From positions 1 to 64,000 of the forward strand of contig JAACTC010000005.1 of assembly GCA_009993635.1 (NCBI GenBank): DNA of 64,000 nucleotides, written 5' to 3'. Positions within the stretch are counted from its first letter, which is position 1. The number at the start of each line of letters is the position of its first letter. Both the position numbers and the translations under genes were made by a program. The DNA is from Erythrobacter sp. (lineage in GTDB: Bacteria; Pseudomonadota; Alphaproteobacteria; Sphingomonadales; Sphingomonadaceae). Of the stretch, positions 1-64,000 are shown piece by piece. The notes below the pieces were generated by a model. It was not told the origin of the DNA and did no database searches. It saw nothing but the letters and a program-made list of their open reading frames with translations.

Positions 1-104
1 CCCGCGCATTCGGCCGCTTCCGCCACCGGAGCCCACAGGACACCGAATGCAGTGCACAGCGTGACGAGCTGCAGCAAAAGGGAACGGGCGAAGAGCCGGG
101 TCAT
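1..104 (-). CDS. N-terminus of a secreted protein, cut by the window edge
   Basis: Only the first 34 codons are visible, read on the minus strand from an ATG at 104. They encode a typical signal peptide: MTRLFARS, then a hydrophobic stretch, then an Ala-rich cleavage region (PVAEAAEC). The protein is therefore probably exported to the periplasm. It lies downstream of the CDF and DUF3703 genes in the same orientation, with an 83-base gap, so a role in metal handling is a reasonable guess. Too little is visible to name a family. Confidence 0.5.
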   Translation of the reverse strand, partial: MTRLFARSLLLQLVTLCTAFGVLWAPVAEAAECA

Positions 105-187
105 GGCGTGTCCGGTAGCATTGGCGGCTTGGCTGCGAAAGAACTATCTCGCGAAACGGAATGTGATTTCATAACAAAACCATCGAT

Positions 188-571
188 CTACTTCGAGCCA
201 CGAACATCTTGAGCTGTCGATTGACCAAGCACCCGACTGATCTCCGGTTCTATTTCCATCCGAGCGAATGCGCTTACATTCGAACGACCACTGTTTCCTA
301 TTGGAAGTCTCCCCGTGATGTTGCCTATGGGGGCAAGGGAAAGTCGGAATATCTGACCGTGAACTTCGCGCCAATCACGCGTTCTCCACGCAAGCTCCAG
401 CATACGCCAATGCGAGACGCAGTGCGGTCCCAAGCGGTCCTGAGCAACTACGTGGGCCCGTTCGAGATGGTGCCAGGCTTCCTCGAAATTCTGCTCGTCC
501 GAAGCCTCTGCTGCGCGTCGGTATTCTTCTGCGAGAAATGCATCCCTGCTGGGAGTGGTATTGCTATCCAT
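188..571 (-). CDS. DUF3703 domain protein of a metal-resistance cluster
   Basis: A protein of 127 residues matching the DUF3703 family as I recall it: an N-terminal helical part with a WHHLERAHVVAQ segment, then HWRMLELAWRTRDWREV, then a Gly/Pro-rich segment ending GRLPIGNSGRSNVSAF. The family has no established biochemical function but is often found beside heavy-metal efflux genes, as here. The ATG at 571 is chosen because it overlaps the end of the upstream CDF gene by eight bases, which suggests translational coupling; a longer frame reaches 610. It is probably transcribed from the MerR-controlled promoter near 1225. Confidence 0.75.
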   Translation of the reverse strand: MDSNTTPSRDAFLAEEYRRAAEASDEQNFEEAWHHLERAHVVAQDRLGPHCVSHWRMLELAWRTRDWREVHGQIFRLSLAPIGNITGRLPIGNSGRSNVSAFARMEIEPEISRVLGQSTAQDVRGSK

Positions 572-1184
572 GGGACAGCTCCCGGCGTGCCTGGCCGAAC
601 ACCTCCGCACTGCCCCACAGGGCTAGTCCGGCCATGATCGAGGCGACGAGCAAGTCGGGCCACGCGTTGCCCGTTCCAAACACGCCGAGGGCGGCGCCGA
701 GAACCGCAACGTTTCCGATCGCGTCGTTGCGCGAGCAAATCCATACCGATCGCATGTTCGCATCGCCTTCGCGGAACTGGAAGAGCATGAGCGCGACGAT
801 CACGTTCGTCGCCAAAGCCAGCGTGCCGACCACTCCCATTGTCTGGGGCTCCGGGTCCGAACCAGCGACGAGGCCGTAGATCGCGTAACCGATTACCCAC
901 ACGCCGAAAGCGAGCATGGTCGCGGCCTTCACTAGAGCGGCCTTGGCGCGCCATGAGAGTGCCAGACCTGCAACGCCAAGACTGATCGCGTAGTTCGCGG
1001 CATCCCCGAAGAAATCAAGCGCATCGGCCTGGAGCGAACGGGAATCAGCAGCGACACCAGCCACCATCTCCACCACGAACATGACTGCATTAACGATGAG
1101 TGCGATCCACAGGACGCGGCGCCAGCGCGGATCGTCGTGCGCGGCGGTGTCAGGCTCCGGTGTCTGGCAGCAGGACTTCGCCAT
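564..1184 (-). CDS. Cation diffusion facilitator family transporter (Zn/Cd/Co-type efflux)
   Basis: A 206-residue inner-membrane protein with about six hydrophobic segments. The DALDFFGDAANY segment in TM2 and the NDAIGNVAV segment in TM5 sit where CDF transporters carry their metal-binding Asp/His residues. CDF proteins export divalent metals in exchange for protons. The N-terminus carries a CysCys pair (MAKSCCQ) that could bind metal. It is short for the family and seems to lack the usual cytoplasmic C-terminal domain. The ATG at 1184 follows a good GGAGAG ribosome site. It is divergent from a MerR regulator with a shared operator, so metal induction is likely. Which metal is not decided by the sequence. 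Confidence 0.85.
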   Translation of the reverse strand: MAKSCCQTPEPDTAAHDDPRWRRVLWIALIVNAVMFVVEMVAGVAADSRSLQADALDFFGDAANYAISLGVAGLALSWRAKAALVKAATMLAFGVWVIGYAIYGLVAGSDPEPQTMGVVGTLALATNVIVALMLFQFREGDANMRSVWICSRNDAIGNVAVLGAALGVFGTGNAWPDLLVASIMAGLALWGSAEVFGQARRELSHG

Positions 1185-1217
1185 GCCACTCTCCTTGCAA
1201 CGTTCGAGTCGCAAGAA

Positions 1218-1250
1218 CATATGCACCTTGTAGCAACTACAAGGTCAAGC
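1218..1250. promoter_or_regulatory. MerR operator and divergent promoters
   Basis: A perfect inverted repeat, ACCTTGTAG-CAA-CTACAAGGT, lies at 1225-1245. On the minus strand it sits between TTGACC (-35 like, 1242-1247) and CATATG or the overlapping ATATGT (-10 like), with a spacer of about 19-20 bp. Over-long spacers with a central palindrome are the hallmark of MerR-activated promoters. The palindromic CATATG at 1218-1223 could also serve as -10 of the plus-strand regulator promoter, with TTGCAA at 1195-1200 and a 17 bp spacer. The palindrome is seen directly; promoter roles are inferred. Confidence 0.8.
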
Positions 1251-1251
1251 G

Positions 1252-1659
1252 ATGCGTATCGGGGAACTGGCGAAAGCCACCGGCACAAAGGCGGAGACGA
1301 TCCGCTATTATGAACGCGAAGGCATATTGCCGGCTGCGGATCGAACTGACAGCAATTACCGCGACTATTCGGACAATCACTTGGCAGCGCTGACATTCGT
1401 TCGCCGCGCCCGCCAGCTCGGCTTCAGCATGGCGCAGGTGCGCGAACTGCTCGATTTATCGGATCGCGCCGACAAGCCATGTCAAGAAGTCGATGAACTT
1501 GTTCATGAGCAGCTGGAGGAGGTGGAACAGAGGATCGTAGACCTCTTGTCACTCCGGGATGAGCTGCGGCTTCTGCTGCGCTCCTGCCAAGCGAACCGTA
1601 TCGATGAGTGCCGTATCGTTGGGAGCCTCGCGCGTCCCCTCGGGCGCGTCACTCGATAA
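1252..1659 (+). CDS. MerR-family metal-responsive transcriptional regulator
   Basis: A 135-residue regulator with the N-terminal MerR winged helix-turn-helix (MRIGELAKATGTKAETIRYY, then EREGI), a long dimerisation helix, and a C-terminal metal-binding loop. Cysteines at 77, 112 and 120 match the three-cysteine arrangement of the CadR/PbrR/ZntR group, so Cd(II), Pb(II) or Zn(II) are the likely inducers rather than Cu(I) or Hg(II). Such regulators hold the promoter distorted until metal binding. The target is the palindrome just upstream, which controls the divergent CDF-DUF3703 genes and probably the regulator itself. Confidence 0.9.
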   Translation: MRIGELAKATGTKAETIRYYEREGILPAADRTDSNYRDYSDNHLAALTFVRRARQLGFSMAQVRELLDLSDRADKPCQEVDELVHEQLEEVEQRIVDLLSLRDELRLLLRSCQANRIDECRIVGSLARPLGRVTR

Positions 1660-1722
1660 CAATAAAGCGCTATTGCTTGGCAAGGATGAGAAGGTTCGCT
1701 GCACGCTTGCCAGAGCATGGGT

Positions 1723-2160
1723 TCAGAGTGACTTCGACTGGGCCTTTCGTAATAGATCGATCTGATCGATGAGCACCCGGGGGTTGTAACCTTCCGATAG
1801 ATAGGTCTCGCAGCTCTTGCGAGCGAGCTTTACCTCTCGATCGTCGCGCGTGCGTTTCGAATGTAGGCGCGTTTTGGATCGGTGGTGAACTGCACCGCGA
1901 ACGGTGTCGCCTTTCTCCTCGAGCTTTGCCGACAAGGTAGCTCGACGAGACAGATACGCATCCAGCCGCTGCACCCTTGCGGTAACACGTTTCAACGCGC
2001 CTCTCTTCGCCCGCGAAATGAATGGCTGGTCGGCGTGGATCGCCGACGCGATCACCTCCTGGGGAGGAAGGGCGCGATCATCCAGCCGCACCCGCAGGCG
2101 CGCGAAGAATTCTTCGGTTCCAGCCTCTTTCATCTTGATTCGCATAATCGCATAACGCAT
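1723..2160 (-). CDS. Small protein with a probable helix-turn-helix, divergent from the methyltransferase
   Basis: Up to 145 residues, basic, not assigned to a named family. Residues about 33-60 (PPQEVIASAIHADQPFISRA) read like a helix-turn-helix: a leading helix, a turn, then a QPFISRAKRG recognition helix. The rest is charged and likely helical. It lies head-to-head with the cytosine methyltransferase, the usual place for a controller or autorepressor gene of a restriction-modification locus, so I infer regulation of that locus. The start is uncertain: ATGs at 2160, 2145 and 2133 are all possible and none has a clear ribosome site. The first leaves only 14 bases to the methyltransferase ATG. 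Confidence 0.55.
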   Translation of the reverse strand: MRYAIMRIKMKEAGTEEFFARLRVRLDDRALPPQEVIASAIHADQPFISRAKRGALKRVTARVQRLDAYLSRRATLSAKLEEKGDTVRGAVHHRSKTRLHSKRTRDDREVKLARKSCETYLSEGYNPRVLIDQIDLLRKAQSKSL

Positions 2161-2182
2161 AACGCATATGCAATATGCGATT
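2141..2182. repeat. CGCATA repeat cluster between divergent genes, probable operator
   Basis: Four direct copies of CGCATA at 2141, 2149, 2156 and 2163, spaced seven or eight bases, are followed by one inverted copy (TATGCG) at 2174. AATCGCATA (2146-2154) and TATGCGATT form the outer inverted pair. The cluster covers the start codons of both divergent genes. It has the look of a binding array for the neighbouring helix-turn-helix protein; that role is inferred. Confidence 0.6.
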
Positions 2183-3149
2183 TGTCGATCTCTTCTCGGG
2201 TGCGGGCCTTTTCAGCGGCGGCTTCGTGCAGCAGGGCTTCAGTCCGATCCTGGCTGTTGACCTGTCCAGCGATGCAATCGCCAGCTATCAGCGGAACATC
2301 GCTCCTGTCGGTCGCTGCGGCTCGATATCGGACCTCGAACGATTGCCCGAATGCGAAGTGCTAATCGCAGGTCCGCCGTGTCAGGGCTTCTCAACGCTCG
2401 GTCGCCGCGATCCCCTCGACGAGCGGAATGCGCTCGCGTTCGAGGTCGTGCGGCTGGCCGCCACCAATCCGCCAGACGTCGTGGTCATCGAGAACGTCCC
2501 CCCGTTCCTACGATCCGCTGCTTGGTCGCAGATCCGCAATGGTCTGATCGCCCTGGGTTACGATGTGGTGCCTTGGGAACTTGATGCGTCGGACTATGGC
2601 ACGCCTCAATACCGGCGGCGGTCTTTCACCATCGCTAGCCGTGTAGGCATGCCAGAAATTCCGAAGCCCGCCAGCGGGATGGTTCCCGCCCGAACCGTTC
2701 TGTCGCGCCCGGTGGACCCGGATGATGCCTTGCATCGATGGCCGGCGCCAACGCCGCTAGCCAAAGGGCGTATGAGACTCATCCCCACCGGCGGAGACAA
2801 ACGCGACCTGATGCGAGCCGCGCCCGATCTGTGCCCGCCTTCCTGGAGGCAGGTGGGTTGCCAGGCTACGGACGTCTGGGGCCGTATCGATCCGGACAAG
2901 CCCGCCAATACCCTGCGATGCGCATTCCAGAACCCGTCCAAGGGGCGCTACATCCATCCCACAGCGAACAGAGTGATCTCCCTACGGGAAGGCGCGCGTC
3001 TGCAGGGCGTGCCGGACGCTTGGCACTTCGTGGGGCGCAACTACCCCGTCGCACGCCAGATCGGGAACGGTGTTCCCGTTCCTCTGGCAAGGGCAGTGGC
3101 GGGTTCCATCCGTCAGCTATTGGCAAACCATGTCGAAGCTGCCGCGTGA
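2175..3149 (+). CDS. DNA (cytosine-5)-methyltransferase
   Basis: A 324-residue C5 methyltransferase transferring a methyl group from S-adenosylmethionine to cytosine in DNA. All key motifs are present in order: motif I DLFSGAGLFSGGF at the extreme N-terminus, motif IV GPPCQGFSTLGRRD with the catalytic Cys at residue 69, motif VI ENVPP, motif VIII YGTPQYRRRSF, and motif X QIGNGVPVPLARAV near the end. The start at 2175 fits because motif I begins at residue 4. No Shine-Dalgarno is visible, so translation may be leaderless. It probably protects host DNA from the downstream GHKL-nuclease protein. The recognition sequence cannot be read from this. Confidence 0.93.
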   Translation: MRFVDLFSGAGLFSGGFVQQGFSPILAVDLSSDAIASYQRNIAPVGRCGSISDLERLPECEVLIAGPPCQGFSTLGRRDPLDERNALAFEVVRLAATNPPDVVVIENVPPFLRSAAWSQIRNGLIALGYDVVPWELDASDYGTPQYRRRSFTIASRVGMPEIPKPASGMVPARTVLSRPVDPDDALHRWPAPTPLAKGRMRLIPTGGDKRDLMRAAPDLCPPSWRQVGCQATDVWGRIDPDKPANTLRCAFQNPSKGRYIHPTANRVISLREGARLQGVPDAWHFVGRNYPVARQIGNGVPVPLARAVAGSIRQLLANHVEAAA

Positions 3150-3273
3150 TTTCCCGATGGCACGCAGGCGCTGCTAAGGTGGCTACCTATGCGACTGCCC
3201 TCCATTAAACCGCAACTTGAACGCCATTAATCGACGTGATGCCAAGTCAGGGCGAAACGGGCATAACAGAAGG

Positions 3274-5403
3274 ATGAACAGTCCCGATACGATTCGCCAG
3301 CCGGACCGACCCGCCGAGTTCCCACTCAAGATCCAAGGCGGAATGCTCGAGGCGCTCGGGATCAATATGTATGCCACGATTGGCAAATGCCTGGTGGAGT
3401 TCGTCGCCAATGCTCATGACGCAGAAGCGAACCGCGTCGACATCTCAATTCCCTTCGATGCGATTGAGGAAGCGCGATGGAAGGCGCGCGAGACTGCCAA
3501 GGCTCAAGTCGAAGCGGGCGACCGCGACCCATTCACGATACTGCTCACGCCACTGCCCGAAGAGCTAAAGATCACGATAAGCGACGATGGGCACGGCATG
3601 TCTCCGGAGCAGATCGAGGAGAGGTTCCTCCCGGTCAACCGGAAGCGTCGTGAGGACGCGCAAGGCGAAGAGACCGTGCTTACCTCGGAGACAGGCAAGC
3701 GACATGTCATGGGGCGTAAGGGCCTCGGCAAGCTTGCCGGCTTCGGCGCGGCGACGAAGGTCGTGATCGAAACCAAGAGAGAAGGGCAGGACTTCGCTAC
3801 CGTCTTCACGCTCGACGACGCGGTGATCCGCGAAGCTGAAGATATCGGGGAAGTCCGTATCCCGGCCGAATACATCGAAGGACGTCCGACCCGGCAGAAG
3901 GGAACGACAGTCACGCTATACGGCCTCAAGTCCGATGCTGTGCGCTACGCCTTCGAGACCATCGCGAAGCAGATACGCAGTGCGTTCTTTGGCATTCGCC
4001 CCGAAGAAATGGCGATCCACATCAACGATACGCTGATAGAACAACCCAATCCCGACTACGTCTTCGTCTACCCGCAAGGTGCATCGGAAGAAGACCTGGC
4101 GGATGATGAGGTCCAGATCGGCGAACTGGCCACCATGCCCGTCCGCTACATGGTGGGCTTTCGCAAACAGAACCTACCCACCAGTCAGCGGGGCGCGCGG
4201 ATCTATTGCAACAAGCGCCTCGCCGCAGGTCCCTCGCTCTTCGGACTGCCGACAGGCATGCACAACTTCCACAGTCAGAGCTACATGGAATGCGTCGTCC
4301 AAGCCGATGAACTCGACCGGCATGGCATAGACCTCATCAACACCAATCGCAGCCAACTGAGGGAAGACAACGAGATCGTCGCGGCGCTGCTGGAGTTCGT
4401 CGAAGAGAGGATGCGTCGCGCGCTCGCTGCACATGCCAAATGGAAGGAAGAGGTGGTCGACGAGGAGATCACCAAGGCCCCGAAGGCCCGTTTCGCAATG
4501 CAGATGACCAGCACGCTCGAAGGTCCTGCAAAGGCATCGGCACGCCGGTTGCTTCGTCGGCTCGCGATCGAGCACGGAGCTGACTCACGCGAGTTCGAGG
4601 AACTCGCGCCGCTGATCGTCCAGACGATGAACACCGGCGAAGTTCTCATCCGGCTTAGCCATCTCGAGACCAACGTGGAGACCATCCGGCAGGTCGCGTT
4701 AAACCTCATCGAACTGGCGGACATAGAGAAAAGCGACGCCCTGAAAATCTACCGCGGTCGCCGAGATGCCATCAACGCGTTGCTCGCCTTGGTTCGTAAG
4801 GGAGAGCACGAGTTCTGGAAGAAGAAGGGCATCGAGAAGGAACTGCACCAACTCCTGAAGGAAGAGCCGTGGCTGATCAGGCCAGAATTCAATCGCTACC
4901 TGACCAGCGACGAGCGCTTGACCAACGTGTCGACCATGCTCGCCGAGCATCTCGGTGTCGACACGCAAGCGGCGCTCGATGATCCCAAGCGTCCGGACCT
5001 CGTCTTCCTGATGAGCGATACTGGCCAGCCCCACCGCATCATCGTGGTGGAACTCAAGTCGACCAGCCTTCCTCTGAAGCACGAGCATCTCGTCCAGTTG
5101 AAAGGCTACATGGCCAAGGTCGAGACCTACTGCCGGACCGAACTCAACCGACGGGTTACCGTCCACGGCTATCTGATCGGTTCGATGCCAGACGAGAAAA
5201 CCGTCAACGATGACGAACGTCTGCTGCTGAGCGAGATCGAGAAGCAGGGGCTCAATTCCGAATGGTCCGTCATGGGGACCCGTTCGATGCTCGAATACGC
5301 ACAAGTCGCGAACGGCCATGCGATTGCGGCGATGGAGAAGGATCTCGCCGACCTGGATCAGGACGCCGAGCGCGAATCGGATCACGAGAACGTCGCAGCC
5401 TGA
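3274..5403 (+). CDS. GHKL (MORC/MutL-like) ATPase fused to a PD-(D/E)XK-type nuclease domain
   Basis: About 709 residues. The N-terminal third is a GHKL ATPase: N-box EFVANAHDAEA (residues 42-52), G1 box SDDGHGM (about 103-109) and G2 box GRKGLGKLAGFG (about 147-158). A helical middle follows. The C-terminal part has PDLVFL (Asp575) and VVELKS (Glu593, Lys595), the D...ExK pattern of PD-(D/E)XK nucleases. Such MutL/MORC-like ATPases are known from prokaryotic restriction-modification loci (Iyer, Abhiman and Aravind), so this is probably the restriction component paired with the upstream methyltransferase. It may relate to the BbrUII/HgiDII group of restriction enzymes, which I cannot confirm. 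An in-frame TTG at 3217 is an alternative start; neither start has a good ribosome site. Confidence 0.8.
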   Translation: MNSPDTIRQPDRPAEFPLKIQGGMLEALGINMYATIGKCLVEFVANAHDAEANRVDISIPFDAIEEARWKARETAKAQVEAGDRDPFTILLTPLPEELKITISDDGHGMSPEQIEERFLPVNRKRREDAQGEETVLTSETGKRHVMGRKGLGKLAGFGAATKVVIETKREGQDFATVFTLDDAVIREAEDIGEVRIPAEYIEGRPTRQKGTTVTLYGLKSDAVRYAFETIAKQIRSAFFGIRPEEMAIHINDTLIEQPNPDYVFVYPQGASEEDLADDEVQIGELATMPVRYMVGFRKQNLPTSQRGARIYCNKRLAAGPSLFGLPTGMHNFHSQSYMECVVQADELDRHGIDLINTNRSQLREDNEIVAALLEFVEERMRRALAAHAKWKEEVVDEEITKAPKARFAMQMTSTLEGPAKASARRLLRRLAIEHGADSREFEELAPLIVQTMNTGEVLIRLSHLETNVETIRQVALNLIELADIEKSDALKIYRGRRDAINALLALVRKGEHEFWKKKGIEKELHQLLKEEPWLIRPEFNRYLTSDERLTNVSTMLAEHLGVDTQAALDDPKRPDLVFLMSDTGQPHRIIVVELKSTSLPLKHEHLVQLKGYMAKVETYCRTELNRRVTVHGYLIGSMPDEKTVNDDERLLLSEIEKQGLNSEWSVMGTRSMLEYAQVANGHAIAAMEKDLADLDQDAERESDHENVAA

Positions 5404-5413
5404 ATCCGGTAAG

Positions 5414-5596
5414 ATGACGGTGCGGATGCCCATGAATGCCGACTGGTTACTGGAAGCGCGGATGCCGACATTTTTCGGCGCCCTTGCCTTGGCTGCTTCC
5501 CGAGCATTTCGCGGTAGCGGCGGGATCGCCCGCAAGTCTTCAATGGTCGAACGTCAATCGATGGTGAAGTTCGGGTCGCTACCGGCTGCGCGATGA
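5414..5596 (+). CDS. Possible 60-residue ORF between the GHKL and TniQ genes
   Basis: An open frame from ATG 5414 whose stop overlaps the tniQ-like start codon as ATGA (5593-5596). The product is basic, with a short hydrophobic Ala-rich patch (FFGALALAASRAF) and no recognisable domain. It fills the only gap in the methyltransferase-GHKL-TniQ row, and the overlap would allow translational coupling, which are the reasons to list it. No clear ribosome site is seen and coding by chance is quite possible. Confidence 0.3.
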   Translation: MTVRMPMNADWLLEARMPTFFGALALAASRAFRGSGGIARKSSMVERQSMVKFGSLPAAR

Positions 5597-6990
5597 GCGA
5601 GAAGAGCCATCTCGCACACGCCGCGTCACCTTTTTTTCCACCCATCCTTGCGGACGAGCTTCTGCTTTCGGCTGTCGCGCGCTTCTCATCCCTCTCCCGA
5701 ATGGACAGCCATTCGACGAACGAAGCGCTTTTCGGGCGACGGAAGGTCCGCTTTGCCTACGATCTTCCCATAGGGGTCGCGAGCCTGGCCAAGGCGATTG
5801 GCGCCTCCGATCCAGCGCAGTTGATCCGCGAACACACCCTGTATCCCTTCTTCGTAGCACTGTTCGAGCGGCGGCAAAGGGACGAGGTGCTGCGTGCGAT
5901 GCTCTCCGAGCTTAAAGTGCATAACAAGGTTCTTGGTCGCCTGTCCCATGTTCCACGCCCGGAGTTTCTCCGCTTTTGCCCAGATTGCGATCTCGCAAAC
6001 GAGACGAATGCCGGCATGCGCTACTGGCAACGCCGACACCAGCTGCCCACGAGCCTGGTCTGCGTCGAACATTGCATTCCGCTCCGGGCCTCCTCGGTGA
6101 CCACTTCGTCGGGCGTCCAGCGATACGAACTCGTTTCGGATCCCCAAGTCCAGGGACCGCCCCTGCTGCCAGAGATGGGTGGACCTTCCCTCGAAAGATT
6201 TCTCCATCTGGCCTCCATGGGTTATGACCTGTTGAATTGGCAGAAAGAGGCTCGTCCCGCGCTCGATCCATCTCTCCGGACCATGGCTCTCGAAACGGGA
6301 TATCGCAGAGGTCCTGCGGACGATGACATCGAGAACATTCGTCTGGCAGACGAATTCCGGCGAGATAGTCCGGACCTCATCCGGTTATGGCCGTGGTTGA
6401 ACAAGGCTTTTGATACCGCAGGCCGGTTAGGATGGATCCGGATGCATACGACCAGGGACGCGCCGCCATCGCGCGTGACATTCACCTATGCGGTGCTGCG
6501 ATCGTATCTTCAGCTTAAGAAGACTAACTTCTTCTTTCCCACCGAGACACGAGATTGGACGGGCATTCACGTCGACCTCAGTGCGGTGGAGAGGCGGAGG
6601 AGGATGGAGAGCCTGACGGAAAAGGAGCTTGAGAAGCTGGTGTCCACAACAATCGATCAGATCCTTCTCGAGCAGCCCCCGGTTCGAGCGCTCCCGACCG
6701 AAATCTTTCGCCGTTCGCCAGCGATTGCTCATGCTTGGCGCATCGATCTGGGAGGACAATTTCGCTCATTGCTGACCGACCGTGCCGAAAGTCTAGAAAG
6801 TTTCCATCTCCGCGTTGTCCGCTATGCTCTGACTGAGGCGTCGAGAAACGACAGAACTCTATCCGACAGCGACCTGCTGCATCTATTGGGCAAGCGAACC
6901 ATAGACGAGGTCCGAAAGTTGCGGGCGGTCGTAGAAAGAGATGGCTTCGGCACAGATAAGCCCTCTTTCGAAGCCCGATCGCTCGAATGA
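5593..6990 (+). CDS. TniQ/TnsD-family protein
   Basis: A 465-residue protein with the TniQ domain. The N-terminal PILADELLLSAVARFS and LFG segments are typical. They are followed by a CCCH zinc finger: Cys129-P-D-Cys132, then the YWQRRHQLP signature, then Cys157-x2-His160. TniQ/TnsD proteins select target sites for Tn7-, Tn5053- and CRISPR-associated transposons by binding DNA and recruiting TnsC/TniB. Here no tnsA, tnsB or tnsC is nearby; the neighbours are a methyltransferase and a GHKL nuclease. It is either a transposon remnant or has been recruited to the defence-like block. Transposon-end-like repeats begin 10 bases after its stop. Family assignment is firm, role is open. Confidence 0.85.
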   Translation: MSEKSHLAHAASPFFPPILADELLLSAVARFSSLSRMDSHSTNEALFGRRKVRFAYDLPIGVASLAKAIGASDPAQLIREHTLYPFFVALFERRQRDEVLRAMLSELKVHNKVLGRLSHVPRPEFLRFCPDCDLANETNAGMRYWQRRHQLPTSLVCVEHCIPLRASSVTTSSGVQRYELVSDPQVQGPPLLPEMGGPSLERFLHLASMGYDLLNWQKEARPALDPSLRTMALETGYRRGPADDDIENIRLADEFRRDSPDLIRLWPWLNKAFDTAGRLGWIRMHTTRDAPPSRVTFTYAVLRSYLQLKKTNFFFPTETRDWTGIHVDLSAVERRRRMESLTEKELEKLVSTTIDQILLEQPPVRALPTEIFRRSPAIAHAWRIDLGGQFRSLLTDRAESLESFHLRVVRYALTEASRNDRTLSDSDLLHLLGKRTIDEVRKLRAVVERDGFGTDKPSFEARSLE

Positions 6991-7000
6991 CGCATGTGAG

Positions 7001-7120
7001 TGTCAGAACCTTATTTCCATAAAGTCGGTGATACTAAGCGATAGGTGTCAAAACCTAATTACCGCAAGATACGCGGTTCCCGCGCGCTTGGTGTCCAAAC
7101 CAACTTCGATTTTACCAACC
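7001..7120. repeat. Three TGTC-starting direct repeats, about 45 bp period, like a Tn7/Tn5053-type transposon end
   Basis: Copies start at 7001 (TGTCAGAACCTTATTTCC), 7046 (TGTCAAAACCTAATTACC) and 7092 (TGTCCAAACCAACTTC), spaced 45 and 46 bases. A shared GTGTCnnAACC core and an A/T-rich tail are clear. Ends of TnsB/TniA-type elements begin with TGTC and carry tandem binding sites of about 20 bp. The orientation would make 7001 a left terminus with the element extending right, leaving tniQ outside; no partner end was found. Confidence 0.6.
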
Positions 7121-7153
7121 GGAGCCTAACCATTTATCGCTATTGCGGGAGCG

Positions 7154-9511
7154 GTGAGGGAAGATGATGCAACCGATCTCCGCCAGGCGCAGGACGCACT
7201 CCCGCTAACGGCGATACTGGGCCTGCGCGATGGCGAAGGGCTCGACTGGCCGCGCCTGTGGCTGTTGCAGCACCGCGAGCTTGCACGGCAGGCCCCGCTG
7301 CGGATTGCCTGCCATCTGGGCGGCGGTGTGCTCGCGCTGCTTCTGTTTTTCAACGCCTTGCCGCTCGCCGTGATGGTCAGCTGGTTCGCCTGGCTGGTGG
7401 GCAGCGTCTATATCTACACCCAGCGCGATGCCGACATTCTGAAGATCGAAAAGCGCGCGCTTTCCTCCAGCGAAACGCGATCGCACCTGGTGGGTAGCAT
7501 CATGCTGGGCGTGGGCTGGGCCAGCCTCATGCCGATCCTCCATTATTTCGGTGACGCGGGTTCGGTGCTGCGGGGCTGGGGGCTGATCGCCGCGATCTCG
7601 TTCGGCGCGGTGATCCTGATGGGCGCCGTCCCGCTGAGCGCGATCGCATTCTTTGCGCTGGTCAGCCTGGCTTCCGCCGCCACGTTCCATGTCGCGGACG
7701 ATCCCGGGATGATCGCGGTCGTCGGCTTCTTCGCCATCTTCGCGATTGGCGGTGTATGGATGCGGGCGCGCAACTTCCTGCGCTTTTCCATCGTCGAAAG
7801 TTCGATGCATGAAAAATCGGACACCGTCTCTCTGCTGCTGCGCGAGTTCGAGGAGAACGAGGCCGACTGGTTGTGGGAGATCGACCAGAACCGGCTGATC
7901 CGCTCTGCCTCGCCACGCTTCGCTTTTGCGCTGGGCGCGTCGGCCCGCGAGCTGGAAGGCCGTTCCTTCCTCGAACTGATCTCGGGCGAGCAGTGGGAGG
8001 AGGGAACGTCAGCCCATCTGCTTCGCGAGCTGACCGATCACATCAAGGCACGGGCGAACTTTTCCAACCTTCTGGTGCAGGTGCAGATCGCGGGCGAAGA
8101 ACGCTGGTGGGAGCTTTCGGGCACGCCGCTGCTGGGCGAAAAGGGCGAATACCTGGGCTATCGCGGAGTCGGCTCCGATGTAACCGCGCAGCGCAATTCG
8201 TCGGAGAAGATCGCCTATCTTGCACGCTACGATACGCTGACCAAACTGCCCAACCGGCTGATGCTGAACGAGGTGCTGGGCGATGCGATGAACGAAGCGC
8301 GCAGGTCGAAACGCCGCTGCGCCTTCATCATGATCGATCTGGATCGCTTCAAGGCGGTGAACGATTCTCTCGGTCACCAGATCGGCGACCGGTTGCTGGA
8401 AGAAGTGTCGCGCCGGCTGGGCAAGATCGCGACCGAGAACGAGTTGTGCGGTCGGCTGGGTGGCGACGAATTCGGCATCGTGCTGCACGATGCGAGCGAG
8501 CATGGCCGGGTCGATGAGGTTGCGCGAAAGGTGATCGAGCATCTTTCGCGGCCCTACGAGGTGGACGATCACACGCTGTTCGTCGGCGCCAGTGCCGGAT
8601 CGGCACTCGCCCCGCGCGATGGCAAGACGGTGGAAGACCTGATGCGCAACGCCGATCTTGCGCTCTACCGCGCCAAGGACGACGGTCGCGGGGTTCACTG
8701 CGCCTACGAACCCTCGCTCCATGCCCATGCGGAGGAACGGCGCCAGCTGGAATTCTCCCTGCGGCAGGCGCTGGAGAACGACGAGCTGCTGCTCAATTTC
8801 CAGCCGGTGGTCGATGCCAACAGCGAACAGGTCGTCAGCTTCGAGGCACTGGTTCGCTGGCAAAGCGCCGACCATGGCTTCGTCAGCCCCGGCAAGTTCA
8901 TTCCCGTGGCCGAAGATACCCGCCTGATCGTGCCGATCGGCACCTGGGTGATGCAGCGCGCGTGCATGGAAGCCACCGCTTGGCCGGAAAGCGTGAAGGT
9001 CAACGTCAACGTCTCGCCCGAACAGCTGGTGGAGCCCGATTTCGTCGATACGGTGGTGGCCGCCCTGTCGACCAGCGGGCTCGCCCCGCAGCGGCTCGAA
9101 ATCGAAGTGACGGAGAGCATCTTCCTGAACGATGCCGAGGTGGCCCGGGTTGCGCTGGGCAAGGTCATGGCGCTCGGCTGTCAGGTGGCGCTCGACGATT
9201 TCGGCACCGGCTATTCCTCGCTCGGCTATCTGCGAAAGCTGAAATTCTCGACCATCAAGGTCGATCGCAGCTTCGTGCAGGGCGCGGCGCAGGGCAGCAG
9301 CGAAAGCCTTGCGATCGTGCGCGCGGTGGTGGCGATGGCGCAGAGCCTTGAGATGAAGACCACCGCAGAAGGCGTCGAAACGGAAGACGAGGCCAGGCTG
9401 GTCCGCACTATGGGCTGCGACCGCATTCAGGGGTTCTATTTCGGTCGCCCGATGACCAGCGAAGACGCGCAAGGCCTGTTTCGGGCCTCGCGAGGCCAGC
9501 TGCGCGCGTAA
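7154..9511 (+). CDS. Membrane PAS-GGDEF-EAL cyclic-di-GMP enzyme
   Basis: A 785-residue signalling protein. The N-terminal part has about five or six hydrophobic segments (residues 55-205). Then come a PAS domain (around 235-350), a GGDEF domain with an intact GGDEF motif at 436-440, and an EAL domain with EAL at 564-566 and a canonical DDFGTGYSS loop. Both active sites look intact, so it could make and break cyclic-di-GMP; which activity dominates cannot be told. The GTG start at 7154 is the best available but has a poorly spaced ribosome site, and the transposon-like repeats end only about 34 bases upstream. A paralogue with the same architecture lies at 45898-48378. Confidence 0.9.
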   Translation: MREDDATDLRQAQDALPLTAILGLRDGEGLDWPRLWLLQHRELARQAPLRIACHLGGGVLALLLFFNALPLAVMVSWFAWLVGSVYIYTQRDADILKIEKRALSSSETRSHLVGSIMLGVGWASLMPILHYFGDAGSVLRGWGLIAAISFGAVILMGAVPLSAIAFFALVSLASAATFHVADDPGMIAVVGFFAIFAIGGVWMRARNFLRFSIVESSMHEKSDTVSLLLREFEENEADWLWEIDQNRLIRSASPRFAFALGASARELEGRSFLELISGEQWEEGTSAHLLRELTDHIKARANFSNLLVQVQIAGEERWWELSGTPLLGEKGEYLGYRGVGSDVTAQRNSSEKIAYLARYDTLTKLPNRLMLNEVLGDAMNEARRSKRRCAFIMIDLDRFKAVNDSLGHQIGDRLLEEVSRRLGKIATENELCGRLGGDEFGIVLHDASEHGRVDEVARKVIEHLSRPYEVDDHTLFVGASAGSALAPRDGKTVEDLMRNADLALYRAKDDGRGVHCAYEPSLHAHAEERRQLEFSLRQALENDELLLNFQPVVDANSEQVVSFEALVRWQSADHGFVSPGKFIPVAEDTRLIVPIGTWVMQRACMEATAWPESVKVNVNVSPEQLVEPDFVDTVVAALSTSGLAPQRLEIEVTESIFLNDAEVARVALGKVMALGCQVALDDFGTGYSSLGYLRKLKFSTIKVDRSFVQGAAQGSSESLAIVRAVVAMAQSLEMKTTAEGVETEDEARLVRTMGCDRIQGFYFGRPMTSEDAQGLFRASRGQLRA

Positions 9512-9531
9512 ACTGCGCGTCCGGCTGAAGC

Positions 9532-10206
9532 CTACGCCGTCGCGGCGAGGCTTTCCGCGACCGAGGCGAACAGACGCCGCCCGTCGGTGCCGCCATGCGC
9601 GGCCTCGATGGCGCGTTCAGGATGCGGCATCATGCCCAGCACGGTGCCGCCATCGTTGACGATACCCGCGATATCGCGGCGCGAGCCATTGGTGGCATGG
9701 GCATAGCGGAATGCCACCCGGCCATCCCCCTCGATCCGGTCCAGCGTGGCATCGTCGGCAAAGTAATTCCCATCGTGATGCGCCACCGGAATGGTGATCG
9801 TCTCACCCGCATCGTAGTGGCCGGTGAACAGCGTCTGGGTATTCTCCACCGTCAGCGCGACATCGCGGCACACGAAACGCTGGCCCGCATTGCGCATCAG
9901 CGCCCCGGGCAGCAGGCCGGCTTCGGCCAGCACCTGGAAGCCGTTGCACACGCCCAGTACGGGCACGCCGCGCTCCGCCGCCGCCTTGACCTCGCGCATG
10001 ATCGGGCTGTTCGCCGCCATCGCGCCGGAACGCAGGTAATCGCCGTAAGAGAACCCGCCGGGCAGCGCGATGAAATCGACATTGTCGGGCACCGCGGTGT
10101 CGCGGTGCCAGACCTGCGCCGGTGCCTTGCCGAACACCTGTTCCAGCGCGACCATCATGTCGCGGTCGCAGTTGGAGCCGGGGAAGGTGATGACTGCGCT
10201 GTTCAT
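9532..10206 (-). CDS. purQ: Phosphoribosylformylglycinamidine synthase subunit PurQ
   Basis: A 224-residue class I glutamine amidotransferase that supplies ammonia to PurL for converting FGAR to FGAM in purine synthesis. The start [16 protein letters not shown] is diagnostic for PurQ, the nucleophile Cys lies in GVCNGFQ, and the catalytic His-Glu pair is in MPHPERA near the C-terminus. It is last in the minus-strand run purC-purS-purQ, seven bases after purS. The complex needs PurL, which is not in the window. It converges with the GGDEF-EAL gene with a 20-base gap. Confidence 0.97.
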
Positions 10207-10213
10207 CGCCCGC

Positions 10214-10447
10214 CTACTCCGCGTCTTCGATGCGGTAGTTTTCGATCACCATGTTCGCCAGCAGCTTCTCGCACATCTGGCCGATGGCTTCGTCCGTCAC
10301 GCTATCGGCCAGATCGAGCTCGACCAGCCGCCCGATCCGCACGTCGTTCACGCCGTCAAAGCCCAGCCCGTCCAGCGCGTGGTGCACCGCACGCCCCTGC
10401 GGGTCGAGAACGCCGGGTTTCAGGGTCACGAAAATGCGCTTTTTCAT
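10214..10447 (-). CDS. purS: Phosphoribosylformylglycinamidine synthase subunit PurS
   Basis: A 77-residue protein with the PurS pattern: [18 protein letters not shown] at the start, then a [14 protein letters not shown] middle and a [13 protein letters not shown] end. PurS is the small structural subunit that holds PurQ and PurL together in organisms using the three-part enzyme. Its placement directly before purQ and after purC fits alphaproteobacterial purine gene order. Length is normal for the family. Confidence 0.95.
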
Positions 10448-10486
10448 CGCGGATGGCCTTCGTTAATCGCTTTGCTAGGTGCTCTG

Positions 10487-10526
10487 CCGCCTAGCCTCAC
10501 GTGCGCAAGCACGCAACGCGAGGCGG
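10487..10526 (-). terminator. Hairpin in the purC-purS gap
   Basis: Between purC and purS, CCGCCT (10487-10492) pairs with AGGCGG (10521-10526), enclosing an inner CGTGC-GCAA-GCACG hairpin (10500-10513). No T-run follows, so it may be a processing or stabilising structure rather than a terminator. Confidence 0.35.
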
Positions 10527-10535
10527 GGAGATTGC

Positions 10536-11336
10536 TCACTTCTTCTTCGGTGCGCCGCGCTTCCGGCCGCGGTGGGCCGACAGGTCGAACACCTCGCCCG
10601 GCGCGTTGTCGTCGTTCTGCAGCACGCCCAGCCGCCGCGCGACTTCCTGGTAGGCTTCTTCCTCGCCCCCCAGATCGCGGCGGAAGCGATCCTTGTCGAG
10701 CTTTTCGCCCGACTTCATGTCCCACAACCGGCAGCCGTCGGGGCTGATCTCGTCTGCCAGGATGACGCGCGCGTAGTCGCCATCCCACAGACGGCCGAAT
10801 TCCAGCTTGAAATCGACCAGCCGGATGTCGACCGCGGCGAACATCCCGGCGATGAAATCGTTGATGCGGATGGCCATCGCCGCCATGTCCTGCATCTCTT
10901 CCTGGCTCGCCCAGTTGAAGCAGGCGATATGCTCTTCGGCGACCAGCGGATCGCCCAGCGCATCGTCCTTGTAGTAATATTCGATCAGCGAATGCGGCAG
11001 CGGTTCGCCTTCTTCCAGCCCCAGCCGCTTGCACAGCGAACCCGCGGCGACATTGCGCACCACCACTTCCAGCGGAATGATCTCTACCTGTCGGATCAGC
11101 TGCTCACGCATGTTCAGGCGGCGGATGAAGTGCGTCGGGATGCCGATATTGGCCAGCCGCGTAAACACGTGTTCGCTGATGCGGTTGTTGATCACGCCCT
11201 TGCCGTTGATCGTGCCGCGCTTCTCCGCGTTGAAGGCGGTCGCATCGTCCTTGAAATACTGGATCAGCGTGCCGGGCTCCGGACCTTCGTAAAGGATCTT
11301 GGCCTTGCCTTCGTAGATCTGGCGACGACGGGACAT
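10536..11336 (-). CDS. purC: SAICAR synthetase (phosphoribosylaminoimidazole-succinocarboxamide synthase)
   Basis: A 266-residue enzyme joining CAIR and aspartate with ATP to give SAICAR in purine synthesis. The start [17 protein letters not shown] is the family signature. Other recognisable stretches are [20 protein letters not shown], and [12 protein letters not shown] in the ATP and substrate site. The C-terminus has a basic tail ([10 protein letters not shown]). The ATG at 11336 is chosen over a longer frame because homology begins right there. It is first in the purC-purS-purQ row. Confidence 0.97.
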
Positions 11337-11451
11337 GGGCGTTACCTGTGCTCTTGCAAAAGAATTGCGCCCCGGCATCGGGAGCGACGCCTGCCTGGCG
11401 CGGCCCCGCCGGGGCGGTCAATCCTGCCCCTACAATCAAACGCGATCCGCT

Positions 11452-12768
11452 TCAATCCACGCCGGTTGCGCTGCCTTCGCGCTGCTTTTCCATTGCGGGC
11501 GAATGCTTCGCCTTCAGCCCGTCTATCAGCTTGCCCAGGGTGGCCCGCTGGATGAGGACGGAGAACAGCACGGCAGCGAATGTCGCGGCGAGCAGCAGGT
11601 CGCGCGTGCTTCCTTCGGGCAGGGAGAGGGCGAGCGCCACCGAAATGCCGCCGCGCAGGCCGCCCCACCATAGCACCCTGCCCGAACCGGGGGTGGAAAG
11701 CCGTGCCGCTGGAATGGCCTTGATCGCACCGCCGACGGCGACTGCGCGGGCGACCAGCGTGATGGCAATCGCGGCCAGCCCGAACACCAGCTCCCGCACG
11801 CCGGGCACCAGCGCGATCACTTCCAGCCCGATCAGCAGGAACAGCACCGAGTTGAGCACCTCGTCGACCAGCTCCCAGAACTTGTTGACGTAGTCGAGCG
11901 TCACGTCGCTCATCGCCAGATTGGCGCCCTGGTTGCCGATCAACAGCCCCGCCACCGCCATGGCGAGCGGGCCGGAGATATGCAGCTGCGTGCACAGCGC
12001 GTAGCCGCCCATCACCACGGCCAGCGTGATGAGCACTTCCAGCGTGTACTCGTCCATCGATCGCAACGCGCGAAAGCCCAGCCAGCCGATCAGCAGCCCC
12101 ATCGCCACGCCGCCGCCGGCCTCTATCAGGAACAGCCGCGCGCCTTCGCCGATGCTGAAATCCGCGCCGGTTACTGCAGCGCCCAGCAGGATGGTGAAGA
12201 CGACGATGCCCACGCCATCGTTGAACAGGCTTTCCCCCGCGACCGCGCTTTGCAGCGATAGCGGCACATCCTCTTCGCGCAGCACGCCCAGTACGGATAC
12301 CGGATCGGTGGGAGAGATCAGCGCGCCGAACACGAAGTACCAGATCGGCGCGATCTGCACGCCGAGCAGCAGGCCGACCCCCCAGGCCGCGATGCCGACG
12401 ACCCCCACGGAAATCAGCACGCCGACGGTGGAAAGCAGCAGCACCGGCAGCCAGTCCGCCTTCAGCCGGTCCAGATCGACATGCAGCGCGCCGGCGAACA
12501 GCAGGAAGCTGAGCATTCCCTGCAGCAGCGTCTGCGTGAAATTCATCTGCTCGAGCAGTCCGGAAATCGTCTCATCCAGCGTGATGCTGGGCACCAGCGC
12601 GTTGAGCACCGTCAGCACGACCGACGCCAGCGCGCCCATGATCGTCAGCCCGATGACATGCGGCAGGCGGATATAGTGGTGGTTGATGTATCCGAAGACC
12701 GCAGCCGCCACCACGAGGATCGCGGCAATGTCGAAGGGCGAAAGCGCGGCGGCGGCGGTATCGTGCAT
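11452..12768 (-). CDS. CPA1-family Na+/H+ antiporter
   Basis: A 438-residue inner-membrane protein with about twelve hydrophobic segments. GALISPTDPVSVLGVL and GESLFNDGVGIVVF are the conserved ion-binding motifs of the NhaP/CPA1 group, including the two acidic residues. It exchanges Na+ or K+ for H+ to control pH and salt. The C-terminal cytoplasmic tail is short (about 40 residues), unlike long plant-type SOS1 proteins. It is followed at about 115 bases by purC on the same strand; a small GC-rich hairpin lies between. Confidence 0.9.
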   Translation of the reverse strand: MHDTAAAALSPFDIAAILVVAAAVFGYINHHYIRLPHVIGLTIMGALASVVLTVLNALVPSITLDETISGLLEQMNFTQTLLQGMLSFLLFAGALHVDLDRLKADWLPVLLLSTVGVLISVGVVGIAAWGVGLLLGVQIAPIWYFVFGALISPTDPVSVLGVLREEDVPLSLQSAVAGESLFNDGVGIVVFTILLGAAVTGADFSIGEGARLFLIEAGGGVAMGLLIGWLGFRALRSMDEYTLEVLITLAVVMGGYALCTQLHISGPLAMAVAGLLIGNQGANLAMSDVTLDYVNKFWELVDEVLNSVLFLLIGLEVIALVPGVRELVFGLAAIAITLVARAVAVGGAIKAIPAARLSTPGSGRVLWWGGLRGGISVALALSLPEGSTRDLLLAATFAAVLFSVLIQRATLGKLIDGLKAKHSPAMEKQREGSATGVD

Positions 12769-12928
12769 GGGTCTTGCCTAGGCGCGCGGTGAGGGAACGA
12801 AAAGGGGGAGTGGCGACTATCCGGCAGACCGCAACTGACAGCGTTGATGGTGTTCTTTAGAGTCGGCAGGTTGCTTCGCGAGATGTCAGCCTTGCCGTTC
12901 GCACGCATTTTCAATCCAAGGATTTCTA

Positions 12929-13282
12929 GTGTCTGTCTGCTTTATCGAATCCATGAAATATCTTTCCGAAAGCCCGGAATCTCAGATCGGGCATCTCTCG
13001 AAATTGGGCTTTTACGTCGGAGAGGGGAGCCTCGCCGCGACAATCCTGTCAGACGACTTTTTCGATGACTATGTTCCATATCTGAGATTTGAAACTGAGC
13101 TGTCGCGCACCCACCCAAGTCTCATCGCCCTGAAAAATTACATGGCGGACGAAATTTCTCCCAAGAAAGAGCATCATAGGCTCGATTCGCTCAAAATGGC
13201 CGCGACTTGGCAAAATGTGAGGTCGCTTGCCCAGGCTGCAATCACGGAATGCGAAGACAAGCCCCTTCCTGGCCTGGATTGA
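12929..13282 (+). CDS. Unrecognised 117-residue protein
   Basis: An isolated gene between the divergent antiporter and convergent wrbA. The GTG start at 12929 has an AAGGA ribosome site eight bases upstream; an in-frame ATG lies eight codons later. The product is soluble and acidic with no signal peptide. It contains SQIGHLSKLGFYVGEG and LIALKNYMADEI segments but no domain I recognise. Its codons are richer in A/T than those of neighbours, which suggests recent arrival or low expression. Confidence 0.6.
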   Translation: MSVCFIESMKYLSESPESQIGHLSKLGFYVGEGSLAATILSDDFFDDYVPYLRFETELSRTHPSLIALKNYMADEISPKKEHHRLDSLKMAATWQNVRSLAQAAITECEDKPLPGLD

Positions 13283-13349
13283 ATCAGGTCGGGACTGGTT
13301 TGCCGGACCTCGTCACTTTACGAGAATAGGCGGGGGTGCAGCGGCTGTT

Positions 13350-13383
13350 CTCGTTTCGCGGCTGTCCTCGTTTCGCGGCTGTC
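13350..13383. repeat. Two tandem 17 bp repeats
   Basis: CTCGTTTCGCGGCTGTC occurs twice back to back, with a partial copy (GCGGCTGT) just before. It lies in a non-coding gap of about 295 bases between the 117-residue gene and wrbA. No function can be assigned. Confidence 0.7.
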
Positions 13384-13529
13384 CTACAGGTCTGTGCCCG
13401 CGCTAAGCCAACACCATGGCTCCCAGCGTTGCTCCGTCCCGGCTGTCCAACAAACACGGGCACGGGCCAAGCCGGTTTTTCGCCCTAAGACACTGTGTCA
13501 GGTGTGTCAGGCCCTGGCCCGAAACAGCA

Positions 13530-13561
13530 ACGGCGCGACCCGCTTGTGCGAGCCGCGCCGT
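13530..13561 (-). terminator. Probable transcription terminator of wrbA
   Basis: ACGGCGCG (13530-13537) pairs with CGCGCCGT (13554-13561), with an inner CGC-TTGT-GCG. It starts 16 bases after the wrbA stop on the minus strand. There is no long T-run, so termination strength is uncertain. A very similar hairpin follows hppA. Confidence 0.55.
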
Positions 13562-13577
13562 CCTGACTGGTCTGCAA

Positions 13578-14180
13578 TCAGCCGTGCAGCTTGGCGGCCG
13601 TATCGGCCACGCGCTTGCCGAGGTAGCGGGCGCCATTCAGCTCCACTTCGCTCGGCTGGCGGCTGCCGTTGCCGCCTGCGATGGTCGTCGCACCATAGGG
13701 CGCGCCGCCCTTGACCTCGTCGACGCCCATCTGGCCATCGAAGCCGTAGTCCAGCCCAACGATCGTGCAGCCCATGTGCAGGAGGTTGGTGAGGATGGAG
13801 AGCAGCGTGGTCTCCTGCCCGCCATGCTGGCTGGCGGTGGAGGTGAACGCCGCGCCCACCTTGCCGACCAGCGCGCCCTTCATCCACAGCCCGCCGGTCT
13901 GGTCCCAGAACGCGGCCATCTGGCTGGTCATCCGGCCATAGCGGGTGGGCGAGCCGACGACGATGCCGTCATATTGGGCGAGGGCATCGGGCCCCTCGAT
14001 CTCGTCATGCCCCGGCATCCCGGTGAAGCCCGCGTTCTTCACGACATCGTCGGGCGCGGTTTCGGGCACGTGGCGGATATCGACCTCGGCACCGGCTTCG
14101 CGCGCGCCTTCGGCAACGGCCTCGGCCATTGCGGAGGTGTGGCCGTAGGAGGAGTAATAGAGGACGAGGATCTTGGTCAT
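13578..14180 (-). CDS. wrbA: NAD(P)H:quinone oxidoreductase, WrbA type
   Basis: A 200-residue flavodoxin-fold enzyme reducing quinones by two electrons, which avoids semiquinone radicals. The start [20 protein letters not shown] is the FMN phosphate-binding loop of Wrb[22 protein letters not shown] and [17 protein letters not shown] are family-specific stretches that form the FMN and quinone sites. The ATG at 14180 has an AAAGGAAG ribosome site. A longer open frame upstream is merely the tRNA-Phe gene read through and is not coding. Confidence 0.96.
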
Positions 14181-14338
14181 GCGCTTCCTTTCGCGGGGTG
14201 TGTTCGATGTGTGAACGGTCAACGCGGAAGGTCGGGGGTGTGTTTCCTCGCGCGCGATGGCTTTTCTTGGCCACGGCAATCGAAATTCGCGGTCAGGCGA
14301 ATGTGCGGAGCCGGGCGGCGTGTCGCGAAAGGGGGGAA

Positions 14339-14414
14339 TGGTGCCTCGGGGCGGGTTCGAACCACCGACACCACGATTTTCAGTCGTGTGCTCTACCAAC
14401 TGAGCTACCGAGGC
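14339..14414 (-). tRNA. tRNA-Phe (GAA)
   Basis: A 76-base cloverleaf on the minus strand. The acceptor stem GCCTCGG pairs with CCGAGGC, followed by discriminator A and an encoded CCA (14341-14339). The D arm is GCTCAGTTGGTAGAGC. The anticodon loop reads CTGAAAA, giving GAA for phenylalanine. The T arm contains GGTTCGAACC. It lies 109 bases downstream of yacG in the same orientation. Confidence 0.97.
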
Positions 14415-14522
14415 ATACACTCTGGCTGCGGCACCGGGATGGAAGTCCAGCGCGGGGCCCGCGAGCGAATGAGTGCGCGCCTATGGCGAAGCGACCGGCG
14501 CTTGGCAAGCCCTGTTCGCCGC

Positions 14523-14699
14523 TCAATCCTGTTCGCGGGCAATCTCTTCGGGTTCGGCGGGCCTGCCGGGCACGGAATAGCCATCGTTGAACCACCGCGC
14601 GAGATCCCTGTCGCGACAGCGCGAAGAGCAGAATGGGGCGAATTCATCGGTCTGCAGGGTGGACCTGCAGATGGGGCAGGGGCGTTTTCTGTCGCTCAT
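14523..14699 (-). CDS. yacG: DNA gyrase inhibitor YacG
   Basis: A 58-residue zinc-binding protein. CPIC at residues 8-11 and FCSSRC with Cys 24 and 28 form the four-cysteine zinc site typical of YacG, followed by RDRDLARWFNDGYSVPG. In E. coli the protein binds GyrB and inhibits gyrase. Its ATG overlaps the stop of the upstream RNase-like gene by four bases (ATGA), so the two are translationally coupled. It ends the infA-maf-RNase-yacG run, before tRNA-Phe. Confidence 0.93.
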   Translation of the reverse strand: MSDRKRPCPICRSTLQTDEFAPFCSSRCRDRDLARWFNDGYSVPGRPAEPEEIAREQD

Positions 14700-15658
14700 G
14701 GGGCGAGAATCTGGGCGTGACCGGCCTCGAGTGCAAGCGCGGGATCGCGTTCGATCACCACTTCGCGTCCGCTGCGGCGGGCGAGCTCGGCCAGCCACGC
14801 ATCGTCCAGCCGGTCTGCCACTGCCGGATGCGCGCGCAGCAGCAGGCGCGGCCCGGTGCCCTCGGCCAGTTCGCCACGCCGCAGCAGCATGCGCGCCGCG
14901 GCGCTCGCGCGGCGGAAATGCAGCCGGTGGAGCAGCGAGGGGCCTTCGAGTCGGGCGACCAGCTGGACGAAGCCGAAGCCGTTCATCGCGGTGCGCTCTT
15001 GCGGCCAGCCGTCAAGCGCGGCACCCAGCGCCTCGTCCACCGCGCGACGCTGCGCCTTTTCCGCCAGTGTGGGAAAGTCGATCCCGATCGAACCGCCAAG
15101 GCCGAACCGGCGGACAAGGTCGCCAAGTGCGGGTACAGCCGCCAGCGCCAGCTCGCGCGGCGGCAGGTCGCCATCAATGTCGATCACGGTCATTGCCGGG
15201 GTCAGGCTGGCGATCAGCGATCCGCCCGCAAAGGCGATCTCGCCGCTCCATGCGTCGGTCCATACGTCCTCCCATGCGCCTTGCGGGAAGCGGTGGACGA
15301 TCCTTCCGTCGGGCAGGGGGGAGGGCGCGTCCTCGCGTCGCGACGCATCGGCGCGCTGATACACCCCCTGCGCGCGCTTGTAGCGGCCTCGCTCGGCGAT
15401 CGGGGTGCGGGTGATCCGCAGCGCAATCTCGCGCCCTTCGCTGGCGTCGCCGGGAAGCCCGGAGACGTTGATTTCGATGCCAGCGGCGGTTTGCGCCAAG
15501 CCCCGGCTCGATCCCTTCGTGCGGCGGATCAGGCGGGCGGTGGTGGTGCCGAGCGGGATATCCTCCGGCCACTGCATGGCGGCGGCAACGACCTGCTCTT
15601 TCTCGACCAGAATGGCGCGGGTTTCGCCGATCCCGCGCTCGATCAGCCACTCAGCCAA
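14696..15658 (-). CDS. RNase E/G-family-like protein without an S1 domain
   Basis: A 320-residue protein whose beginning (MAEWLIERGIGETRAILVE) resembles the start of RNase E/G. The RFGLGGSIGIDFPTLAEKAQRR stretch matches the catalytic DNase I-like region, where GGxIxIDF is conserved. RNase E/G proteins cleave single-stranded RNA and mature rRNA. This version lacks the S1 RNA-binding insert and a zinc link, as in the short alphaproteobacterial homologues next to maf and yacG. The start codon is TTG, overlapping the end of maf by eight bases, with a GGA nine bases upstream. Whether it is an active nuclease is uncertain. Confidence 0.8.
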   Translation of the reverse strand: MAEWLIERGIGETRAILVEKEQVVAAAMQWPEDIPLGTTTARLIRRTKGSSRGLAQTAAGIEINVSGLPGDASEGREIALRITRTPIAERGRYKRAQGVYQRADASRREDAPSPLPDGRIVHRFPQGAWEDVWTDAWSGEIAFAGGSLIASLTPAMTVIDIDGDLPPRELALAAVPALGDLVRRFGLGGSIGIDFPTLAEKAQRRAVDEALGAALDGWPQERTAMNGFGFVQLVARLEGPSLLHRLHFRRASAAARMLLRRGELAEGTGPRLLLRAHPAVADRLDDAWLAELARRSGREVVIERDPALALEAGHAQILAP

Positions 15659-16226
15659 GGGCGATTCCGGCGGCCTTCAGCAGGGCGCGCGTTTCGAAAA
15701 GGGGCAGGCCGACGACCGCCGAATGACTGCCGGAGAGGAAGTCGATCAACCCCGCCGCGCGCCCCTGGATGGCGTAGCCCCCTGCCTTGCCGATCCCTTC
15801 GCCACTGGCGGCGTATGCGGCGATGTCTTCGCTGGAGAGTCGCTTGAACCGGACCTGCGAGGCCACGCAGCGGGTGCGCTGCAGGCCATTGGCATCGATC
15901 ACGCAGATCGCCGAGTACACCCGATGGCGACGGCCGGAGAGCAGGCGCAGAAACGCCGCCACATCGCCCTCGCTCGCAGCCTGCGGCAGGATACGCCGCC
16001 CAAGCGCCACAATGGTGTCGCCCGCCAGTACCACTTCACCGTCTTCGCGCGGCACGGCAAGCGCCTTTTCGATCGCCATGCGTTCGGCATATGGCCGGGG
16101 CAGCTCGCCCTTGCGGGGTTCTTCGTCGATATCGGGCGAGCGGATATCCGCCGGCGCAACGCCGATCTGGCTCAGCAGATCGCGCCGCCTCGGGCTGGAG
16201 CTGGCAAGGACCAGGCGCGGGGTCAT
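15651..16226 (-). CDS. maf: Maf-family nucleotide pyrophosphatase
   Basis: A 191-residue enzyme. The start LVLASSSPRRRDLLSQIG is the Maf signature; GDTIVALGRRIL and the conserved Glu/Lys/Asp residues of the pyrophosphatase site follow, and KAGGYAIQGRAAGLI is present near the end. Maf proteins hydrolyse non-canonical or modified nucleoside triphosphates such as dTTP, UTP or m7GTP. The exact substrate is not decided here. It lies 22 bases after infA, with the start codon fixed by homology. Confidence 0.93.
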   Translation of the reverse strand: MTPRLVLASSSPRRRDLLSQIGVAPADIRSPDIDEEPRKGELPRPYAERMAIEKALAVPREDGEVVLAGDTIVALGRRILPQAASEGDVAAFLRLLSGRRHRVYSAICVIDANGLQRTRCVASQVRFKRLSSEDIAAYAASGEGIGKAGGYAIQGRAAGLIDFLSGSHSAVVGLPLFETRALLKAAGIALG

Positions 16227-16248
16227 CGCGCGCGAAATCCGCGGTCGA

Positions 16249-16509
16249 TCAGGAAGACGGGTTGTTCTGCGGACCCGGCCCGCCACGGCCCGGCATGAAG
16301 CGGTAGGTGATCCGCCCCTTGGTCAGGTCGTACGGGGTCAGCTCGACCAGCACTTCGTCGCCGGTCAGCACGCGGATGCGGTTCTTGCGCATCTTGCCCG
16401 CGGTATGGCCGAGGATTTCGTGGCCGTTCTCAAGCTCCACCCGGAACATCGCGTTGGGCAGCAGCTCGACAACCCGACCGCGCATTTCGAGGAGCTCTTC
16501 TTTAGCCAT
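16249..16509 (-). CDS. infA: Translation initiation factor IF-1
   Basis: An 86-residue OB-fold protein that binds the ribosomal A site during initiation. [20 protein letters not shown] and [20 protein letters not shown] are near-universal IF-1 sequence. It carries a short extra C-terminal tail ([16 protein letters not shown]) beyond the typical 72 residues. An AAGGA ribosome site precedes the ATG by about 12 bases. It heads the infA-maf-RNase-yacG operon. Confidence 0.97.
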
Positions 16510-16708
16510 GAATTGGTCGTGTCCTTATGCAGTTCGTCGAATTCTGCGGCGATTTAGCGATCATGCATCGAAAAGGAAAGTGTGTGTCAGCAATGCGAAA
16601 GGATGCAGCGACAATCCGTTACCTGCCGATGTTTGCTTTTGTCCCTGCAATCGCCCCAATGGGCAAATGGGTGGGGCGGCACAATCTGATCGAGGAATAG
16701 TACCCGTA

Positions 16709-19681
16709 ATGACGCTCTCCCCCCGCTTTGCATATCGGGTTTCCGTGCTTGCGCTCGCCACCGTCATCGCCGCACCCGCTGTGGCGCAGGACGCGCCTGA
16801 AGTTGCGCAGACCAACCAGACGCCAGACCCGGCGGACACGGTGCAGGACGAGAACGAGATCGTCGTGACGGCGCAGCGGCTGCGCGGCGCGGTGGATACG
16901 GACGTTCCGCCGGTGATCGAGCTCACCGAGGCGGATATCGCATCCTACGGCGCGGATTCGCTGACCGATCTTGTCGCCCAGCTGGCACCGCAGACGGGGT
17001 CCGGCCGGGGGCATGGCGGTGGCGGCCCGCCGGTGGTGCTGGTGAACGGGCAGCGCGTCGCAAGCTTCCGCGAACTGCGCCGCTATCCGCCCGAAGCCAT
17101 CCAGAAGGTCGAGGTCTTCCCGGAAGAAGTCGCGCTGCAATACGGCTTTCGCGCCGACCAGCGAGTGATCAACTTCATCCTGAAAGACAATTTCACCAGC
17201 CGCGAGGTCGAGCTTGAATATGGCGGGTCGCTGGAAGGCGGCACGGCCGATGGCGAGGTCGAGCTGTCGCAACTGGTGATCAAGGGGCCGCGACGTATCA
17301 ACGTGGCGGCCGAGTTCAACACCAATTCGATGCTGACGGAGGCCGAGCGCGACATCATCCAGACGCCCGGCACCGTCCCCACGGTGGCAGGCGATCCCGA
17401 CCCGGCCCCTTTCCGCAGCCTGCGCGCGGATGCCGAATCGTACGAACTGGAAGGGTCGTTCAACACCGCGATAGGCGAGGGGGCCAATGCCAAGGCGATC
17501 TCCGCGAACCTCGCGGCCGCGCAGACCTATTCGCGATCGCTTTCCGGGCTGGATATCGTCACGCTGACCGAACCGGGCGCGGGCGGCCAGAGCGAGGTTC
17601 GCGCGATCGACGCCGATCCACTGACCCGGCTTTCGCGGACCACCACCATTTCAGGCGGGGGCGCCTATCGCGAGGCGCTCGGCGATTTCCAGTTCGACCT
17701 GACGGTGGACGCGAGCCATGTCGAAAGCGAAAGCGATATCGACCGGCGGCGCGATCTCACCGTGCTGCAGGATCTGGTCGATGCCGGTGCGCTGGCGGTC
17801 GATGGGCCATTGCCGAGCATCGCCACCAACGGGTTCGACCGCGCGTCGAGCGAGACGACCTCCGTATCGGGCAAATCGACCCTTCGCGGCAGCCCGCTGC
17901 TGCTCCCCGCCGGTGAGATGAACCTGACGCTGGCAGCAGGGTACGACTGGACGCAGGTGGTGAGCGAAGACACGCGGACCGCGCTGGGCAAGACGGTTCT
18001 GAAGCGCGGCGATATCAATGGTTCGGCCAATCTCACCATTCCGCTGGCAAGCGAGCGGGAGGGGTTTCTCGGCTTTCTGGGCGAACTCAACCTGAACCTC
18101 ACAGGCGACATCAACGATCTGTCGGACTTCGGAACGCTGACCGGCTCGACCATCGGCCTGACATGGGAGCCGGTGGAGAGACTGACCCTGCAGGCGACCC
18201 GGATCGCGCGCGATGCGGCACCGGGCCTGTCCGCGCTGGGCGACCCGACGATCCAGACATTCAACGTGCCGGTGTTCGATTTCGCCACTGGCAACAGCGT
18301 GCTCGCAACGGTCATCAGCGGGGGCAATCCGTTCCTGCCTGCATCGAGCCAGAACGACATCAAGCTGAGCGTCAATTACGAGCTCGACCTGTTCGAGCGT
18401 TCGAGCATCCTTGTCGAATATTTCGACAACAACGCGAAAAACACGACCGAATCCTTCCCCCTGCTGACCTCGAATATCGAGGCGGCGTTCCCAGATCGGG
18501 TGACGCGCGATGGATCGGGCACGCTGATCGCGCTCGACCAGCGGCCGATCACTTATGCGGAGCGCAACAGCAGACGCATTCGCTATGGCATCAATCTGTT
18601 CGGCAGGGTTGGCAAGGCGACGGAAGGTCGCGGCGGCGGTGGGCCCGGCGGCTCCGGCGGCTCTGGCGGATCGGGCGGCGGCGATCGGGCCGGTGGCCCC
18701 GGTGCTCCCGGTGGCGGTGCAGGGCGCATGGGGGCGGAGCAGTTCCAGCAGATGCGCGAGACGTTCTGCGCGTCGGAGCCGGGCACGGTACCCGATCTTT
18801 CCCAGTTGCCGCCGTTCATTCGCGAACGGCTGACGAAGGAAGACGGCTCCGTCGACACGGAGCGGGTGGCGCGCATGCGCGAACGGTTTTGCAATGCCGA
18901 TGCGTCTGCCGCTAGCGGCCCCGGCGGGCCGGGAATGTTCGATCCGCAGATGATGGCGACGCTTCGCACGGCGCTGTGCGGCGATCCGACCGCGCCGATC
19001 GATCTTGAATCGCTGCCCGAAGAACTGCGGGCACGGCTGACGAACGAGGACGGCACGATCGACGAGGAACGGCTGGCGCGCATGCGCGAACGGCTGTGCC
19101 AGGCAGAGGGCACGGAGCAGCAGGGCGAAGGCTCTGGGCGGCGCGGTGGCGGCGGTCGGCGCGGCGGTGGGCCGTTCGGCGGTGGCGACGGGCAAGGACG
19201 CTGGAATCTTGCGCTCTACCACTCGATCGAGCTGGATAATACCGCGCTCATCGCGCCCGGCGTGCCGGTGCTCGACTTCCTCGATGGCGATGCTTCCGGC
19301 CAGTCGGGCGGTATCGCGCGCCACCAGGTCGAGCTGGAAGGCGGGGTATTCTACAAGGGGATCGGTGCGCGGTTGAGCGGCAATTACCGAAGCGCGACCC
19401 GCGTGGACGGCAATGGACTCACCGGGGCGCAGGATCTGTTCTTCGGCGATCTGCTGACGTTCGATATGCGCCTGTTCGTCAATCTGGAAGAACAGGGCTG
19501 GCTGACGGGGGACGAGCCGGGCTTCTTCAAGGGTTCGCGCATGTCGCTGCGGGTCGATAACCTGTTCAACACGCGGCAGGATGTCGTCGATGCGAACGGC
19601 GTCACCCCGATCCGATTCCAGCCTGCATTGATCGACCCGCTGGGGCGCACGGTGTCCGTCCAGTTCCGCAAGCTTTTCTGA
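16709..19681 (+). CDS. TonB-dependent outer-membrane receptor-like protein with a Gly/Cys-rich duplicated insert
   Basis: A 990-residue outer-membrane protein. A signal peptide ends near APAVAQ. A TonB-box-like segment (DENEIVVTAQ) and a plug domain (ADSLTDLVAQLAP, then VLVNGQRVASFRELR) follow. The barrel ends with a C-terminal aromatic residue (VSVQFRKLF). It lacks an obvious substrate signature. Residues about 640-828 are an unusual insert: Gly-rich linkers flanking two copies (about 682-731 and 748-802) of a module with paired cysteines and an RLTxEDGxxDxER core. The insert probably sits in an extracellular loop. The ATG at 16709 is preceded by GAGGA at 12 bases. It is a single gene, divergent from infA. 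Confidence 0.85.
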   Translation: MTLSPRFAYRVSVLALATVIAAPAVAQDAPEVAQTNQTPDPADTVQDENEIVVTAQRLRGAVDTDVPPVIELTEADIASYGADSLTDLVAQLAPQTGSGRGHGGGGPPVVLVNGQRVASFRELRRYPPEAIQKVEVFPEEVALQYGFRADQRVINFILKDNFTSREVELEYGGSLEGGTADGEVELSQLVIKGPRRINVAAEFNTNSMLTEAERDIIQTPGTVPTVAGDPDPAPFRSLRADAESYELEGSFNTAIGEGANAKAISANLAAAQTYSRSLSGLDIVTLTEPGAGGQSEVRAIDADPLTRLSRTTTISGGGAYREALGDFQFDLTVDASHVESESDIDRRRDLTVLQDLVDAGALAVDGPLPSIATNGFDRASSETTSVSGKSTLRGSPLLLPAGEMNLTLAAGYDWTQVVSEDTRTALGKTVLKRGDINGSANLTIPLASEREGFLGFLGELNLNLTGDINDLSDFGTLTGSTIGLTWEPVERLTLQATRIARDAAPGLSALGDPTIQTFNVPVFDFATGNSVLATVISGGNPFLPASSQNDIKLSVNYELDLFERSSILVEYFDNNAKNTTESFPLLTSNIEAAFPDRVTRDGSGTLIALDQRPITYAERNSRRIRYGINLFGRVGKATEGRGGGGPGGSGGSGGSGGGDRAGGPGAPGGGAGRMGAEQFQQMRETFCASEPGTVPDLSQLPPFIRERLTKEDGSVDTERVARMRERFCNADASAASGPGGPGMFDPQMMATLRTALCGDPTAPIDLESLPEELRARLTNEDGTIDEERLARMRERLCQAEGTEQQGEGSGRRGGGGRRGGGPFGGGDGQGRWNLALYHSIELDNTALIAPGVPVLDFLDGDASGQSGGIARHQVELEGGVFYKGIGARLSGNYRSATRVDGNGLTGAQDLFFGDLLTFDMRLFVNLEEQGWLTGDEPGFFKGSRMSLRVDNLFNTRQDVVDANGVTPIRFQPALIDPLGRTVSVQFRKLF

Positions 19682-19770
19682 GCGATCGGCATCGGGCCAC
19701 GGGACGACATGACCGGATAACCGCGCCGGCGCGCTGGCAAGCGGCGCGGGTGCTGCCTATCTAGGCCGCC

Positions 19771-21741
19771 ATGTCCCGCGATCCGTTAGACAGCAAGGCG
19801 AACCGGCCGCACGACCCGCGTGGGAAGGAGCGTTTCAACGAGGAACGCGCCGCCTATACCGTCGCCAGCGCGCAGCCCGACCTCGAAGGCGGGGTCAAGG
19901 CGATCCGGGAGACCGTGCGCACGCTCCCGCCGCGGCCGGGCGTGTACCGCATGCTCGATGCGCGGGGCGATGTGCTGTACGTGGGCAAGGCGCGCAGCCT
20001 GAAGGCGCGGGTGGCGAATTACACGCAGGTTGCCGCGCTTTCCAATCGGTTGCAGCGGATGGTCAGCCAGACGCGCAGCATGGAAATCGTCACCACCAAT
20101 TCGGAGGCGGGCGCGCTGCTGCTCGAAGCGCAGTTCATCAAGCGGTACCGCCCGCCGTTCAACGTGCTGTTGCGTGACGACAAGAGCTTCCCCTTCATCC
20201 TGCTGCGCGCCGATCACGCGTTTCCCCGCATCCAGAAGCATCGCGGGGCACGCCGCGCGAAAGGCAACTACTACGGTCCCTTCGCCAGCGCGGGTTCGGT
20301 CAACAAGACGCTTAATGCGCTACAGAAACTGTTCCTGCTAAGGTCCTGTACCGACAGCTTTTTCTCCAACCGCGACCGGCCCTGCCTGCTTTACCAGATC
20401 AAGCGGTGCTCTGGCCCCTGCGTGGGCCGGATCGACGAGGACGGGTACGAGCGGCTGGTGCAGCAGGCGAAGGACTTCCTCGGCGGCAAGTCCTCTGCCG
20501 TGCAGCAGGACCTCGAAAAGCAGATGGCCGAAGCGGCGGAAAAGCTTGACTTCGAAACCGCCGCCATCCTGCGCGATCGGTTGCGCGCAGCGACCTTCAT
20601 CCAGGGTTCGCAGGCGGTCAACGCCAGCGGGGTGGGCGATGCAGACGTCTTCGCGCTCGCCGCAAAGGGCGGGCGGATCGCGGTGCAGGCCTTCTTCATC
20701 CGCGGCGGGCAAAACTGGGGCCACCGCGCCTTCTTTCCCACGCACACGCAGGATGTCGAGGTGGATGACGTCCTCGCGCGGGTCATCATGCAGTTCTACG
20801 AGGAGGTGCCCCCGCCGCGTACCGTGCTGGTCGATCGCGCGCTGCCGGAAGGCGATCTGGTGGAACAGGCGCTGTGCGAGGCGGCGGAGCACAAGGTCGA
20901 AATCTCGGTGCCCCAGCGCGGCGACCGCCGCCGCCTGATGGAGCAGGCGCAGCGCAATGCGGTCGACGCGCTGGACCGCCGGCTGGCGGAGAGTGGCACG
21001 CAGGCCAAGCTCAACCGCGATCTGGCAGAATTTCTGGAGCTGGAAGAGCCGCCGCAGCGGATCGAGATCTACGACAACAGCCATATTCAGGGCGCGAAGG
21101 CGGTCGGCGCGATGGTGGTCGCCGGGCCGGAAGGGTTCGAAAAAGGCCAGTACCGCAAGTTCAATATCAAGACCGCGCAGACCAACGACGATTTCGCGAT
21201 GATGCGCGAGGTGATGCAGCGGCGTTTCCGCAATCTTGCGGAGAATCCCGATGGGGAGGAGGGTAAGCGCAACAGCCACGAAACCGTCTGGCCCGATCTG
21301 GTGCTGATCGATGGCGGCAAGGGCCAGATGTCGTCCGTACGCGATACGCTGGCCGAAATGGGGATCGAGGATGTGCCGCTGATTGCCATTGCCAAGGGGC
21401 CGGATCACGGCCGCGAGGGGCGCGAAGTGTTTCACTTCCCCGACGGACGCGAAAAGACGTTGCCGGTCAATTCGCCGCTATTGTTCCACCTCCAGCGGCT
21501 TCGGGATGAAGTGCACCGCTACGTGATCGGCGCGCACCGCGCCAAGCGCAGCCGCGCCATCAGCGCCTCGCCCCTGGACGAGATTCCCGGGATCGGCCCG
21601 TCGCGCAAGCGCGCGCTGCTGCTGCATTTCGGCACGGCGGGCAAGGTGCGCGCGGCGGCTCTGGAAGACCTGAAGCGCGCGCCGGGCATCAGCGATGCGG
21701 TGGCGCAGCAGATCTACGACTTCTATCACGCCGGAGCGTAG
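19771..21741 (+). CDS. uvrC: Excinuclease ABC subunit C
   Basis: A 656-residue nucleotide-excision-repair nuclease making both incisions around DNA damage with UvrA and UvrB. Domains in order are: GIY-YIG nuclease (RPGVYRMLDARGDVLYVGKA, about 50-135), a UVR motif (about 250-285) for UvrB contact, the RNase H-like endonuclease domain (IEIYDNSHIQGAKAVGAMVV and DLVLIDGGKGQ, with the Asp-Asp-His triad), and tandem helix-hairpin-helix motifs at the end (IPGIGPSRKRALLLHFG). About 45 extra residues precede the GIY-YIG domain, a common alphaproteobacterial feature, so the start could be slightly later. Confidence 0.97.
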   Translation: MSRDPLDSKANRPHDPRGKERFNEERAAYTVASAQPDLEGGVKAIRETVRTLPPRPGVYRMLDARGDVLYVGKARSLKARVANYTQVAALSNRLQRMVSQTRSMEIVTTNSEAGALLLEAQFIKRYRPPFNVLLRDDKSFPFILLRADHAFPRIQKHRGARRAKGNYYGPFASAGSVNKTLNALQKLFLLRSCTDSFFSNRDRPCLLYQIKRCSGPCVGRIDEDGYERLVQQAKDFLGGKSSAVQQDLEKQMAEAAEKLDFETAAILRDRLRAATFIQGSQAVNASGVGDADVFALAAKGGRIAVQAFFIRGGQNWGHRAFFPTHTQDVEVDDVLARVIMQFYEEVPPPRTVLVDRALPEGDLVEQALCEAAEHKVEISVPQRGDRRRLMEQAQRNAVDALDRRLAESGTQAKLNRDLAEFLELEEPPQRIEIYDNSHIQGAKAVGAMVVAGPEGFEKGQYRKFNIKTAQTNDDFAMMREVMQRRFRNLAENPDGEEGKRNSHETVWPDLVLIDGGKGQMSSVRDTLAEMGIEDVPLIAIAKGPDHGREGREVFHFPDGREKTLPVNSPLLFHLQRLRDEVHRYVIGAHRAKRSRAISASPLDEIPGIGPSRKRALLLHFGTAGKVRAAALEDLKRAPGISDAVAQQIYDFYHAGA

Positions 21742-21755
21742 GAAATTCCGGGCGG

Positions 21756-22232
21756 CTAGCGGCCCGGCCCGCCTTGCACTTCCCAGAACACGCAATCTGC
21801 CTGCGCGCGCACCGCGACCTTGGGCTTGCCAATGGTGAAGTCATGCCGCGAACCGTCTGGTAGCCATACGGTCGCGGTATCGGAGCTCATCATGCCCTGC
21901 CAAGATGTGATTGGCAGCGGGATCGTCATGGAATTGCCGGTCGTCTTGATAACTTTGACATCTTCGACCGTTGTGAAGTCGCTCATGTTCAGCTTCACCG
22001 TGGTGCCAGCCGCCGGCGGGCTCCACCCAGTTTTGGTGAAGGTGATGTAGGTTTCGTCATCACCGTCCATCATAGAGGAGACGGTGCCCTGCGGTACGGA
22101 TTTGGCGATGGTGCAACCCTGCTTGTCCCACGTCATTTTCCAACCGCCATGATATTCCGGCTGTTTTGCGAGCACGGCAATCGGGGCAAACGCCACGCCT
22201 GCAGCAATTGCAGCGAACAAGAACTTACGCAT
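21756..22232 (-). CDS. Unrecognised secreted protein
   Basis: A 158-residue protein with a clear signal peptide (MRKFLFAAIAAGVAFAPIAVLA, probable cleavage before KQP). The mature part is rich in beta-type sequence and has two cysteines (GCTIAKS and ADCVFWEV) that could form a disulphide, suggesting a small periplasmic beta-sandwich. No family is recognised. It converges with uvrC, leaving a 14-base gap. Its sequence is less GC-rich than its neighbours. The ATG at 22232 is chosen because it starts the signal peptide. Confidence 0.65.
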   Translation of the reverse strand: MRKFLFAAIAAGVAFAPIAVLAKQPEYHGGWKMTWDKQGCTIAKSVPQGTVSSMMDGDDETYITFTKTGWSPPAAGTTVKLNMSDFTTVEDVKVIKTTGNSMTIPLPITSWQGMMSSDTATVWLPDGSRHDFTIGKPKVAVRAQADCVFWEVQGGPGR

Positions 22233-22388
22233 TGGGCAAACTCCCCACCCGTTCAATGGGCTGATGTTAGCCGCAACCCGTTAGGGCGCAAGCAAATTTG
22301 CCTACTCATCAAAGTGGCGGGCCCGTCTGTTCTTCGATTGGCTAGCCGATTCACAATGCGCGGTGGCGTTATCCAATGCACAGGCCGA

Positions 22389-24029
22389 TCAGTCCTCCAC
22401 GCGCGTTAGGTCGAGGTCGTGGAAGTCATAGGAAAAGTCGGTCAGGTCCGAAATCGCCTTCATCGTCATACCCGTGACCTTGCCGTTCTCGACCTTGAAA
22501 TCGACGAAGGCGTCGGCCTTCAGCGAGCTGTCGGGCCAGAAGGCGGCAAACCGATTCCCATCATAGTGCGTGAGGTCGCCGTCGAGGATTTCGCTGCGGC
22601 CCATATCGATGAACAGGCCGCCATTGTCGTTCATCCGGATGACGACATTGCCGTACCACGGGTCGCGGTAGATGCCGACATAGGCGGACAGCGGCAGGCT
22701 GGGCGGTGCCGCGTTTTCGGGCGCGCTCGCCGCAGTATCGGCGATCAGCTTCGTCCCCTCGGCCTCGGCCTCGGCGAATGCGCCGCCCCAGTCGGAGATG
22801 AAATCATATTCGGGATGCCCGAGCAGCGCGACCGCGACGTGGTAGTTGAGGGTGGAGGGGGCGCCGCGATAATCGTTCGTGGCGCTGAACAGCACGATGT
22901 CGTCTTCCGGAATGATCATGAAATTGCTGACCACGCCGGGCGCGCCGCCGCCGTGGCTGACCAGCAACCGTCCGGCGAAGTCCTGCGTGCTCCAGCCCAG
23001 CGCATAGGCCGAAAGGTGCGACAGGCCCGCTGCCCGCAGCCTGCCGTTGACGCCGGTCGGCGTGACGCCCTGCCACACTTCGCGCACCTGGCGTTCGTCC
23101 AGCAGGCGCGTGCCATCTTCGGTCACGCCTCCGTCGAGCCAGAAGTTGCCCCACTTCATCATGCCCGCGGTGTCGCACCAGATGCCGCCCGCCGCATTCC
23201 AGGTTTCGGAAAAGGCGAGCCGCTCGTCGATCGGGACGCCTGCGTCCGCACCCGCCGCACGCTCGTGCCCGGTGACGAAGCTCGCACCTGCCGGAATACG
23301 GCTCTTGTCCGCCACACACCGGTCCATGCCCACGGGCCTCAGTATCTCGTCCGTGACGAAGTCGGCCCAGCTTTTGCCGGAAACACGCTCGATGATTTCG
23401 CCCGCGACGACGTAGAGCAGGTTGTCGTAGGCGTATTCGGAGCGGAAACCGGCACTGGGCCGCAGCAGGGGCAAGGCCTTGATCACGTCTTCGGGTTCGG
23501 CATTGCCATCGGGCCAGATCAGCAGATCGCCCGCGCCCAGCGGGAGGCCGGAGCGATGGGTGAGCGCGTCGCGCACGGTGAAATGCTCGCTGACCCACGG
23601 ATCGTACATGGCGAATTCGGGGATGTAGGTGCGAATGGGTTCGTCCCACTTCACCTCTCCGCGCTCTACCAGCATGGCGAGCGCGGTGGTGGTGAACGCC
23701 TTGGAAATGCTGGCGATGGGGAACAGCATGTCCTGCGTGACCGGGCGGTTCGTGCCTTCTTCGGCTAGGCCTTCGGCCCCCTGCCACACGGTTTTGCCGT
23801 CGATCGAAACCGCGGCGACCATTCCGGTCGAATCATAGGCCTGCATCGTGCGGCGAAGCGCCGCGTCGTAATCCAGCGGCGCAACCGGCGCCATCGCTGC
23901 GTCGGCCTCTGCCTCTGCCTCGGCCACGGCGACCTGCGGCGTTGCCGGAGCTGGGTCCATAGTGAGATGCGCGCAGGCGGACAGAGCGCAGGGGAGGAGC
24001 AGCAATGCTCCGGTCTTGGCAAATTTCAT
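22389..24029 (-). CDS. Lipoprotein serine hydrolase, class C beta-lactamase/AmpH fold
   Basis: A 546-residue protein with a lipoprotein signal (LSAC at the cleavage site) followed by an Ala/Glu-rich linker. The catalytic domain carries SxxK in SISKAFTTTALAM, YxN in YAYDN, and the KTG-equivalent HGG in SHGGGAPG. A C-terminal DUF3471-like domain (about 445-546) follows. Relatives include esterases, D-aminopeptidases and penicillin-interactive proteins, so the substrate is unknown. The lipobox lacks Asp after Cys, so it could reach the outer membrane. It is a single gene with a 96-base gap to the EcsC gene. Confidence 0.85.
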   Translation of the reverse strand: MKFAKTGALLLLPCALSACAHLTMDPAPATPQVAVAEAEAEADAAMAPVAPLDYDAALRRTMQAYDSTGMVAAVSIDGKTVWQGAEGLAEEGTNRPVTQDMLFPIASISKAFTTTALAMLVERGEVKWDEPIRTYIPEFAMYDPWVSEHFTVRDALTHRSGLPLGAGDLLIWPDGNAEPEDVIKALPLLRPSAGFRSEYAYDNLLYVVAGEIIERVSGKSWADFVTDEILRPVGMDRCVADKSRIPAGASFVTGHERAAGADAGVPIDERLAFSETWNAAGGIWCDTAGMMKWGNFWLDGGVTEDGTRLLDERQVREVWQGVTPTGVNGRLRAAGLSHLSAYALGWSTQDFAGRLLVSHGGGAPGVVSNFMIIPEDDIVLFSATNDYRGAPSTLNYHVAVALLGHPEYDFISDWGGAFAEAEAEGTKLIADTAASAPENAAPPSLPLSAYVGIYRDPWYGNVVIRMNDNGGLFIDMGRSEILDGDLTHYDGNRFAAFWPDSSLKADAFVDFKVENGKVTGMTMKAISDLTDFSYDFHDLDLTRVED

Positions 24030-24125
24030 AAGGGTACAGGCTCCCGATTACGGGGCCCTTATGCAGCGATTGCCGGGGAGATCAAACCTGTTGCTCGCGG
24101 CGACCCGGCTGGATCGCCGCGTGCG

Positions 24126-24869
24126 TTATGGCTTGGCCGCGCGCAGGCGACGTTCCTGGAAGGCGTAGCGCGCCGCTTCGCCGATATCACCCTGGAACGA
24201 CACGTTGACCGCGCCGCCGATGACCGACCCGACGATCGGCACCACCGCGCCCACGCGGCGACGGAACAGCGCAAGGGCGAGGGCGCGGGAAACGCGCTCC
24301 ACCGCCTGTTCGATGATCGGTTCGATCTCGTCGGGCGAGATTTCGGTCAGGTTGCCATCCGTATCGATGCCATTTTCCAGAACAGCAATCCGCTCCTGCC
24401 GCTGACTGCGATCGTTGAGACTTGCGAGTTCGAGGATCTGCAGGCGGAACAGGCGTTCACGCGCGCCCTTGCCGTCGTAGCCGTATGCGCGGCCCGTATC
24501 GCGGATATTGCGCAGCGCCACCGCGATCGTTGCCGGGATGTCCAGCCCCATGGTCGCGATGCCGCCGAGGCCGGATGCAGCCCCGGTCGAGCCGCTGACC
24601 GCCTTTGCGGTCCGCTCGACGGTTTTGGCTGCATCGTGGCACTGGACCAGATCGGTCAGGTCGTGATCGAACTTCACCAGCTGGGGTGCGCCGATCGCCC
24701 GGTCGATCCCGCTCAGCACACCCTTGACGAGCCCGCTGGGGATGAAGCTGGTGACCGCGCTCGCGACCGGATTGGTGAATTTCTCGAACCCCCTCCCGAT
24801 GAGGGAGGGTTTGCTGTCGCGAAAGGCCTGTTGCTGTTTTTCGAATTGCATGATGGCCGAACGGGCCAC
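24126..24869 (-). CDS. EcsC-family protein
   Basis: A 247-residue protein matching the EcsC family: small and Gly/Ala-rich in the middle (SGSTGAASGLGGIATMGLDIPATI) with hydrophobic stretches near residues 95-120 and 205-225. EcsC proteins are membrane-associated and of unknown biochemical function; in Bacillus they lie with the EcsAB ABC transporter, which is absent here. The GTG start at 24869 lies upstream of an in-frame ATG at 24851 with no better ribosome site, so the true start is uncertain. Confidence 0.75.
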   Translation of the reverse strand: MARSAIMQFEKQQQAFRDSKPSLIGRGFEKFTNPVASAVTSFIPSGLVKGVLSGIDRAIGAPQLVKFDHDLTDLVQCHDAAKTVERTAKAVSGSTGAASGLGGIATMGLDIPATIAVALRNIRDTGRAYGYDGKGARERLFRLQILELASLNDRSQRQERIAVLENGIDTDGNLTEISPDEIEPIIEQAVERVSRALALALFRRRVGAVVPIVGSVIGGAVNVSFQGDIGEAARYAFQERRLRAAKP

Positions 24870-24899
24870 GAGCCCGCTCGTTCCGCACCTGCCAAAGGC

Positions 24900-25844
24900 T
24901 TATTCTGAAGCCTTCTTCCGCCGCTTGCGCATCATGCCTTCCTGCGCCACGCTGGCCACCAGCGTGCCGCCTTCGGTGAAGATGCGCCCGCGGTTATAGC
25001 CGCGCCCGCTGCCCGACCATGGACTGTCGGTGTCGTACAGCAGCCATTCGTCCGCCCGCGCAGGCGCGTGGAACCAGATCGCGTGGTCGAGGCTGGCACC
25101 GATCAGTTCGTTGCGCATCCACGACAGGCCATGCGCGATGGCAGCCGTGCCGAGCAGGGTGTAGTCGCTTGCATAGGCGATCACCGCGCGATGCAGCGCC
25201 GGATCGTCGGGCAGGGGGCCGACGGTCTTGAACCAGGTCTGCGAACTGGGTTCGCGCGGGGTCGTATCCATCCAGTGCAGCCCGTCCACCGGGCGCATTT
25301 CGATCGGGCGAGGGCGCAGCATGAAGCGGCGCTGGCTCTCGCTCATCTGGTCGAGCTTGTCGGCGAATATCTCGCGGCGCAGCTGCTGGTCGGATTTGAG
25401 CGTTTCCGGGTCGGGCACATGCGGAAAGGGCATGTTTTCGTGCGCAAGGCCGTCTTCGGGAGTCTGGAAGCTGGCCGTGAGATTCAGGATCGGGGTGCCG
25501 TCCTGGCTTGCCACGGCGCGGCGGTTGGCGAAGCTGCGGCCATCGAAATCGCGCGCGATGGCGTAGTCGATCGGCGGCCCTTCCTCGCCCCCGCGCAGGA
25601 AATAGGCGTGCAGCGAATGCGCTTCCTTGCCGTCGCCGATGCTCGCCTGCGCAGCCTGCAGGGCCTGTGCGATCACCTGCCCGCCGAACACGCGCCCGAT
25701 CCCGTCGACCTGCGGCTTGCCGCGGAATGAATCGTTCTCGATCCGCTTCACCGTGAGCAGATCGACCAGCTGGGCGGTCAGAGCTTGGGGATCGGTGTTG
25801 TCGAGATCGGCATAATTCGCCGGGGTAGGAGATGGGCCAGTCAT
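24900..25844 (-). CDS. tesB: Acyl-CoA thioesterase II
   Basis: A 314-residue double-hotdog enzyme hydrolysing acyl-CoA to free fatty acid and CoA. GRVFGGQVIAQALQAAQASI and HSLHAYFLRGGEEGPPIDY are the diagnostic N-terminal half. In the C-terminal half, AYASDYTLLGTAAIAHG holds the Asp of the active site, and LDHAIWFHAPARADEWLLYD and NRGRIFTEGGTLVASVAQEG complete the signature. It lies 31 bases after a FemAB-like gene on the same strand. The ATG at 25844 is set by homology. Confidence 0.95.
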   Translation of the reverse strand: MTGPSPTPANYADLDNTDPQALTAQLVDLLTVKRIENDSFRGKPQVDGIGRVFGGQVIAQALQAAQASIGDGKEAHSLHAYFLRGGEEGPPIDYAIARDFDGRSFANRRAVASQDGTPILNLTASFQTPEDGLAHENMPFPHVPDPETLKSDQQLRREIFADKLDQMSESQRRFMLRPRPIEMRPVDGLHWMDTTPREPSSQTWFKTVGPLPDDPALHRAVIAYASDYTLLGTAAIAHGLSWMRNELIGASLDHAIWFHAPARADEWLLYDTDSPWSGSGRGYNRGRIFTEGGTLVASVAQEGMMRKRRKKASE

Positions 25845-25875
25845 CGCCTGTCTGTGCGGGGCGTTTCCGCGAGCG

Positions 25876-26919
25876 TCAAGCACTGCCTCGCTTCCAGAGC
25901 GGTGCGGCGATCCGGGCGAGCAGTGGATTGCGGACGAACAGCAGATCGATGACGCCGGCGTCTTCGTGCGCACCCATCGGGCTCTTGTAGCCGGCATCGC
26001 CCAGACCCCAGTCGATCCGCGCGAACCCGCGATCCGCCGCATCCCCGAAATCGTGGTAGAGCAGCACGCGGCCCGGGCTGAATTTCTGGAATTGCCGGTC
26101 GAAATTGTTGGCGATGCAATATCGCGTGTCGCCTGCCTCCAGCCCGAAGGTGAAGGCGGCGGGCGTATCGCCGACCCACAGGATGAAGCCGGAAATCATC
26201 TCTGCGATCTTGCGATCCTTCGCAGCAAGCTCCCAGTATCGGCGCTGCGCGCGGTCGGCGAACTTCGTGTCGCCTCCCTTGCTCAGCTGGCCGACCCATG
26301 AGGCGGCTTCGATGGCCGCGATGGCGTCGCGCTCGCGATCGGACCAATCACGCCCGGTATAGCGTTCGATCCGCACCGCGCCGGTCTTCTCGAGCTGGCG
26401 CACCCGCCAGCGGTCTTTCTGCTTACCTTTGGTCGACGGCCAGGTGCCCGATGCGCGCAATCCGACGAGATCGAGGCAGAAGAGCACACCGACCGCCCGT
26501 TCCAAGGCATGCCAGCCCGCCTGTGATGCAGCTTCGCGCAAGGTGACAAGCGAAGGGTCGTCCGCGATCACCGGGCCGATCCGCCACACGGTGCCCAGAG
26601 CGTGCGCAGCGGCGGGCTCTCGCATAGCCTCGGCGAGGGTCTCGACGCTGGCGGTGCGGTCGACCGGGGCGCCGCGAAACGGCCAGTAAGCTCCGGCGAC
26701 CTGCCGTACGCGCAGCGGACCGACCGATGTTTCGATCAGCGGCAGCGCGGCGAGCGGGCGGCCCGTCAGCGTGCGCGCGATTACCGTGTTCAGCGTTGGA
26801 TCCCCGCTCGCTTCGAACCATCCGGCGCGCAGAAAACTGCGGCGCGGATCGTCCGCTGAGGCCAGCGCGTCGATTGCATCCGGCAGATCGGCACAAGGAA
26901 ATTGGGTAGGCGCGTTCAT
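25876..26919 (-). CDS. FemAB-like GNAT-fold acyltransferase, third gene of a FemAB-JmjC-FemAB operon
   Basis: A 347-residue soluble protein of the GNAT/FemAB (CelD/BcsL-like) group. A KGKQKDRWRVRQLEK segment precedes an acceptor-domain pattern with EAASWVGQLSKGG, then RYWELAAKD and FTFGLEAGDTRYCIANNFDRQF, and a C-terminal RIDWGLGDAGYKSPMG. Such proteins usually transfer an acyl or aminoacyl group. A similar fold-type gene lies two genes upstream at 27821-28963, so the two likely act on related substrates. Its start overlaps the JmjC-like stop by four bases (ATGA). Substrate unknown. Confidence 0.75.
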   Translation of the reverse strand: MNAPTQFPCADLPDAIDALASADDPRRSFLRAGWFEASGDPTLNTVIARTLTGRPLAALPLIETSVGPLRVRQVAGAYWPFRGAPVDRTASVETLAEAMREPAAAHALGTVWRIGPVIADDPSLVTLREAASQAGWHALERAVGVLFCLDLVGLRASGTWPSTKGKQKDRWRVRQLEKTGAVRIERYTGRDWSDRERDAIAAIEAASWVGQLSKGGDTKFADRAQRRYWELAAKDRKIAEMISGFILWVGDTPAAFTFGLEAGDTRYCIANNFDRQFQKFSPGRVLLYHDFGDAADRGFARIDWGLGDAGYKSPMGAHEDAGVIDLLFVRNPLLARIAAPLWKRGSA

Positions 26920-27824
26920 CCGGGTTCCACGGGTGGTGCGGGTGGGCCGAACAGCTTGCGATAGCCACGAAAGCCGAGGCACTTCAGGCGGTTCGACCCC
27001 GGCCAGCGTTGGGGCGGTGCGGGGTGGAGGCCTGCCTTTCGCATGATCGCGTTGAAGCAGCGCGCGCCAGCCTCGTCATAGCTCCAGTCCGAACGCCAGG
27101 TGATGCTGAGCGAGATCGAGCTTTCCGGCCCGTTGCGCACGAAATGCGGTGCCATCACGGGCACGAACAGCGCCTGTCCGGCAGCGATGGCAAACTCCGT
27201 GCCACCGCTTGCCAGATCATCGCTCCATTTGAGTTCGCGCGGGCCGCCCAGGTGATAGCTTTCGTGCATGATGTCGGGTGCGTAGCGCGCGTCGCCTGCG
27301 GGAAACTGCGTCATCGCCTTGCTGCCGCGCAGCTGCAGCAGGATATTGTGCTCCGGATCGAAGTGGTACGGCGTCACGGCGTTGGGACTGGAAATGAAGA
27401 CGAAGCCCTGCGGGGTCAGCATCGCGCCCGTCTTCGCCTCGATGGCCGGGCGCAGTTCCTCCAGCAGATCGTGCAGCAGCGCGCGATAGGCATCGTGCTG
27501 CTCGATATTCTTGAGCACGGCCCAGGAATTGGCCTGCGCGATCCGGCGGATCGTTTCGGTGATCGTGAGCCCTGTCGGGTCGGGCTTGCCGTCCACGCCG
27601 ATCGGCAGATCGCCCCGATTATACTCTATCGAGGATTCGGGCAGCTGCGCGGCGAGTTCGGCCAGCGCATCCAGACCCAGCAGGGGGTGATCGCGCAGCC
27701 CGTGTTCCAGCACCAGCGGGGTTTCGGGATAGGCGGCGGCAAAGGCCTCGCGCGTTGCATCGGGGAACACCGATTGCGTGTCGTGTGGGGCACCTTCGTA
27801 GGGGAAGCCGGTTTCGGCGTTCAT
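26916..27824 (-). CDS. Cupin/JmjC-like 2-oxoglutarate oxygenase candidate
   Basis: A 302-residue protein with the JmjC-type cupin pattern: HFDPEHN supplies the HxD metal-binding pair, and APHFVRNG near residue 240 supplies the distal His. Such enzymes bind Fe(II) and 2-oxoglutarate and hydroxylate proteins or small molecules. It is the middle gene of a three-gene operon, overlapping both FemAB-like partners by four bases. I infer that it hydroxylates something also acylated by the flanking enzymes. The class is well supported; the substrate is not known. Confidence 0.8.
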   Translation of the reverse strand: MNAETGFPYEGAPHDTQSVFPDATREAFAAAYPETPLVLEHGLRDHPLLGLDALAELAAQLPESSIEYNRGDLPIGVDGKPDPTGLTITETIRRIAQANSWAVLKNIEQHDAYRALLHDLLEELRPAIEAKTGAMLTPQGFVFISSPNAVTPYHFDPEHNILLQLRGSKAMTQFPAGDARYAPDIMHESYHLGGPRELKWSDDLASGGTEFAIAAGQALFVPVMAPHFVRNGPESSISLSITWRSDWSYDEAGARCFNAIMRKAGLHPAPPQRWPGSNRLKCLGFRGYRKLFGPPAPPVEPG

Positions 27825-28963
27825 GCGGACATGGTCCTTTCGATCTTGCGCGATTCATGGGCGATCAGCCGCGTGCCAATCGTGCGGCGAAGCCGGCCGC
27901 CGATGGCCACATTGCGCGAAACGACGCTGCGCTGCCCGCGCCAGAAGTGGTCGATCATCGGGTGGTCGGGTGCGGCGCAACTGTCGCACCATGCGATGCC
28001 GTCGCGCTGCAACAGGTCGAGATTTTCTTTTTGCAGCAGCACACCGGGCGAGTAGCGGGCGTAATCCTCGTCAAACGTCGTCTTGAAACTGAACGCGCCG
28101 GGCGGGGTCAGGAAACTCGCCAGCATGGCGATGGGCCGCGTATCGAGCGTCAGCGACAGCCCTTCGAACCGGCCGCGCTCGGCCGCGCCGACCAGCCCCA
28201 GCCGGAAGAAGCGTTCGCATGCCGCATCGTCCGCCAGCGAAGAGCCTGCGCGCCCTTTCCAGCTGGCGGCTTCCAGCGCGAGGAAGTCGTCGGCAAAGCG
28301 GCTGGCAGCCTGAGGCGTTTCCGCGCGTTCGACCGTCAACGTGCCCAGTTCGCCCAGACGCCGGGCCTGCCTGCGCAGTTCCTTGCGCTTTTTGTTGGGC
28401 AGCGCCTCTTCGTAATATTCTCCGGGTGACAGCGGCGAGGCGAGCAGGGCGCGCTCACTGCGTGCAACCACACCTGCGGCGCGCGCGCCATCGCGGGAAA
28501 TTTCCGTCAGCGCGGTATCGGGCGCGCTGTCTTCCGGCATGATCGGCAGGTGCAGGAAGGCGGCGGCACTTGCATGATCGTCCACCCAGTCGAGCAGCGC
28601 GGACCAGAACATCGCCTCGAACCCGCGCGCGATCAGCGGCACGCCGCAAAAGGCGTTTGGATGGAGCCAGACTGTCAGGTGCGGCAGCGGGTGGCCGTAA
28701 TAGGTGGAGGAGAACCGCAGCGGAACGATGCCTGCAAGCTGGCCATCGATGCGCAGCGCAGCCAGCAGTACGCGGCCCGCCGGGTCGAAGGCTTCGAGCG
28801 CGGGGCCGAGTAACCAGCTTTCGAAGAACGGGTTCGGTTCGCTGGCCGCTTCGCTGAGCTGGTGCCAGTCCGCTTCGTCGGGCCAGGCACTGCGCCAGGG
28901 GGCGACGTCCAGCCGCGGCGCAAGGCCGCCGGGATCGTCGAAACCCGTCTCTAACAAGACCAT
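27821..28963 (-). CDS. FemAB-like GNAT-fold acyltransferase, first gene of the operon
   Basis: A 380-residue protein of the FemAB/CelD-like acyltransferase group. Features include a GEYYEEALPNKKRKELRRQARRL helix preceding the acceptor half, then EAASWKGRAGSSLADD, and a final GVLLQKENLDLLQRDGIAWCDS core. It shares the EAASWxG landmark and overall plan with the third gene of the operon, which points to an old duplication. It probably heads the operon, since the next upstream gene (hppA) is 172 bases away and separated by a terminator hairpin. Substrate unknown. Confidence 0.75.
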   Translation of the reverse strand: MVLLETGFDDPGGLAPRLDVAPWRSAWPDEADWHQLSEAASEPNPFFESWLLGPALEAFDPAGRVLLAALRIDGQLAGIVPLRFSSTYYGHPLPHLTVWLHPNAFCGVPLIARGFEAMFWSALLDWVDDHASAAAFLHLPIMPEDSAPDTALTEISRDGARAAGVVARSERALLASPLSPGEYYEEALPNKKRKELRRQARRLGELGTLTVERAETPQAASRFADDFLALEAASWKGRAGSSLADDAACERFFRLGLVGAAERGRFEGLSLTLDTRPIAMLASFLTPPGAFSFKTTFDEDYARYSPGVLLQKENLDLLQRDGIAWCDSCAAPDHPMIDHFWRGQRSVVSRNVAIGGRLRRTIGTRLIAHESRKIERTMSA

Positions 28964-29074
28964 GTCCGTGCAGCCGCCTCTAACCGGTTGAAACCCTTTC
29001 CGCGCTGTTAAGCCTAGTCTGGAAAACCTGAGATTTGCTTAAGTCGCATCGCGTTTCGCTGGCGGCAAAGCAAA

Positions 29075-29105
29075 GGGCGCGACTCCCGCTGGGGGAGCCG
29101 CGCCC
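29075..29105 (-). terminator. Rho-independent terminator of hppA
   Basis: GGGCGCG (29075-29081) pairs with CGCGCCC (29099-29105), with an inner CTCCC-GCTG-GGGGAG-type stem. It is followed on the minus strand by CTTTGCTTTGCC, a T-rich tail, and lies 30 bases after the hppA stop. Confidence 0.8.
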
Positions 29106-29135
29106 TGTGTTACCCTGCCGGGCAGTCGGATCGGA

Positions 29136-31304
29136 TCAGGCGGCACCCGCCGCCAGCGCCGCGAGCAACAGCAGCGCGACAATGTTGGTGATCTTGATCA
29201 TCGGGTTCACCGCCGGGCCTGCCGTATCCTTGTACGGATCGCCCACCGTATCGCCCGTCACCGCGGCCTTGTGGGCTTCGGAGCCCTTGCCGCCGTGGTT
29301 GCCGTCTTCGATGTACTTCTTCGCATTGTCCCACGCACCGCCACCGGCGGTCATGGACAGCGCGACGAACAGGCCGCCGACGATCACGCCGAGCAGCAGC
29401 GCGCCCAGCGCCGCGAAGCCGTTGGCCTGGCCCGCGATCAGCGTGATCACGAAGTAGACCACCACGGGTGCCAGCACCGGAAGCAGCGACGGCACGATCA
29501 TTTCCTTGATCGCTGCGCGGGTGACGAGGTCCACCGTGCGGGCGTAGTCGGGCTTCTCGGAGTAATCCATGATGCCCGGCTTTTCCGCGAACTGCTCGCG
29601 CACGTCCTTCACCACGTCGCCCGCAGCGCGGCCCACTGCGGTCATGCCCATTGCGCCGAACAGGTAGGGCAGCAGGGCGCCCAGCAGCAGGCCGACGATC
29701 ACGAACGGGTTCTTCAGGCTGAAGTCGACCTGGACCGTGGGGAAGAACTCCGTCAGGTCGGTGGTATAGGCCGCGAACAGCACCAGCGCGGCGAGGCCCG
29801 CCGATCCGATGGCATAGCCCTTGGTCACCGCCTTGGTGGTGTTGCCCACTGCGTCCAGCGCGTCGGTCTTTTCACGAACCGAGTCGTCCAGCCCCGCCAT
29901 TTCGGCGATGCCGCCCGCGTTGTCGGTGACCGGGCCATAGGCGTCGAGCGCCACGACCATGCCAGCAAGCGCCAGCATCGCGGTGGCCGCATAGGCAATG
30001 CCGATCAGGCCTGCGAGCATGTAGGCGATGATGATACCGGCCACGATCACCAGCGTGGGCAGCGCGGTCGCTTCGAGGCTGATCGCGAGGCCCTGGATCA
30101 CATTGGTACCATGGCCCGTTTCCGATGCCTTGGCGATGGAGCGGACCGGGCGGTATTCGGTGCCGGTGTAATATTCGGTGATCCAGATGATCAGCCCGGT
30201 GATCGCCAGGCCCAGCATCGCGCACCAGAACAGGTCCATGCCGGTGAAACCGCCCACGACGGCGGCGGCACTTTCGGTCACCAGCGTGTCGCCCAGTGCG
30301 ACCGTCGCCGTTTCGCCGATCACGGCGGCGCCGATCAGCGCGTTCATGTCGCCCAGCGCCCAGCTCATCACGCCGAAGATCGCGGGGATGGAGAGCACGG
30401 CGGTGACAAGGAAGCCCTTGTACATCGCGCCCATGATGTTCTGCTTGCGGCCCAGCTTCACGAAGTAGGTGCCGATGATCGAGGTGACGATGCACGCGCC
30501 GCCGATCAGCAGCGGCAGCGCCATCAGCGGCAGCAGCAGGTCGCCCACCGAGCGCAGCAGCAGCGCGGTCAGCACCATCGTTGCACCCACGGTGACGACA
30601 TAGGTTTCGAACAGGTCGGCGGCCATGCCGGCGCAGTCGCCCACATTGTCGCCCACGTTATCCGCGATCACGGCGGGGTTGCGGGGGTCATCCTCTGGAA
30701 TGCCCGCTTCGACCTTGCCGACGAGATCCGCGCCGACATCCGCCGCCTTGGTGAAGATACCGCCACCCAGGCGCGCGAAGATCGAGATGAGCGAGGCACC
30801 GAAGGCGAGGCCGACCAGCCCGTCCACCACTTCGCGGCTGTTCGCCTCGTAGCCGAGCGGCCCGGCCAGCACATAGAAGAACACCGCGATGGCAAGCAGC
30901 GCGAGGCCCGCCACCAGCATCCCGGTGATCGCGCCTGCGCGAAACGCCAGCGTGAGGCCCTGCTGCAACCCGCTCTGCGCGGCTGCAGCGGTGCGCACAT
31001 TGGCCTTCACCGAGATGTTCATCCCGATATAGCCTGCCGCGCCCGACAGAATGGCACCGATCAGGAAGCCGACTGCGGGGATCCAGCTGAGAAACACCAG
31101 CACCAGCACCGCGACCACCACGCCGACGATGGCGATGGTGGTGTACTGCCGGTTCAGGTAGGCGCGCGCGCCCTCCTGAATGGCACCGGCGATCTCCTGC
31201 ATTTTCTCGTTGCCAGCTCCGGCCCCGAGAATCTGTCGACTTGTGAAAATACCGTAGATGATGGCCAGCAAACCCAGGCCGATAGCGACGAGAACGAGTT
31301 CCAC
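29136..31304 (-). CDS. hppA: Membrane-bound proton-translocating pyrophosphatase
   Basis: A 722-residue inner-membrane pump with about 16 hydrophobic segments that couples pyrophosphate hydrolysis to proton export. The substrate site is [20 protein letters not shown] and [34 protein letters not shown] carries Lys (about residue 491) where K+-dependent enzymes have Ala, so it should be the K+-insensitive type. It is a single gene ending in a hairpin terminator. The start ATG at 31304 is divergent from the small membrane protein at 31481 across 176 bases. Confidence 0.97.
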
Positions 31305-31480
31305 GCCTTTGTCTCCCCCAAAAAAGTCCCGAAAAGCCTTCGGTTGACCGCCATTATTGTCAGTGGTTCAAGGAGACCATGGCTAGATGGGCTCGCCACC
31401 CGACGCAAGTCCCCGCGATGCTTCTGCACATTTTCGCCGCCGGGAATCGCGGACTCTTGCCGGATTCCGTGGTTAAGACT

Positions 31481-31687
31481 ATGATAACCATCATGCAGGT
31501 CGCTCTCCAGAAACTGTTCTCCATCATGCCGCTTCTGTTCGGCATCGGGTTCATCGCGCCGGTTATCGCCCAGGTGATGACGATGTGGGGCTGGGACGCA
31601 CCCTTCGGAATGCAGCGGATCGTCTTCGGACTGCTGATCGGTGCGCTGTGGGGGCTCTACGCGACCATCAAGGGGCGCTGGATATGA
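31481..31687 (+). CDS. Small membrane protein before the desaturase gene
   Basis: A 68-residue protein with two hydrophobic segments (FSIMPLLFGIGFIAPVIAQV and IVFGLLIGALWGLYATI) joined by a short polar loop, with a final KGRWI. It may be an integral membrane partner or chaperone of the desaturase-like protein, whose ATG overlaps this gene's stop as ATGA (31684-31687). ATGs at 31481 and 31493 are both possible; the open frame extends further up to 31379. The coupled overlap is the best evidence that it is real. Confidence 0.65.
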   Translation: MITIMQVALQKLFSIMPLLFGIGFIAPVIAQVMTMWGWDAPFGMQRIVFGLLIGALWGLYATIKGRWI

Positions 31688-32652
31688 CCGACGATCTGAC
31701 CCGTCTGGATACGCTGTCGCGCGAAACGATCGACGCTCCGGAGAGCGGAGGCAGCGCACTGCCACTGGCCGCGGACGAGGGGCTGGACAGGCACACGCGG
31801 GTCGACCTGCTGAAGCAGGAGAGGGCGATTGCCGCCAAATATCAGAACGGGCCGATGTGGGGCTATGTGGTTGCGGCCGTGGGCGGTTTCGCGATCTGGC
31901 TGGCACTGTTTCCGTTGACCATGTTCGGCGCGGTCCACCCAGCGATCACGCTGGTGGTGTCCACGTTCCTGACGGTTGCGGGCTACGTTACCTGTCACGA
32001 GGCGATGCACGACAATATCGCCAAGCGCGGCAGCAAGTATCGCTGGGCGAACCAGCTGGTCGGCGAAGTGTCGCTGCTGCCCATCGCGGTGCCGTTCAGC
32101 ATGGGGCGGGTTTCTCACCTGGAGCATCACAAGCACTGCAACCACCCGGAAAAGGACCCGGATTACACCGACGAGGCACCGAACTGGTGGATGGCTTGGT
32201 ACAAGACCTGGTGGAACCGCCAGCCGCGCGTCGATGGCACGATCAACCGCTACAAGTCGGTCTGCCAGCAGCTCGACACGCGCGAATCGCGCCTTGCGCT
32301 GAAGCAGACGATGATCGTTCAGGTCATCTACCTGACGGTGCTCTTCACGATGGCTTGGAACGGCTATGCCATTGCAGCAGTGGTCTGTTGGTGGCTGCCG
32401 CGCCAGCTGGGCCTCAGCTATATCCGCTATTTCCTGAGCTGGGCACCGCACCACCCGCGTGCCGGCAAGACCGAGCGGTACGAGCAGGCAAACATCTTCA
32501 AGAGCCATGTCGGCCACTTCTTTTCGATGTGCATGGAAACCCACCTGATCCATCACCTGCATCCGGGCATCCCGAACCACAAGACCAAGGCTGCATACCT
32601 TGAGATGAAGCCGATTCTGGAAAAACGCGGCGTGGATTGCTCCGCGATCTGA
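31684..32652 (+). CDS. Fatty-acid-desaturase superfamily membrane di-iron enzyme
   Basis: A 322-residue membrane protein with three His boxes: HEAMHDN, HLEHHKHCNH, and a final HLIHHLHP, matching the eight-His di-iron site of desaturases and carotenoid hydroxylases. Four hydrophobic segments flank them. It probably introduces a double bond or hydroxyl group in a lipid or carotenoid; which one is not clear. The ATG at 31684 has AAGGGGC about 10 bases upstream and overlaps the preceding small membrane gene by four bases. It converges with thiL across seven bases. Confidence 0.8.
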   Translation: MTDDLTRLDTLSRETIDAPESGGSALPLAADEGLDRHTRVDLLKQERAIAAKYQNGPMWGYVVAAVGGFAIWLALFPLTMFGAVHPAITLVVSTFLTVAGYVTCHEAMHDNIAKRGSKYRWANQLVGEVSLLPIAVPFSMGRVSHLEHHKHCNHPEKDPDYTDEAPNWWMAWYKTWWNRQPRVDGTINRYKSVCQQLDTRESRLALKQTMIVQVIYLTVLFTMAWNGYAIAAVVCWWLPRQLGLSYIRYFLSWAPHHPRAGKTERYEQANIFKSHVGHFFSMCMETHLIHHLHPGIPNHKTKAAYLEMKPILEKRGVDCSAI

Positions 32653-32659
32653 CGCAGCG

Positions 32660-33532
32660 TCAGTGCTGGTAGCCCAGGCCTTCGGGGCCGCTCAGCCATT
32701 CGCCATCGAGCTGTAACGGTGCCTGCCCGACCGCCACCACGCTGCCGATACGGGTTGCGGCGGTGGGCAATGCGGCGGTGGTGGGTGCGGTGAACAGCAG
32801 CGCATAATCGTCGCCCCAGCGCAGCGCATCGGCCCGGCGATCCTCCGGTGCGCAAATCGGCACCTGCATGCCTTCTATGGCCAGGCTCACGCCGCTGGCC
32901 TCGGCCATGCGCCATGCGTCGAGCAGCAAGCCATCCGACACATCCATCATCGCGCTGACATGGGGGGCAAGCGCGCACCCTTCGGCCAGCAGCGGGGTGG
33001 GGCGCGTGAAAGGGTTTTGATCGGCATCGCCTCGGCCAGTCAGCGCCTCGAACCCCATCATCGCCCCGCCGACACTGCCGCACAGGTACACCCCGTCGCC
33101 CGGCTTTGCGCCAGTGCGCGATGGCACGGGCGTGTGCGTTGCGCGCCCGATGGCGGTGAGGCTGAAGGTGCGTGCGCCGCCGCCCGAAACCGTGTCCCCG
33201 CCCAGCAGGGGGACATCGAACGCCTCGAGCGCGGCCTGCAAACCATCGAGAAACGCATCGTCATCGGCACCGAGCGAATAGCCCAGCAACACCCCCACCG
33301 GCTCCGCACCCTTCGCTGCCAGATCGGAAAGGTTCGCCGCGACCAGTTTCCACGCCACGTCCGCCATTGATTGTCCGGGCAGCCAGTGGGTGTCTTCGAC
33401 CATCATGTCCTTGGTCAGCACCAGCGTTTCGCCGCCCAGCTCCAGCACCGCTGCATCGTCCGCCAGCCCGCGCGCGGCGGGATGGGTGGCGATGGCGCGA
33501 AGCGATTGGATAAGGGCAAGTTCGCTGTTCAT
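32660..33532 (-). CDS. thiL: Thiamine-monophosphate kinase
   Basis: A 290-residue enzyme phosphorylating TMP to thiamine diphosphate. Early residues GLADDAAVLELGGETLVLTKDMMVEDTHW hold the Mg-binding Asp residues. LLGGDTVSGGGARTFSLTAIG and SAMMDVSDGLLLDAWRMAEASG are the conserved ATP and substrate motifs. NusB normally lies next to thiL in proteobacteria; here a lipoprotein gene on the other strand separates them. The start ATG at 33532 matches homology. Confidence 0.96.
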   Translation of the reverse strand: MNSELALIQSLRAIATHPAARGLADDAAVLELGGETLVLTKDMMVEDTHWLPGQSMADVAWKLVAANLSDLAAKGAEPVGVLLGYSLGADDDAFLDGLQAALEAFDVPLLGGDTVSGGGARTFSLTAIGRATHTPVPSRTGAKPGDGVYLCGSVGGAMMGFEALTGRGDADQNPFTRPTPLLAEGCALAPHVSAMMDVSDGLLLDAWRMAEASGVSLAIEGMQVPICAPEDRRADALRWGDDYALLFTAPTTAALPTAATRIGSVVAVGQAPLQLDGEWLSGPEGLGYQH

Positions 33533-33664
33533 TGATGCCCGCTATGCCAGCCACGCTTCTCCCCGTCACCTCACCGCGAACGTGCCGCCTCGGGGCGGAA
33601 ACTTGACAAATGGGAAGTCATCGCAAGCATGGGAGCCGGATTTCGATAAGGGGGAGAACGAATT

Positions 33665-34429
33665 TTGCGTACAGCAACTATGATAGCCCTGGGGGCGCTT
33701 TTGACAGCTTGCGGCAACGCCGAGGCTGATGCCAGTAGCACCGGGCCAGATAGGTCCGCGGCTGTGCAGGAGCCTGGGGAGACCCAAGGCGGATCCTGGC
33801 TCTCCTTCAGCGATCGCGACAAGTGCGAGCTTGCGCCGCAGGCGGCCAAGGTGGTCGAACAGATGATCCGCACCGCGCGCGAGGGCGCGCCTTACGGGAT
33901 GCTCGTGGCCAAGCCCGCGAAGGCCGCCGTGCCCGGCATGGAAGCACCCATTCAGGCTGTCGAATTGAACGACGGCCCCTATCAGACTCCGGGTGTGTTC
34001 CTGCCGCTGGATGAAGACTGGAACGGCCTGCCGCTGCGCGGCCTGTGGGCTAATGCGGCTGCGCGCGAAACGCTGACCGAGAATGTCCCCTACGACGGGG
34101 TCGATATCCGCCTCTATTTCGCGGACACGCCGGATCTTGCCAGCAAGCTGGAAGCGACCGGCTGGAAGCTCTCCAGGGTCGATCCCGAATATGACGAGCC
34201 GATGCCCATCGCGGTATTTTCGCAGCAGTACTTTCTGGATGCGGGGCAGAAACTGCTCGAAACACCGATCGACTACGAGTCTGAGGCGAACAGGAGCCCC
34301 AGCGGAATCCCCAAGGTCGATGGGCGTGAGGTTGGCACCTACGGCATGAACACCATCGTACAACTGGTCGAAAGCAGCGCGAAGCCGGGGATGACCTACC
34401 TCACCTGCAATATTTACGCGTCGACCTAG
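33665..34429 (+). CDS. Unrecognised lipoprotein
   Basis: A 254-residue protein with a lipoprotein signal (MIALGALLTAC, lipobox LTAC). The start may be TTG at 33665, with GGGGGAG upstream, or ATG at 33680. The mature part has a Ser/Ala-rich linker, then a globular domain with DKCELAPQAAKVVEQM and a Cys near the C-terminus (MTYLTCNIYAST). No family is recognised. It is inserted between nusB and thiL on the opposite strand, its last four bases overlapping the nusB end. Confidence 0.65.
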   Translation: MRTATMIALGALLTACGNAEADASSTGPDRSAAVQEPGETQGGSWLSFSDRDKCELAPQAAKVVEQMIRTAREGAPYGMLVAKPAKAAVPGMEAPIQAVELNDGPYQTPGVFLPLDEDWNGLPLRGLWANAAARETLTENVPYDGVDIRLYFADTPDLASKLEATGWKLSRVDPEYDEPMPIAVFSQQYFLDAGQKLLETPIDYESEANRSPSGIPKVDGREVGTYGMNTIVQLVESSAKPGMTYLTCNIYAST

Positions 34430-34869
34430 GAACGCACCGCCTTCGCCACCGCGTCCAGCACGCCATTGGCGAACTTGGCCTCGCGGTCGTCGAAAAAGGC
34501 TTTCGCCACATCGATGTATTCGTTGATGATCGCGCCCGTCGGAATGTCGGCGCGCGCGATCAGTTCGTATGCACCGCAGCGCAGCACCTGCAAAAGTGTC
34601 TTGTCGAGCCGCTTGAGGCTCCAGCCTTCGGCCAGTTTGGCGCTCAGGACTTCGTCGATTTCCTCGCGCCGGGCGTCGACGCCGCGCACGACATCGTCGA
34701 AGAACGGCACTTCTGCATCGGCATAGGTATCGCCCTCGATCTCGCGCCCCAGCCGGTGCTGGTGGAACTCGTCGAGCAGCTTGGGCAGCGAAGTGCCCTC
34801 CATGTCGCGCTGGTAGAGCGCCTGTACTGCGGCGAGGCGCGCGGCGGATCGTGCTGTGCTTCTGGACAT
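34426..34869 (-). CDS. nusB: Transcription antitermination factor NusB
   Basis: A 147-residue all-helical protein that binds boxA RNA with NusE (ribosomal S10) in antitermination at rRNA operons. RSAARLAAVQALYQRDMEG is the conserved N-terminus; KTLLQVLRCGAYELIARADI and INEYIDVAKAFFDD are the core helices. Its ATG shares one base with the hisD stop (TAATG), so the two are tightly coupled. It ends the hisG-hisD-nusB row. Confidence 0.97.
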   Translation of the reverse strand: MSRSTARSAARLAAVQALYQRDMEGTSLPKLLDEFHQHRLGREIEGDTYADAEVPFFDDVVRGVDARREEIDEVLSAKLAEGWSLKRLDKTLLQVLRCGAYELIARADIPTGAIINEYIDVAKAFFDDREAKFANGVLDAVAKAVRS

Positions 34870-36158
34870 TACTTGAGACGCAACCTGATGGATTGGGCAT
34901 GGGCCGGAAGCCCTTCGGCCTCGGCAAGGGTGATGGCGGCGGGGCCGATTGCGGCAAGCGCATCGGCGCCAGCCTCGATAAAGCTCGTCCGCTTCATGAA
35001 ATCGAGCACCGAGAGGCCGCTGGCGAAGCGCGCGCGGCGCCCGGTGGGCAGGACATGGTTCGGCCCGGCGACATAGTCGCCCACCGCTTCGGGCACCAAC
35101 CGGCCCATGAACACGCTGCCTGCATGGCGCAGCTTGGCGAACAGGGCTGCGGGATCGTCCACCGCCAGCTCGACATGCTCGGCGGCAAGCCGGTTGGCGA
35201 GCGGGATCGCATCGTCGAGCGTGGGCACCACGATCAGCGCACCGTGCGCATCCCACGATTCGCGCGCGGTCTTGCCGGTGGCGAGCATCGCGGCCTGCAC
35301 ATCGACCTGATCTTCCACCTGCGCGGCAAAATCCGCGCTGTCGGTGATCAGGATCGACTGCGAGCTGGGATCGTGCTCCGCTTGGCTCAGCAGGTCGGCG
35401 GCGATCCATTCGGGATTGTTCTGGTCATCGGCGATCACCAGGATTTCGCTCGGCCCGGCGATCATGTCGATCCCGACCGTGCCGAAAACCTGCCGCTTGG
35501 CTTCCGCAACCCACGCATTGCCGGGACCGGTGATGACGTCGACCGGGGCGATCCGATCTGTGCCATAGGCCAGCGCGGCGATGGCCTGCGCACCGCCGAC
35601 GCGCCAGATCTCGTCGATCCCCGCGATGTGCGCGGCGGCGAGCACCAGCGGATTGGCCTCGCCCCTGGGGGTCGGCGTGACGGCGACCAGCCGCTCCACC
35701 CCGGCTACCCGCGCAGGGATCGCATTCATCAGCAGGGATGAGGGGTAGGCCGCCCGCCCGCCGGGTACGTAAATCCCGGCAGCATCCACCGCATTCCAGC
35801 GATGGCCCAAGCGTACACCTGCGTCGTCGGTAAAATCGCGTGCCTCGGGCTTTTGCGCCTCGTGGTAGGCACGAATGCGGTCCGCCGCGAGGTTCAGTGC
35901 ATCGCGCAGCGCGTCGTCGAGTTCGTTATACGCCTGTTCGCAACGCCATGCGGGAATGCGCCAGTCATCTTCGGAAGACAGCGTATGCCCGTCGAAACGG
36001 ATGCTGAAATCGGCAAGCGCCTTGTCGCCCTGCGCACGCACCTTCGCGATAATGTCCGCCACGTCGCGGGTAACGTCATAGCCGCTTTCGCGCCGCGAAT
36101 TGACGAGGCGGTCGAACTGTTCGGCAAAATCGGGAGCCTGTGCATCGAGCGATTTCAT
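34869..36158 (-). CDS. hisD: Histidinol dehydrogenase
   Basis: A 429-residue zinc enzyme oxidising histidinol to histidine with two NAD+. GIYVPGGRAAYPSSLLMNAIPA is the family signature; QAEHDPSSQSILIT carries the conserved QxEHD zinc ligands, and GPNHVLPTGRRARFASGLSV the C-terminal motif. The ATG at 36158 overlaps the hisG stop by one base (TGATG). Order hisG-hisD-nusB is a familiar alphaproteobacterial arrangement. Confidence 0.97.
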   Translation of the reverse strand: MKSLDAQAPDFAEQFDRLVNSRRESGYDVTRDVADIIAKVRAQGDKALADFSIRFDGHTLSSEDDWRIPAWRCEQAYNELDDALRDALNLAADRIRAYHEAQKPEARDFTDDAGVRLGHRWNAVDAAGIYVPGGRAAYPSSLLMNAIPARVAGVERLVAVTPTPRGEANPLVLAAAHIAGIDEIWRVGGAQAIAALAYGTDRIAPVDVITGPGNAWVAEAKRQVFGTVGIDMIAGPSEILVIADDQNNPEWIAADLLSQAEHDPSSQSILITDSADFAAQVEDQVDVQAAMLATGKTARESWDAHGALIVVPTLDDAIPLANRLAAEHVELAVDDPAALFAKLRHAGSVFMGRLVPEAVGDYVAGPNHVLPTGRRARFASGLSVLDFMKRTSFIEAGADALAAIGPAAITLAEAEGLPAHAQSIRLRLK

Positions 36159-36829
36159 CAGGCGGCAGCCTTCTTGTGAGCGCGCGCATCGGCCTCGGCC
36201 CGGAAGGCCTCCACCAGCGCGGCGACCCGCGGATCGGTTTTCAGCGCGGCGCGATTGACGATCAGCCGGGCAGTGATCGCCAGGATCTTCTGCGTTTCGA
36301 CCAGCCCGTTCTGCTTCAGCGTACGCCCGGTCGACACCAGATCGACGATCCGCCGGGCAAGGCCCAGCGAAGGCGCAAGCTCCATTGCGCCGTTCAGCTT
36401 CACGCATTCGGCCTGCACGCCCTGGCTTTCGTAAAAGCGCCGGGTGATGTTGGGGTACTTGGTCGCGACGCGCACATGGCTGGCGGTCTGCATCGCCGCG
36501 TCGTCGCCCACGGCCTGCGCAACCGCCAGATGGCAGTGCCCGATATCGAGATCGACCGGGGCGTAGAGGTCCGAATAGTCGAACTCCTCGATCACATCGG
36601 ACCCGACGATGCCGATCTGCGCCGCGCCATGCGCCACGAAGGTCGCGACGTCGAACGCGCGCACGCGGATAAGGCGCAGGTCTTCGCGTGTCGTTGCGAA
36701 GCACAGTGCACGGTTGGCCTTGTCGTGAAAGCCCGCCTCGGGCACCACGCCCGCGCGCTCCATCACGGGGAGGGCATCATCGAGCAGTCGGCCCTTGGGG
36801 ACGGCGAAAGTGAGGTCGCTCTGCGGCAT
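36158..36829 (-). CDS. hisG: ATP phosphoribosyltransferase, short form
   Basis: A 223-residue first enzyme of histidine synthesis, joining PRPP and [25 protein letters not shown] is the diagnostic start, and [11 protein letters not shown]-type PRPP loop sequence is present as [14 protein letters not shown]. It lacks the C-terminal regulatory domain of long HisG (about 290 residues). Short forms normally need the HisZ regulatory subunit, which is not in the window. The start at 36829 is set by homology; it has no strong ribosome site. Confidence 0.95.
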
Positions 36830-36879
36830 GGGCCGCCAGATAGGGCGGACGAGACGAAAGGGCAATTGCGCGAGACAGC

Positions 36880-37971
36880 ATGGCTGACAAAGAGCTGACA
36901 TACGAAGTGGTGGATCCGCAGGCCAAGGGGTTCGAAGCGGTGCAGCGGGCATTCGCCAATCAGGTGGCCTATTGCCGCGACAATAACGCGCCGATCACGG
37001 CTGCGATCTGCCAGGCGCTGCACGATCTGCTGGAGAGCGAGCGGGGCGGAGCGGTGATGCTGCGCGTGCGCAAGTGGGCCGGTGCGCCGCTCGCCGATGC
37101 CCTGCCGCTGCGTCTGGCGGGCGGCCTGCATGCGCTGCATCTTGCGGGGGAGGATAACGGGCTTTCCGCGATTTACCTCAATCAGCGGGTCAGCAACCCG
37201 AACGAACTGGTCGCCGATGCGATCGAACGGCACGAGGCGTTTCTGATGCCGTGGCTCGACGGCCCGCCCCAGACCAACGAGGCCGGACGCAGCTGGGCCT
37301 ACGCCGCCGCGATGCTGTGGCTGGCGAGCAAGGGGCTGCCTGCGAAATTCGCGCTCAACGAAATCGGGTCGAGCGCGGGCATCAACCTGATGATGCGGCG
37401 CTATTTCTTCGATCTGGGCGGAGTGACTGCGGGGCCGCAGGGCGCGCAGATGCGGATCGTGCCCGAATGGCGCGGCGCGCCGCCACCCGACACGCAATAC
37501 GATATCGTGGGCGCGCAAGGGTGCGACATCGCGCCGGTCGATCTGACGGACGAGGCGCAGGCGCTGCGCCTGAAAGCGTATATCTGGCCCGAATTCACCG
37601 AAAGGTTCGCCCGGATGGATGCGGCCATCGCCGCAGCCAACACCATGCCGCCCGAAATTGCACGAGAATCGGCGGATGCCTTCGTCGAACGGGTGCTGGC
37701 CGAACCTGCCGAGCCGGGCGTCACCCGCGTCGTCATGCATTCCGTCGTTTGGCAATACGTGCCCGAGGCCCAGCGCGAGGCGGTGACTGCGGCGATCGAG
37801 GCGGCAGGAGCCGCGGCGAGCGAGGAAAGCCCGCTCGCGTGGATATCTCTCGAGGCCAACCGCGACACTCACCGGCACGAGCTGTCGGTGCGCTACTGGC
37901 CCGGTGGCGAGGAGTGGCAGCGGCTTGGGGTTGCGCACCCGCATGGGACGTGGGTCGAGTGGGAGGCTTAA
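36880..37971 (+). CDS. DUF2332 family protein
   Basis: A 363-residue cytoplasmic protein of the DUF2332 family. The core [20 protein letters not shown] recalls a nucleotide-binding Rossmann-type glycine motif (ExGxSAGxNL), and [11 protein letters not shown] and [16 protein letters not shown] follow. The fold suggests a methyltransferase, but no reaction is established. It is divergent from hisG, 50 bases apart, and followed by a repetitive element. Confidence 0.85.
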
Positions 37972-37989
37972 GGACGTGTCCTCCGTGCC

Positions 37990-38056
37990 CGCTCGTCCTG
38001 AGCGGGTCGAAAGGCGCGCCCATCCCTTCGCACTTCGCCAAGCTCAGCACGAACGG
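37990..38056. repeat. REP-like inverted repeat
   Basis: Left arm CGCTCGTCCTGAGCGGGTCG and right arm CGCCAAGCTCAGCACGAACG are imperfect inverses. The motif TCGT(C/G)CTGAGC...TCGAA is common as a dispersed extragenic palindrome in sphingomonad genomes as I recall. It lies between the convergent DUF2332 and alpha/beta hydrolase genes and might act in termination or RNA stability. Confidence 0.65.
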
Positions 38057-38073
38057 ACTGTGATTGCGGCGCG

Positions 38074-38970
38074 CTACGCCGTCCGCGTCAGAAACGCGTC
38101 CATTGCGTCATTGACCTTGTGCGGCGCTTCCCACGGCACGAAATGCCCGCAGCCGGTGACCTTTTCGATCGTCAGATCGTCGATGATGTCCTCCATCCCG
38201 ACCAGATTTCCCGCCGGCAGCGCCAGATCGTCCATCGCCCACACCACCAGCGTGGGAATCGTCAGCTTCGGCAGTTGCGGCGGCGTATAGTCGGTGGGCA
38301 GTTCGAACGGCGCGTCCATCGGCGGCACGATGACCGGGCTTGCGCGATACCAGTTGAGCATGCCGAAGGCGGCGGCGCGATCCTGCCACTCCTCCATCAG
38401 CTTGCCGCGTTCCTCGTCGTCCATCCCGGAAGAGCGATCCCATTTCACCTCCTGCATCAGGATGCCAAGCAGTCCGTGATCGCGCACCAGTTGATCGTTA
38501 TCCGTGTTGCGGAAGCCGCGCATATACTGGCTCGCCTCGCGCTGATGCGGGTCGAGGAACAGCAGCCGCTGAAAGATCGCCGGGTGCGGCGCATTGGCGA
38601 TGATGCAGCGCGTGACGCGCCCCGTTCCCTGCCCGGCGAGCGCAACGCCCCACGCGATGGCACCGCCCCAGTCGTGACCGACGACGGTAAACCTGTCGAT
38701 CTCCAGTTCCGCAGCGAGCAGGAAGATGTCGCCGATAAGCTTGTCCGGCGTGTATTCACTGACCTCGCTCGGCTTGGAAGATCCGCGATAGCCGCGCTGG
38801 TCGGGCGCGATGCAGCGGTAGCGGTCGGAGAAATGCGCGATCTGGTGGCGCCAGGTGCGGTGGCTTTCGGGGAAGCCGTGCAGGAAAATGAGAACCGGCG
38901 CATCGCGCGGGCCCTGGTCCACCACATCCAGCTCGATCCCGTTTGCGAGCCTTACGCGTGTCTGTTCCAT
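38074..38970 (-). CDS. Alpha/beta hydrolase, epoxide-hydrolase-like
   Basis: A 298-residue alpha/beta-hydrolase. HGFPESHRTWRHQI is the oxyanion-hole motif, and VVGHDWGGAIAW holds the nucleophilic Asp in the G-H-D-W-G-G form typical of epoxide hydrolases and dehalogenases. The catalytic His is in GCGHFVPWEAP. It probably opens epoxides by a covalent aspartyl intermediate. It is the last gene of the bolA-GST-pirin-SDR-hydrolase operon, two bases after the SDR stop. Confidence 0.9.
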   Translation of the reverse strand: MEQTRVRLANGIELDVVDQGPRDAPVLIFLHGFPESHRTWRHQIAHFSDRYRCIAPDQRGYRGSSKPSEVSEYTPDKLIGDIFLLAAELEIDRFTVVGHDWGGAIAWGVALAGQGTGRVTRCIIANAPHPAIFQRLLFLDPHQREASQYMRGFRNTDNDQLVRDHGLLGILMQEVKWDRSSGMDDEERGKLMEEWQDRAAAFGMLNWYRASPVIVPPMDAPFELPTDYTPPQLPKLTIPTLVVWAMDDLALPAGNLVGMEDIIDDLTIEKVTGCGHFVPWEAPHKVNDAMDAFLTRTA

Positions 38971-38972
38971 GC

Positions 38973-39803
38973 TCAATCCTCCCCCACGATGGTTTCCATG
39001 TACCCGTCGGCCACCCGCTGCGCCACCTGATCGAAAAGCGCCTCCGGCGTCCGCCGTTGTTCGCCCCAGCTGCTCTCGCCGCCACGCGCAACGATGATCT
39101 CGCGCTTGCCCGAGGAGATGCCGTCGACGATGATCTGCGCCGCCTCTTCGGGCCGCATCCCGTTGTCGATCACGCTGTCGCTGCGACCACGCGCGCTGCC
39201 ATCGGCGGTCAGGGCGTTGCGGCTGACGTCTGTCGCGACCGAGCCGGGGCATACGACATGCACCGCGATGCCCGACTGGGAGAGTTCGGCACGCAGCGCA
39301 TCGGCATAGCCGACCAGCCCGTGCTTCGCCGCGCAGTATGCCGTGCGCAGCGGAATGCCGATCTTGCCCGCAACGGAGGAGACGAAGACGTAGCGTCCGC
39401 TGCCACGCCCGGTCATGTGCGGCAGCAAGGCCTGCGCCGCGGCGATCTGTGCGGTCAGATCGACCTCGATGATCCGCCGATAGACCTCCATCGCGGTATC
39501 GACTGCCGCGCTACGCTGCGAAATTCCGGCATTGGCGACGAAGACATCGACGCCGTCGTGCCATTCGGTCGCCTGTTTCGTGGCAGCCAGCATTGCCGCC
39601 TCGTCGGTCACATCGAAGGGCAGGATCAGCGTTTCGCTGTCGAGCGTGTCGGCCACGGCCTGCAGCCGCGTTTCATCACGGCCGGAGAGGACGATGCGCG
39701 CGCCCTTGGCAGAAAGGTTGCGCGCCAGCGCCGCGCCGATGCCGGAGGATGCGCCGGTGATCCATGCGGTTTGCCCGGCGAAATCTTCGGGGCCTTCGCT
39801 CAT
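38973..39803 (-). CDS. Short-chain dehydrogenase/reductase
   Basis: A 276-residue SDR. ITGASSGIGAALARNL is the TGxxxGxG cofactor motif; VANAGIS, SSVAG, and YCAAK (the Tyr-x3-Lys pair at 156-160) complete the active site. The residues after the cofactor motif (LSGRDETR) favour NADP. Substrate unknown. Its ATG overlaps the pirin stop by four bases (39800-39803), and the next gene starts two bases after its stop. Confidence 0.92.
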   Translation of the reverse strand: MSEGPEDFAGQTAWITGASSGIGAALARNLSAKGARIVLSGRDETRLQAVADTLDSETLILPFDVTDEAAMLAATKQATEWHDGVDVFVANAGISQRSAAVDTAMEVYRRIIEVDLTAQIAAAQALLPHMTGRGSGRYVFVSSVAGKIGIPLRTAYCAAKHGLVGYADALRAELSQSGIAVHVVCPGSVATDVSRNALTADGSARGRSDSVIDNGMRPEEAAQIIVDGISSGKREIIVARGGESSWGEQRRTPEALFDQVAQRVADGYMETIVGED

Positions 39804-40690
39804 GGGTACGACACCGTCTTTGGTACGTCGGGCAATGGGATCCATTCCTCCTCGTCGCCCGGCACTTTCGCGAAGCGGCCTTCGCGCCAGTCCCGCTTGG
39901 CCTGTTCGATACGTTCGCGATCGGAACTGACGAAGTTCCACCAGACGTGGCGCGGGGTGGCAAAGCTTTCGCCGCCCAGCAGCATCGCCCTGGCGCCGTT
40001 TTCGGATCGCAAGGTCAGCGCAGTGCCCGGCTTGATGACGACAAGCGCGTAGCGGGGAAGCGCCTGACCATCGAGCGTGGCCTCGCCTTCCACCAGCATC
40101 ACCGCGCGCTCGTCCGCCGGGGAATCGATCGGCAGCTGGCCGCCGGGTGCGAGCGCGATCTCGGCATAGATCGTATCGGCATAGGTGGTGGTTGCCGCCC
40201 GTGCGCCCCACAGATCGCCCATGATCACGGTTGCCTTCGCGCCGCCATCATCGACGACGGGCAGGTCGGCAATCGCCTCGAAAGCCGGATCGGTTTCTTC
40301 ATGCCCATCGGGCAGCGCGAGCCAGGTCTGCATGCCGAACATCTTCGGCCCGCCCTTGCGCTCGTTTTCGGGCGAGCGTTCGGAATGCACGATCCCGCTG
40401 CCTGCAGTCATCAGGTTTACCGTGCCCGGGCGGATCGTCGAAAACGTGCCGATGCTGTCACGATGGTCGATCGCGCCGTCGAACAGCCAGGTGACCGTGG
40501 CAAGATTGATATGCGGATGCGGGCGAACATCCATCCCGCCGCCTTCGGGCAGGTGGGCGGGGCCGAATTCATCGACGAAGATGAAGGGGCCGACCATGCG
40601 GCGCTGGCGCGAAGGCAGCGCGCGGCGCACTTCGAAATCCCCGAGATCGTGGTTGGTCGGGGTAATCGTGGCTTCGATTGCTTCGCTCAT
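39800..40690 (-). CDS. Pirin family protein
   Basis: A 296-residue bicupin. RPHPHINLATVTWLFDGAIDHRD is the pirin metal-binding motif with two His; GIVHSERSPE gives a further His and Glu. Bacterial pirins often act as quercetinases or redox-sensing regulators. Here it lies in a detoxification-like operon with a GST and an epoxide hydrolase, overlapping both neighbours by four bases. The iron site looks complete; the activity is not known. Confidence 0.93.
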   Translation of the reverse strand: MSEAIEATITPTNHDLGDFEVRRALPSRQRRMVGPFIFVDEFGPAHLPEGGGMDVRPHPHINLATVTWLFDGAIDHRDSIGTFSTIRPGTVNLMTAGSGIVHSERSPENERKGGPKMFGMQTWLALPDGHEETDPAFEAIADLPVVDDGGAKATVIMGDLWGARAATTTYADTIYAEIALAPGGQLPIDSPADERAVMLVEGEATLDGQALPRYALVVIKPGTALTLRSENGARAMLLGGESFATPRHVWWNFVSSDRERIEQAKRDWREGRFAKVPGDEEEWIPLPDVPKTVSYP

Positions 40691-41394
40691 GCCGCGTCCA
40701 GCTCCGGGTTGTGGCGAAAAATGCCGTCTTCGTTGAAGGCGATCCGGCGCTCGCTGGCAAGATAACTCTTGATGCCCTTGAGCTCCGCCACCGCATCGCG
40801 ACAGGCGATCAGGCGCGGATAGTCGCCCTCGATCGCCGTCATGCGAATCGGGAAGGCGTACCGCAGTCCTTCGACCAGCTGGAAAAACGAGGTGTCGACA
40901 TGGCTCCATCGCTCGCCAAGCGCGAAGGGGCCATCATTGGCCGACAGCGCATCCTCGAAATAGCGGAAATATTTGGGCATTCGCTGCTCGCGAAAATTCT
41001 CCGCCGCGCGCACCGCAGCATCCTTCTGATCCTCGAAATAGAGATCGCCTGCGATGGGGTGGTGCGTATCATGCGCCTCTGCGACGATATCGGTCACCGT
41101 CAGCTGCAGCATGATCAGCTGCAGATTGCTGCGCTCGTCATCGGCTCCGAAGCCGTGCCGGTCCGCCAGCCAGGTGAGGATATGCGCGGCCTGCGCGATG
41201 CACATGTCGCCATCGACGAGATAGGGCGGGGCGTAGGGCCGAATACCGCTCCGAGCATCCAGATCATCGACCAGCGCATCGACGCCATCGGTGCGTGCGC
41301 GGTCGCGATAGGGAACGCCTGCCGCTTCCAGCGCCAGCCGAACGAATTCGCCGCGGCCCTGGATGCCCGGCCAGTACCAAAGGTCATAAGCCAT
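40687..41394 (-). CDS. Glutathione S-transferase family protein
   Basis: A 235-residue GST with the thioredoxin-like N-terminal domain (YDLWYWPGIQGRGEFVRLALEAAG), where the Tyr residues and Gly-Arg pair match the sigma/mu-like glutathione site, then an all-helical C-terminal half. Substrate unknown; operon context with pirin, SDR and epoxide hydrolase suggests handling of electrophiles. It overlaps the pirin gene by four bases, and bolA stops five bases before it. Confidence 0.88.
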   Translation of the reverse strand: MAYDLWYWPGIQGRGEFVRLALEAAGVPYRDRARTDGVDALVDDLDARSGIRPYAPPYLVDGDMCIAQAAHILTWLADRHGFGADDERSNLQLIMLQLTVTDIVAEAHDTHHPIAGDLYFEDQKDAAVRAAENFREQRMPKYFRYFEDALSANDGPFALGERWSHVDTSFFQLVEGLRYAFPIRMTAIEGDYPRLIACRDAVAELKGIKSYLASERRIAFNEDGIFRHNPELDAA

Positions 41395-41398
41395 CGGA

Positions 41399-41677
41399 TC
41401 AGCCCGGATGGCTCGGCGCGGTGGCCTTGATCGCCAGCGCGTGGACCCGGTCGCCCGGAATATCGCCCAGAGCTCCGTTGACCATCCGCTGCCGCTCCAG
41501 CCGCGATTTTTCGACGAAGGCGGGGGCTTCGATCACAATCGTGAAATGCGATTCCCCGGTTCCGTCGTCGCCCGTGTGGCCGCGATGTTTCGCGCTGTCG
41601 TTGATGATTTCGAGCCGGGTGGGCGAAAACGCTTCCCGCAGAAGCTGCTCCATCTCGTGAGCTACGGATTGTGCCAT
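41399..41677 (-). CDS. BolA-family protein
   Basis: A 92-residue BolA protein, probably working with a monothiol glutaredoxin in iron-sulphur and iron regulation. SHFTIVIEAPAFVEKSRLERQRMV is the family core, and a conserved C-terminal His (VHALAIKA) is present. The ATG at 41677 is the first Met before homology. It heads the operon and is divergent from the DnaJ gene, leaving 54 bases for promoters. Confidence 0.92.
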   Translation of the reverse strand: MAQSVAHEMEQLLREAFSPTRLEIINDSAKHRGHTGDDGTGESHFTIVIEAPAFVEKSRLERQRMVNGALGDIPGDRVHALAIKATAPSHPG

Positions 41678-41731
41678 TTTCTCGTCCGATCCCTTTGCAA
41701 TTTCGGTCTGCGCTGCCCATCCTAAAGCACT

Positions 41732-42325
41732 ATGCGACAGACCCGGTTCCATGGCCGCCACGAGGCGAACGGCAGGCTTTGCTCCCATCCCGCCTGCAAC
41801 GAGCCGGGCGAATATCGCGCGCCCGGCGTCTATGGAAATTCTTTCGACGGGCCGGGCGAATGGCGCTGGTTCTGCCTCGACCATATCCGCGAATTCAACG
41901 CGGGCTACGACTGGTTCGACGGGATGAGCGCAGACGAGATATTGCGCGCGCAGTCGCCGTCAGCCGGATGGCAGACCGAAAGCCCGGCGTTTCGCTCTAC
42001 CGGGCCAGTCGACGGGATGCCGCGCTGGGGCGAATTCGACGACCCGCTGGATGCGATTTCAGCCCGCGCGAGCGGGATCAAGAGCCGCGCCCGGCGCGAG
42101 GCGGAAATGGCGATGGACGGGCGCTTCTCCAAGGAAGAGGCGCAGGCGCTGGAAGTGCTGGGGCTGGGCGGCAAGACCGACCGCAAGCGGCTGCGCCAAC
42201 GCTATTCCGAGCTGGTGCGACGCTACCACCCCGATCGCAACGGCGGCGACCGCACGCATGAAACGCGACTGCTGCGCGTGGTCGAAGCCTATCAGCTGCT
42301 CAGGAAAAGCAGCGCCTTCGCCTAG
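41732..42325 (+). CDS. J-domain protein with C-terminal DnaJ domain
   Basis: A 197-residue protein. The N-terminal half has cysteines (CSHPACN and FCLDH) that could form a small zinc site. The C-terminal 60 residues are a J domain: LEVLGLGGKTDRKRLRQRY, then RRYHPDRNGGD with the required His-Pro-Asp. It probably stimulates an Hsp70 (DnaK). The J domain at the C-terminus, rather than the start, is typical of the small alphaproteobacterial form. It converges with the VOC gene, overlapping by four bases. Confidence 0.92.
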   Translation: MRQTRFHGRHEANGRLCSHPACNEPGEYRAPGVYGNSFDGPGEWRWFCLDHIREFNAGYDWFDGMSADEILRAQSPSAGWQTESPAFRSTGPVDGMPRWGEFDDPLDAISARASGIKSRARREAEMAMDGRFSKEEAQALEVLGLGGKTDRKRLRQRYSELVRRYHPDRNGGDRTHETRLLRVVEAYQLLRKSSAFA

Positions 42326-42804
42326 CCTGCTATTGCCGCTTCGATTGCCGCGATATCGATCTTCTTCATCTGCAACATCGCATCCTGCGCCCGTCTCGAG
42401 GCTGCCGGGTCGGGATGGGATAGCGCGGCCATCAGCACCCGCGGAGTAATCTGCCAACGAAAGCCCCATTTGTCCTTGCACCAGCCGCACATGATTTCCT
42501 CGCCGCCGTTTTCGACGATCGCCTTCCAGTAGCGGTCGGTCTCCGCCTGGTCGTCGGTATATACCTGCAGCGAATAGGCATCGTTGGGCGTGGTGTGTGG
42601 CCCTGCATTTAGGAGAACGTAGGGCAAGCCAAACAGCGTCATTTCGACGATCTGGACCGCGCCTTCCTGCGTGCCCGCAACGTCGGACTTGGGGCGCACG
42701 ACAGTGTCGATCCGGGTGTCCGGAAAGGTCTCGGCATAGAAGTTCGCCGCATCCTCCGCCTCGGAATCAAACCAGAGGAATACCTTCGCCTTGGCATCAG
42801 CCAT
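42322..42804 (-). CDS. VOC-family (PhnB-like) protein
   Basis: A 160-residue protein of the vicinal-oxygen-chelate superfamily, PhnB/3-demethylubiquinone-methyltransferase-like subgroup (KVFLWFDSEAEDAANFYAET, ending WGFRWQITPRVLMAAL). These often bind a metal; the exact reaction is unknown. Its start overlaps the GST-like gene by eight bases. Three small genes (DUF1428, GST, VOC) form an operon. Confidence 0.88.
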   Translation of the reverse strand: MADAKAKVFLWFDSEAEDAANFYAETFPDTRIDTVVRPKSDVAGTQEGAVQIVEMTLFGLPYVLLNAGPHTTPNDAYSLQVYTDDQAETDRYWKAIVENGGEEIMCGWCKDKWGFRWQITPRVLMAALSHPDPAASRRAQDAMLQMKKIDIAAIEAAIAG

Positions 42805-43456
42805 TGTCGTGCTCCCGCGCGGCGATCAGGTCCGCGTCGATTGCCTTGGCCTCGACATACGCCGGGCGCGTCTGGAGCCGTTCGGCATAGGCCACGAAAA
42901 CGTCGCGCTTGGGCAGAGTGCCGAATTCGACGCCCCAAATCGCTTGGCTGCCGACATAGACGTCCGCCATGGTGAACCGGTCGCCGCACACATAGTCGCG
43001 CCCCGTCAGCATGGCCTCCATAGTATCCACCGCACGGTCATAACTGCCGAAGCCAAGCATGCCCTGCTTCTGCGGATCGTCGCCGGGGCTCCAGCCCATG
43101 CTTTTCGATGTCACCGCCTGCTCCACCGGGCCCGCTGCGAAGAAGAGATAACGGAAATAGTCCGCCTTCTCGTGCGCGTCGGGCAGCAGCCCCGCGTCCG
43201 GATGCATCTCTGCCAGATAATGGCAGATCGCCGCCGCTTCGGTTACCACGTGATCGTGGTCGCCCCCATTTGCACTGGCATGGTGATGCACCAGCGTGGG
43301 AAACTTGCGCATCGGATTGGCCTTCACGAAGGCCGCGGGCTGATCGGGACCGTATTCGACCAGCACCTGATCGTAGTCCGCGCCGACTTCGTGCAGGGCC
43401 CAGCGGGCGATCTGCCCTCGGCTCATCGGATTGGTGTAGAAGGTATAGTCCGCCAT
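42797..43456 (-). CDS. Glutathione S-transferase family protein
   Basis: A 219-residue GST. The start YTFYTNPMSRGQIARWALHEVG holds the active-site Ser and Arg; NPMRKFPTLV carries the cis-Pro and VTEAAAICHYLAE the glutathione-binding Glu-Ala pair. The C-terminal helical domain follows. It lies between DUF1428 and a VOC protein, with a short gap and an eight-base overlap. Distinct from the GST at 40687. Substrate unknown. Confidence 0.9.
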   Translation of the reverse strand: MADYTFYTNPMSRGQIARWALHEVGADYDQVLVEYGPDQPAAFVKANPMRKFPTLVHHHASANGGDHDHVVTEAAAICHYLAEMHPDAGLLPDAHEKADYFRYLFFAAGPVEQAVTSKSMGWSPGDDPQKQGMLGFGSYDRAVDTMEAMLTGRDYVCGDRFTMADVYVGSQAIWGVEFGTLPKRDVFVAYAERLQTRPAYVEAKAIDADLIAAREHDNG

Positions 43457-43459
43457 CGT

Positions 43460-43816
43460 TCATGCCTTACCTTCGAAAATCGGTTCGAAGTCGCCGAATA
43501 TCATGCGCTTTCCGTCGAACGGCATATCCATCATTTCCTGCCACCGCTCGTCGGTTTCCATGCTCGCCATGCATGTGGCGGCGGTTTCCTTGTCCGGCCA
43601 GACGAGCCAGCTGAAAACGACCACTTCCCCGTCTTCGAGGGCCACGGCCTTCGGGAAGTCGGTGTGCTTGCCTTCGGGCACGTTGTCGCCCCAGGCCTCC
43701 ATCATGGAAACGGCGCCGTATTCCTTGAACAATGGCCACGCCTTGCGCGCATGGTCTGCGTATTTCTGCTTGTTGGCTGCGGGAACGGGCGTGAGAAACC
43801 CGCTGATATAGGTCAT
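43460..43816 (-). CDS. DUF1428 family protein
   Basis: A 118-residue protein of the DUF1428 family: YISGFLTPVPAANKQKYADHA at the start, then EAWGDNVPEGKHTDFPKAV and FSWLVWPDKETA, then GKRMIFGDFEPI. It has the ferredoxin-like dimeric fold of the family; no function is established. It heads the small operon with the GST and VOC genes. Confidence 0.92.
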   Translation of the reverse strand: MTYISGFLTPVPAANKQKYADHARKAWPLFKEYGAVSMMEAWGDNVPEGKHTDFPKAVALEDGEVVVFSWLVWPDKETAATCMASMETDERWQEMMDMPFDGKRMIFGDFEPIFEGKA

Positions 43817-43885
43817 AGCATGCCTCCGTGATTCACTGGTGTCGCCAGAATGCGCCTTTGATGTGGCGATGCGAAGACCAAAACG

Positions 43886-44767
43886 TCACCTTTGCCGCAT
43901 CGCCCAGCGCAGCGTGCGCCCCAGGCCCCAGGTGGTTGCGCGGGCGGGAAAGGCGGCGAGGCCGGGGCGGCTCAATCCCAGCATCGAGCGCGCAAAGGGC
44001 GGCAGCAGCAGCACCGCTTCCGCCGCAATCGACTGTTGCAGGGCGGCAGGGAAGCCTTTCGGGCGGATTGCCAGAACCCACTCCGCGACCTCGCGCGCTT
44101 CGGTGGAGGTGGCAAGGTCGCTGCGCAAAGCCCGCATGATCGCGTCTGCCTCCGCTACGTTCGTCGGCACCGGATCGGCACCGAGCGCGCGCCCGATCAC
44201 CGCCATCTGGGCGTAATATTCGTCCTGCTGCGCCAAGGGCATGTCGGGCCGGGCATGGCGCAGGTAGGCGGCGAGGAAGCTCGACGCCTCGGAAATATGC
44301 ACCCATGCCGCCGTGCGTGGATCACGCGCGGAATAGGTCGTGCCATCGGGCAGGGTGCCGGCAATCTTCGTGTGGATCCGGTTGACCCGCGCAATCGCCT
44401 CCTGCGCGCGGTCGCGGTGGCCGAAGGTGGTGACCGAGATGAACTGCGCGGTGCGGTGGAAGCGCCCCTGCGCATCCTCGCGAAAATTGGAATAGTCGAG
44501 CACGCCCTGCAGCGCGGCGGGGTGGAGCATCTGCAGGAACAGCCCTCGGATGCCGCCGATCATCATCCCCATCACATCTGCGTGGACCATCCGGATCGGC
44601 GAGTCCCTGGCAAACAGCGCCTCGTCCGATGGCGGCGTGTGGTCGGACGGTACTTCGCCCTTGTTGAAGGCCGCGCGCACCTGCCGCAAGATCGCATTGC
44701 GCACAGGATCGAACACCGGGTCGAGTTTCGTGGCGAGAGGATCGCGGCGGGGTGAAGGCGCTGGCAT
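43886..44767 (-). CDS. DUF2236/MpaB-like oxygenase family protein
   Basis: A 293-residue protein of the MpaB/latex-clearing-protein family. Conserved stretches include [39 protein letters not shown], and [14 protein letters not shown]. Members bind haem b, but the family is broad, so oxygenase activity is only a possibility. ATGs at 44767 and 44776 are both possible, neither with a strong ribosome site. It is divergent from cobS. Confidence 0.8.
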
Positions 44768-44906
44768 GACGACCATGAGATACAATGTGCGGGCGCCAAT
44801 GGGAATTGCTTCGTCTTCCCCCACTCGCCGGCAGCCCGCCCGCCGGGAGCCCGCTTGCCCAAAGCCTGCTTGCTTGGCCCGCGCAACCTCTCTAGGTCCG
44901 CCAGCG

Positions 44907-45893
44907 ATGACCGACGACAAGACATTCCAGCCCTCCGACACCACCATTCTGGGCGCGCCCGACACCAAGGTGAACGTGCGCGAGACCTTCGGGGTAGATA
45001 TCGACTGGGACGTTCCCGCCTTCAGCAAGGCGGACGACCGCGTGCCCGACCGTGACGACAGCTACGTGTTCGACCCGGACACCACGCTCGCGATCCTTGC
45101 AGGCTTCGCGTTCAATCGGCGGGTTATGGTGCAGGGCTATCACGGCACCGGCAAGTCGACCCATATCGAACAGGTTGCCGCGCGGCTCAACTGGCCGTGC
45201 GTGCGCATCAACCTCGATGCCCATATTAGCCGTATCGACCTCGTCGGGCGCGATGCGATCGTGCTGCGCGACGGGTTGCAGGTGACGGAATTTCGTGAAG
45301 GCCTGCTGCCCTGGGCGCTGCAGCACCCAGTCGCGCTGGTGTTCGACGAATACGACGCGGGCCGCCCCGACGTGATGTTCGTGATCCAGCGCGTGCTCGA
45401 AGCGCAGGGCAAGCTGACCCTGCTCGACCAGAACCGCGTGATCCGCCCCAATCCGGGCTTCCGCCTGTTCGCGACCTCGAACACGGTCGGGCTGGGCGAT
45501 ACCAGTGGGCTGTATCACGGCACCCAGCAGATCAACCAGGGCCAGATGGATCGCTGGAACGTGGTCGTGGGGCTCAATTACCTGCCCGCCGAGACCGAGG
45601 TCGAGATCGTTTCCACCAAGGCGCCGGAAATGGAAAAGAAAACCATTGCCGACATGGTGAAGGTGGCGGACCTTTCGCGCCAGGGCTTCATGAACGGCGA
45701 CATCAGCACCGTGATGAGCCCGCGCACGGTGATTAGCTGGGCGCAGAATACCGCGATCTTCAAGGATATCGGCTTCGCCTTCCGCGTCACGTTCCTCAAC
45801 AAATGCGATGAAGCGGAACGGATGCTGGTGGCCGAATACTACCAGCGCGTGTTCGGCACGGACCTGCCCGAAAGCGTCGTCGGCTCTGCCTGA
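44907..45893 (+). CDS. cobS: Cobaltochelatase CobS subunit
   Basis: A 328-residue AAA+ ATPase. [18 protein letters not shown] is the Walker A motif, and [20 protein letters not shown] the Walker B region; the [17 protein letters not shown] start is typical of CobS. CobS and CobT form the chaperone that drives Co2+ insertion by CobN in aerobic cobalamin synthesis. The usual adjacent cobT gene is absent; a GGDEF-EAL gene converges four bases after the stop. No cobalamin riboswitch is seen in the 139-base upstream gap. Confidence 0.93.
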
Positions 45894-45897
45894 CGCC

Positions 45898-48378
45898 TTA
45901 GGCGCTGTGGCGCTGCTCGGCGCCTGAATTTCCGCGGACGCGGTTGGCTGAGAGGTGCGCGATGGGCGAGGTCTGCATGCGCTCAAACGTGGCCTGTCGG
46001 TGTGTCAGTTGTTCGGCCGGTACGGCACGGCTGAACAGGTAGCCCTGCAACTGGGTGCATTGCGTTTCGCGGATGCGTTCGAGCTGCTCGGTATTCTCGA
46101 CCCCCTCCGCAGTGGTTCGCATATTCAACTGGGTTGCGAGCGCGATCACCGCGCGCACGATGGCGTCGCTATCTTCCCGCACCGCCATGTCGCCCACGAA
46201 GCGGCGGTCGATCTTGATCTTGTCGAACGGGAAGGCGCGCAGATAATTGAGCGAGGAATAGCCGATCCCAAAATCGTCGAGCGCGATCTGCACGCCGAGC
46301 GCGCGGATCTTGTGCAAAAGCGCGATCGTTTCCTGGTTCTCCTGCATCAGTACGGTTTCGGTAATCTCCAGCTCCAACCTGTGGGCCGACACATTGCTGG
46401 CCGCGAGCGCCTGGACGATGGTGGTGTAAAGGTCTGCACCCCCCCTCGTCTGCACCGGTGAGAGATTGACCGAGACCGTAAGATGGTCGGGCCAGCGCGA
46501 TGCTTCGGCCAGCGCCTCGCGCAGCACCCATGCGCCGATCGATACGATCTGGCCGGTTTCTTCCGCAATGGGCACGAATTCGTCCGGGCTCACAGAGCCG
46601 CGGACGGGGTGATTCCAGCGCAGCAGCGCCTCGTAACCCACGACTTGCGTGGTCTGAGTATCGACCAGCGGCTGATAGTGCAGCTGCAGTTCGCCCCTTA
46701 CCAGCGCGGAGCGCAGATCGACCTCCAGCTTGCGGCGTTCCTGAAACCGTTCCTGCATGGACTTGTCGAACAGCACGGCAGCGCGGCGTCCATTGGCTTT
46801 CGCCTGGTACAAGGCAAGGTCGGCAGCCTGCATCACCTCGTCGCCGCTCGTGCCATCGGCTGGCGCGAAGGCGACGCCCACGCACGCGCCGAGCTGGGCC
46901 TTCTGGCCTTCGATCTCCACCGGATCGTTCATCGCCTCCACCACCGTGTCGGCGAATGCGATGACCTGCTCGCGGCTGGCCGGACCCTCGATCAGCACTG
47001 CGAATTCATCGCCGCCGATGCGGGCGACCAGCATTCCCGGCCGGGCAAGTGCCTCGATCCGTTCGCCCGCCTGTCGCAGCGCCCGGTCGCCGCCTGCATG
47101 GCCGAAACTGTCGTTGATCTGCTTGAAATGATCGAGATCGATCGCGAGGATCGCGACCAGGCCGTTATCTTTGCGCCGCGCGAACGCGCGCGACACACTG
47201 CTGTTGAACAGCGCACGGTTGGGCAGGTCTGTCAGCACATCGTAATGCGCCATATACGTGACTTTCTCCTCCGCTGCGCGGGCGCGGGTCACGTCTGCCA
47301 CGAAGCCACGCCAGTAGCGCCGCTCGCCATCGCTGGAGGTCACCTTGCGTGCAGAAATAGACCACCAGCGTTTCTTGCGATCGATGATTACGGGCACGAC
47401 CAGCCGCTGGAAGCTTTGATCCTGACCGCCCATCAGTCGCAGCTCGTCACGTTCAGGCGAATCGTAGAACAGATCGAGCAGTTGCATCCCCTCCAGCGTT
47501 TCTGCCGTTTGGCCCGCAGCTTCGCAAAAGCGCGGGCTGGGCCGGAGGATGCGCCCCTTCTCGCTACATTCGAACAGCCAGTCGCTGCCATCCTGATCGT
47601 ATTGGTTGAGCAGCAGCTGGATCGTGTCATTTGCCTCTGTCAGCTTGCGTGTGCGCAGCCGACGCGTAGCGAACATGTAATGGAGGTGGAAAACCGCCCA
47701 ATGGATGGTGAAGAAGCTTGCCACTGCAACCATGGCCGCGCCTGCGGCCGTGGCGGTCCCTGCAAGCGACATGGGAATGAGGATCGCAAGGCCGTTGATC
47801 GCAGCACTGAGCACGGCGGCTCGCGGAATAGCGAGCAGAGCAACCGCCTCGATCCACATCAGCATCACCGCGATCGGGACGAGCACGATCAGCAGGTCCG
47901 CCGGGGCGTTGAACAGCGCGATGGCATTCAAGACCGCCAAGTGCAGCGTTCTAGCCAGCACGACACGTCTCACCAAGGCGAGATTTTCGCGGTTTGAGTG
48001 TGTCTGGTTCCTGTAGCGACGATCGACATGGACCTGACACATCGCGATGCAGCCGCCGCTCACCATCATGGCGAGCATGAAAGGCAGCGGCATGAAGGTG
48101 GCGAAGATCGCCGCCAGAATGGCAATGCGCAGTAAATCGTAGGTCAGGTAGGGTGTGATGCAGATATGTTCGAGCCTGCAGCGCGCCCACCATTCGCGGT
48201 CTTTCGCTTCCGGTACATGGTCGATCAATTGAAGGTGGAATAGTTTGTACAGAAAGCTGCCGCGCTTGATCCGCGATACGGCCAAGGGTTGATCAATCGG
48301 GGGCAGGAGGAGCGAGCGATTTTCCACGGCTATTTTGCTTATAGGTGATTGGTAAATCAACAGTTTCTTGTGCGCCAC
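45898..48378 (-). CDS. Membrane PAS-GGDEF-EAL cyclic-di-GMP enzyme
   Basis: An 826-residue protein with about five hydrophobic segments (residues 80-230), a PAS domain (DGSDWLFECSEKGRILRPSP), a GGDEF domain (ARIGGDEFAVL), and an EAL domain (EALLRWNHP and DDFGIGYSS). Both signatures are complete. It is a paralogue of the protein at 7154-9511, with the same plan. The start codon is GTG, without a strong ribosome site, and the first ATG is much further inside. Convergent with cobS by four bases. Confidence 0.9.
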   Translation of the reverse strand: MAHKKLLIYQSPISKIAVENRSLLLPPIDQPLAVSRIKRGSFLYKLFHLQLIDHVPEAKDREWWARCRLEHICITPYLTYDLLRIAILAAIFATFMPLPFMLAMMVSGGCIAMCQVHVDRRYRNQTHSNRENLALVRRVVLARTLHLAVLNAIALFNAPADLLIVLVPIAVMLMWIEAVALLAIPRAAVLSAAINGLAILIPMSLAGTATAAGAAMVAVASFFTIHWAVFHLHYMFATRRLRTRKLTEANDTIQLLLNQYDQDGSDWLFECSEKGRILRPSPRFCEAAGQTAETLEGMQLLDLFYDSPERDELRLMGGQDQSFQRLVVPVIIDRKKRWWSISARKVTSSDGERRYWRGFVADVTRARAAEEKVTYMAHYDVLTDLPNRALFNSSVSRAFARRKDNGLVAILAIDLDHFKQINDSFGHAGGDRALRQAGERIEALARPGMLVARIGGDEFAVLIEGPASREQVIAFADTVVEAMNDPVEIEGQKAQLGACVGVAFAPADGTSGDEVMQAADLALYQAKANGRRAAVLFDKSMQERFQERRKLEVDLRSALVRGELQLHYQPLVDTQTTQVVGYEALLRWNHPVRGSVSPDEFVPIAEETGQIVSIGAWVLREALAEASRWPDHLTVSVNLSPVQTRGGADLYTTIVQALAASNVSAHRLELEITETVLMQENQETIALLHKIRALGVQIALDDFGIGYSSLNYLRAFPFDKIKIDRRFVGDMAVREDSDAIVRAVIALATQLNMRTTAEGVENTEQLERIRETQCTQLQGYLFSRAVPAEQLTHRQATFERMQTSPIAHLSANRVRGNSGAEQRHSA

Positions 48379-48447
48379 TATAGTTGTGCGGGATGCGGCG
48401 CGCGGTTGTCGCTGGCGATATTTTCAGGCTTCGAGTAGGTAAGGCGG

Positions 48448-50574
48448 ATGGCGGGGCGCGGCTCCAGAGACGATGACCTGATCGGGGGCAGCTCGGCCCC
48501 GGGGTACCATCGCGGCTATTATGCGACCCACGAAAGCATGGTCGAAGACCCGTGGGACGATGACGACGACGATCTGGATTACGAGCCCGCCGGCCCCGGA
48601 TTTGCCGACCGCGCGCTGGCCGTGCTGCAAGCGCACGAAACCCGGTACTGGGCGGTGCGCGTCGCTGCCGGGTTCCTGTTCCTGCTGGTCCTGATCATCG
48701 CCTGGCTGGCGATAACCGCGCCGCTTTCCAAGTCCCTCGAACCGATCGCCCCGCCGCAGCTCACGCTGCTTGCTGCGGATGGCACGCCCATCGCGCGCAA
48801 TGGCGCGGTGTACGACGAGCCGGTCGATATCGACCGGCTGCCCGATCATGTAGTGAATGCGTTTCTCGCCACCGAAGACCGCCGCTTTTACAGCCACTGG
48901 GGGGTCGATCCGCGCGGGCTGGCGCGCGCCACGATCAACAATTGGTCTGGCGGCCCGACCCAGGGCGGCAGCACGATCACCCAGCAGCTCGCCAAATTTA
49001 CCTTCCTGACGCCCGAGCAGTCCCTGTCGCGCAAGGCGCGCGAGATGCTGATCGCGTTCTGGCTGGAATCGTGGCTGACCAAGGACGAGATCCTCGAACG
49101 CTATCTCTCCAACGCCTATTTCGGGGACAACACCTACGGCCTGCGGGCCGCGAGCCTGCATTACTTCTATCGCCAGCCCGAAAAGCTGACGCCGAACCAG
49201 GCGGCGATGCTGGCGGGCCTGCTGAAGGCGCCATCGGCCTATGCCCCCTCGCACCATTACGAGCGCGCGGTACGCCGGATGCAGGCGGTCAAGGCCAGCC
49301 TGGTTTCCGCAGGTTACCTGTCGGCGGACGAGGCAGAGCGGATGCGCCCGCCAGAGCTCGACATGCGGCTGGTCAACGATCTGCCTACCGGCACCTATTT
49401 CGCCGACTGGGCACTGCCCGAGGCGCGCGACCGCACGCCGCCCGGCTTCGCCGTTCAGGCCCTGACCACCACGCTCGATGCGCGACTGCAGAACATCGCG
49501 CGCGATGTGATCGCCAGTGCCCCGCTGGGCGATGCGCAGGCCGCGCTGGTGGCGATGCGCCCCAATGGGGAAGTGGTGGCGATGATCGGCGGGAAAGACT
49601 ATTCCGCCAGCGCCTTCAACCGGGCCACACAGGCGCGCCGCCAGCCCGGCTCCACCTTCAAGACGATCGTCTATCTCGCCGCGCTGGCAGAAGGTTTCGA
49701 GCCGGACGATCCGGTGAGCAACCGGCCTTTCACGGAAGGCAGTTACCGCCCGGAAAACTACGACGGCCGCTATTCCGATTTCCTCACCCTGAAGCAGGCG
49801 TTCGCTCGATCGAGCAACGTGGCGGCCGTGCGGCTGTTCAACGAGGTCGGCAGTGACAGGGTGCTGGATCTTGCGCGCGATCTGGGCATCTCCAGTCCGA
49901 TTACCCGCGGCGACCCCAGCGTGGCGCTGGGCACGGCCGGAATGTCGCTGATGGAACTGACCGCGGCCTATGCCGGTATCGCGGGCAATTCGTACCCCGT
50001 TCGCCCGACCGGATTCGTGCGCGAGCAGCGTGGATTGTGGGACCGGATCTTCAACGCTCCGCGCAGCTTTTCCAACTCCACGCACCGCGAGATGGAGGAA
50101 CTGCTGCGCGCCGCGATCAACGAAGGCACGGGCCGCAACGCTGAGCTGCCCGGCCTCAATTTCGGCAAGACGGGGACCACGCAGAACAATCGCGATGCGC
50201 TGTTCGTTGGCTATGCGGGCGATCTGGTGGTCGGCGTGTGGGTCGGGAACGACGACAATACCCCGCTCGACGGGATAAGCGGTGGCGGCCTGCCTGCGCG
50301 CATCTGGAAAAGCTTCATGCTGCGCGCACAGGGAGCCTCCGAAACCGCGCCAGCCAGGCGGCGGAATCCTGCCGGTCCGGTCGAGCCGCTCGATGTACCC
50401 GACGCAAGCGAGATACCCGATCCGGTAGAGGAGGAAGGGCGCGAGCTGATTATCGACGAGAGCGGTATCACGGTGCGTGCGGAAGCTCCGCCGATCGACG
50501 CGCCACCCGATGCGCCGCGCACCGCGCCGGAGCTCACCCCGCTGCGAGAGGAAGAGGCTGCACCCGCCAACTAG
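48448..50574 (+). CDS. Class A penicillin-binding protein, PBP1 type
   Basis: A 708-residue bifunctional cell-wall enzyme. An N-terminal acidic stretch (DPWDDDDDDLDYEP) and one membrane segment are followed by a GT51 glycosyltransferase (EDRRFYSHWGVDPRGLARA and GGSTITQQLAK). A transpeptidase with STFK, SSN and KTG boxes completes it. The C-terminus is a Pro/Glu-rich tail. It polymerises and cross-links peptidoglycan in the periplasm. It is divergent from the GGDEF-EAL gene and converges with the PaaI-like gene. Confidence 0.93.
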   Translation: MAGRGSRDDDLIGGSSAPGYHRGYYATHESMVEDPWDDDDDDLDYEPAGPGFADRALAVLQAHETRYWAVRVAAGFLFLLVLIIAWLAITAPLSKSLEPIAPPQLTLLAADGTPIARNGAVYDEPVDIDRLPDHVVNAFLATEDRRFYSHWGVDPRGLARATINNWSGGPTQGGSTITQQLAKFTFLTPEQSLSRKAREMLIAFWLESWLTKDEILERYLSNAYFGDNTYGLRAASLHYFYRQPEKLTPNQAAMLAGLLKAPSAYAPSHHYERAVRRMQAVKASLVSAGYLSADEAERMRPPELDMRLVNDLPTGTYFADWALPEARDRTPPGFAVQALTTTLDARLQNIARDVIASAPLGDAQAALVAMRPNGEVVAMIGGKDYSASAFNRATQARRQPGSTFKTIVYLAALAEGFEPDDPVSNRPFTEGSYRPENYDGRYSDFLTLKQAFARSSNVAAVRLFNEVGSDRVLDLARDLGISSPITRGDPSVALGTAGMSLMELTAAYAGIAGNSYPVRPTGFVREQRGLWDRIFNAPRSFSNSTHREMEELLRAAINEGTGRNAELPGLNFGKTGTTQNNRDALFVGYAGDLVVGVWVGNDDNTPLDGISGGGLPARIWKSFMLRAQGASETAPARRRNPAGPVEPLDVPDASEIPDPVEEEGRELIIDESGITVRAEAPPIDAPPDAPRTAPELTPLREEEAAPAN

Positions 50575-50586
50575 CGGGCTGCGCGA

Positions 50587-51009
50587 TCAGGAGTCGCCGG
50601 GTTCGATCCGCTGGATCATCACGTTCATCACCGCGCTGGCGCGGGGCCGGTCGCGTTCTTCCTGCCATGCTTCCACGGTCACATTGGCGCTGCGTCGGCC
50701 CAGCTTGGTAATCCGTGCCTTGGCGAAGAGCGGAGCCTTTTTGGCTGCGGCCAGAAACTGCACGGTGATGTTGATCGGCTTGAGCTGCGCGTCCTCGCCA
50801 TTTTCGCTCAGCGCCACGCGCAGCGCGGCATAGCCTGCGGTTTCCAGCAGCCCGCTGGTCGCTCCGCCGTGGAAGTGGCCTGGCCGCCCTTCGATGGCAT
50901 CGATGCCCGAAACGCACAGCACCGGCACGCCATCTTCGAAGCCGGAAACCTCGATCCCGAGCGAGCGCGCATAGTTCGAAAGCAGGTCGGGGCGGTCGAT
51001 CTCAGCCAT
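50587..51009 (-). CDS. PaaI-like hotdog thioesterase
   Basis: A 140-residue hotdog-fold protein. HFHGGATSGLLETAGYAALRV is the HGG-type motif of the PaaI group with the catalytic Asp-like position replaced by Glu; INITVQFLAAAKKAPLFAKARI completes it. It follows a second hotdog gene with an eight-base overlap (51002-51009), so the pair probably acts as a dimer or on related acyl-CoA substrates. The start ATG is set by that overlap. Confidence 0.82.
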   Translation of the reverse strand: MAEIDRPDLLSNYARSLGIEVSGFEDGVPVLCVSGIDAIEGRPGHFHGGATSGLLETAGYAALRVALSENGEDAQLKPINITVQFLAAAKKAPLFAKARITKLGRRSANVTVEAWQEERDRPRASAVMNVMIQRIEPGDS

Positions 51010-51496
51010 TCTTCGCTGCTCCCCCGCTTGCATTGCCGATGGTCATGTAGACTGCCGCCATCGTCGCCACCGGATCGTCCGGGTCGCCATCATGCGCAAT
51101 CCCGCGCACGAATGCGGCGGAGCGGGTGGTCCGGAAGCATTCGCAGCGCGCGATCACATCCGCCTTCTCGCCCGCCGGGCGCTGGTAATCGACCCGCATG
51201 TCCAGCGTGGCGACGGGCACGAAGCGTTTCTCGCGCGTCCAGATCGCCATTCCGCCGCCCATGTCGAGCATCGAGAAGATCGGGCCGGACGCGATCACGC
51301 GGCGCACATCGTCGCCCACCAGATCCTCGCGCCACGGCAGGGTCAGCTCGGTCCAGTCCTCGCCGTGCGCGCGATAGGCAAGGCCCAGCCAGCCGGGGTG
51401 TCCGCCCGCGAACAGGAAGGGGGAGGCGGCGGCCGGATCGAACACCGCACTCGGATCGCGGTGCGGGGATTCCTGTGGCGAGGTTTGCTTCTCCAT
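51002..51496 (-). CDS. Hotdog-fold thioesterase family protein
   Basis: A 164-residue hotdog protein related to the PaaI group: LTLPWREDLVGDDVRRVIASGP and FSMLDMGGGMAIWTRE, then ATLDMRVDYQRPAGEKADVI. The DMGGG stretch replaces the usual HGG. Its stop overlaps the start of the neighbouring thioesterase by eight bases, and it is upstream in the operon. Function is inferred only from the fold. Confidence 0.8.
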   Translation of the reverse strand: MEKQTSPQESPHRDPSAVFDPAAASPFLFAGGHPGWLGLAYRAHGEDWTELTLPWREDLVGDDVRRVIASGPIFSMLDMGGGMAIWTREKRFVPVATLDMRVDYQRPAGEKADVIARCECFRTTRSAAFVRGIAHDGDPDDPVATMAAVYMTIGNASGGAAKNG

Positions 51497-51622
51497 GCGC
51501 CGCCATCTGTGCGGTGCGCGCGGCGATGACAATGTTTTAATTCGCTCTGCAGGCCCCGGGTTGGGAGGTTCGCCGCGGCGCGACGGAGGTGCCGCGCGCA
51601 TTGAACAGGGAGCCTTAATGCC

Positions 51623-51778
51623 ATGAACCTGCCCAGAATCCTGCTCGACAATCTGCCAAACCTCACCGACGCGGTGGGCCTGGTCGGCAGCTTTGTCGAA
51701 CAGCCTGCGAACGACGACCGGATCGTCTATCTGATGGTCTTCCTGTACGAGACCTACCCGCCCGAAGCGATGCTCTGA
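51623..51778 (+). CDS. Unrecognised 51-residue protein heading a three-gene operon
   Basis: A complete small ORF from ATG 51623 to TGA 51776-51778, with GGGAG ten bases upstream. The product begins MNLPRILLDNLPNLTDAVGL and ends YETYPPEAML, with a hydrophobic segment and no signal peptide. It stops 14 bases before a 318-residue protein that belongs to the same operon. It could be a small partner or a precursor peptide; it has no lasso, lanthipeptide or other modified-peptide motif I recognise. Confidence 0.5.
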   Translation: MNLPRILLDNLPNLTDAVGLVGSFVEQPANDDRIVYLMVFLYETYPPEAML

Positions 51779-51792
51779 CCGGGTCACCGCCG

Positions 51793-52749
51793 ATGCATGT
51801 CGATCCTGCACTGCGAGCCTTTGCCAGCGACGAGGCGCGGATGGCCGCAGCGCAGGATCGCGTGCGCCGGGCGGGCGAGTGCTGGCGGGCGCGGGCCGAT
51901 GTCGCCGCCGTGCTCGCCGATTGCGCGACATGGGCGGCGGGCGCGCCGTTGGCCGGTTGTGCCGCGCTCACCGGCTTGCTGCAGCTGGACCGTGCGCGCG
52001 CCTTTGCTGACGGCGTGCTGACTGCGATGGCCGAAGCATGGCGCGCCGATCCACTGGCGCAGCTGCCGTTTCGCCATAGCGCCTCGGGCGGGATCGACGC
52101 GCTGCAACTATACCGGGTGGACGGCGTCAGCCTGTCGTTGGTGGCGATGCAACCATCGGTGCCTGCGCCTGTGCGATCGATCACTTTTACCGATTGCGAG
52201 CGGTACGAGATCGTACTTGCGGGCACCGGGCGGGCGATCGCCTTTTATGACGAGGGGGGAGGCCCGCCGCGAGAGAAGGTTTTCCTGCTGAGCCCCGGAC
52301 GAAGTTTCAGCGGCGATGTCCGGCATTCGCGCGCTGTCGTGCAGCTGGACGCGCCGCTGGTTCTGCTGCGGCTGGCGAAGGAGCCGGAGCACCCGCAACC
52401 GACCCGCGAGGTCGACATCGCGACGGGATCGGTGCTGCACCGTGCGTCGGCCAGCCCGGCGGACAGCCGGATCGAACTTGCCGCAGCGGTGCTGGGTGCG
52501 ATGGGCCGCAGCGATGCGGCGCAGCCTCTGGCCGCCTACGCCTGTGGACAGGCGGGGGAGGGCGCCCGCTGGCAGGCGCTGCGCAATGCGCTGGCGATCG
52601 ATACCGCGACGGGATTCGCGGCCCTGTGCCGGATTGCGGGCCAGACGGACGATCCGGTCCGGCCCGATGCCCAGGCTCTTCTCCACTCTCTGTGCACAGC
52701 CTATCCACAGCTCGCCAAGCTAAGGGAGGGGCTATGCCAAGCGAGCTGA
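51793..52749 (+). CDS. Unrecognised protein with a cupin-like middle, probable degenerate relative of the next gene
   Basis: A 318-residue protein. The N-terminal 90 residues are helical; the middle (about 140-210) reads as a beta-barrel (YEIVLAGTGRAIAFYDEGG, then LLSPGR with H-S-R and LVLLRLAKEP). The last 100 residues are helical. The LSPGR stretch and the following strands align by eye with the next gene's LSPGRVLHYRAHRDV stretch, but the H-x-H metal ligands are missing. The stop overlaps the next gene by 16 bases. Function unknown. Confidence 0.6.
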   Translation: MHVDPALRAFASDEARMAAAQDRVRRAGECWRARADVAAVLADCATWAAGAPLAGCAALTGLLQLDRARAFADGVLTAMAEAWRADPLAQLPFRHSASGGIDALQLYRVDGVSLSLVAMQPSVPAPVRSITFTDCERYEIVLAGTGRAIAFYDEGGGPPREKVFLLSPGRSFSGDVRHSRAVVQLDAPLVLLRLAKEPEHPQPTREVDIATGSVLHRASASPADSRIELAAAVLGAMGRSDAAQPLAAYACGQAGEGARWQALRNALAIDTATGFAALCRIAGQTDDPVRPDAQALLHSLCTAYPQLAKLREGLCQAS

Positions 52750-53516
52750 ATCCGGTCGTTTCCGGGCCGCTGAGCCTGGCCGAGTGTGTTGCGGCGATCG
52801 ATGAAATCGGCTTTGACCCGCGAGATGAGACGTCGCTGACCCACGCCGCTGCTGCACTTGCCGGGCTGGCGGCCAACCCGACCTTCCTTGGCGATTACCT
52901 GATCGACCAGATCACCGGCGCGGCACGCAGTGCCGCGACGGCCTACGGCCCGCAGGCGATCATGCTGCGAGGGCCCGGGAATGGCTATTTCGTGCGCGCC
53001 AATATCTGGCCCGCGCCCGGCGATCCGGCGTTTCAGGCAAGCGGTGCGGCCAGCTTCGTCTATGGCCTGCCGCACGATCACAATTTCGATTTCCTGACCG
53101 TCGGCTATTTCGGGCCGGGTTATGTCAGCGATTATTACGAATATGATTACGAAAGCGTCGAGGGGAGGCCGGGCGAAGCCGTTGATCTGCGGTTCGTGGA
53201 GCGGTCTGCACTGTCGCCGGGCCGCGTGCTGCACTATCGCGCCCACCGCGATGTGCACTGCCAGCATCCGCCGCAGAGCCTTTCCGTCTCGCTCAACATC
53301 TGTGCCGCAAACCCCGCGCAGGGGTGGTTCGACCAGTACCGCTTCGATGTCGAGGAAGGGCGGATTGACGGCGTGCTCAATCCCAGCGCGAACGAGGTCA
53401 TGCTGCGAATGGGCGCCACTTTGGGCCATAGTCGGACATGCCAGCTTGCCCGAGACTTCGCGGGCACGCACCCCGGCTTCGCGATTCGGCGTCTTGCTGG
53501 CGAACTGCGCGGCTAG
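52734..53516 (+). CDS. Unrecognised cupin-like protein with a complete His site
   Basis: A 260-residue protein. It has the His pattern LPHDHNFDFLTVGYF, then a Tyr/Glu-rich strand (YYEYDYE), then LSPGRVLHYRAHRDVHCQHPP, giving an H-x-H, a Glu and a distal His as in metal-dependent cupins. It resembles oxygenases or isomerases of that fold but matches no named family I know. It starts within the end of the preceding gene and has GGGAGGGG six bases upstream. The operon ends there, overlapping ruvX by four bases convergently. Confidence 0.65.
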   Translation: MPSELNPVVSGPLSLAECVAAIDEIGFDPRDETSLTHAAAALAGLAANPTFLGDYLIDQITGAARSAATAYGPQAIMLRGPGNGYFVRANIWPAPGDPAFQASGAASFVYGLPHDHNFDFLTVGYFGPGYVSDYYEYDYESVEGRPGEAVDLRFVERSALSPGRVLHYRAHRDVHCQHPPQSLSVSLNICAANPAQGWFDQYRFDVEEGRIDGVLNPSANEVMLRMGATLGHSRTCQLARDFAGTHPGFAIRRLAGELRG

Positions 53517-54001
53517 ATCAGCGGATCGTTCGCCGCAGCGTCGATCGCGGCCTGCAGGATGATCGTCGCGGCCTCTGCGTCGATCCGCTCGGCGCGCTTG
53601 CGGCGGCTGACGTCCAGCCCGATCATCGCCGCCTCGGCGCTCTGGGTAGACCAGCGTTCATCCCACAGCAGCACGGGCAGGGCGAAAGCTTCCGCCAGAT
53701 TGCGGGCATAGGCCCGGCTTGCCTGCGCGCGCGGCCCTTCGCTGCCGTCCATATTTCGCGGCAGGCCGATCACGATCCCGCGCACGCCGCGCCCTTCCAT
53801 GATGCTGCGCAGTTCGTCCCGGTCGCGGCCAAACTTGCCGCGCGGCAGCGTCTTGAGCGCACTCGCAAAGCGCCATCCGGCATCGCATACCGCAACGCCG
53901 ATGGTCTTCGTGCCAAGGTCCAGCCCGATCAGCGCGCCGCCATCGGGCAGCGCATCGGCCAGGCCGGCTGCGCTTGTGACTATGAGTTCGCCGCCGCCCA
54001 T
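53513..54001 (-). CDS. ruvX: Holliday junction resolvase-like protein RuvX/YqgF
   Basis: A 162-residue RNase H-fold protein. LIGLDLGTKTIGVAVCD is the signature with the first catalytic Asp; GIVIGLPRNMDGSEGPRA and LLWDERWSTQSAEAAM give the others, and RIDAEAATIILQ is at the end. In bacteria the family acts in 16S rRNA 5' maturation. It lies last in the long minus-strand operon from pyrE, with a 22-base overlap with the DUF3089 gene. The start ATG at 54001 precedes 22 residues before the motif. Confidence 0.92.
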   Translation of the reverse strand: MGGGELIVTSAAGLADALPDGGALIGLDLGTKTIGVAVCDAGWRFASALKTLPRGKFGRDRDELRSIMEGRGVRGIVIGLPRNMDGSEGPRAQASRAYARNLAEAFALPVLLWDERWSTQSAEAAMIGLDVSRRKRAERIDAEAATIILQAAIDAAANDPLI

Positions 54002-55200
54002 TCGCGCACCCGGGTCACCACGTCTTCCTGCACATTGCGCCAGAAAAGCGGGATGTCGTAGACGTGATAATTGCGCCCCGGCAGCACGGCGGAGCCCATT
54101 TCGGGCGGATCGCCGATGCGCAGGATGCCCTGCTTGTCGCACCGTGCCCCCACCGCGCCAGGCACCAGATCGCCCGAGGCCAGGTTCTCGCTCGGCACCA
54201 GCGTGCCCTTATTGTCGTCCGCCGGGGCGGTGCTGTTCTGGAAGCCGGTAATCGGGTTCACGCACAGGATCGGGGTGTCGCCGCGCGGCTCGCCATCGAA
54301 GCCGGGGCTGGCGCGGAAACGGCTGAGCAGCTGCGTGGGGTCGCCATCGTCGGCAAAGCTCGCCCAGCTCAGGATGCAGCCGCTATCGTTGGATCGCTGG
54401 CAGGCGGGCAGCGGCAGCACCGGCAGATCGTGATCGAGCGAGATCGGCCAGCCGACCGCGTAGACCGCAGCGATGCGATCCTCCACCGGGCGGCCCTTTA
54501 CACGTTCGCGCAGCAGCCGCAGCAGGTGGAGCGAACCCTGGCTATGCCCGGCGAGCACGATGGGCCGGTCTTCGTCCACGCTTTCGAGGAAGTAGTCGAA
54601 CGCCTGCTCCACGTCGCGATAGGCGGCGTCCAGCGCCTGTTCCGCCTCCGGCTTGTCGGTGATGAATGCGCCGACCGTCGCCTGGCGATACTTGGGCGAC
54701 CAGATTTCAGCGGCGCGGTTGAACGGGCTGGCCAGTCCGCGCAGGAACAGCTTCGCGCGGTCCTCCGTCTCCTTGTCGCCCAGCCGCGCGTTCCACTGGA
54801 TGTCGCGGTCGAGATTGGTCGGGATGTAGCTGGTGGGATGGACGAAGAAGACCGCGAAAGGCGGTGCCTCATCGGTCTCGTCGGCAGTCAGGCGGCGCGA
54901 TCCGGCCTTGCTCGCCTGTTCCACCAGCGTGCCCTCGTCTTCGCTGCGCGGCAGCGGGTTCTTGGTCTCCGCGATAGCAGGCTGATAGCGTGAGGGATCG
55001 TTGGTCCCGATCCCGGGGCGCGAATACCACATGCCCGGATCGGCATAAGCGTTGTCGGCCAGCGATTCCTGCTCGACGAACTCGGTGTTCGGAACGAGGG
55101 CGATCTCGGTCGCCTTTTCGGACCAGTAATTGAGCGCGAGCAGCCCGACGATGACCAGCACGATCATCGTGACGATGAAATAGAGAAAGGCGCGGACCAT
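53980..55200 (-). CDS. DUF3089 membrane-anchored alpha/beta hydrolase-like protein
   Basis: A 406-residue protein with one N-terminal membrane segment (FLYFIVTMIVLVIVGLLAL) and a periplasmic domain. VFFVHPTSYIPTNLDRD and LAGHSQGSLHLLRLL give the oxyanion and nucleophile elbow (G-H-S-Q-G) of an alpha/beta hydrolase; NYHVYDIPLFW is near the end with the catalytic His. It is a typical DUF3089 protein, substrate unknown. It follows the AI-2E-family gene by 12 bases. Confidence 0.88.
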   Translation of the reverse strand: MVRAFLYFIVTMIVLVIVGLLALNYWSEKATEIALVPNTEFVEQESLADNAYADPGMWYSRPGIGTNDPSRYQPAIAETKNPLPRSEDEGTLVEQASKAGSRRLTADETDEAPPFAVFFVHPTSYIPTNLDRDIQWNARLGDKETEDRAKLFLRGLASPFNRAAEIWSPKYRQATVGAFITDKPEAEQALDAAYRDVEQAFDYFLESVDEDRPIVLAGHSQGSLHLLRLLRERVKGRPVEDRIAAVYAVGWPISLDHDLPVLPLPACQRSNDSGCILSWASFADDGDPTQLLSRFRASPGFDGEPRGDTPILCVNPITGFQNSTAPADDNKGTLVPSENLASGDLVPGAVGARCDKQGILRIGDPPEMGSAVLPGRNYHVYDIPLFWRNVQEDVVTRVREWAAANS

Positions 55201-55212
55201 CGAGTTCCCCCT

Positions 55213-56397
55213 TTATACGCTTTCCGGCTTGGCTTTGCCGGCGTCCTGCGCGGCCTGCGTGACGTCGTTCATTTCCGAGCGGCGCACCAGCGCGACCTTG
55301 AGCATGGCGAGCAGCGGGTCGGCCATCAGCAGGCCGATGATGCCGAACAGCAGGCCCATGATCAGCTGCGCGCCCAGCACCAGCGCGGGCGGCAGATCCA
55401 CGGTCTTGCGAGCGATCATGGGGATGACAACGTACCCGTCGAACGACTGTACGACGAAATAGATGATGATCGCGGCAATTCCGGTGTCGACCCCGGCGGA
55501 GAAGCCCACGGTCACCATCAGCAGGCCGGAAATGACCGCGCCGATATTGGGAATGAAGGCCAGAAGGCCTGTCAGGATGCCGAGCAACGCGGCCATCGGC
55601 ACGCCGACTATCGCCAGCGCGGCCCAGGTGAAGAACCCTTCGAACACCATCCCGACCACGCGGCCCGCCATCAGGCGGCGCAGGGTGAGTGCCATCTCGG
55701 CCAGCGTCTTGCGCAGTTCGCTGCGGCCGTTGCGCGGGGCCATCCACTCGACGCCGCGTTCGTACAGGTTGGGCTCCAGCGCGACGTAGATGCCGATGAT
55801 CAGGATGATGGCGGTGGTGCCGAGTACGCCCGCAATCCCGCCGATCGCGCGGGTGACGGTGCCGACGCCGCTGACAACCTGATTCGCCATCGACTGCGCT
55901 TCGGATAGCGAGATCTGAAACCCGTTCTGCTGCGCGACGCCGATCAGGTCGCTGAGCTGGTTTTCGATGATCGAGGGGAGGGCGGATGCCTGATCGGCGA
56001 TCTGCGATCCGGCGAAATAGCCCAGCCAGGCGAGAAAGGCGACCGCGAGCAGCAGGACAAGCGCGATCCGCGCGTTGCGCGGGATCGGCAGAAACCGGCC
56101 AAACAGCCGCGACCCGCCATCGATCATGGAGGCAAAGACGAGCGCGGCGAAAATAACCAGCAATGCCTGCGAGATATAGACTGCCAGCGCCACCAGACCG
56201 ATCACGCTGGCCCAGACCAGCGCCCGGTTGACCTCGTGCCGCAGCCTGGGGTTTGCAATATAGGCCGGGCTTGCACCGCCCCAGCTATCAAGCTCTGTCA
56301 TGGTGGTGGGCATGGGCGGGCCGCCGGTCCCGGCCGGGGGCTGCTTTTCGCCTTCAGGCCTGGCGTCGCCGCCGCCCTTTTGATCCGATTGGCCCAT
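55213..56397 (-). CDS. AI-2E family (PerM-like) transporter
   Basis: A 394-residue inner-membrane protein with about seven hydrophobic segments. The N-terminus is Gly/Pro-rich and cytoplasmic. The C-terminal half has LTGLLAFIPNIGAVISGLLMV, the hallmark PNIG-type motif of the family. Substrates vary (quorum signals, Na+/H+) and are not predictable here. The ATG at 56397 has a GAGGGGCAAGG ribosome site. It sits between lepB and DUF3089 in the operon. Confidence 0.9.
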   Translation of the reverse strand: MGQSDQKGGGDARPEGEKQPPAGTGGPPMPTTMTELDSWGGASPAYIANPRLRHEVNRALVWASVIGLVALAVYISQALLVIFAALVFASMIDGGSRLFGRFLPIPRNARIALVLLLAVAFLAWLGYFAGSQIADQASALPSIIENQLSDLIGVAQQNGFQISLSEAQSMANQVVSGVGTVTRAIGGIAGVLGTTAIILIIGIYVALEPNLYERGVEWMAPRNGRSELRKTLAEMALTLRRLMAGRVVGMVFEGFFTWAALAIVGVPMAALLGILTGLLAFIPNIGAVISGLLMVTVGFSAGVDTGIAAIIIYFVVQSFDGYVVIPMIARKTVDLPPALVLGAQLIMGLLFGIIGLLMADPLLAMLKVALVRRSEMNDVTQAAQDAGKAKPESV

Positions 56398-56408
56398 CGC
56401 CTTGCCCC

Positions 56409-57287
56409 TCAATCCTGCTTGGCGGGGGTGTTGGTGTGGGTCGGGCGCAGCGTGGTGAAGGCGCGATCGCCGCGCATGGCACCGAACCAGCTGAACGGGT
56501 TCCAGTCAGCCGTCCCGTCGAGCGAGAAGGTGATGAATTCCGCCCGGCCGCCGATATTGGCAAGCGGCACCGGCCCGCCAAGGCCCTGTTGCGCCACGCT
56601 GGCGCGACTGTCGGCGGAATGGTCGCGATTGTCCCCCATCACGAACACCGCATCGTCGGGGATGAGGATTTCGTCGTAGTTGTCGAGCTGTTGGTCGGGC
56701 AGGGCGTCGATGACGAGATAGCTGGCACCATTGGGCATGGTCTCGCGCAGCACCGGCACCTTGCATTTCTGCACGCCGTCTTTTCCCATGACGATCTCGA
56801 ACCCGGGTTCTACGCAAGGGGTGTTGACGTCATAGGGCAGCAGCATGTCGGGTTCGACTTCCTGCTTTACGGGCTTTCCGTTGAGAATGATTTGCCCGTT
56901 GCGGACCGCAATCCGGTCTCCCGGAAGGCCGACCACCCGCTTGATGTAATCCTCGCTGCGCTCAGGGTGCACGGGAATCACGATGTCGCCGTATTCGGGC
57001 GTGCCGCCGAACAGGCGCCAGGTGCCACGCGGCAGCATGTGGAAGGTGATCGACGCCCAGGAATAGCCGTAAGGATACTTGCTGACGATCAGCCGGTCGC
57101 CGACCAGCAGATTGGGCAACATGCTGGGCGAGGGGATGTAAAACGGCTTGGCGACGAAGCTGTGGAACGCCAGCACCGCCAGCAGCATCAGCGCAAGCCC
57201 GCGGAATTCGGCGAACCAGTTGACCTTGTCGTCGTCGCTGGTCTTGTCTGCGGATTTGGTGTCGCTCATGCCGGTTACGTTGCTCAT
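56409..57287 (-). CDS. lepB: Signal peptidase I
   Basis: A 292-residue inner-membrane protease removing signal peptides. The N-terminal segment ([19 protein letters not shown]) anchors it; the catalytic Ser is in [14 protein letters not shown], and the general-base Lys in [25 protein letters not shown] is box E. The ATG at 57287 overlaps the acpS stop by four bases. In many relatives rnc and era follow lepB, but here an AI-2E-type gene does. Confidence 0.95.
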
Positions 57288-57685
57288 TGCGGGAAAGCCT
57301 CGATGATCACGAAGGCTTGCGCCCATGGATGATCGTCGGTGAGGGTGAGGTGAACGTGCGCCACATGGCCTTCCGGCGTAATTTGCGCAAGCGCCTTGGC
57401 AGCGCCATGTGCCAGTTCGAGAGTGGGCGCACCCGAGGGCGCGTTAACCACGCCGATGTCCTTCATGTAGACGCCGCGGCGAAAACCTGTGCCCACCGCC
57501 TTGGAGAACGCTTCCTTGGCCGCGAACCGCTTGGCGTAGGTGCCCGCGATGGTGAAGGGACGGCGGCGGGCCTTGGCGCGCTCTTTCTCCGTAAACACGC
57601 GGTTCTCGAACCGCTCTCCATACCGGTCGAGCGAGTTCTGGATGCGCTCGATATTGCACAGGTCCGATCCCAGCCCGATGATCAT
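57284..57685 (-). CDS. acpS: Holo-[acyl-carrier-protein] synthase
   Basis: A 133-residue enzyme attaching phosphopantetheine to acyl carrier protein. [19 protein letters not shown] holds the Mg-binding Asp, and [15 protein letters not shown] the Glu and Lys. [19 protein letters not shown] is the end. It is 4-base-overlapped at both sides (ATGA) with the 91-residue gene upstream and lepB downstream, so translation is coupled. Confidence 0.97.
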
Positions 57686-57957
57686 GCCGCGCGCACCAGC
57701 AGAACCGTCAGCAGGATCAGCGCGATATAGTGCAGGATCACCTGCGTTTTGACGAGATCGTGCGAGGTATCGCCCTTCGCCATGCGCAGCGTCATCGTGT
57801 AGCCGCCGATCTGGAGCAGCGGCCAAACGATGGCAAACACGGTCAGCGCACCCGAGTTGAGCGAAACGCCCAGCAGAAAGATGCTCAGCAGGAAGGGAAC
57901 GGCTCCGGCGAACAGCCAGAACCGCTGGCTGCGCGTGATTTCGGCAGGATTGCTCAC
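57682..57957 (-). CDS. Small membrane protein in the pdxJ-acpS operon
   Basis: A 91-residue protein with three hydrophobic segments ([54 protein letters not shown]). No family is recognised with certainty. It overlaps both pdxJ and acpS by four bases, showing that it is a genuine operon member. A role in the inner membrane is all that can be said. Confidence 0.8.
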
Positions 57958-58685
57958 CGTGCGTCGTCCATCAGATCGCGCATCCGGCGGATCGCGGGCT
58001 CCAGCCCGGTGAAGATCGCTTCGCCGACCAGGTAGTGGCCGATGTTCAGTTCGGCGAGCTGGGGAATCGCGGCGATCGGCTGCACATTCTCGAAGGTCAG
58101 CCCGTGGCCCGCATGGGGTTCGATCCCGTTCTTCGCTGCAAGCGCCGCCATGTCCGCAATCCTCTTCAGCTCCACCGCGCGCTGCTCACCCGTCGCGTGC
58201 GCATATTCGCCGGTGTGGAACTCTACCACCGGCGCGCCGAGACGCATCGCCGTTTCGAGCTGGCGCGGATCGGCTTCGATGAACAGCGAGACGCGGATGC
58301 CCGCATCGGTGAGCTGCGAGACGATCGGCGCGAGCTGGTTGTGCAGGCCTGCGGCGTCCAGCCCGCCCTCGGTGGTACGCTCCTCGCGCTTTTCGGGCAC
58401 GATGCACGCCGCGTGCGGTTTATGGCGCAGCGCGATCTCCAGCATTTCCTCGGTTGCCGCCATTTCGAGGTTGAGCGGCAGGTCGGTCGCCTCCTGAATC
58501 CGCTTCAGATCGTCGTCGCGGATATGCCGCCGGTCTTCGCGCAGGTGGGCGGTAATCCCGTCGCCGCCAACCGCCGCAACGATCTGCGCCGCGCGCACGG
58601 GATCGGGATGATCCCCGCCACGCGCATTGCGGATAGTGGCGACATGATCGATGTTCACGCCAAGGCGGAGCTTCTGAGTATTCAT
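57954..58685 (-). CDS. pdxJ: Pyridoxine 5'-phosphate synthase
   Basis: A 243-residue TIM-barrel enzyme making pyridoxine 5'-phosphate from DXP and 3-amino-2-oxopropyl phosphate. [22 protein letters not shown] is the signature; HLREDRRHI and [11 protein letters not shown] are further motifs, and [13 protein letters not shown] carries the catalytic His. The ATG at 58685 overlaps the serine hydrolase stop by four bases. Confidence 0.97.
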
Positions 58686-59806
58686 GTGCACGCCACTGCG
58701 CTTATCGCATCGTACATGACACCTTCTCCGGTCCAGATTTCCCTAAGGTCGACGCTTTCGTCAGAGGTCGTCAGCACAAGAGCCGTCTCGCGCTCGGGCA
58801 GAATGATGTTGCGCACCTGATATTTGCCTATGCCACCGCGTCGCTCGACAATTTTTACAGGAGTATCGCAGCCTTTCAGTGGGGCTTCGAATACCCATTG
58901 GCCCAGTGCCATGTAGCCGAGTGCCGGGTCGCTTTCCCACAGTGTATCGAGGGATTGCTTACTCAAGAGGCTGCCGCTCATTAGCGCGCGGTCGAACTGC
59001 AGAAGATCGAAAATCGGTCCGGCCAGCCCAGCGGACCAGCCATAGCGCGCTAAACGTGCGTCATAGGCGGCTTCCCGCCCGTGGTAGTCCCCCATCACAC
59101 CGGGTTCGAAAATCCATGTGTTGGACAATTTTGCCGGTCCAACGATATTCGCTTGGAACAGGTTGTTGAGATCGCTGCCGGTGACAGCTTCAAGAATGGC
59201 ACCAAGCACGATGTAGTCGCAATTATTGTACCGCCAATCTTCCGTCGGCGCCGTGCGATCTGCGGTGCACCAGTCGATGCCCGTTGGGCCATCAGTGTAG
59301 AAACTCGGCCACCCGTCAGCGCGCACCGGGCTGTCGTCGGGATTACGCAAGCCCGAACGGTGCTGAAGAAGTTGGCGGATCGTGGGAGAATCGATGTCGC
59401 TCGCCAGGGAAGGCAGGTAATTTTGAGCAGCGGCGTCCAAATCTATCGCGCCGGCTTCGACCTGCTGCATCACCATCACGGCGACGATCTGTTTCGTAAC
59501 CGACGCCCACGGCCAGGCGGGTATCGTGTCGTCGTCATCACGCGGTGAGCTAAAGGTTGCGATCCTGCCCTCTCGGGAAATCCCGATGTCACCGCTGAAA
59601 CCGGTGTTCAGGATATCGGCCGCGAGCCGCCCGTATGGTTTGTGAAGGGATCGTTCGGCACCGATGGCGTAGATTTCGGGCGGCAATTCATTGGCCAGCG
59701 CATCAGCCGCAATGGCCAGACCGGGCCTCAGTCGATTGCCCTCCTCAGCAATCGTCTGGCAGCCCGCCGCCGACAAGGCAGCAAGTGCCAGCAGGCACTT
59801 TTTCAC
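58682..59806 (-). CDS. Lipoprotein serine hydrolase inserted between pyrE and pdxJ
   Basis: A 374-residue protein with a lipoprotein signal (ALSAAGC) and a beta-lactamase-fold domain. SxxK is SVTK in WASVTKQIVAVMV, and YxN is YNN in WRYNNCDYIVLGAI; the third box is RRGG rather than HGG or KTG (VERRGGIGKY). It starts with GTG in a four-base overlap (GTGA) with pyrE and ends with a four-base overlap with pdxJ. Its codons are more A/T-rich than its neighbours. It is not close to the serine hydrolase at 22389. Function unknown. Confidence 0.85.
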   Translation of the reverse strand: MKKCLLALAALSAAGCQTIAEEGNRLRPGLAIAADALANELPPEIYAIGAERSLHKPYGRLAADILNTGFSGDIGISREGRIATFSSPRDDDDTIPAWPWASVTKQIVAVMVMQQVEAGAIDLDAAAQNYLPSLASDIDSPTIRQLLQHRSGLRNPDDSPVRADGWPSFYTDGPTGIDWCTADRTAPTEDWRYNNCDYIVLGAILEAVTGSDLNNLFQANIVGPAKLSNTWIFEPGVMGDYHGREAAYDARLARYGWSAGLAGPIFDLLQFDRALMSGSLLSKQSLDTLWESDPALGYMALGQWVFEAPLKGCDTPVKIVERRGGIGKYQVRNIILPERETALVLTTSDESVDLREIWTGEGVMYDAISAVACT

Positions 59807-60381
59807 TTCCGGCTCCCCGGCTTCGTGATCGGCACCGCTTTCAGATCGGCGGGCACATCTTCTTCCGCGTAGGTAGGGAAGGACAGCTGGATCAGCGGGA
59901 AGAAGGGCACGCCCATGTCCGCTTCGCCCGAAGACCGGTCGACCAGCGCGGCTTCGGCGATCACCTCGCCGCCTTCGCGCTTCACCGCCTCGATCGCCTC
60001 GACGCTCGATTTGCCGGTGGTGACCACGTCTTCCACCATCAGCACCTTCGCGCCTTTCTCAAGTGCAAAGCCACGGCGCAGCTCGAACGTGCCCTCCGGG
60101 CGTTCGAGGAACATTGCGTTCTTGCCCAGCGCGCGGCCCAGTTCGTGCCCTATAATAAGGCCACCCATCGCCGGGCTGACGACGATATCGATCTGGCTGC
60201 GAATTTCGCGGGGGATTTTCTGGCTGAGCGCAAACGCCATGCGTCCGGCACGCTCCGGGTCCATCAGCACCCGCGCACACTGGAGGTAATGTGCGGAATG
60301 GCGGCCCGAGCTGAGCAGGAAATGCCCTTCGAGCAGGGCATCGCACCCGCGAAGCTCGCCGATGATCTCTTCGTCCGTCAT
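59803..60381 (-). CDS. pyrE: Orotate phosphoribosyltransferase
   Basis: A 192-residue pyrimidine enzyme joining orotate and PRPP to OMP. VLMVEDVVTTGKSSVEAIE is the PRPP-binding loop with the acidic pair; HFLLSSGRHSAHYLQC is the N-terminal signature. It heads the long minus-strand operon with serine hydrolase, pdxJ, the 91-residue protein, acpS, lepB and more. The 212-base gap to ctaC on the other strand holds the promoters. Confidence 0.96.
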   Translation of the reverse strand: MTDEEIIGELRGCDALLEGHFLLSSGRHSAHYLQCARVLMDPERAGRMAFALSQKIPREIRSQIDIVVSPAMGGLIIGHELGRALGKNAMFLERPEGTFELRRGFALEKGAKVLMVEDVVTTGKSSVEAIEAVKREGGEVIAEAALVDRSSGEADMGVPFFPLIQLSFPTYAEEDVPADLKAVPITKPGSRK

Positions 60382-60593
60382 ATTGGGGGGGCAGCTCCCA
60401 GCTAGGTTGGCTTTGCGCCTTATTGGAATTGATATTGCGCCGAACGCATTGGACGACCCGTGAATTCCCGTCTAGAGGCGCTTGAGAGTCGCGGCAAGCG
60501 CGCCTATAGCGCGAGCCCAAAATGACGTACGAGCGCCATTTCCGATGGCCGAATGCGTTTTTCTGCAAGGTTCGTAAGGAAAGCAGACCGACA

Positions 60594-61724
60594 ATGCCAA
60601 TTGCCGCCGCCTATCGCGATATCCGTGTTCTGATGATCGGGCTGATCGCCCTTCTTGGCCTCGCCTTCGCGGCGCAGGGGCTGTCTGCCGCAGCGCCGAC
60701 CGCCGCCATGCCGACGACGGGCGCCGAAGCCGATGCGGCCGCTGCCGGTGACGCTTCGGGCGATGCCGCGGGTGCGGGTGAGGGCGAGGCTGCGTACGAG
60801 CATCTCGGCCCCGAATGGATCAAGGGCCAGCCCACGTCTTTCGAGGAAGACCCCTGGAAGAGCATGACCTTCCAGGATCAGTACACCGATGATGGCCAGT
60901 ATGCGCTGGGCATGAACATGTATATCCTGACGCCGGTCATCGTGCTGATCAGCGCCTTCGTGTTCTTCCTGCTGCTGGTGGTGGTGGTCCGCTATCGCCG
61001 TCGTGAAGGCCGCGAGCCGTCGCGCACCACGCACAACACGCTGGTCGAGGTGATCTGGACGATCGTTCCGGTGCTGATCCTGATCGCGATCGCCGTGCCT
61101 TCGATCACGCTGCTTGCGCGCCAGTACAAGACCGCGCCCGAGGATGCGATCACCATCAAGGCGACCGGTTACCAGTGGTACTGGGGCTACACCTACGCCG
61201 ATAACGGCGGGTTCGAGGTGATCTCCAACATGATGCCGCTCGAAGAAGCGGAAGCGAACGGCCTTCCCGGTCATCTGGCGGTGGATAACCGCATGGTCGT
61301 GCCGGTCGGCGTGCCGCTGCGCATCCAGACCATCGGCGCGGACGTGATCCACAGCTTTGCGGTGCCGAGCCTGTGGTTCAAGCTGGACGCGATTCCGGGC
61401 CGCCTGAACGAGCGTGTGCTGACCATCAACGAGCCGGGCATCTATTACGGCCAGTGCTCCGAACTTTGCGGCGCGCGCCATGCCTACATGCCGATCGCGA
61501 TCGAAGCGGTTCCGATGGACAAGTGGCGCCAGTGGGTTCTTTCCAAGGGCGGGTCTTTCGGTGAAGATGCCGAGGTGGACGAAGACGCCAACGTGCAGGC
61601 CCCGGCCAGCGCGATGGAGGGTGCACCTGCGGCAGGCGATGGCCTGACGGCGGCGGATGATGGCAATGCGCCCTCGACCCCGGTGGATACCGGGGTGGCT
61701 GAAGAGGCGACGGCGGCCGAATAA
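60594..61724 (+). CDS. ctaC: Cytochrome c oxidase subunit II
   Basis: A 376-residue subunit of the aa3-type oxidase. A signal-like N-terminal segment precedes an Ala/Gly/Glu-rich stretch; two membrane segments follow (residues about 110-135 and 150-175). The CuA site is YYGQCSELCGARHAYMPI with two Cys, His and Met, and YQWYWGY supports electron entry from cytochrome c. The C-terminus has an acidic tail (about 45 residues). The ATG at 60594 follows AAGGAAAG by about 12 bases. Confidence 0.96.
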   Translation: MPIAAAYRDIRVLMIGLIALLGLAFAAQGLSAAAPTAAMPTTGAEADAAAAGDASGDAAGAGEGEAAYEHLGPEWIKGQPTSFEEDPWKSMTFQDQYTDDGQYALGMNMYILTPVIVLISAFVFFLLLVVVVRYRRREGREPSRTTHNTLVEVIWTIVPVLILIAIAVPSITLLARQYKTAPEDAITIKATGYQWYWGYTYADNGGFEVISNMMPLEEAEANGLPGHLAVDNRMVVPVGVPLRIQTIGADVIHSFAVPSLWFKLDAIPGRLNERVLTINEPGIYYGQCSELCGARHAYMPIAIEAVPMDKWRQWVLSKGGSFGEDAEVDEDANVQAPASAMEGAPAAGDGLTAADDGNAPSTPVDTGVAEEATAAE

Positions 61725-61783
61725 TCGGTCACCCCGCCTGCACGACGAGAACGAACCAGAATAGCGAAGAGAACTGACGCGAC

Positions 61784-63514
61784 ATGGCTACCACTGCTGA
61801 TACCTTCCAGGCCCATGACGATGCGCATCACGAACATGATGCGGACCACAAGCCGGGCTTCTTCGCCCGCTGGTTCATGTCCACCAACCACAAGGACATC
61901 GGTACGCTGTACCTGATCTTCGCGATCATCGCGGGGGTCGTTGGCGGGACGATTTCCGGCATCATGCGCTGGGAACTGGCCGAGCCGGGTATCCAGGTGC
62001 TCAACATGGTCGCGCCGTGGCTTGGTGCCGATCCGGCTCAGATCGACCAGACGCTGCATTTGTGGAACGTGTTCATTACCGCGCACGGCCTGATCATGGT
62101 GTTCTTCATGGTCATGCCGGCAATGATCGGCGGCTTCGGCAACTGGTTCGTGCCGATCATGATCGGCGCGCCGGACATGGCGTTCCCGCGGATGAACAAC
62201 GTTTCTTTCTGGCTGACCGTCGCAGGCTTCTTCTCGCTCCTGTTCTCCATGTTCGTGCCCGGCGGCATCGCCAACGGCGCGGGTACCGGCTGGACGGTCT
62301 ATGCGCCGCTGTCGACCAGCGGTTCGGTCGGCCCTGCGGTCGACTTCGCGATCTTCTCACTCCACCTTGCGGGCGCAGGCTCGATCCTGGGTGCGACCAA
62401 CTTCATCACCACCATCTTCAACATGCGTGCACCGGGCATGACCCTGCACAAGATGCCGCTGTTCGTGTGGTCGGTGCTGGTGACCGCGTTCCTGCTGCTG
62501 CTAGCGCTGCCGGTGCTGGCCGCCGCGATCACGATGCTGATCACGGACCGTAACTTCGGCACGACCTTCTTCGATCCGGCCGGTGGCGGCGACCCCGTCC
62601 TGTACCAGCACCTGTTCTGGTTCTTCGGCCACCCGGAAGTCTACATCATGATCCTGCCGGGCTTCGGCATGATCAGCCAGATCGTGGCGACCTTCAGCCG
62701 CAAGCCGGTGTTCGGCTACCTCGGCATGGCCTATGCCATGGTCGCGATCGGCGTGGTCGGCTTCATCGTGTGGGCGCACCACATGTATACCGTGGGCCTC
62801 GACGTGAACACGAAGATGTACTTCACCGCGGCCACCATGGTCATCGCGGTGCCCACCGGCGTGAAGATCTTCAGCTGGATCGCCACGATGTGGGGCGGCT
62901 CGATCGAGTTCAAATCGCCGATGGTATGGGCGATGGGCTTCATCTTCCTGTTCACCGTGGGCGGTGTGACCGGCGTCGTGCTGGCCAATGGCGGCATCGA
63001 CGACAACCTGCACGACACCTACTACGTCGTCGCGCACTTCCACTACGTGCTGTCGATGGGTGCGGTGTTCAGCCTCTTCGCGGGCTTCTACTACTGGTTC
63101 CCGAAGATGAGCGGCCGCTGGCACTCCGAACTGCTCGCCCACATCCACTTCTGGGTGTTCTTCATCGGCGTGAACATGGTGTTCTTCCCGATGCACTTCC
63201 TGGGCGTGCAGGGCATGCCGCGGCGCTACCCAGATTACGCGGAAGCCTTCTCCTTCTGGAACGAGGTTTCGTCCATCGGCTACATCATCACCGCGGTTTC
63301 GGTGCTGATCTTCTTCGCCAACCTGGTGTATGCCTTCACCGTGGGTAAGAAAGCGGCTGCGAACTACTGGGGTCCGGGTGCGACCACGCTGGAATGGACG
63401 CTGTCCAGCCCGCCACCGTTCCACCAGTTCGAGACGCTGCCGGTGATCGAGGACCACCACGATTACCACGATCACCTGCCGCGCGAAGGCGACGCGAAGC
63501 CCGTGACGGCGTAA
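61784..63514 (+). CDS. ctaD: Cytochrome c oxidase subunit I
   Basis: A 576-residue oxidase catalytic subunit with about 12 membrane helices. [21 protein letters not shown] holds a haem a ligand, and [20 protein letters not shown] the CuB His-Tyr pair; [12 protein letters not shown] gives two more CuB His, and [14 protein letters not shown] the haem ligands. The start has a His/Asp-rich segment ([13 protein letters not shown]). It begins 59 bases after ctaC. A repetitive element follows. Confidence 0.98.
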
Positions 63515-63531
63515 TTTCCAGGCTCCTCGCT

Positions 63532-63623
63532 CGTCATTGCGAGGGGTGTAGCGATCAGGCAATCCAGGGCAGTCTTGCGCCGTTCTGGATTGCCACGCTG
63601 CCCGAAGGCCGCTGGCGATGACG
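63532..63623. repeat. Dispersed extragenic palindrome between ctaD and ctaB
   Basis: CGTCATTGCGAGG at 63532-63544 is mirrored by GCGATGACG at 63615-63623. An inner pair, GCAATCCAG (63559 region) and CTGGATTGC (63584 region), makes a hairpin. The CGTCATTGCGAGG...GCAATCC theme is a widespread extragenic repeat in proteobacteria as I recall. It sits 17 bases after ctaD. Confidence 0.75.
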
Positions 63624-63637
63624 ATAAGATTGTGACC

Positions 63638-64000
63638 ATGACCACCACGACGACCCTCATCACGCCGACCGCAGCGACGCCGATGTCGAGCCATTGGCGC
63701 GACTTCCTCGCGCTGACGAAGCCGGGCGTCGTTAGACTGGTCGTCTTCACCGGCCTGTGCGGCCTTCTCGCCGCGCCGGGCAGCATCAACCCGGTGCTCG
63801 GCTTCACCGCGATCCTGTGCATTGCGCTTGCGGCAGGCGGTGCGGCGGCGTTCAACCAGTGGTACGAAGCGGATCTCGACGCGCTGATGAAGCGCACGGC
63901 CAAGCGCCCGATCCCCGCAGGCCGCGTCAGCAAGAATGACGCGCGTGATTTCGCCAGCGTGCTGTGCGGTGCCTCGATACTGGTGATGGGCCTTGCGATC
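63638..64000 (+). CDS. ctaB: Protohaem IX farnesyltransferase, cut by the window end
   Basis: The first 121 residues of a haem O synthase, open to the window end. [20 protein letters not shown] is the conserved N-terminal helix; [20 protein letters not shown] holds the Asp-rich prenyl diphosphate motif (E-x-D-x-D). It adds a farnesyl tail to haem b for haem a synthesis, needed by the oxidase upstream. The ATG at 63638 is the first Met; a second Met at residue 16 (MSSHWRDF) is possible. Confidence 0.92.

What the first reader, a model, noticed from the sequence alone, without database searches (positions are those of the whole stretch)
2175..6990. Methyltransferase, GHKL-nuclease and TniQ in one row: an unusual defence-like module
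A C5 methyltransferase and a GHKL ATPase fused to a PD-(D/E)XK-type domain recall the MORC/MutL-like restriction-modification systems. The addition of a TniQ/TnsD DNA-binding protein, normally a transposon target selector, downstream with nearly continuous spacing is not a combination I know. TniQ might direct the nuclease to specific DNA or merely be cargo.
Basis: partly seen in the sequence, partly recalled or inferred. Interest (0 to 1): 0.8.

Follow-up and report, generated by a model that had tools for sequence, protein, structure and literature searches.

The report
Restriction cargo inside a Tn7-like transposon
The three genes are real but are not one defence system: the methyltransferase and nuclease form an ordinary restriction-modification pair carried as cargo by a Tn7-like jumping element inserted beside the glmS gene, and the TniQ gene belongs to the jumping element's far end.

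Summary
The C5 methyltransferase, GHKL/PD-(D/E)XK nuclease and TniQ genes exist where stated, but belong to two different things. MTase plus nuclease form a restriction-modification pair with a MORC-type ATPase fold, nearest to the BbrUII/HgiDII family; 78 of 80 related loci examined show no TniQ in the fetched flanks. The TniQ gene ends 10 bp before the first end repeat of a Tn7-like transposon. The same genome holds TnsA-B-C-D at the other end of that element, 25 bp behind glmS, on another contig. Both ends carry the same putative transposase sites in inverted order and an exact 5-bp target duplication (ACCGG). A genome of another genus has the whole 36.3-kb element on one contig, also with a perfect duplication. 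A third species carries the restriction pair at 96% DNA identity on a transposon whose TnsABCD, ends and distal TniQ are unrelated (27-36% protein identity). Synonymous divergence agrees: TniQ 0.23, Tns genes 0.07-0.16, restriction genes 0.64-0.69. So TniQ is chassis and the restriction pair is cargo. TniQ lacks the TnsD domain of the glmS-side selector; most likely it is a second target selector, without CRISPR, target unknown. The parts are of known kinds; the distal TniQ and the cargo shared by two chassis are the interesting points.

The parts
188..610 (-). DUF3703 protein, metal-resistance cargo
   Evidence: PF12487 E 1e-38
564..1226 (-). CDF cation-efflux protein, metal-resistance cargo
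   Evidence: PF01545 E 5e-12; same block in G645 and G385
1252..1659 (+). MerR-type regulator, metal-resistance cargo
   Evidence: PF13411 E 4e-21
1723..2160 (-). divergent small gene of the restriction unit, possibly an HTH (controller-like) regulator
   Evidence: no hit above cut-off itself; the G626 homologue has HTH hits below cut-off, best E 0.0019; found in 6 of 80 nuclease loci. Function inferred
2175..3149 (+). C5 cytosine DNA methyltransferase (restriction-modification cargo)
   Evidence: PF00145 E 3e-51; MTase_II/DruM models
3274..5403 (+). GHKL ATPase plus C-terminal PD-(D/E)XK nuclease, MORC-like, BbrUII/HgiDII-like restriction enzyme (cargo).
   Evidence: NF050001 E 9e-55, 186.5 bits against cut-off 550; conserved motifs; MORC3 fold Z 23.8
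5376..5377 (.). cargo/chassis junction: 96.25% DNA identity to the G385 element over 1-5376, no blastn match after it
5593..6990 (+). TniQ2, distal TniQ of the Tn7-like element, intact, no TnsD domain hit
   Evidence: PF06527 E 3e-15, no PF15978; 91% identical copy in G645; dN 0.046, dS 0.225
6991..7117 (.). distal transposon end: three spaced putative TnsB sites (7001, 7046, 7092), tip at 7117
7118..7122 (.). 5-bp target-site duplication ACCGG; the other copy is at G000 contig C7 9464-9468 (L006)
   Evidence: read; same arrangement in G645 (GGCAG) and G385 (CCTTG)
7154..9511 (+). GGDEF-EAL host gene, in most near relatives the direct neighbour of glmS; marks the outer flank

Best explanation
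Positions 1-7117 of the window are the distal part of a Tn7-like transposon inserted at attTn7, between glmS and the GGDEF-EAL gene. The chassis is: end - TnsD - TnsC - TnsB - TnsA on the glmS side (contig C7), and TniQ2 - end on the far side (the window). Everything between is cargo: metal resistance and the restriction-modification pair. The pair works as a type II system: the C5 MTase protects host sites, and the ATP-driven MORC-like nuclease cuts unprotected DNA (inferred from family). TnsD directed this insertion to glmS (inferred from its TnsD domain and the insertion point). TniQ2 is probably a second TnsC-recruiting target selector for another kind of target, such as mobile DNA (inferred; target and partner unknown).
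For: Own genome contig C7 holds TnsA (PF08722), TnsB (PF09299), TnsC (TniB/AAA) and TnsD (PF06527 plus PF15978), then four end sites and the glmS 3' end 25 bp away. The pattern TGTCNNAACCNNNTT occurs 7 times in the own genome; 6 lie in the two end clusters, against 1 hit for the reversed control pattern. Of 30 genomes searched (own included), 15 have the GGDEF match; in 9 of these 15 it lies 83-141 bp from the glmS match. G645 holds the entire element, 36,337 bp, on one contig with duplication GGCAG. TniQ2 goes with the chassis: the cargo block is 96.25% identical to the G385 element up to position 5376, after which TniQ and end sites, and on the other side TnsABCD, are unrelated. dS between G000 and G645: TnsA/B/C 0.07-0.08, TnsD 0.16, TniQ2 0.23, against RE 0.64, MTase 0.69; between G000 and G385: RE 0.15, MTase 0.07. 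dN/dS for TniQ2 is 0.21. In plasmids, TniQ2 matches 159 records, none covering 80% of the query; the best-ranked ones are annotated as TnsD/TniQ transposition proteins (best 40 seen).
Against: The two halves lie on different contigs in the window's own genome, so their linkage there is inferred from G645, from the normal glmS-GGDEF order and from the matching duplication. The element tips are TAG/TGG, not the usual TGT. TniQ2 dS (0.177-0.287) does not overlap that of TnsA/B/C (upper limit 0.110), only that of TnsD. In G385 a TniQ also follows the nuclease directly (39 nt), so the adjacency recurs with an unrelated TniQ. No transposition or restriction activity was tested.
Confidence: 0.93

Rival explanations
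1. MTase, nuclease and TniQ are one defence (or targeting) system in which TniQ guides the nuclease, or the nuclease/MTase serves as target-selecting partner of TniQ, as TnsF does in Tn6022.
For: Same order and strand in G000, G645 and G385, with gaps of 189 nt in the window and 39 nt in G385. Of the 14 closest loci (40% identity or more, L091-L104) 2 have a TniQ. A short TniQ next to a gene operonized with it is how TnsF was found (PMC10293859, section 11 read).
Against: No TniQ in the fetched flanks of 78 of 80 loci nor next to the pair in G626. Nearly identical pairs sit beside TniQs only 27% identical. dS of TniQ2 and of the pair differ about threefold.
Confidence: 0.03
2. TniQ2 is a left-over of another, tandemly inserted transposon and no longer has a role.
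For: Loci with more than one TniQ/TnsD were put down to co-occurring Tn7s or split genes in one passage of PMC10293859 (section 11).
Against: The end pattern gives only two end clusters in the own genome, both of one motif, and G645 and G000 have different, exact duplications around the whole unit including TniQ2. TniQ2 is intact with dN/dS 0.21. A distal TniQ is also present in the unrelated G385 chassis.
Confidence: 0.2
3. TniQ2 is the glmS selector and the TnsD-like protein next to TnsC has another target.
For: Both are about 460 aa in G000, and all three elements studied sit at glmS.
Against: Only the glmS-side protein has the TnsD domain PF15978 (89 bits in G000, 157 in G385; no hit in the distal TniQ of either), and it matches the Tn7 TnsD chain over 7-297 (E 6e-28) against 15-161 for TniQ2 (E 2e-12).
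Confidence: 0.06

Closest known systems
Tn7 and Tn7-like transposons with TnsABC and a glmS-targeting TnsD
   Same: TnsA, B, C, D genes; insertion 24-25 bp behind glmS; 5-bp duplication; closely spaced sites at the att side and spaced sites at the far side
   Different: Tips of G000 and G645 are not TGT/ACA; a second TniQ sits alone at the distal end; no TnsE was recognised among the proteins scanned, which were not all of the element
Dual TniQ-TnsD Tn7-like elements (PMC10293859, section 11 and passages read; PMC11406308, section 2.6.1 and passages read)
   Same: One selector with a TnsD domain, one TniQ without it
   Different: Their survey took TniQ/TnsD genes in the vicinity of tnsC; here the second TniQ is separated from tnsABC by the cargo, and no CRISPR array was found
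BbrUII/HgiDII family restriction-modification (NF050001; M.HgiDII recognises GTCGAC per PMC5867850, passages read)
   Same: C5 MTase beside a GHKL-type restriction enzyme; E 9e-55
   Different: 186.5 bits against a cut-off of 550, so a distant relative; own recognition site unknown
MORC/paraMORC restriction systems (PMC2292703, passages read)
   Same: GHKL plus S5-type fold, fused RE-fold nuclease as described there for paraMORC3, C5 MTase; a Vsr-like gene in the flanks of 25 of 80 related loci
   Different: No Vsr-like hit beside the window's pair; a helicase was not searched for; paraMORC3 membership was not tested by a tree

Membership tests
Tn7-like transposon | TnsA, TnsB, TnsC, TnsD genes in one row | tested here: met
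   L006 3148-9275: PF08722 44.5 bits, PF09299 23.8, PF05621 31, PF15978 89.2 and PF06527 76.1, these over cut-off; the TnsA C-terminal model PF08721 was just below it, 21.4 against 23.4
Tn7-like transposon | insertion at attTn7 with 5-bp target duplication | tested here: met
   glmS stop to tip 25 bp in G000, 24 in G645, 25 in G385; duplications ACCGG, GGCAG, CCTTG
Tn7-like transposon | inverted arrays of transposase sites at both ends | tested here: met
   GGTnnnGACA sites at 17, 37, 57, 91 bp from the glmS-side tip and 17, 63, 108 from the distal tip in G000 and G645; CTTTC[CG] at 21, 40, 57, 84 and 21, 74, 123 in G385; binding itself not tested
Tn7-like transposon | TGT/ACA terminal sequence | tested here: not met
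   tips TAG and TGG in G000 and G645, TGA and TGT in G385; [quoted passage not shown]
CRISPR-associated transposon | CRISPR array and cas genes in the element | tested here: not met
   no array in E645, E385, both G000 halves or the window; no cas family among the element proteins scanned by Pfam, which were not all of them. Against: TniQ2 hits PADLOC's TniQ models named for I-F and I-B systems (E 4e-18, 7e-9), which are TniQ-family models
BbrUII/HgiDII restriction enzyme (NF050001) | score over the NCBIfam cut-off | tested here: not met
   186.5 bits against 550
BbrUII/HgiDII restriction enzyme (NF050001) | cuts GTCGAC, protected by its C5 MTase | not testable with these tools
   needs methylation sequencing or digestion
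MORC/paraMORC-type ATPase | GHKL motifs plus S5-type fold | tested here: met
   invariant E42, N46, D104, G106-M109, G147, K149, G150, G152, K153; MORC3 Z 23.8, rmsd 3.1, 299 aligned
Defence system with TniQ component | TniQ linked to the pair across unrelated hosts | tested here: not met
   TniQ in 2 of 80 loci, both transposon contexts
Dual TniQ-TnsD element | a TnsD-domain selector plus a TniQ without it in one element | tested here: met
   both genes in one contiguous element in G645; PF15978 only on the glmS-side protein of G000 and of G385; the G645 proteins were not scanned themselves but are 91% identical to those of G000

The most novel reading that the evidence does not exclude
The distal TniQ is a second, CRISPR-free targeting pathway that two unrelated Tn7-like chassis keep at the end opposite TnsABCD, with an undiscovered partner or a new kind of DNA-binding C-terminal part; and attTn7 is a place where whole cargoes pass between unrelated Tn7-like chassis, restriction genes included.
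Probability: 0.4. Interest if true: 0.6.

Novelty: new member of a known kind. Interest (0 to 1): 0.38.

Why it matters
It shows that a striking gene trio is the seam between a transposon's chassis and its cargo, a trap for defence-system prediction by gene neighbourhood. It also gives a clean natural experiment: two Tn7-like chassis with unrelated TnsABCD, ends and distal TniQ carry much of the same cargo at the same attachment site, so cargo exchange can be followed gene by gene. PMC8649781 (passages read) states that the share of recombination in cargo diversity was not addressed there. The distal TniQ without a CRISPR array makes a second targeting route directly testable.

Tried and rejected
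One defence system: rejected because of the co-occurrence count and the dS discordance. CRISPR-associated transposon: no array. A Vsr gene near the pair: no hit in the first 12 kb of the window with a one-sequence Vsr profile. Structure of TniQ2: only 3 aligned sequences, mean pLDDT 38.5, so not interpreted and not searched. Other insertions between glmS and the GGDEF gene (G388 4.7 kb, G394 23 kb, G400 34 kb): tblastn with the Tns proteins found nothing in them (G388 only); G388 looked like ordinary genes when its ORFs were read. Ten of 278 genomes have two TniQ matches: G000, G385, G645, and seven others. Of these seven, G457, G529 and G420 have TnsB/TniA- or TniB-like neighbours beside the TniQs and were not worked out further; of G513 one of two loci was looked at; G445, G474 and G598 were not looked at. 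The PD-(D/E)XK part was barely covered by the fold matches (rows span 19-398); it rests on sequence motifs and weak HSDR_N_2/SduA_C hits below cut-off. Wider searches with few hits: nuclease in 1 of 385 class genomes (own only), TniQ2 in 2 of 385, TnsD in 2 of 316 order genomes. The nuclease alignment A2 holds the window and 35 of the 49 long relatives listed; near-duplicates and weak ones were left out by me. Of the 80 loci, 59 have at least 3 kb on both sides of the nuclease frame, so a few TniQs could lie beyond short contigs. First TniQ profile used some wrong-strand pieces; rebuilt. One search covered the E385 distal end on one strand only and its junction print was misplaced; redone. Paper searches with no hit: Tn7/Erythrobacter/glmS, Tn7-like/cargo exchange, Tn7-like/tniQ/opposite end; one off-topic hit for TniQ/methyltransferase/restriction endonuclease/defense island (listing only). 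These cover only the held open-licence library, and I claim no absence in print beyond them. The tniQ-cas operon at the opposite end in I-F3 transposons is recalled, not from a call.
Full report
Observation. The three genes are present as described: a C5 methyltransferase, a GHKL protein with a nuclease-like C terminus, and a TniQ protein. The nuclease start is more likely 3274 than 3217. A divergent small gene (1723-2160) and a metal-resistance block (DUF3703, CDF, MerR) lie upstream.

The restriction pair. The GHKL protein matches the BbrUII/HgiDII restriction model at E 9e-55 but scores 186.5 bits against a cut-off of 550. In 36 aligned sequences most GHKL motif residues are invariant and D575, E593 and K595 of the presumed nuclease site are nearly so. 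Its model (mean pLDDT 83.5) matches MORC3 at Z 23.8 over residues 19-391. The genome-contig scan found 127 relatives and kept the best 80. All 80 were examined for neighbours within the fetched flanks, up to 8 kb: a C5 MTase in 64 of 80, a Vsr-like gene in 25 of 80, the divergent small gene in 6 of 80, a TniQ in 2 of 80. The two are among the 14 closest loci. Rhizobium and Shinella plasmids carry Vsr, nuclease and MTase, with no TniQ annotated in the stretches shown and none found by profile in those stretches. In the family, 4 of 278 genomes have the nuclease; in G626 no TniQ was found in the 19.9-kb stretch around it. In the genus it is in 2 of 10 genomes.

The transposon. Downstream of TniQ lie three repeats. 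A pattern search of the own genome found 7 matches, 3 here and 3 on contig C7, with 1 for the reversed control. On C7 the repeats lie between a TniQ/TnsD protein and the 3' end of glmS, with TnsA, TnsB and TnsC upstream. Of 30 genomes searched, own included, 15 have the GGDEF-EAL gene at the threshold used. In 9 of those the match lies 83-141 bp from the glmS match; in 4 (G385, G388, G394, G400) 4.7 to 34 kb lie between; in G390 and the own genome the two are on separate contigs. So the start of C7 and the start of the window most likely face each other across an assembly gap, inside one insertion. The flanks carry the exact duplication ACCGG, and the tip is 25 bp behind the glmS stop.

The proof by relatives. 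G645, of another genus of the family, has the complete 36,337-bp element on one contig: glmS, four sites, TnsD, C, B, A, cargo, restriction pair, TniQ2, three sites, GGDEF gene, with duplication GGCAG. In both G645 and G000 the sites lie at 17, 37, 57 and 91 bp from the glmS-side tip and at 17, 63 and 108 bp from the distal tip. The review PMC11406308 (section 2.6.1 read) describes close sites at the att side and spaced sites at the other as common in Tn7-like elements.

The chassis/cargo seam. G385 carries a different Tn7-like element (31,108 bp, duplication CCTTG) with its own end motif, CTTTC[CG], at 21, 40, 57 and 84 bp from the glmS-side tip and 21, 74 and 123 from the distal tip. Its TnsA, B, C, D and distal TniQ are 34, 32, 30, 36 and 27% identical to those of the window's genome. 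Yet the window's positions 1-5376 are 96.25% identical to it, and 8 blastn segments of it, about 20 kb between 7,727 and 29,862, align to the G645 element at 67-89% identity, with none in the chassis parts. The identity to the window stops 27 bp before the nuclease stop codon. In G385 the foreign TniQ follows the nuclease after 39 nt.

Divergence test. Between G000 and G645, dS is 0.07-0.08 for TnsA, B and C, 0.156 for TnsD and 0.225 (0.177-0.287) for TniQ2. It is 0.643 (0.549-0.768) for the nuclease, 0.693 (0.554-0.872) for the MTase, 0.659 for the divergent gene, and 0.864 for a 386-codon part of the host glmS. Between G000 and G385 the nuclease is at 0.154 and the MTase at 0.070. So the pair appears to have been exchanged separately from TniQ2, and the element to have moved between genera. 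TniQ2 is more diverged than TnsABC, without overlap of the intervals, and overlaps only TnsD, so it may have had some history of its own. Other cargo is mosaic too (CDF 0.131, MerR near saturation).

Role of TniQ2. In G000 and G385 only the glmS-side selector has the TnsD domain, and in G000 it is closer to the Tn7 TnsD of solved structures than TniQ2 is. TniQ2 keeps its TniQ domain and shows dN/dS 0.21. A close copy of TniQ2 (91%) was found only in G645 among 278 family genomes; three more places in G000, G385 and G592 are 28-34% matches, as is a second place in G645 at 39%. Elements with a TnsD and a second TniQ are known: 998 dual loci near tnsC in PMC10293859 (section 11 read). In the CRISPR-associated cases described in PMC11406308 the second TniQ serves another target pathway (passages). 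I therefore infer a second target selector; its target is unknown and the structure attempt failed.

Known ground. Restriction-modification is the commonest defence cargo of Tn7-like transposons (947 elements in PMC8649781, passages read). GHKL-nuclease restriction systems were described in PMC2292703 (passages read). The find is thus a new member of known kinds. What remains of interest is the lone distal TniQ without an array, and much of one cargo on two unrelated chassis at the same site.

Noticed in passing
L006 1671-2909 (own genome contig C7): A 412-aa protein between TnsA and the cargo, on the opposite strand, with no Pfam hit but weak tblastn similarity (21-26%) to the TniA-like stretches of three other genomes. 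It may be a second, degenerate transposase-like chassis gene.
   Followed up: partly
L034/L035 (G385) against L057/L058 (G645): Two Tn7-like elements with unrelated machinery share about 20 kb in 8 blastn segments at attTn7, including the restriction pair; the G645 cargo includes copper and RND efflux genes.
   Followed up: partly
L036-L040: The glmS-GGDEF gap also holds 34, 23 and 4.7 kb of other DNA in G400, G394 and G388, with no Tns relatives detected by tblastn; the site looks like an insertion hot spot.
   Followed up: partly
L101 11568-16412: Phenylobacterium sp. J426: the same type of restriction pair next to a resolvase-TniA-TniB-TniQ row, another TniQ-type carrier.
   Followed up: partly
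L057 8046-9086 (-): Cargo protein of G645 with YscW-like, MliC and META domains in one chain.
   Followed up: no
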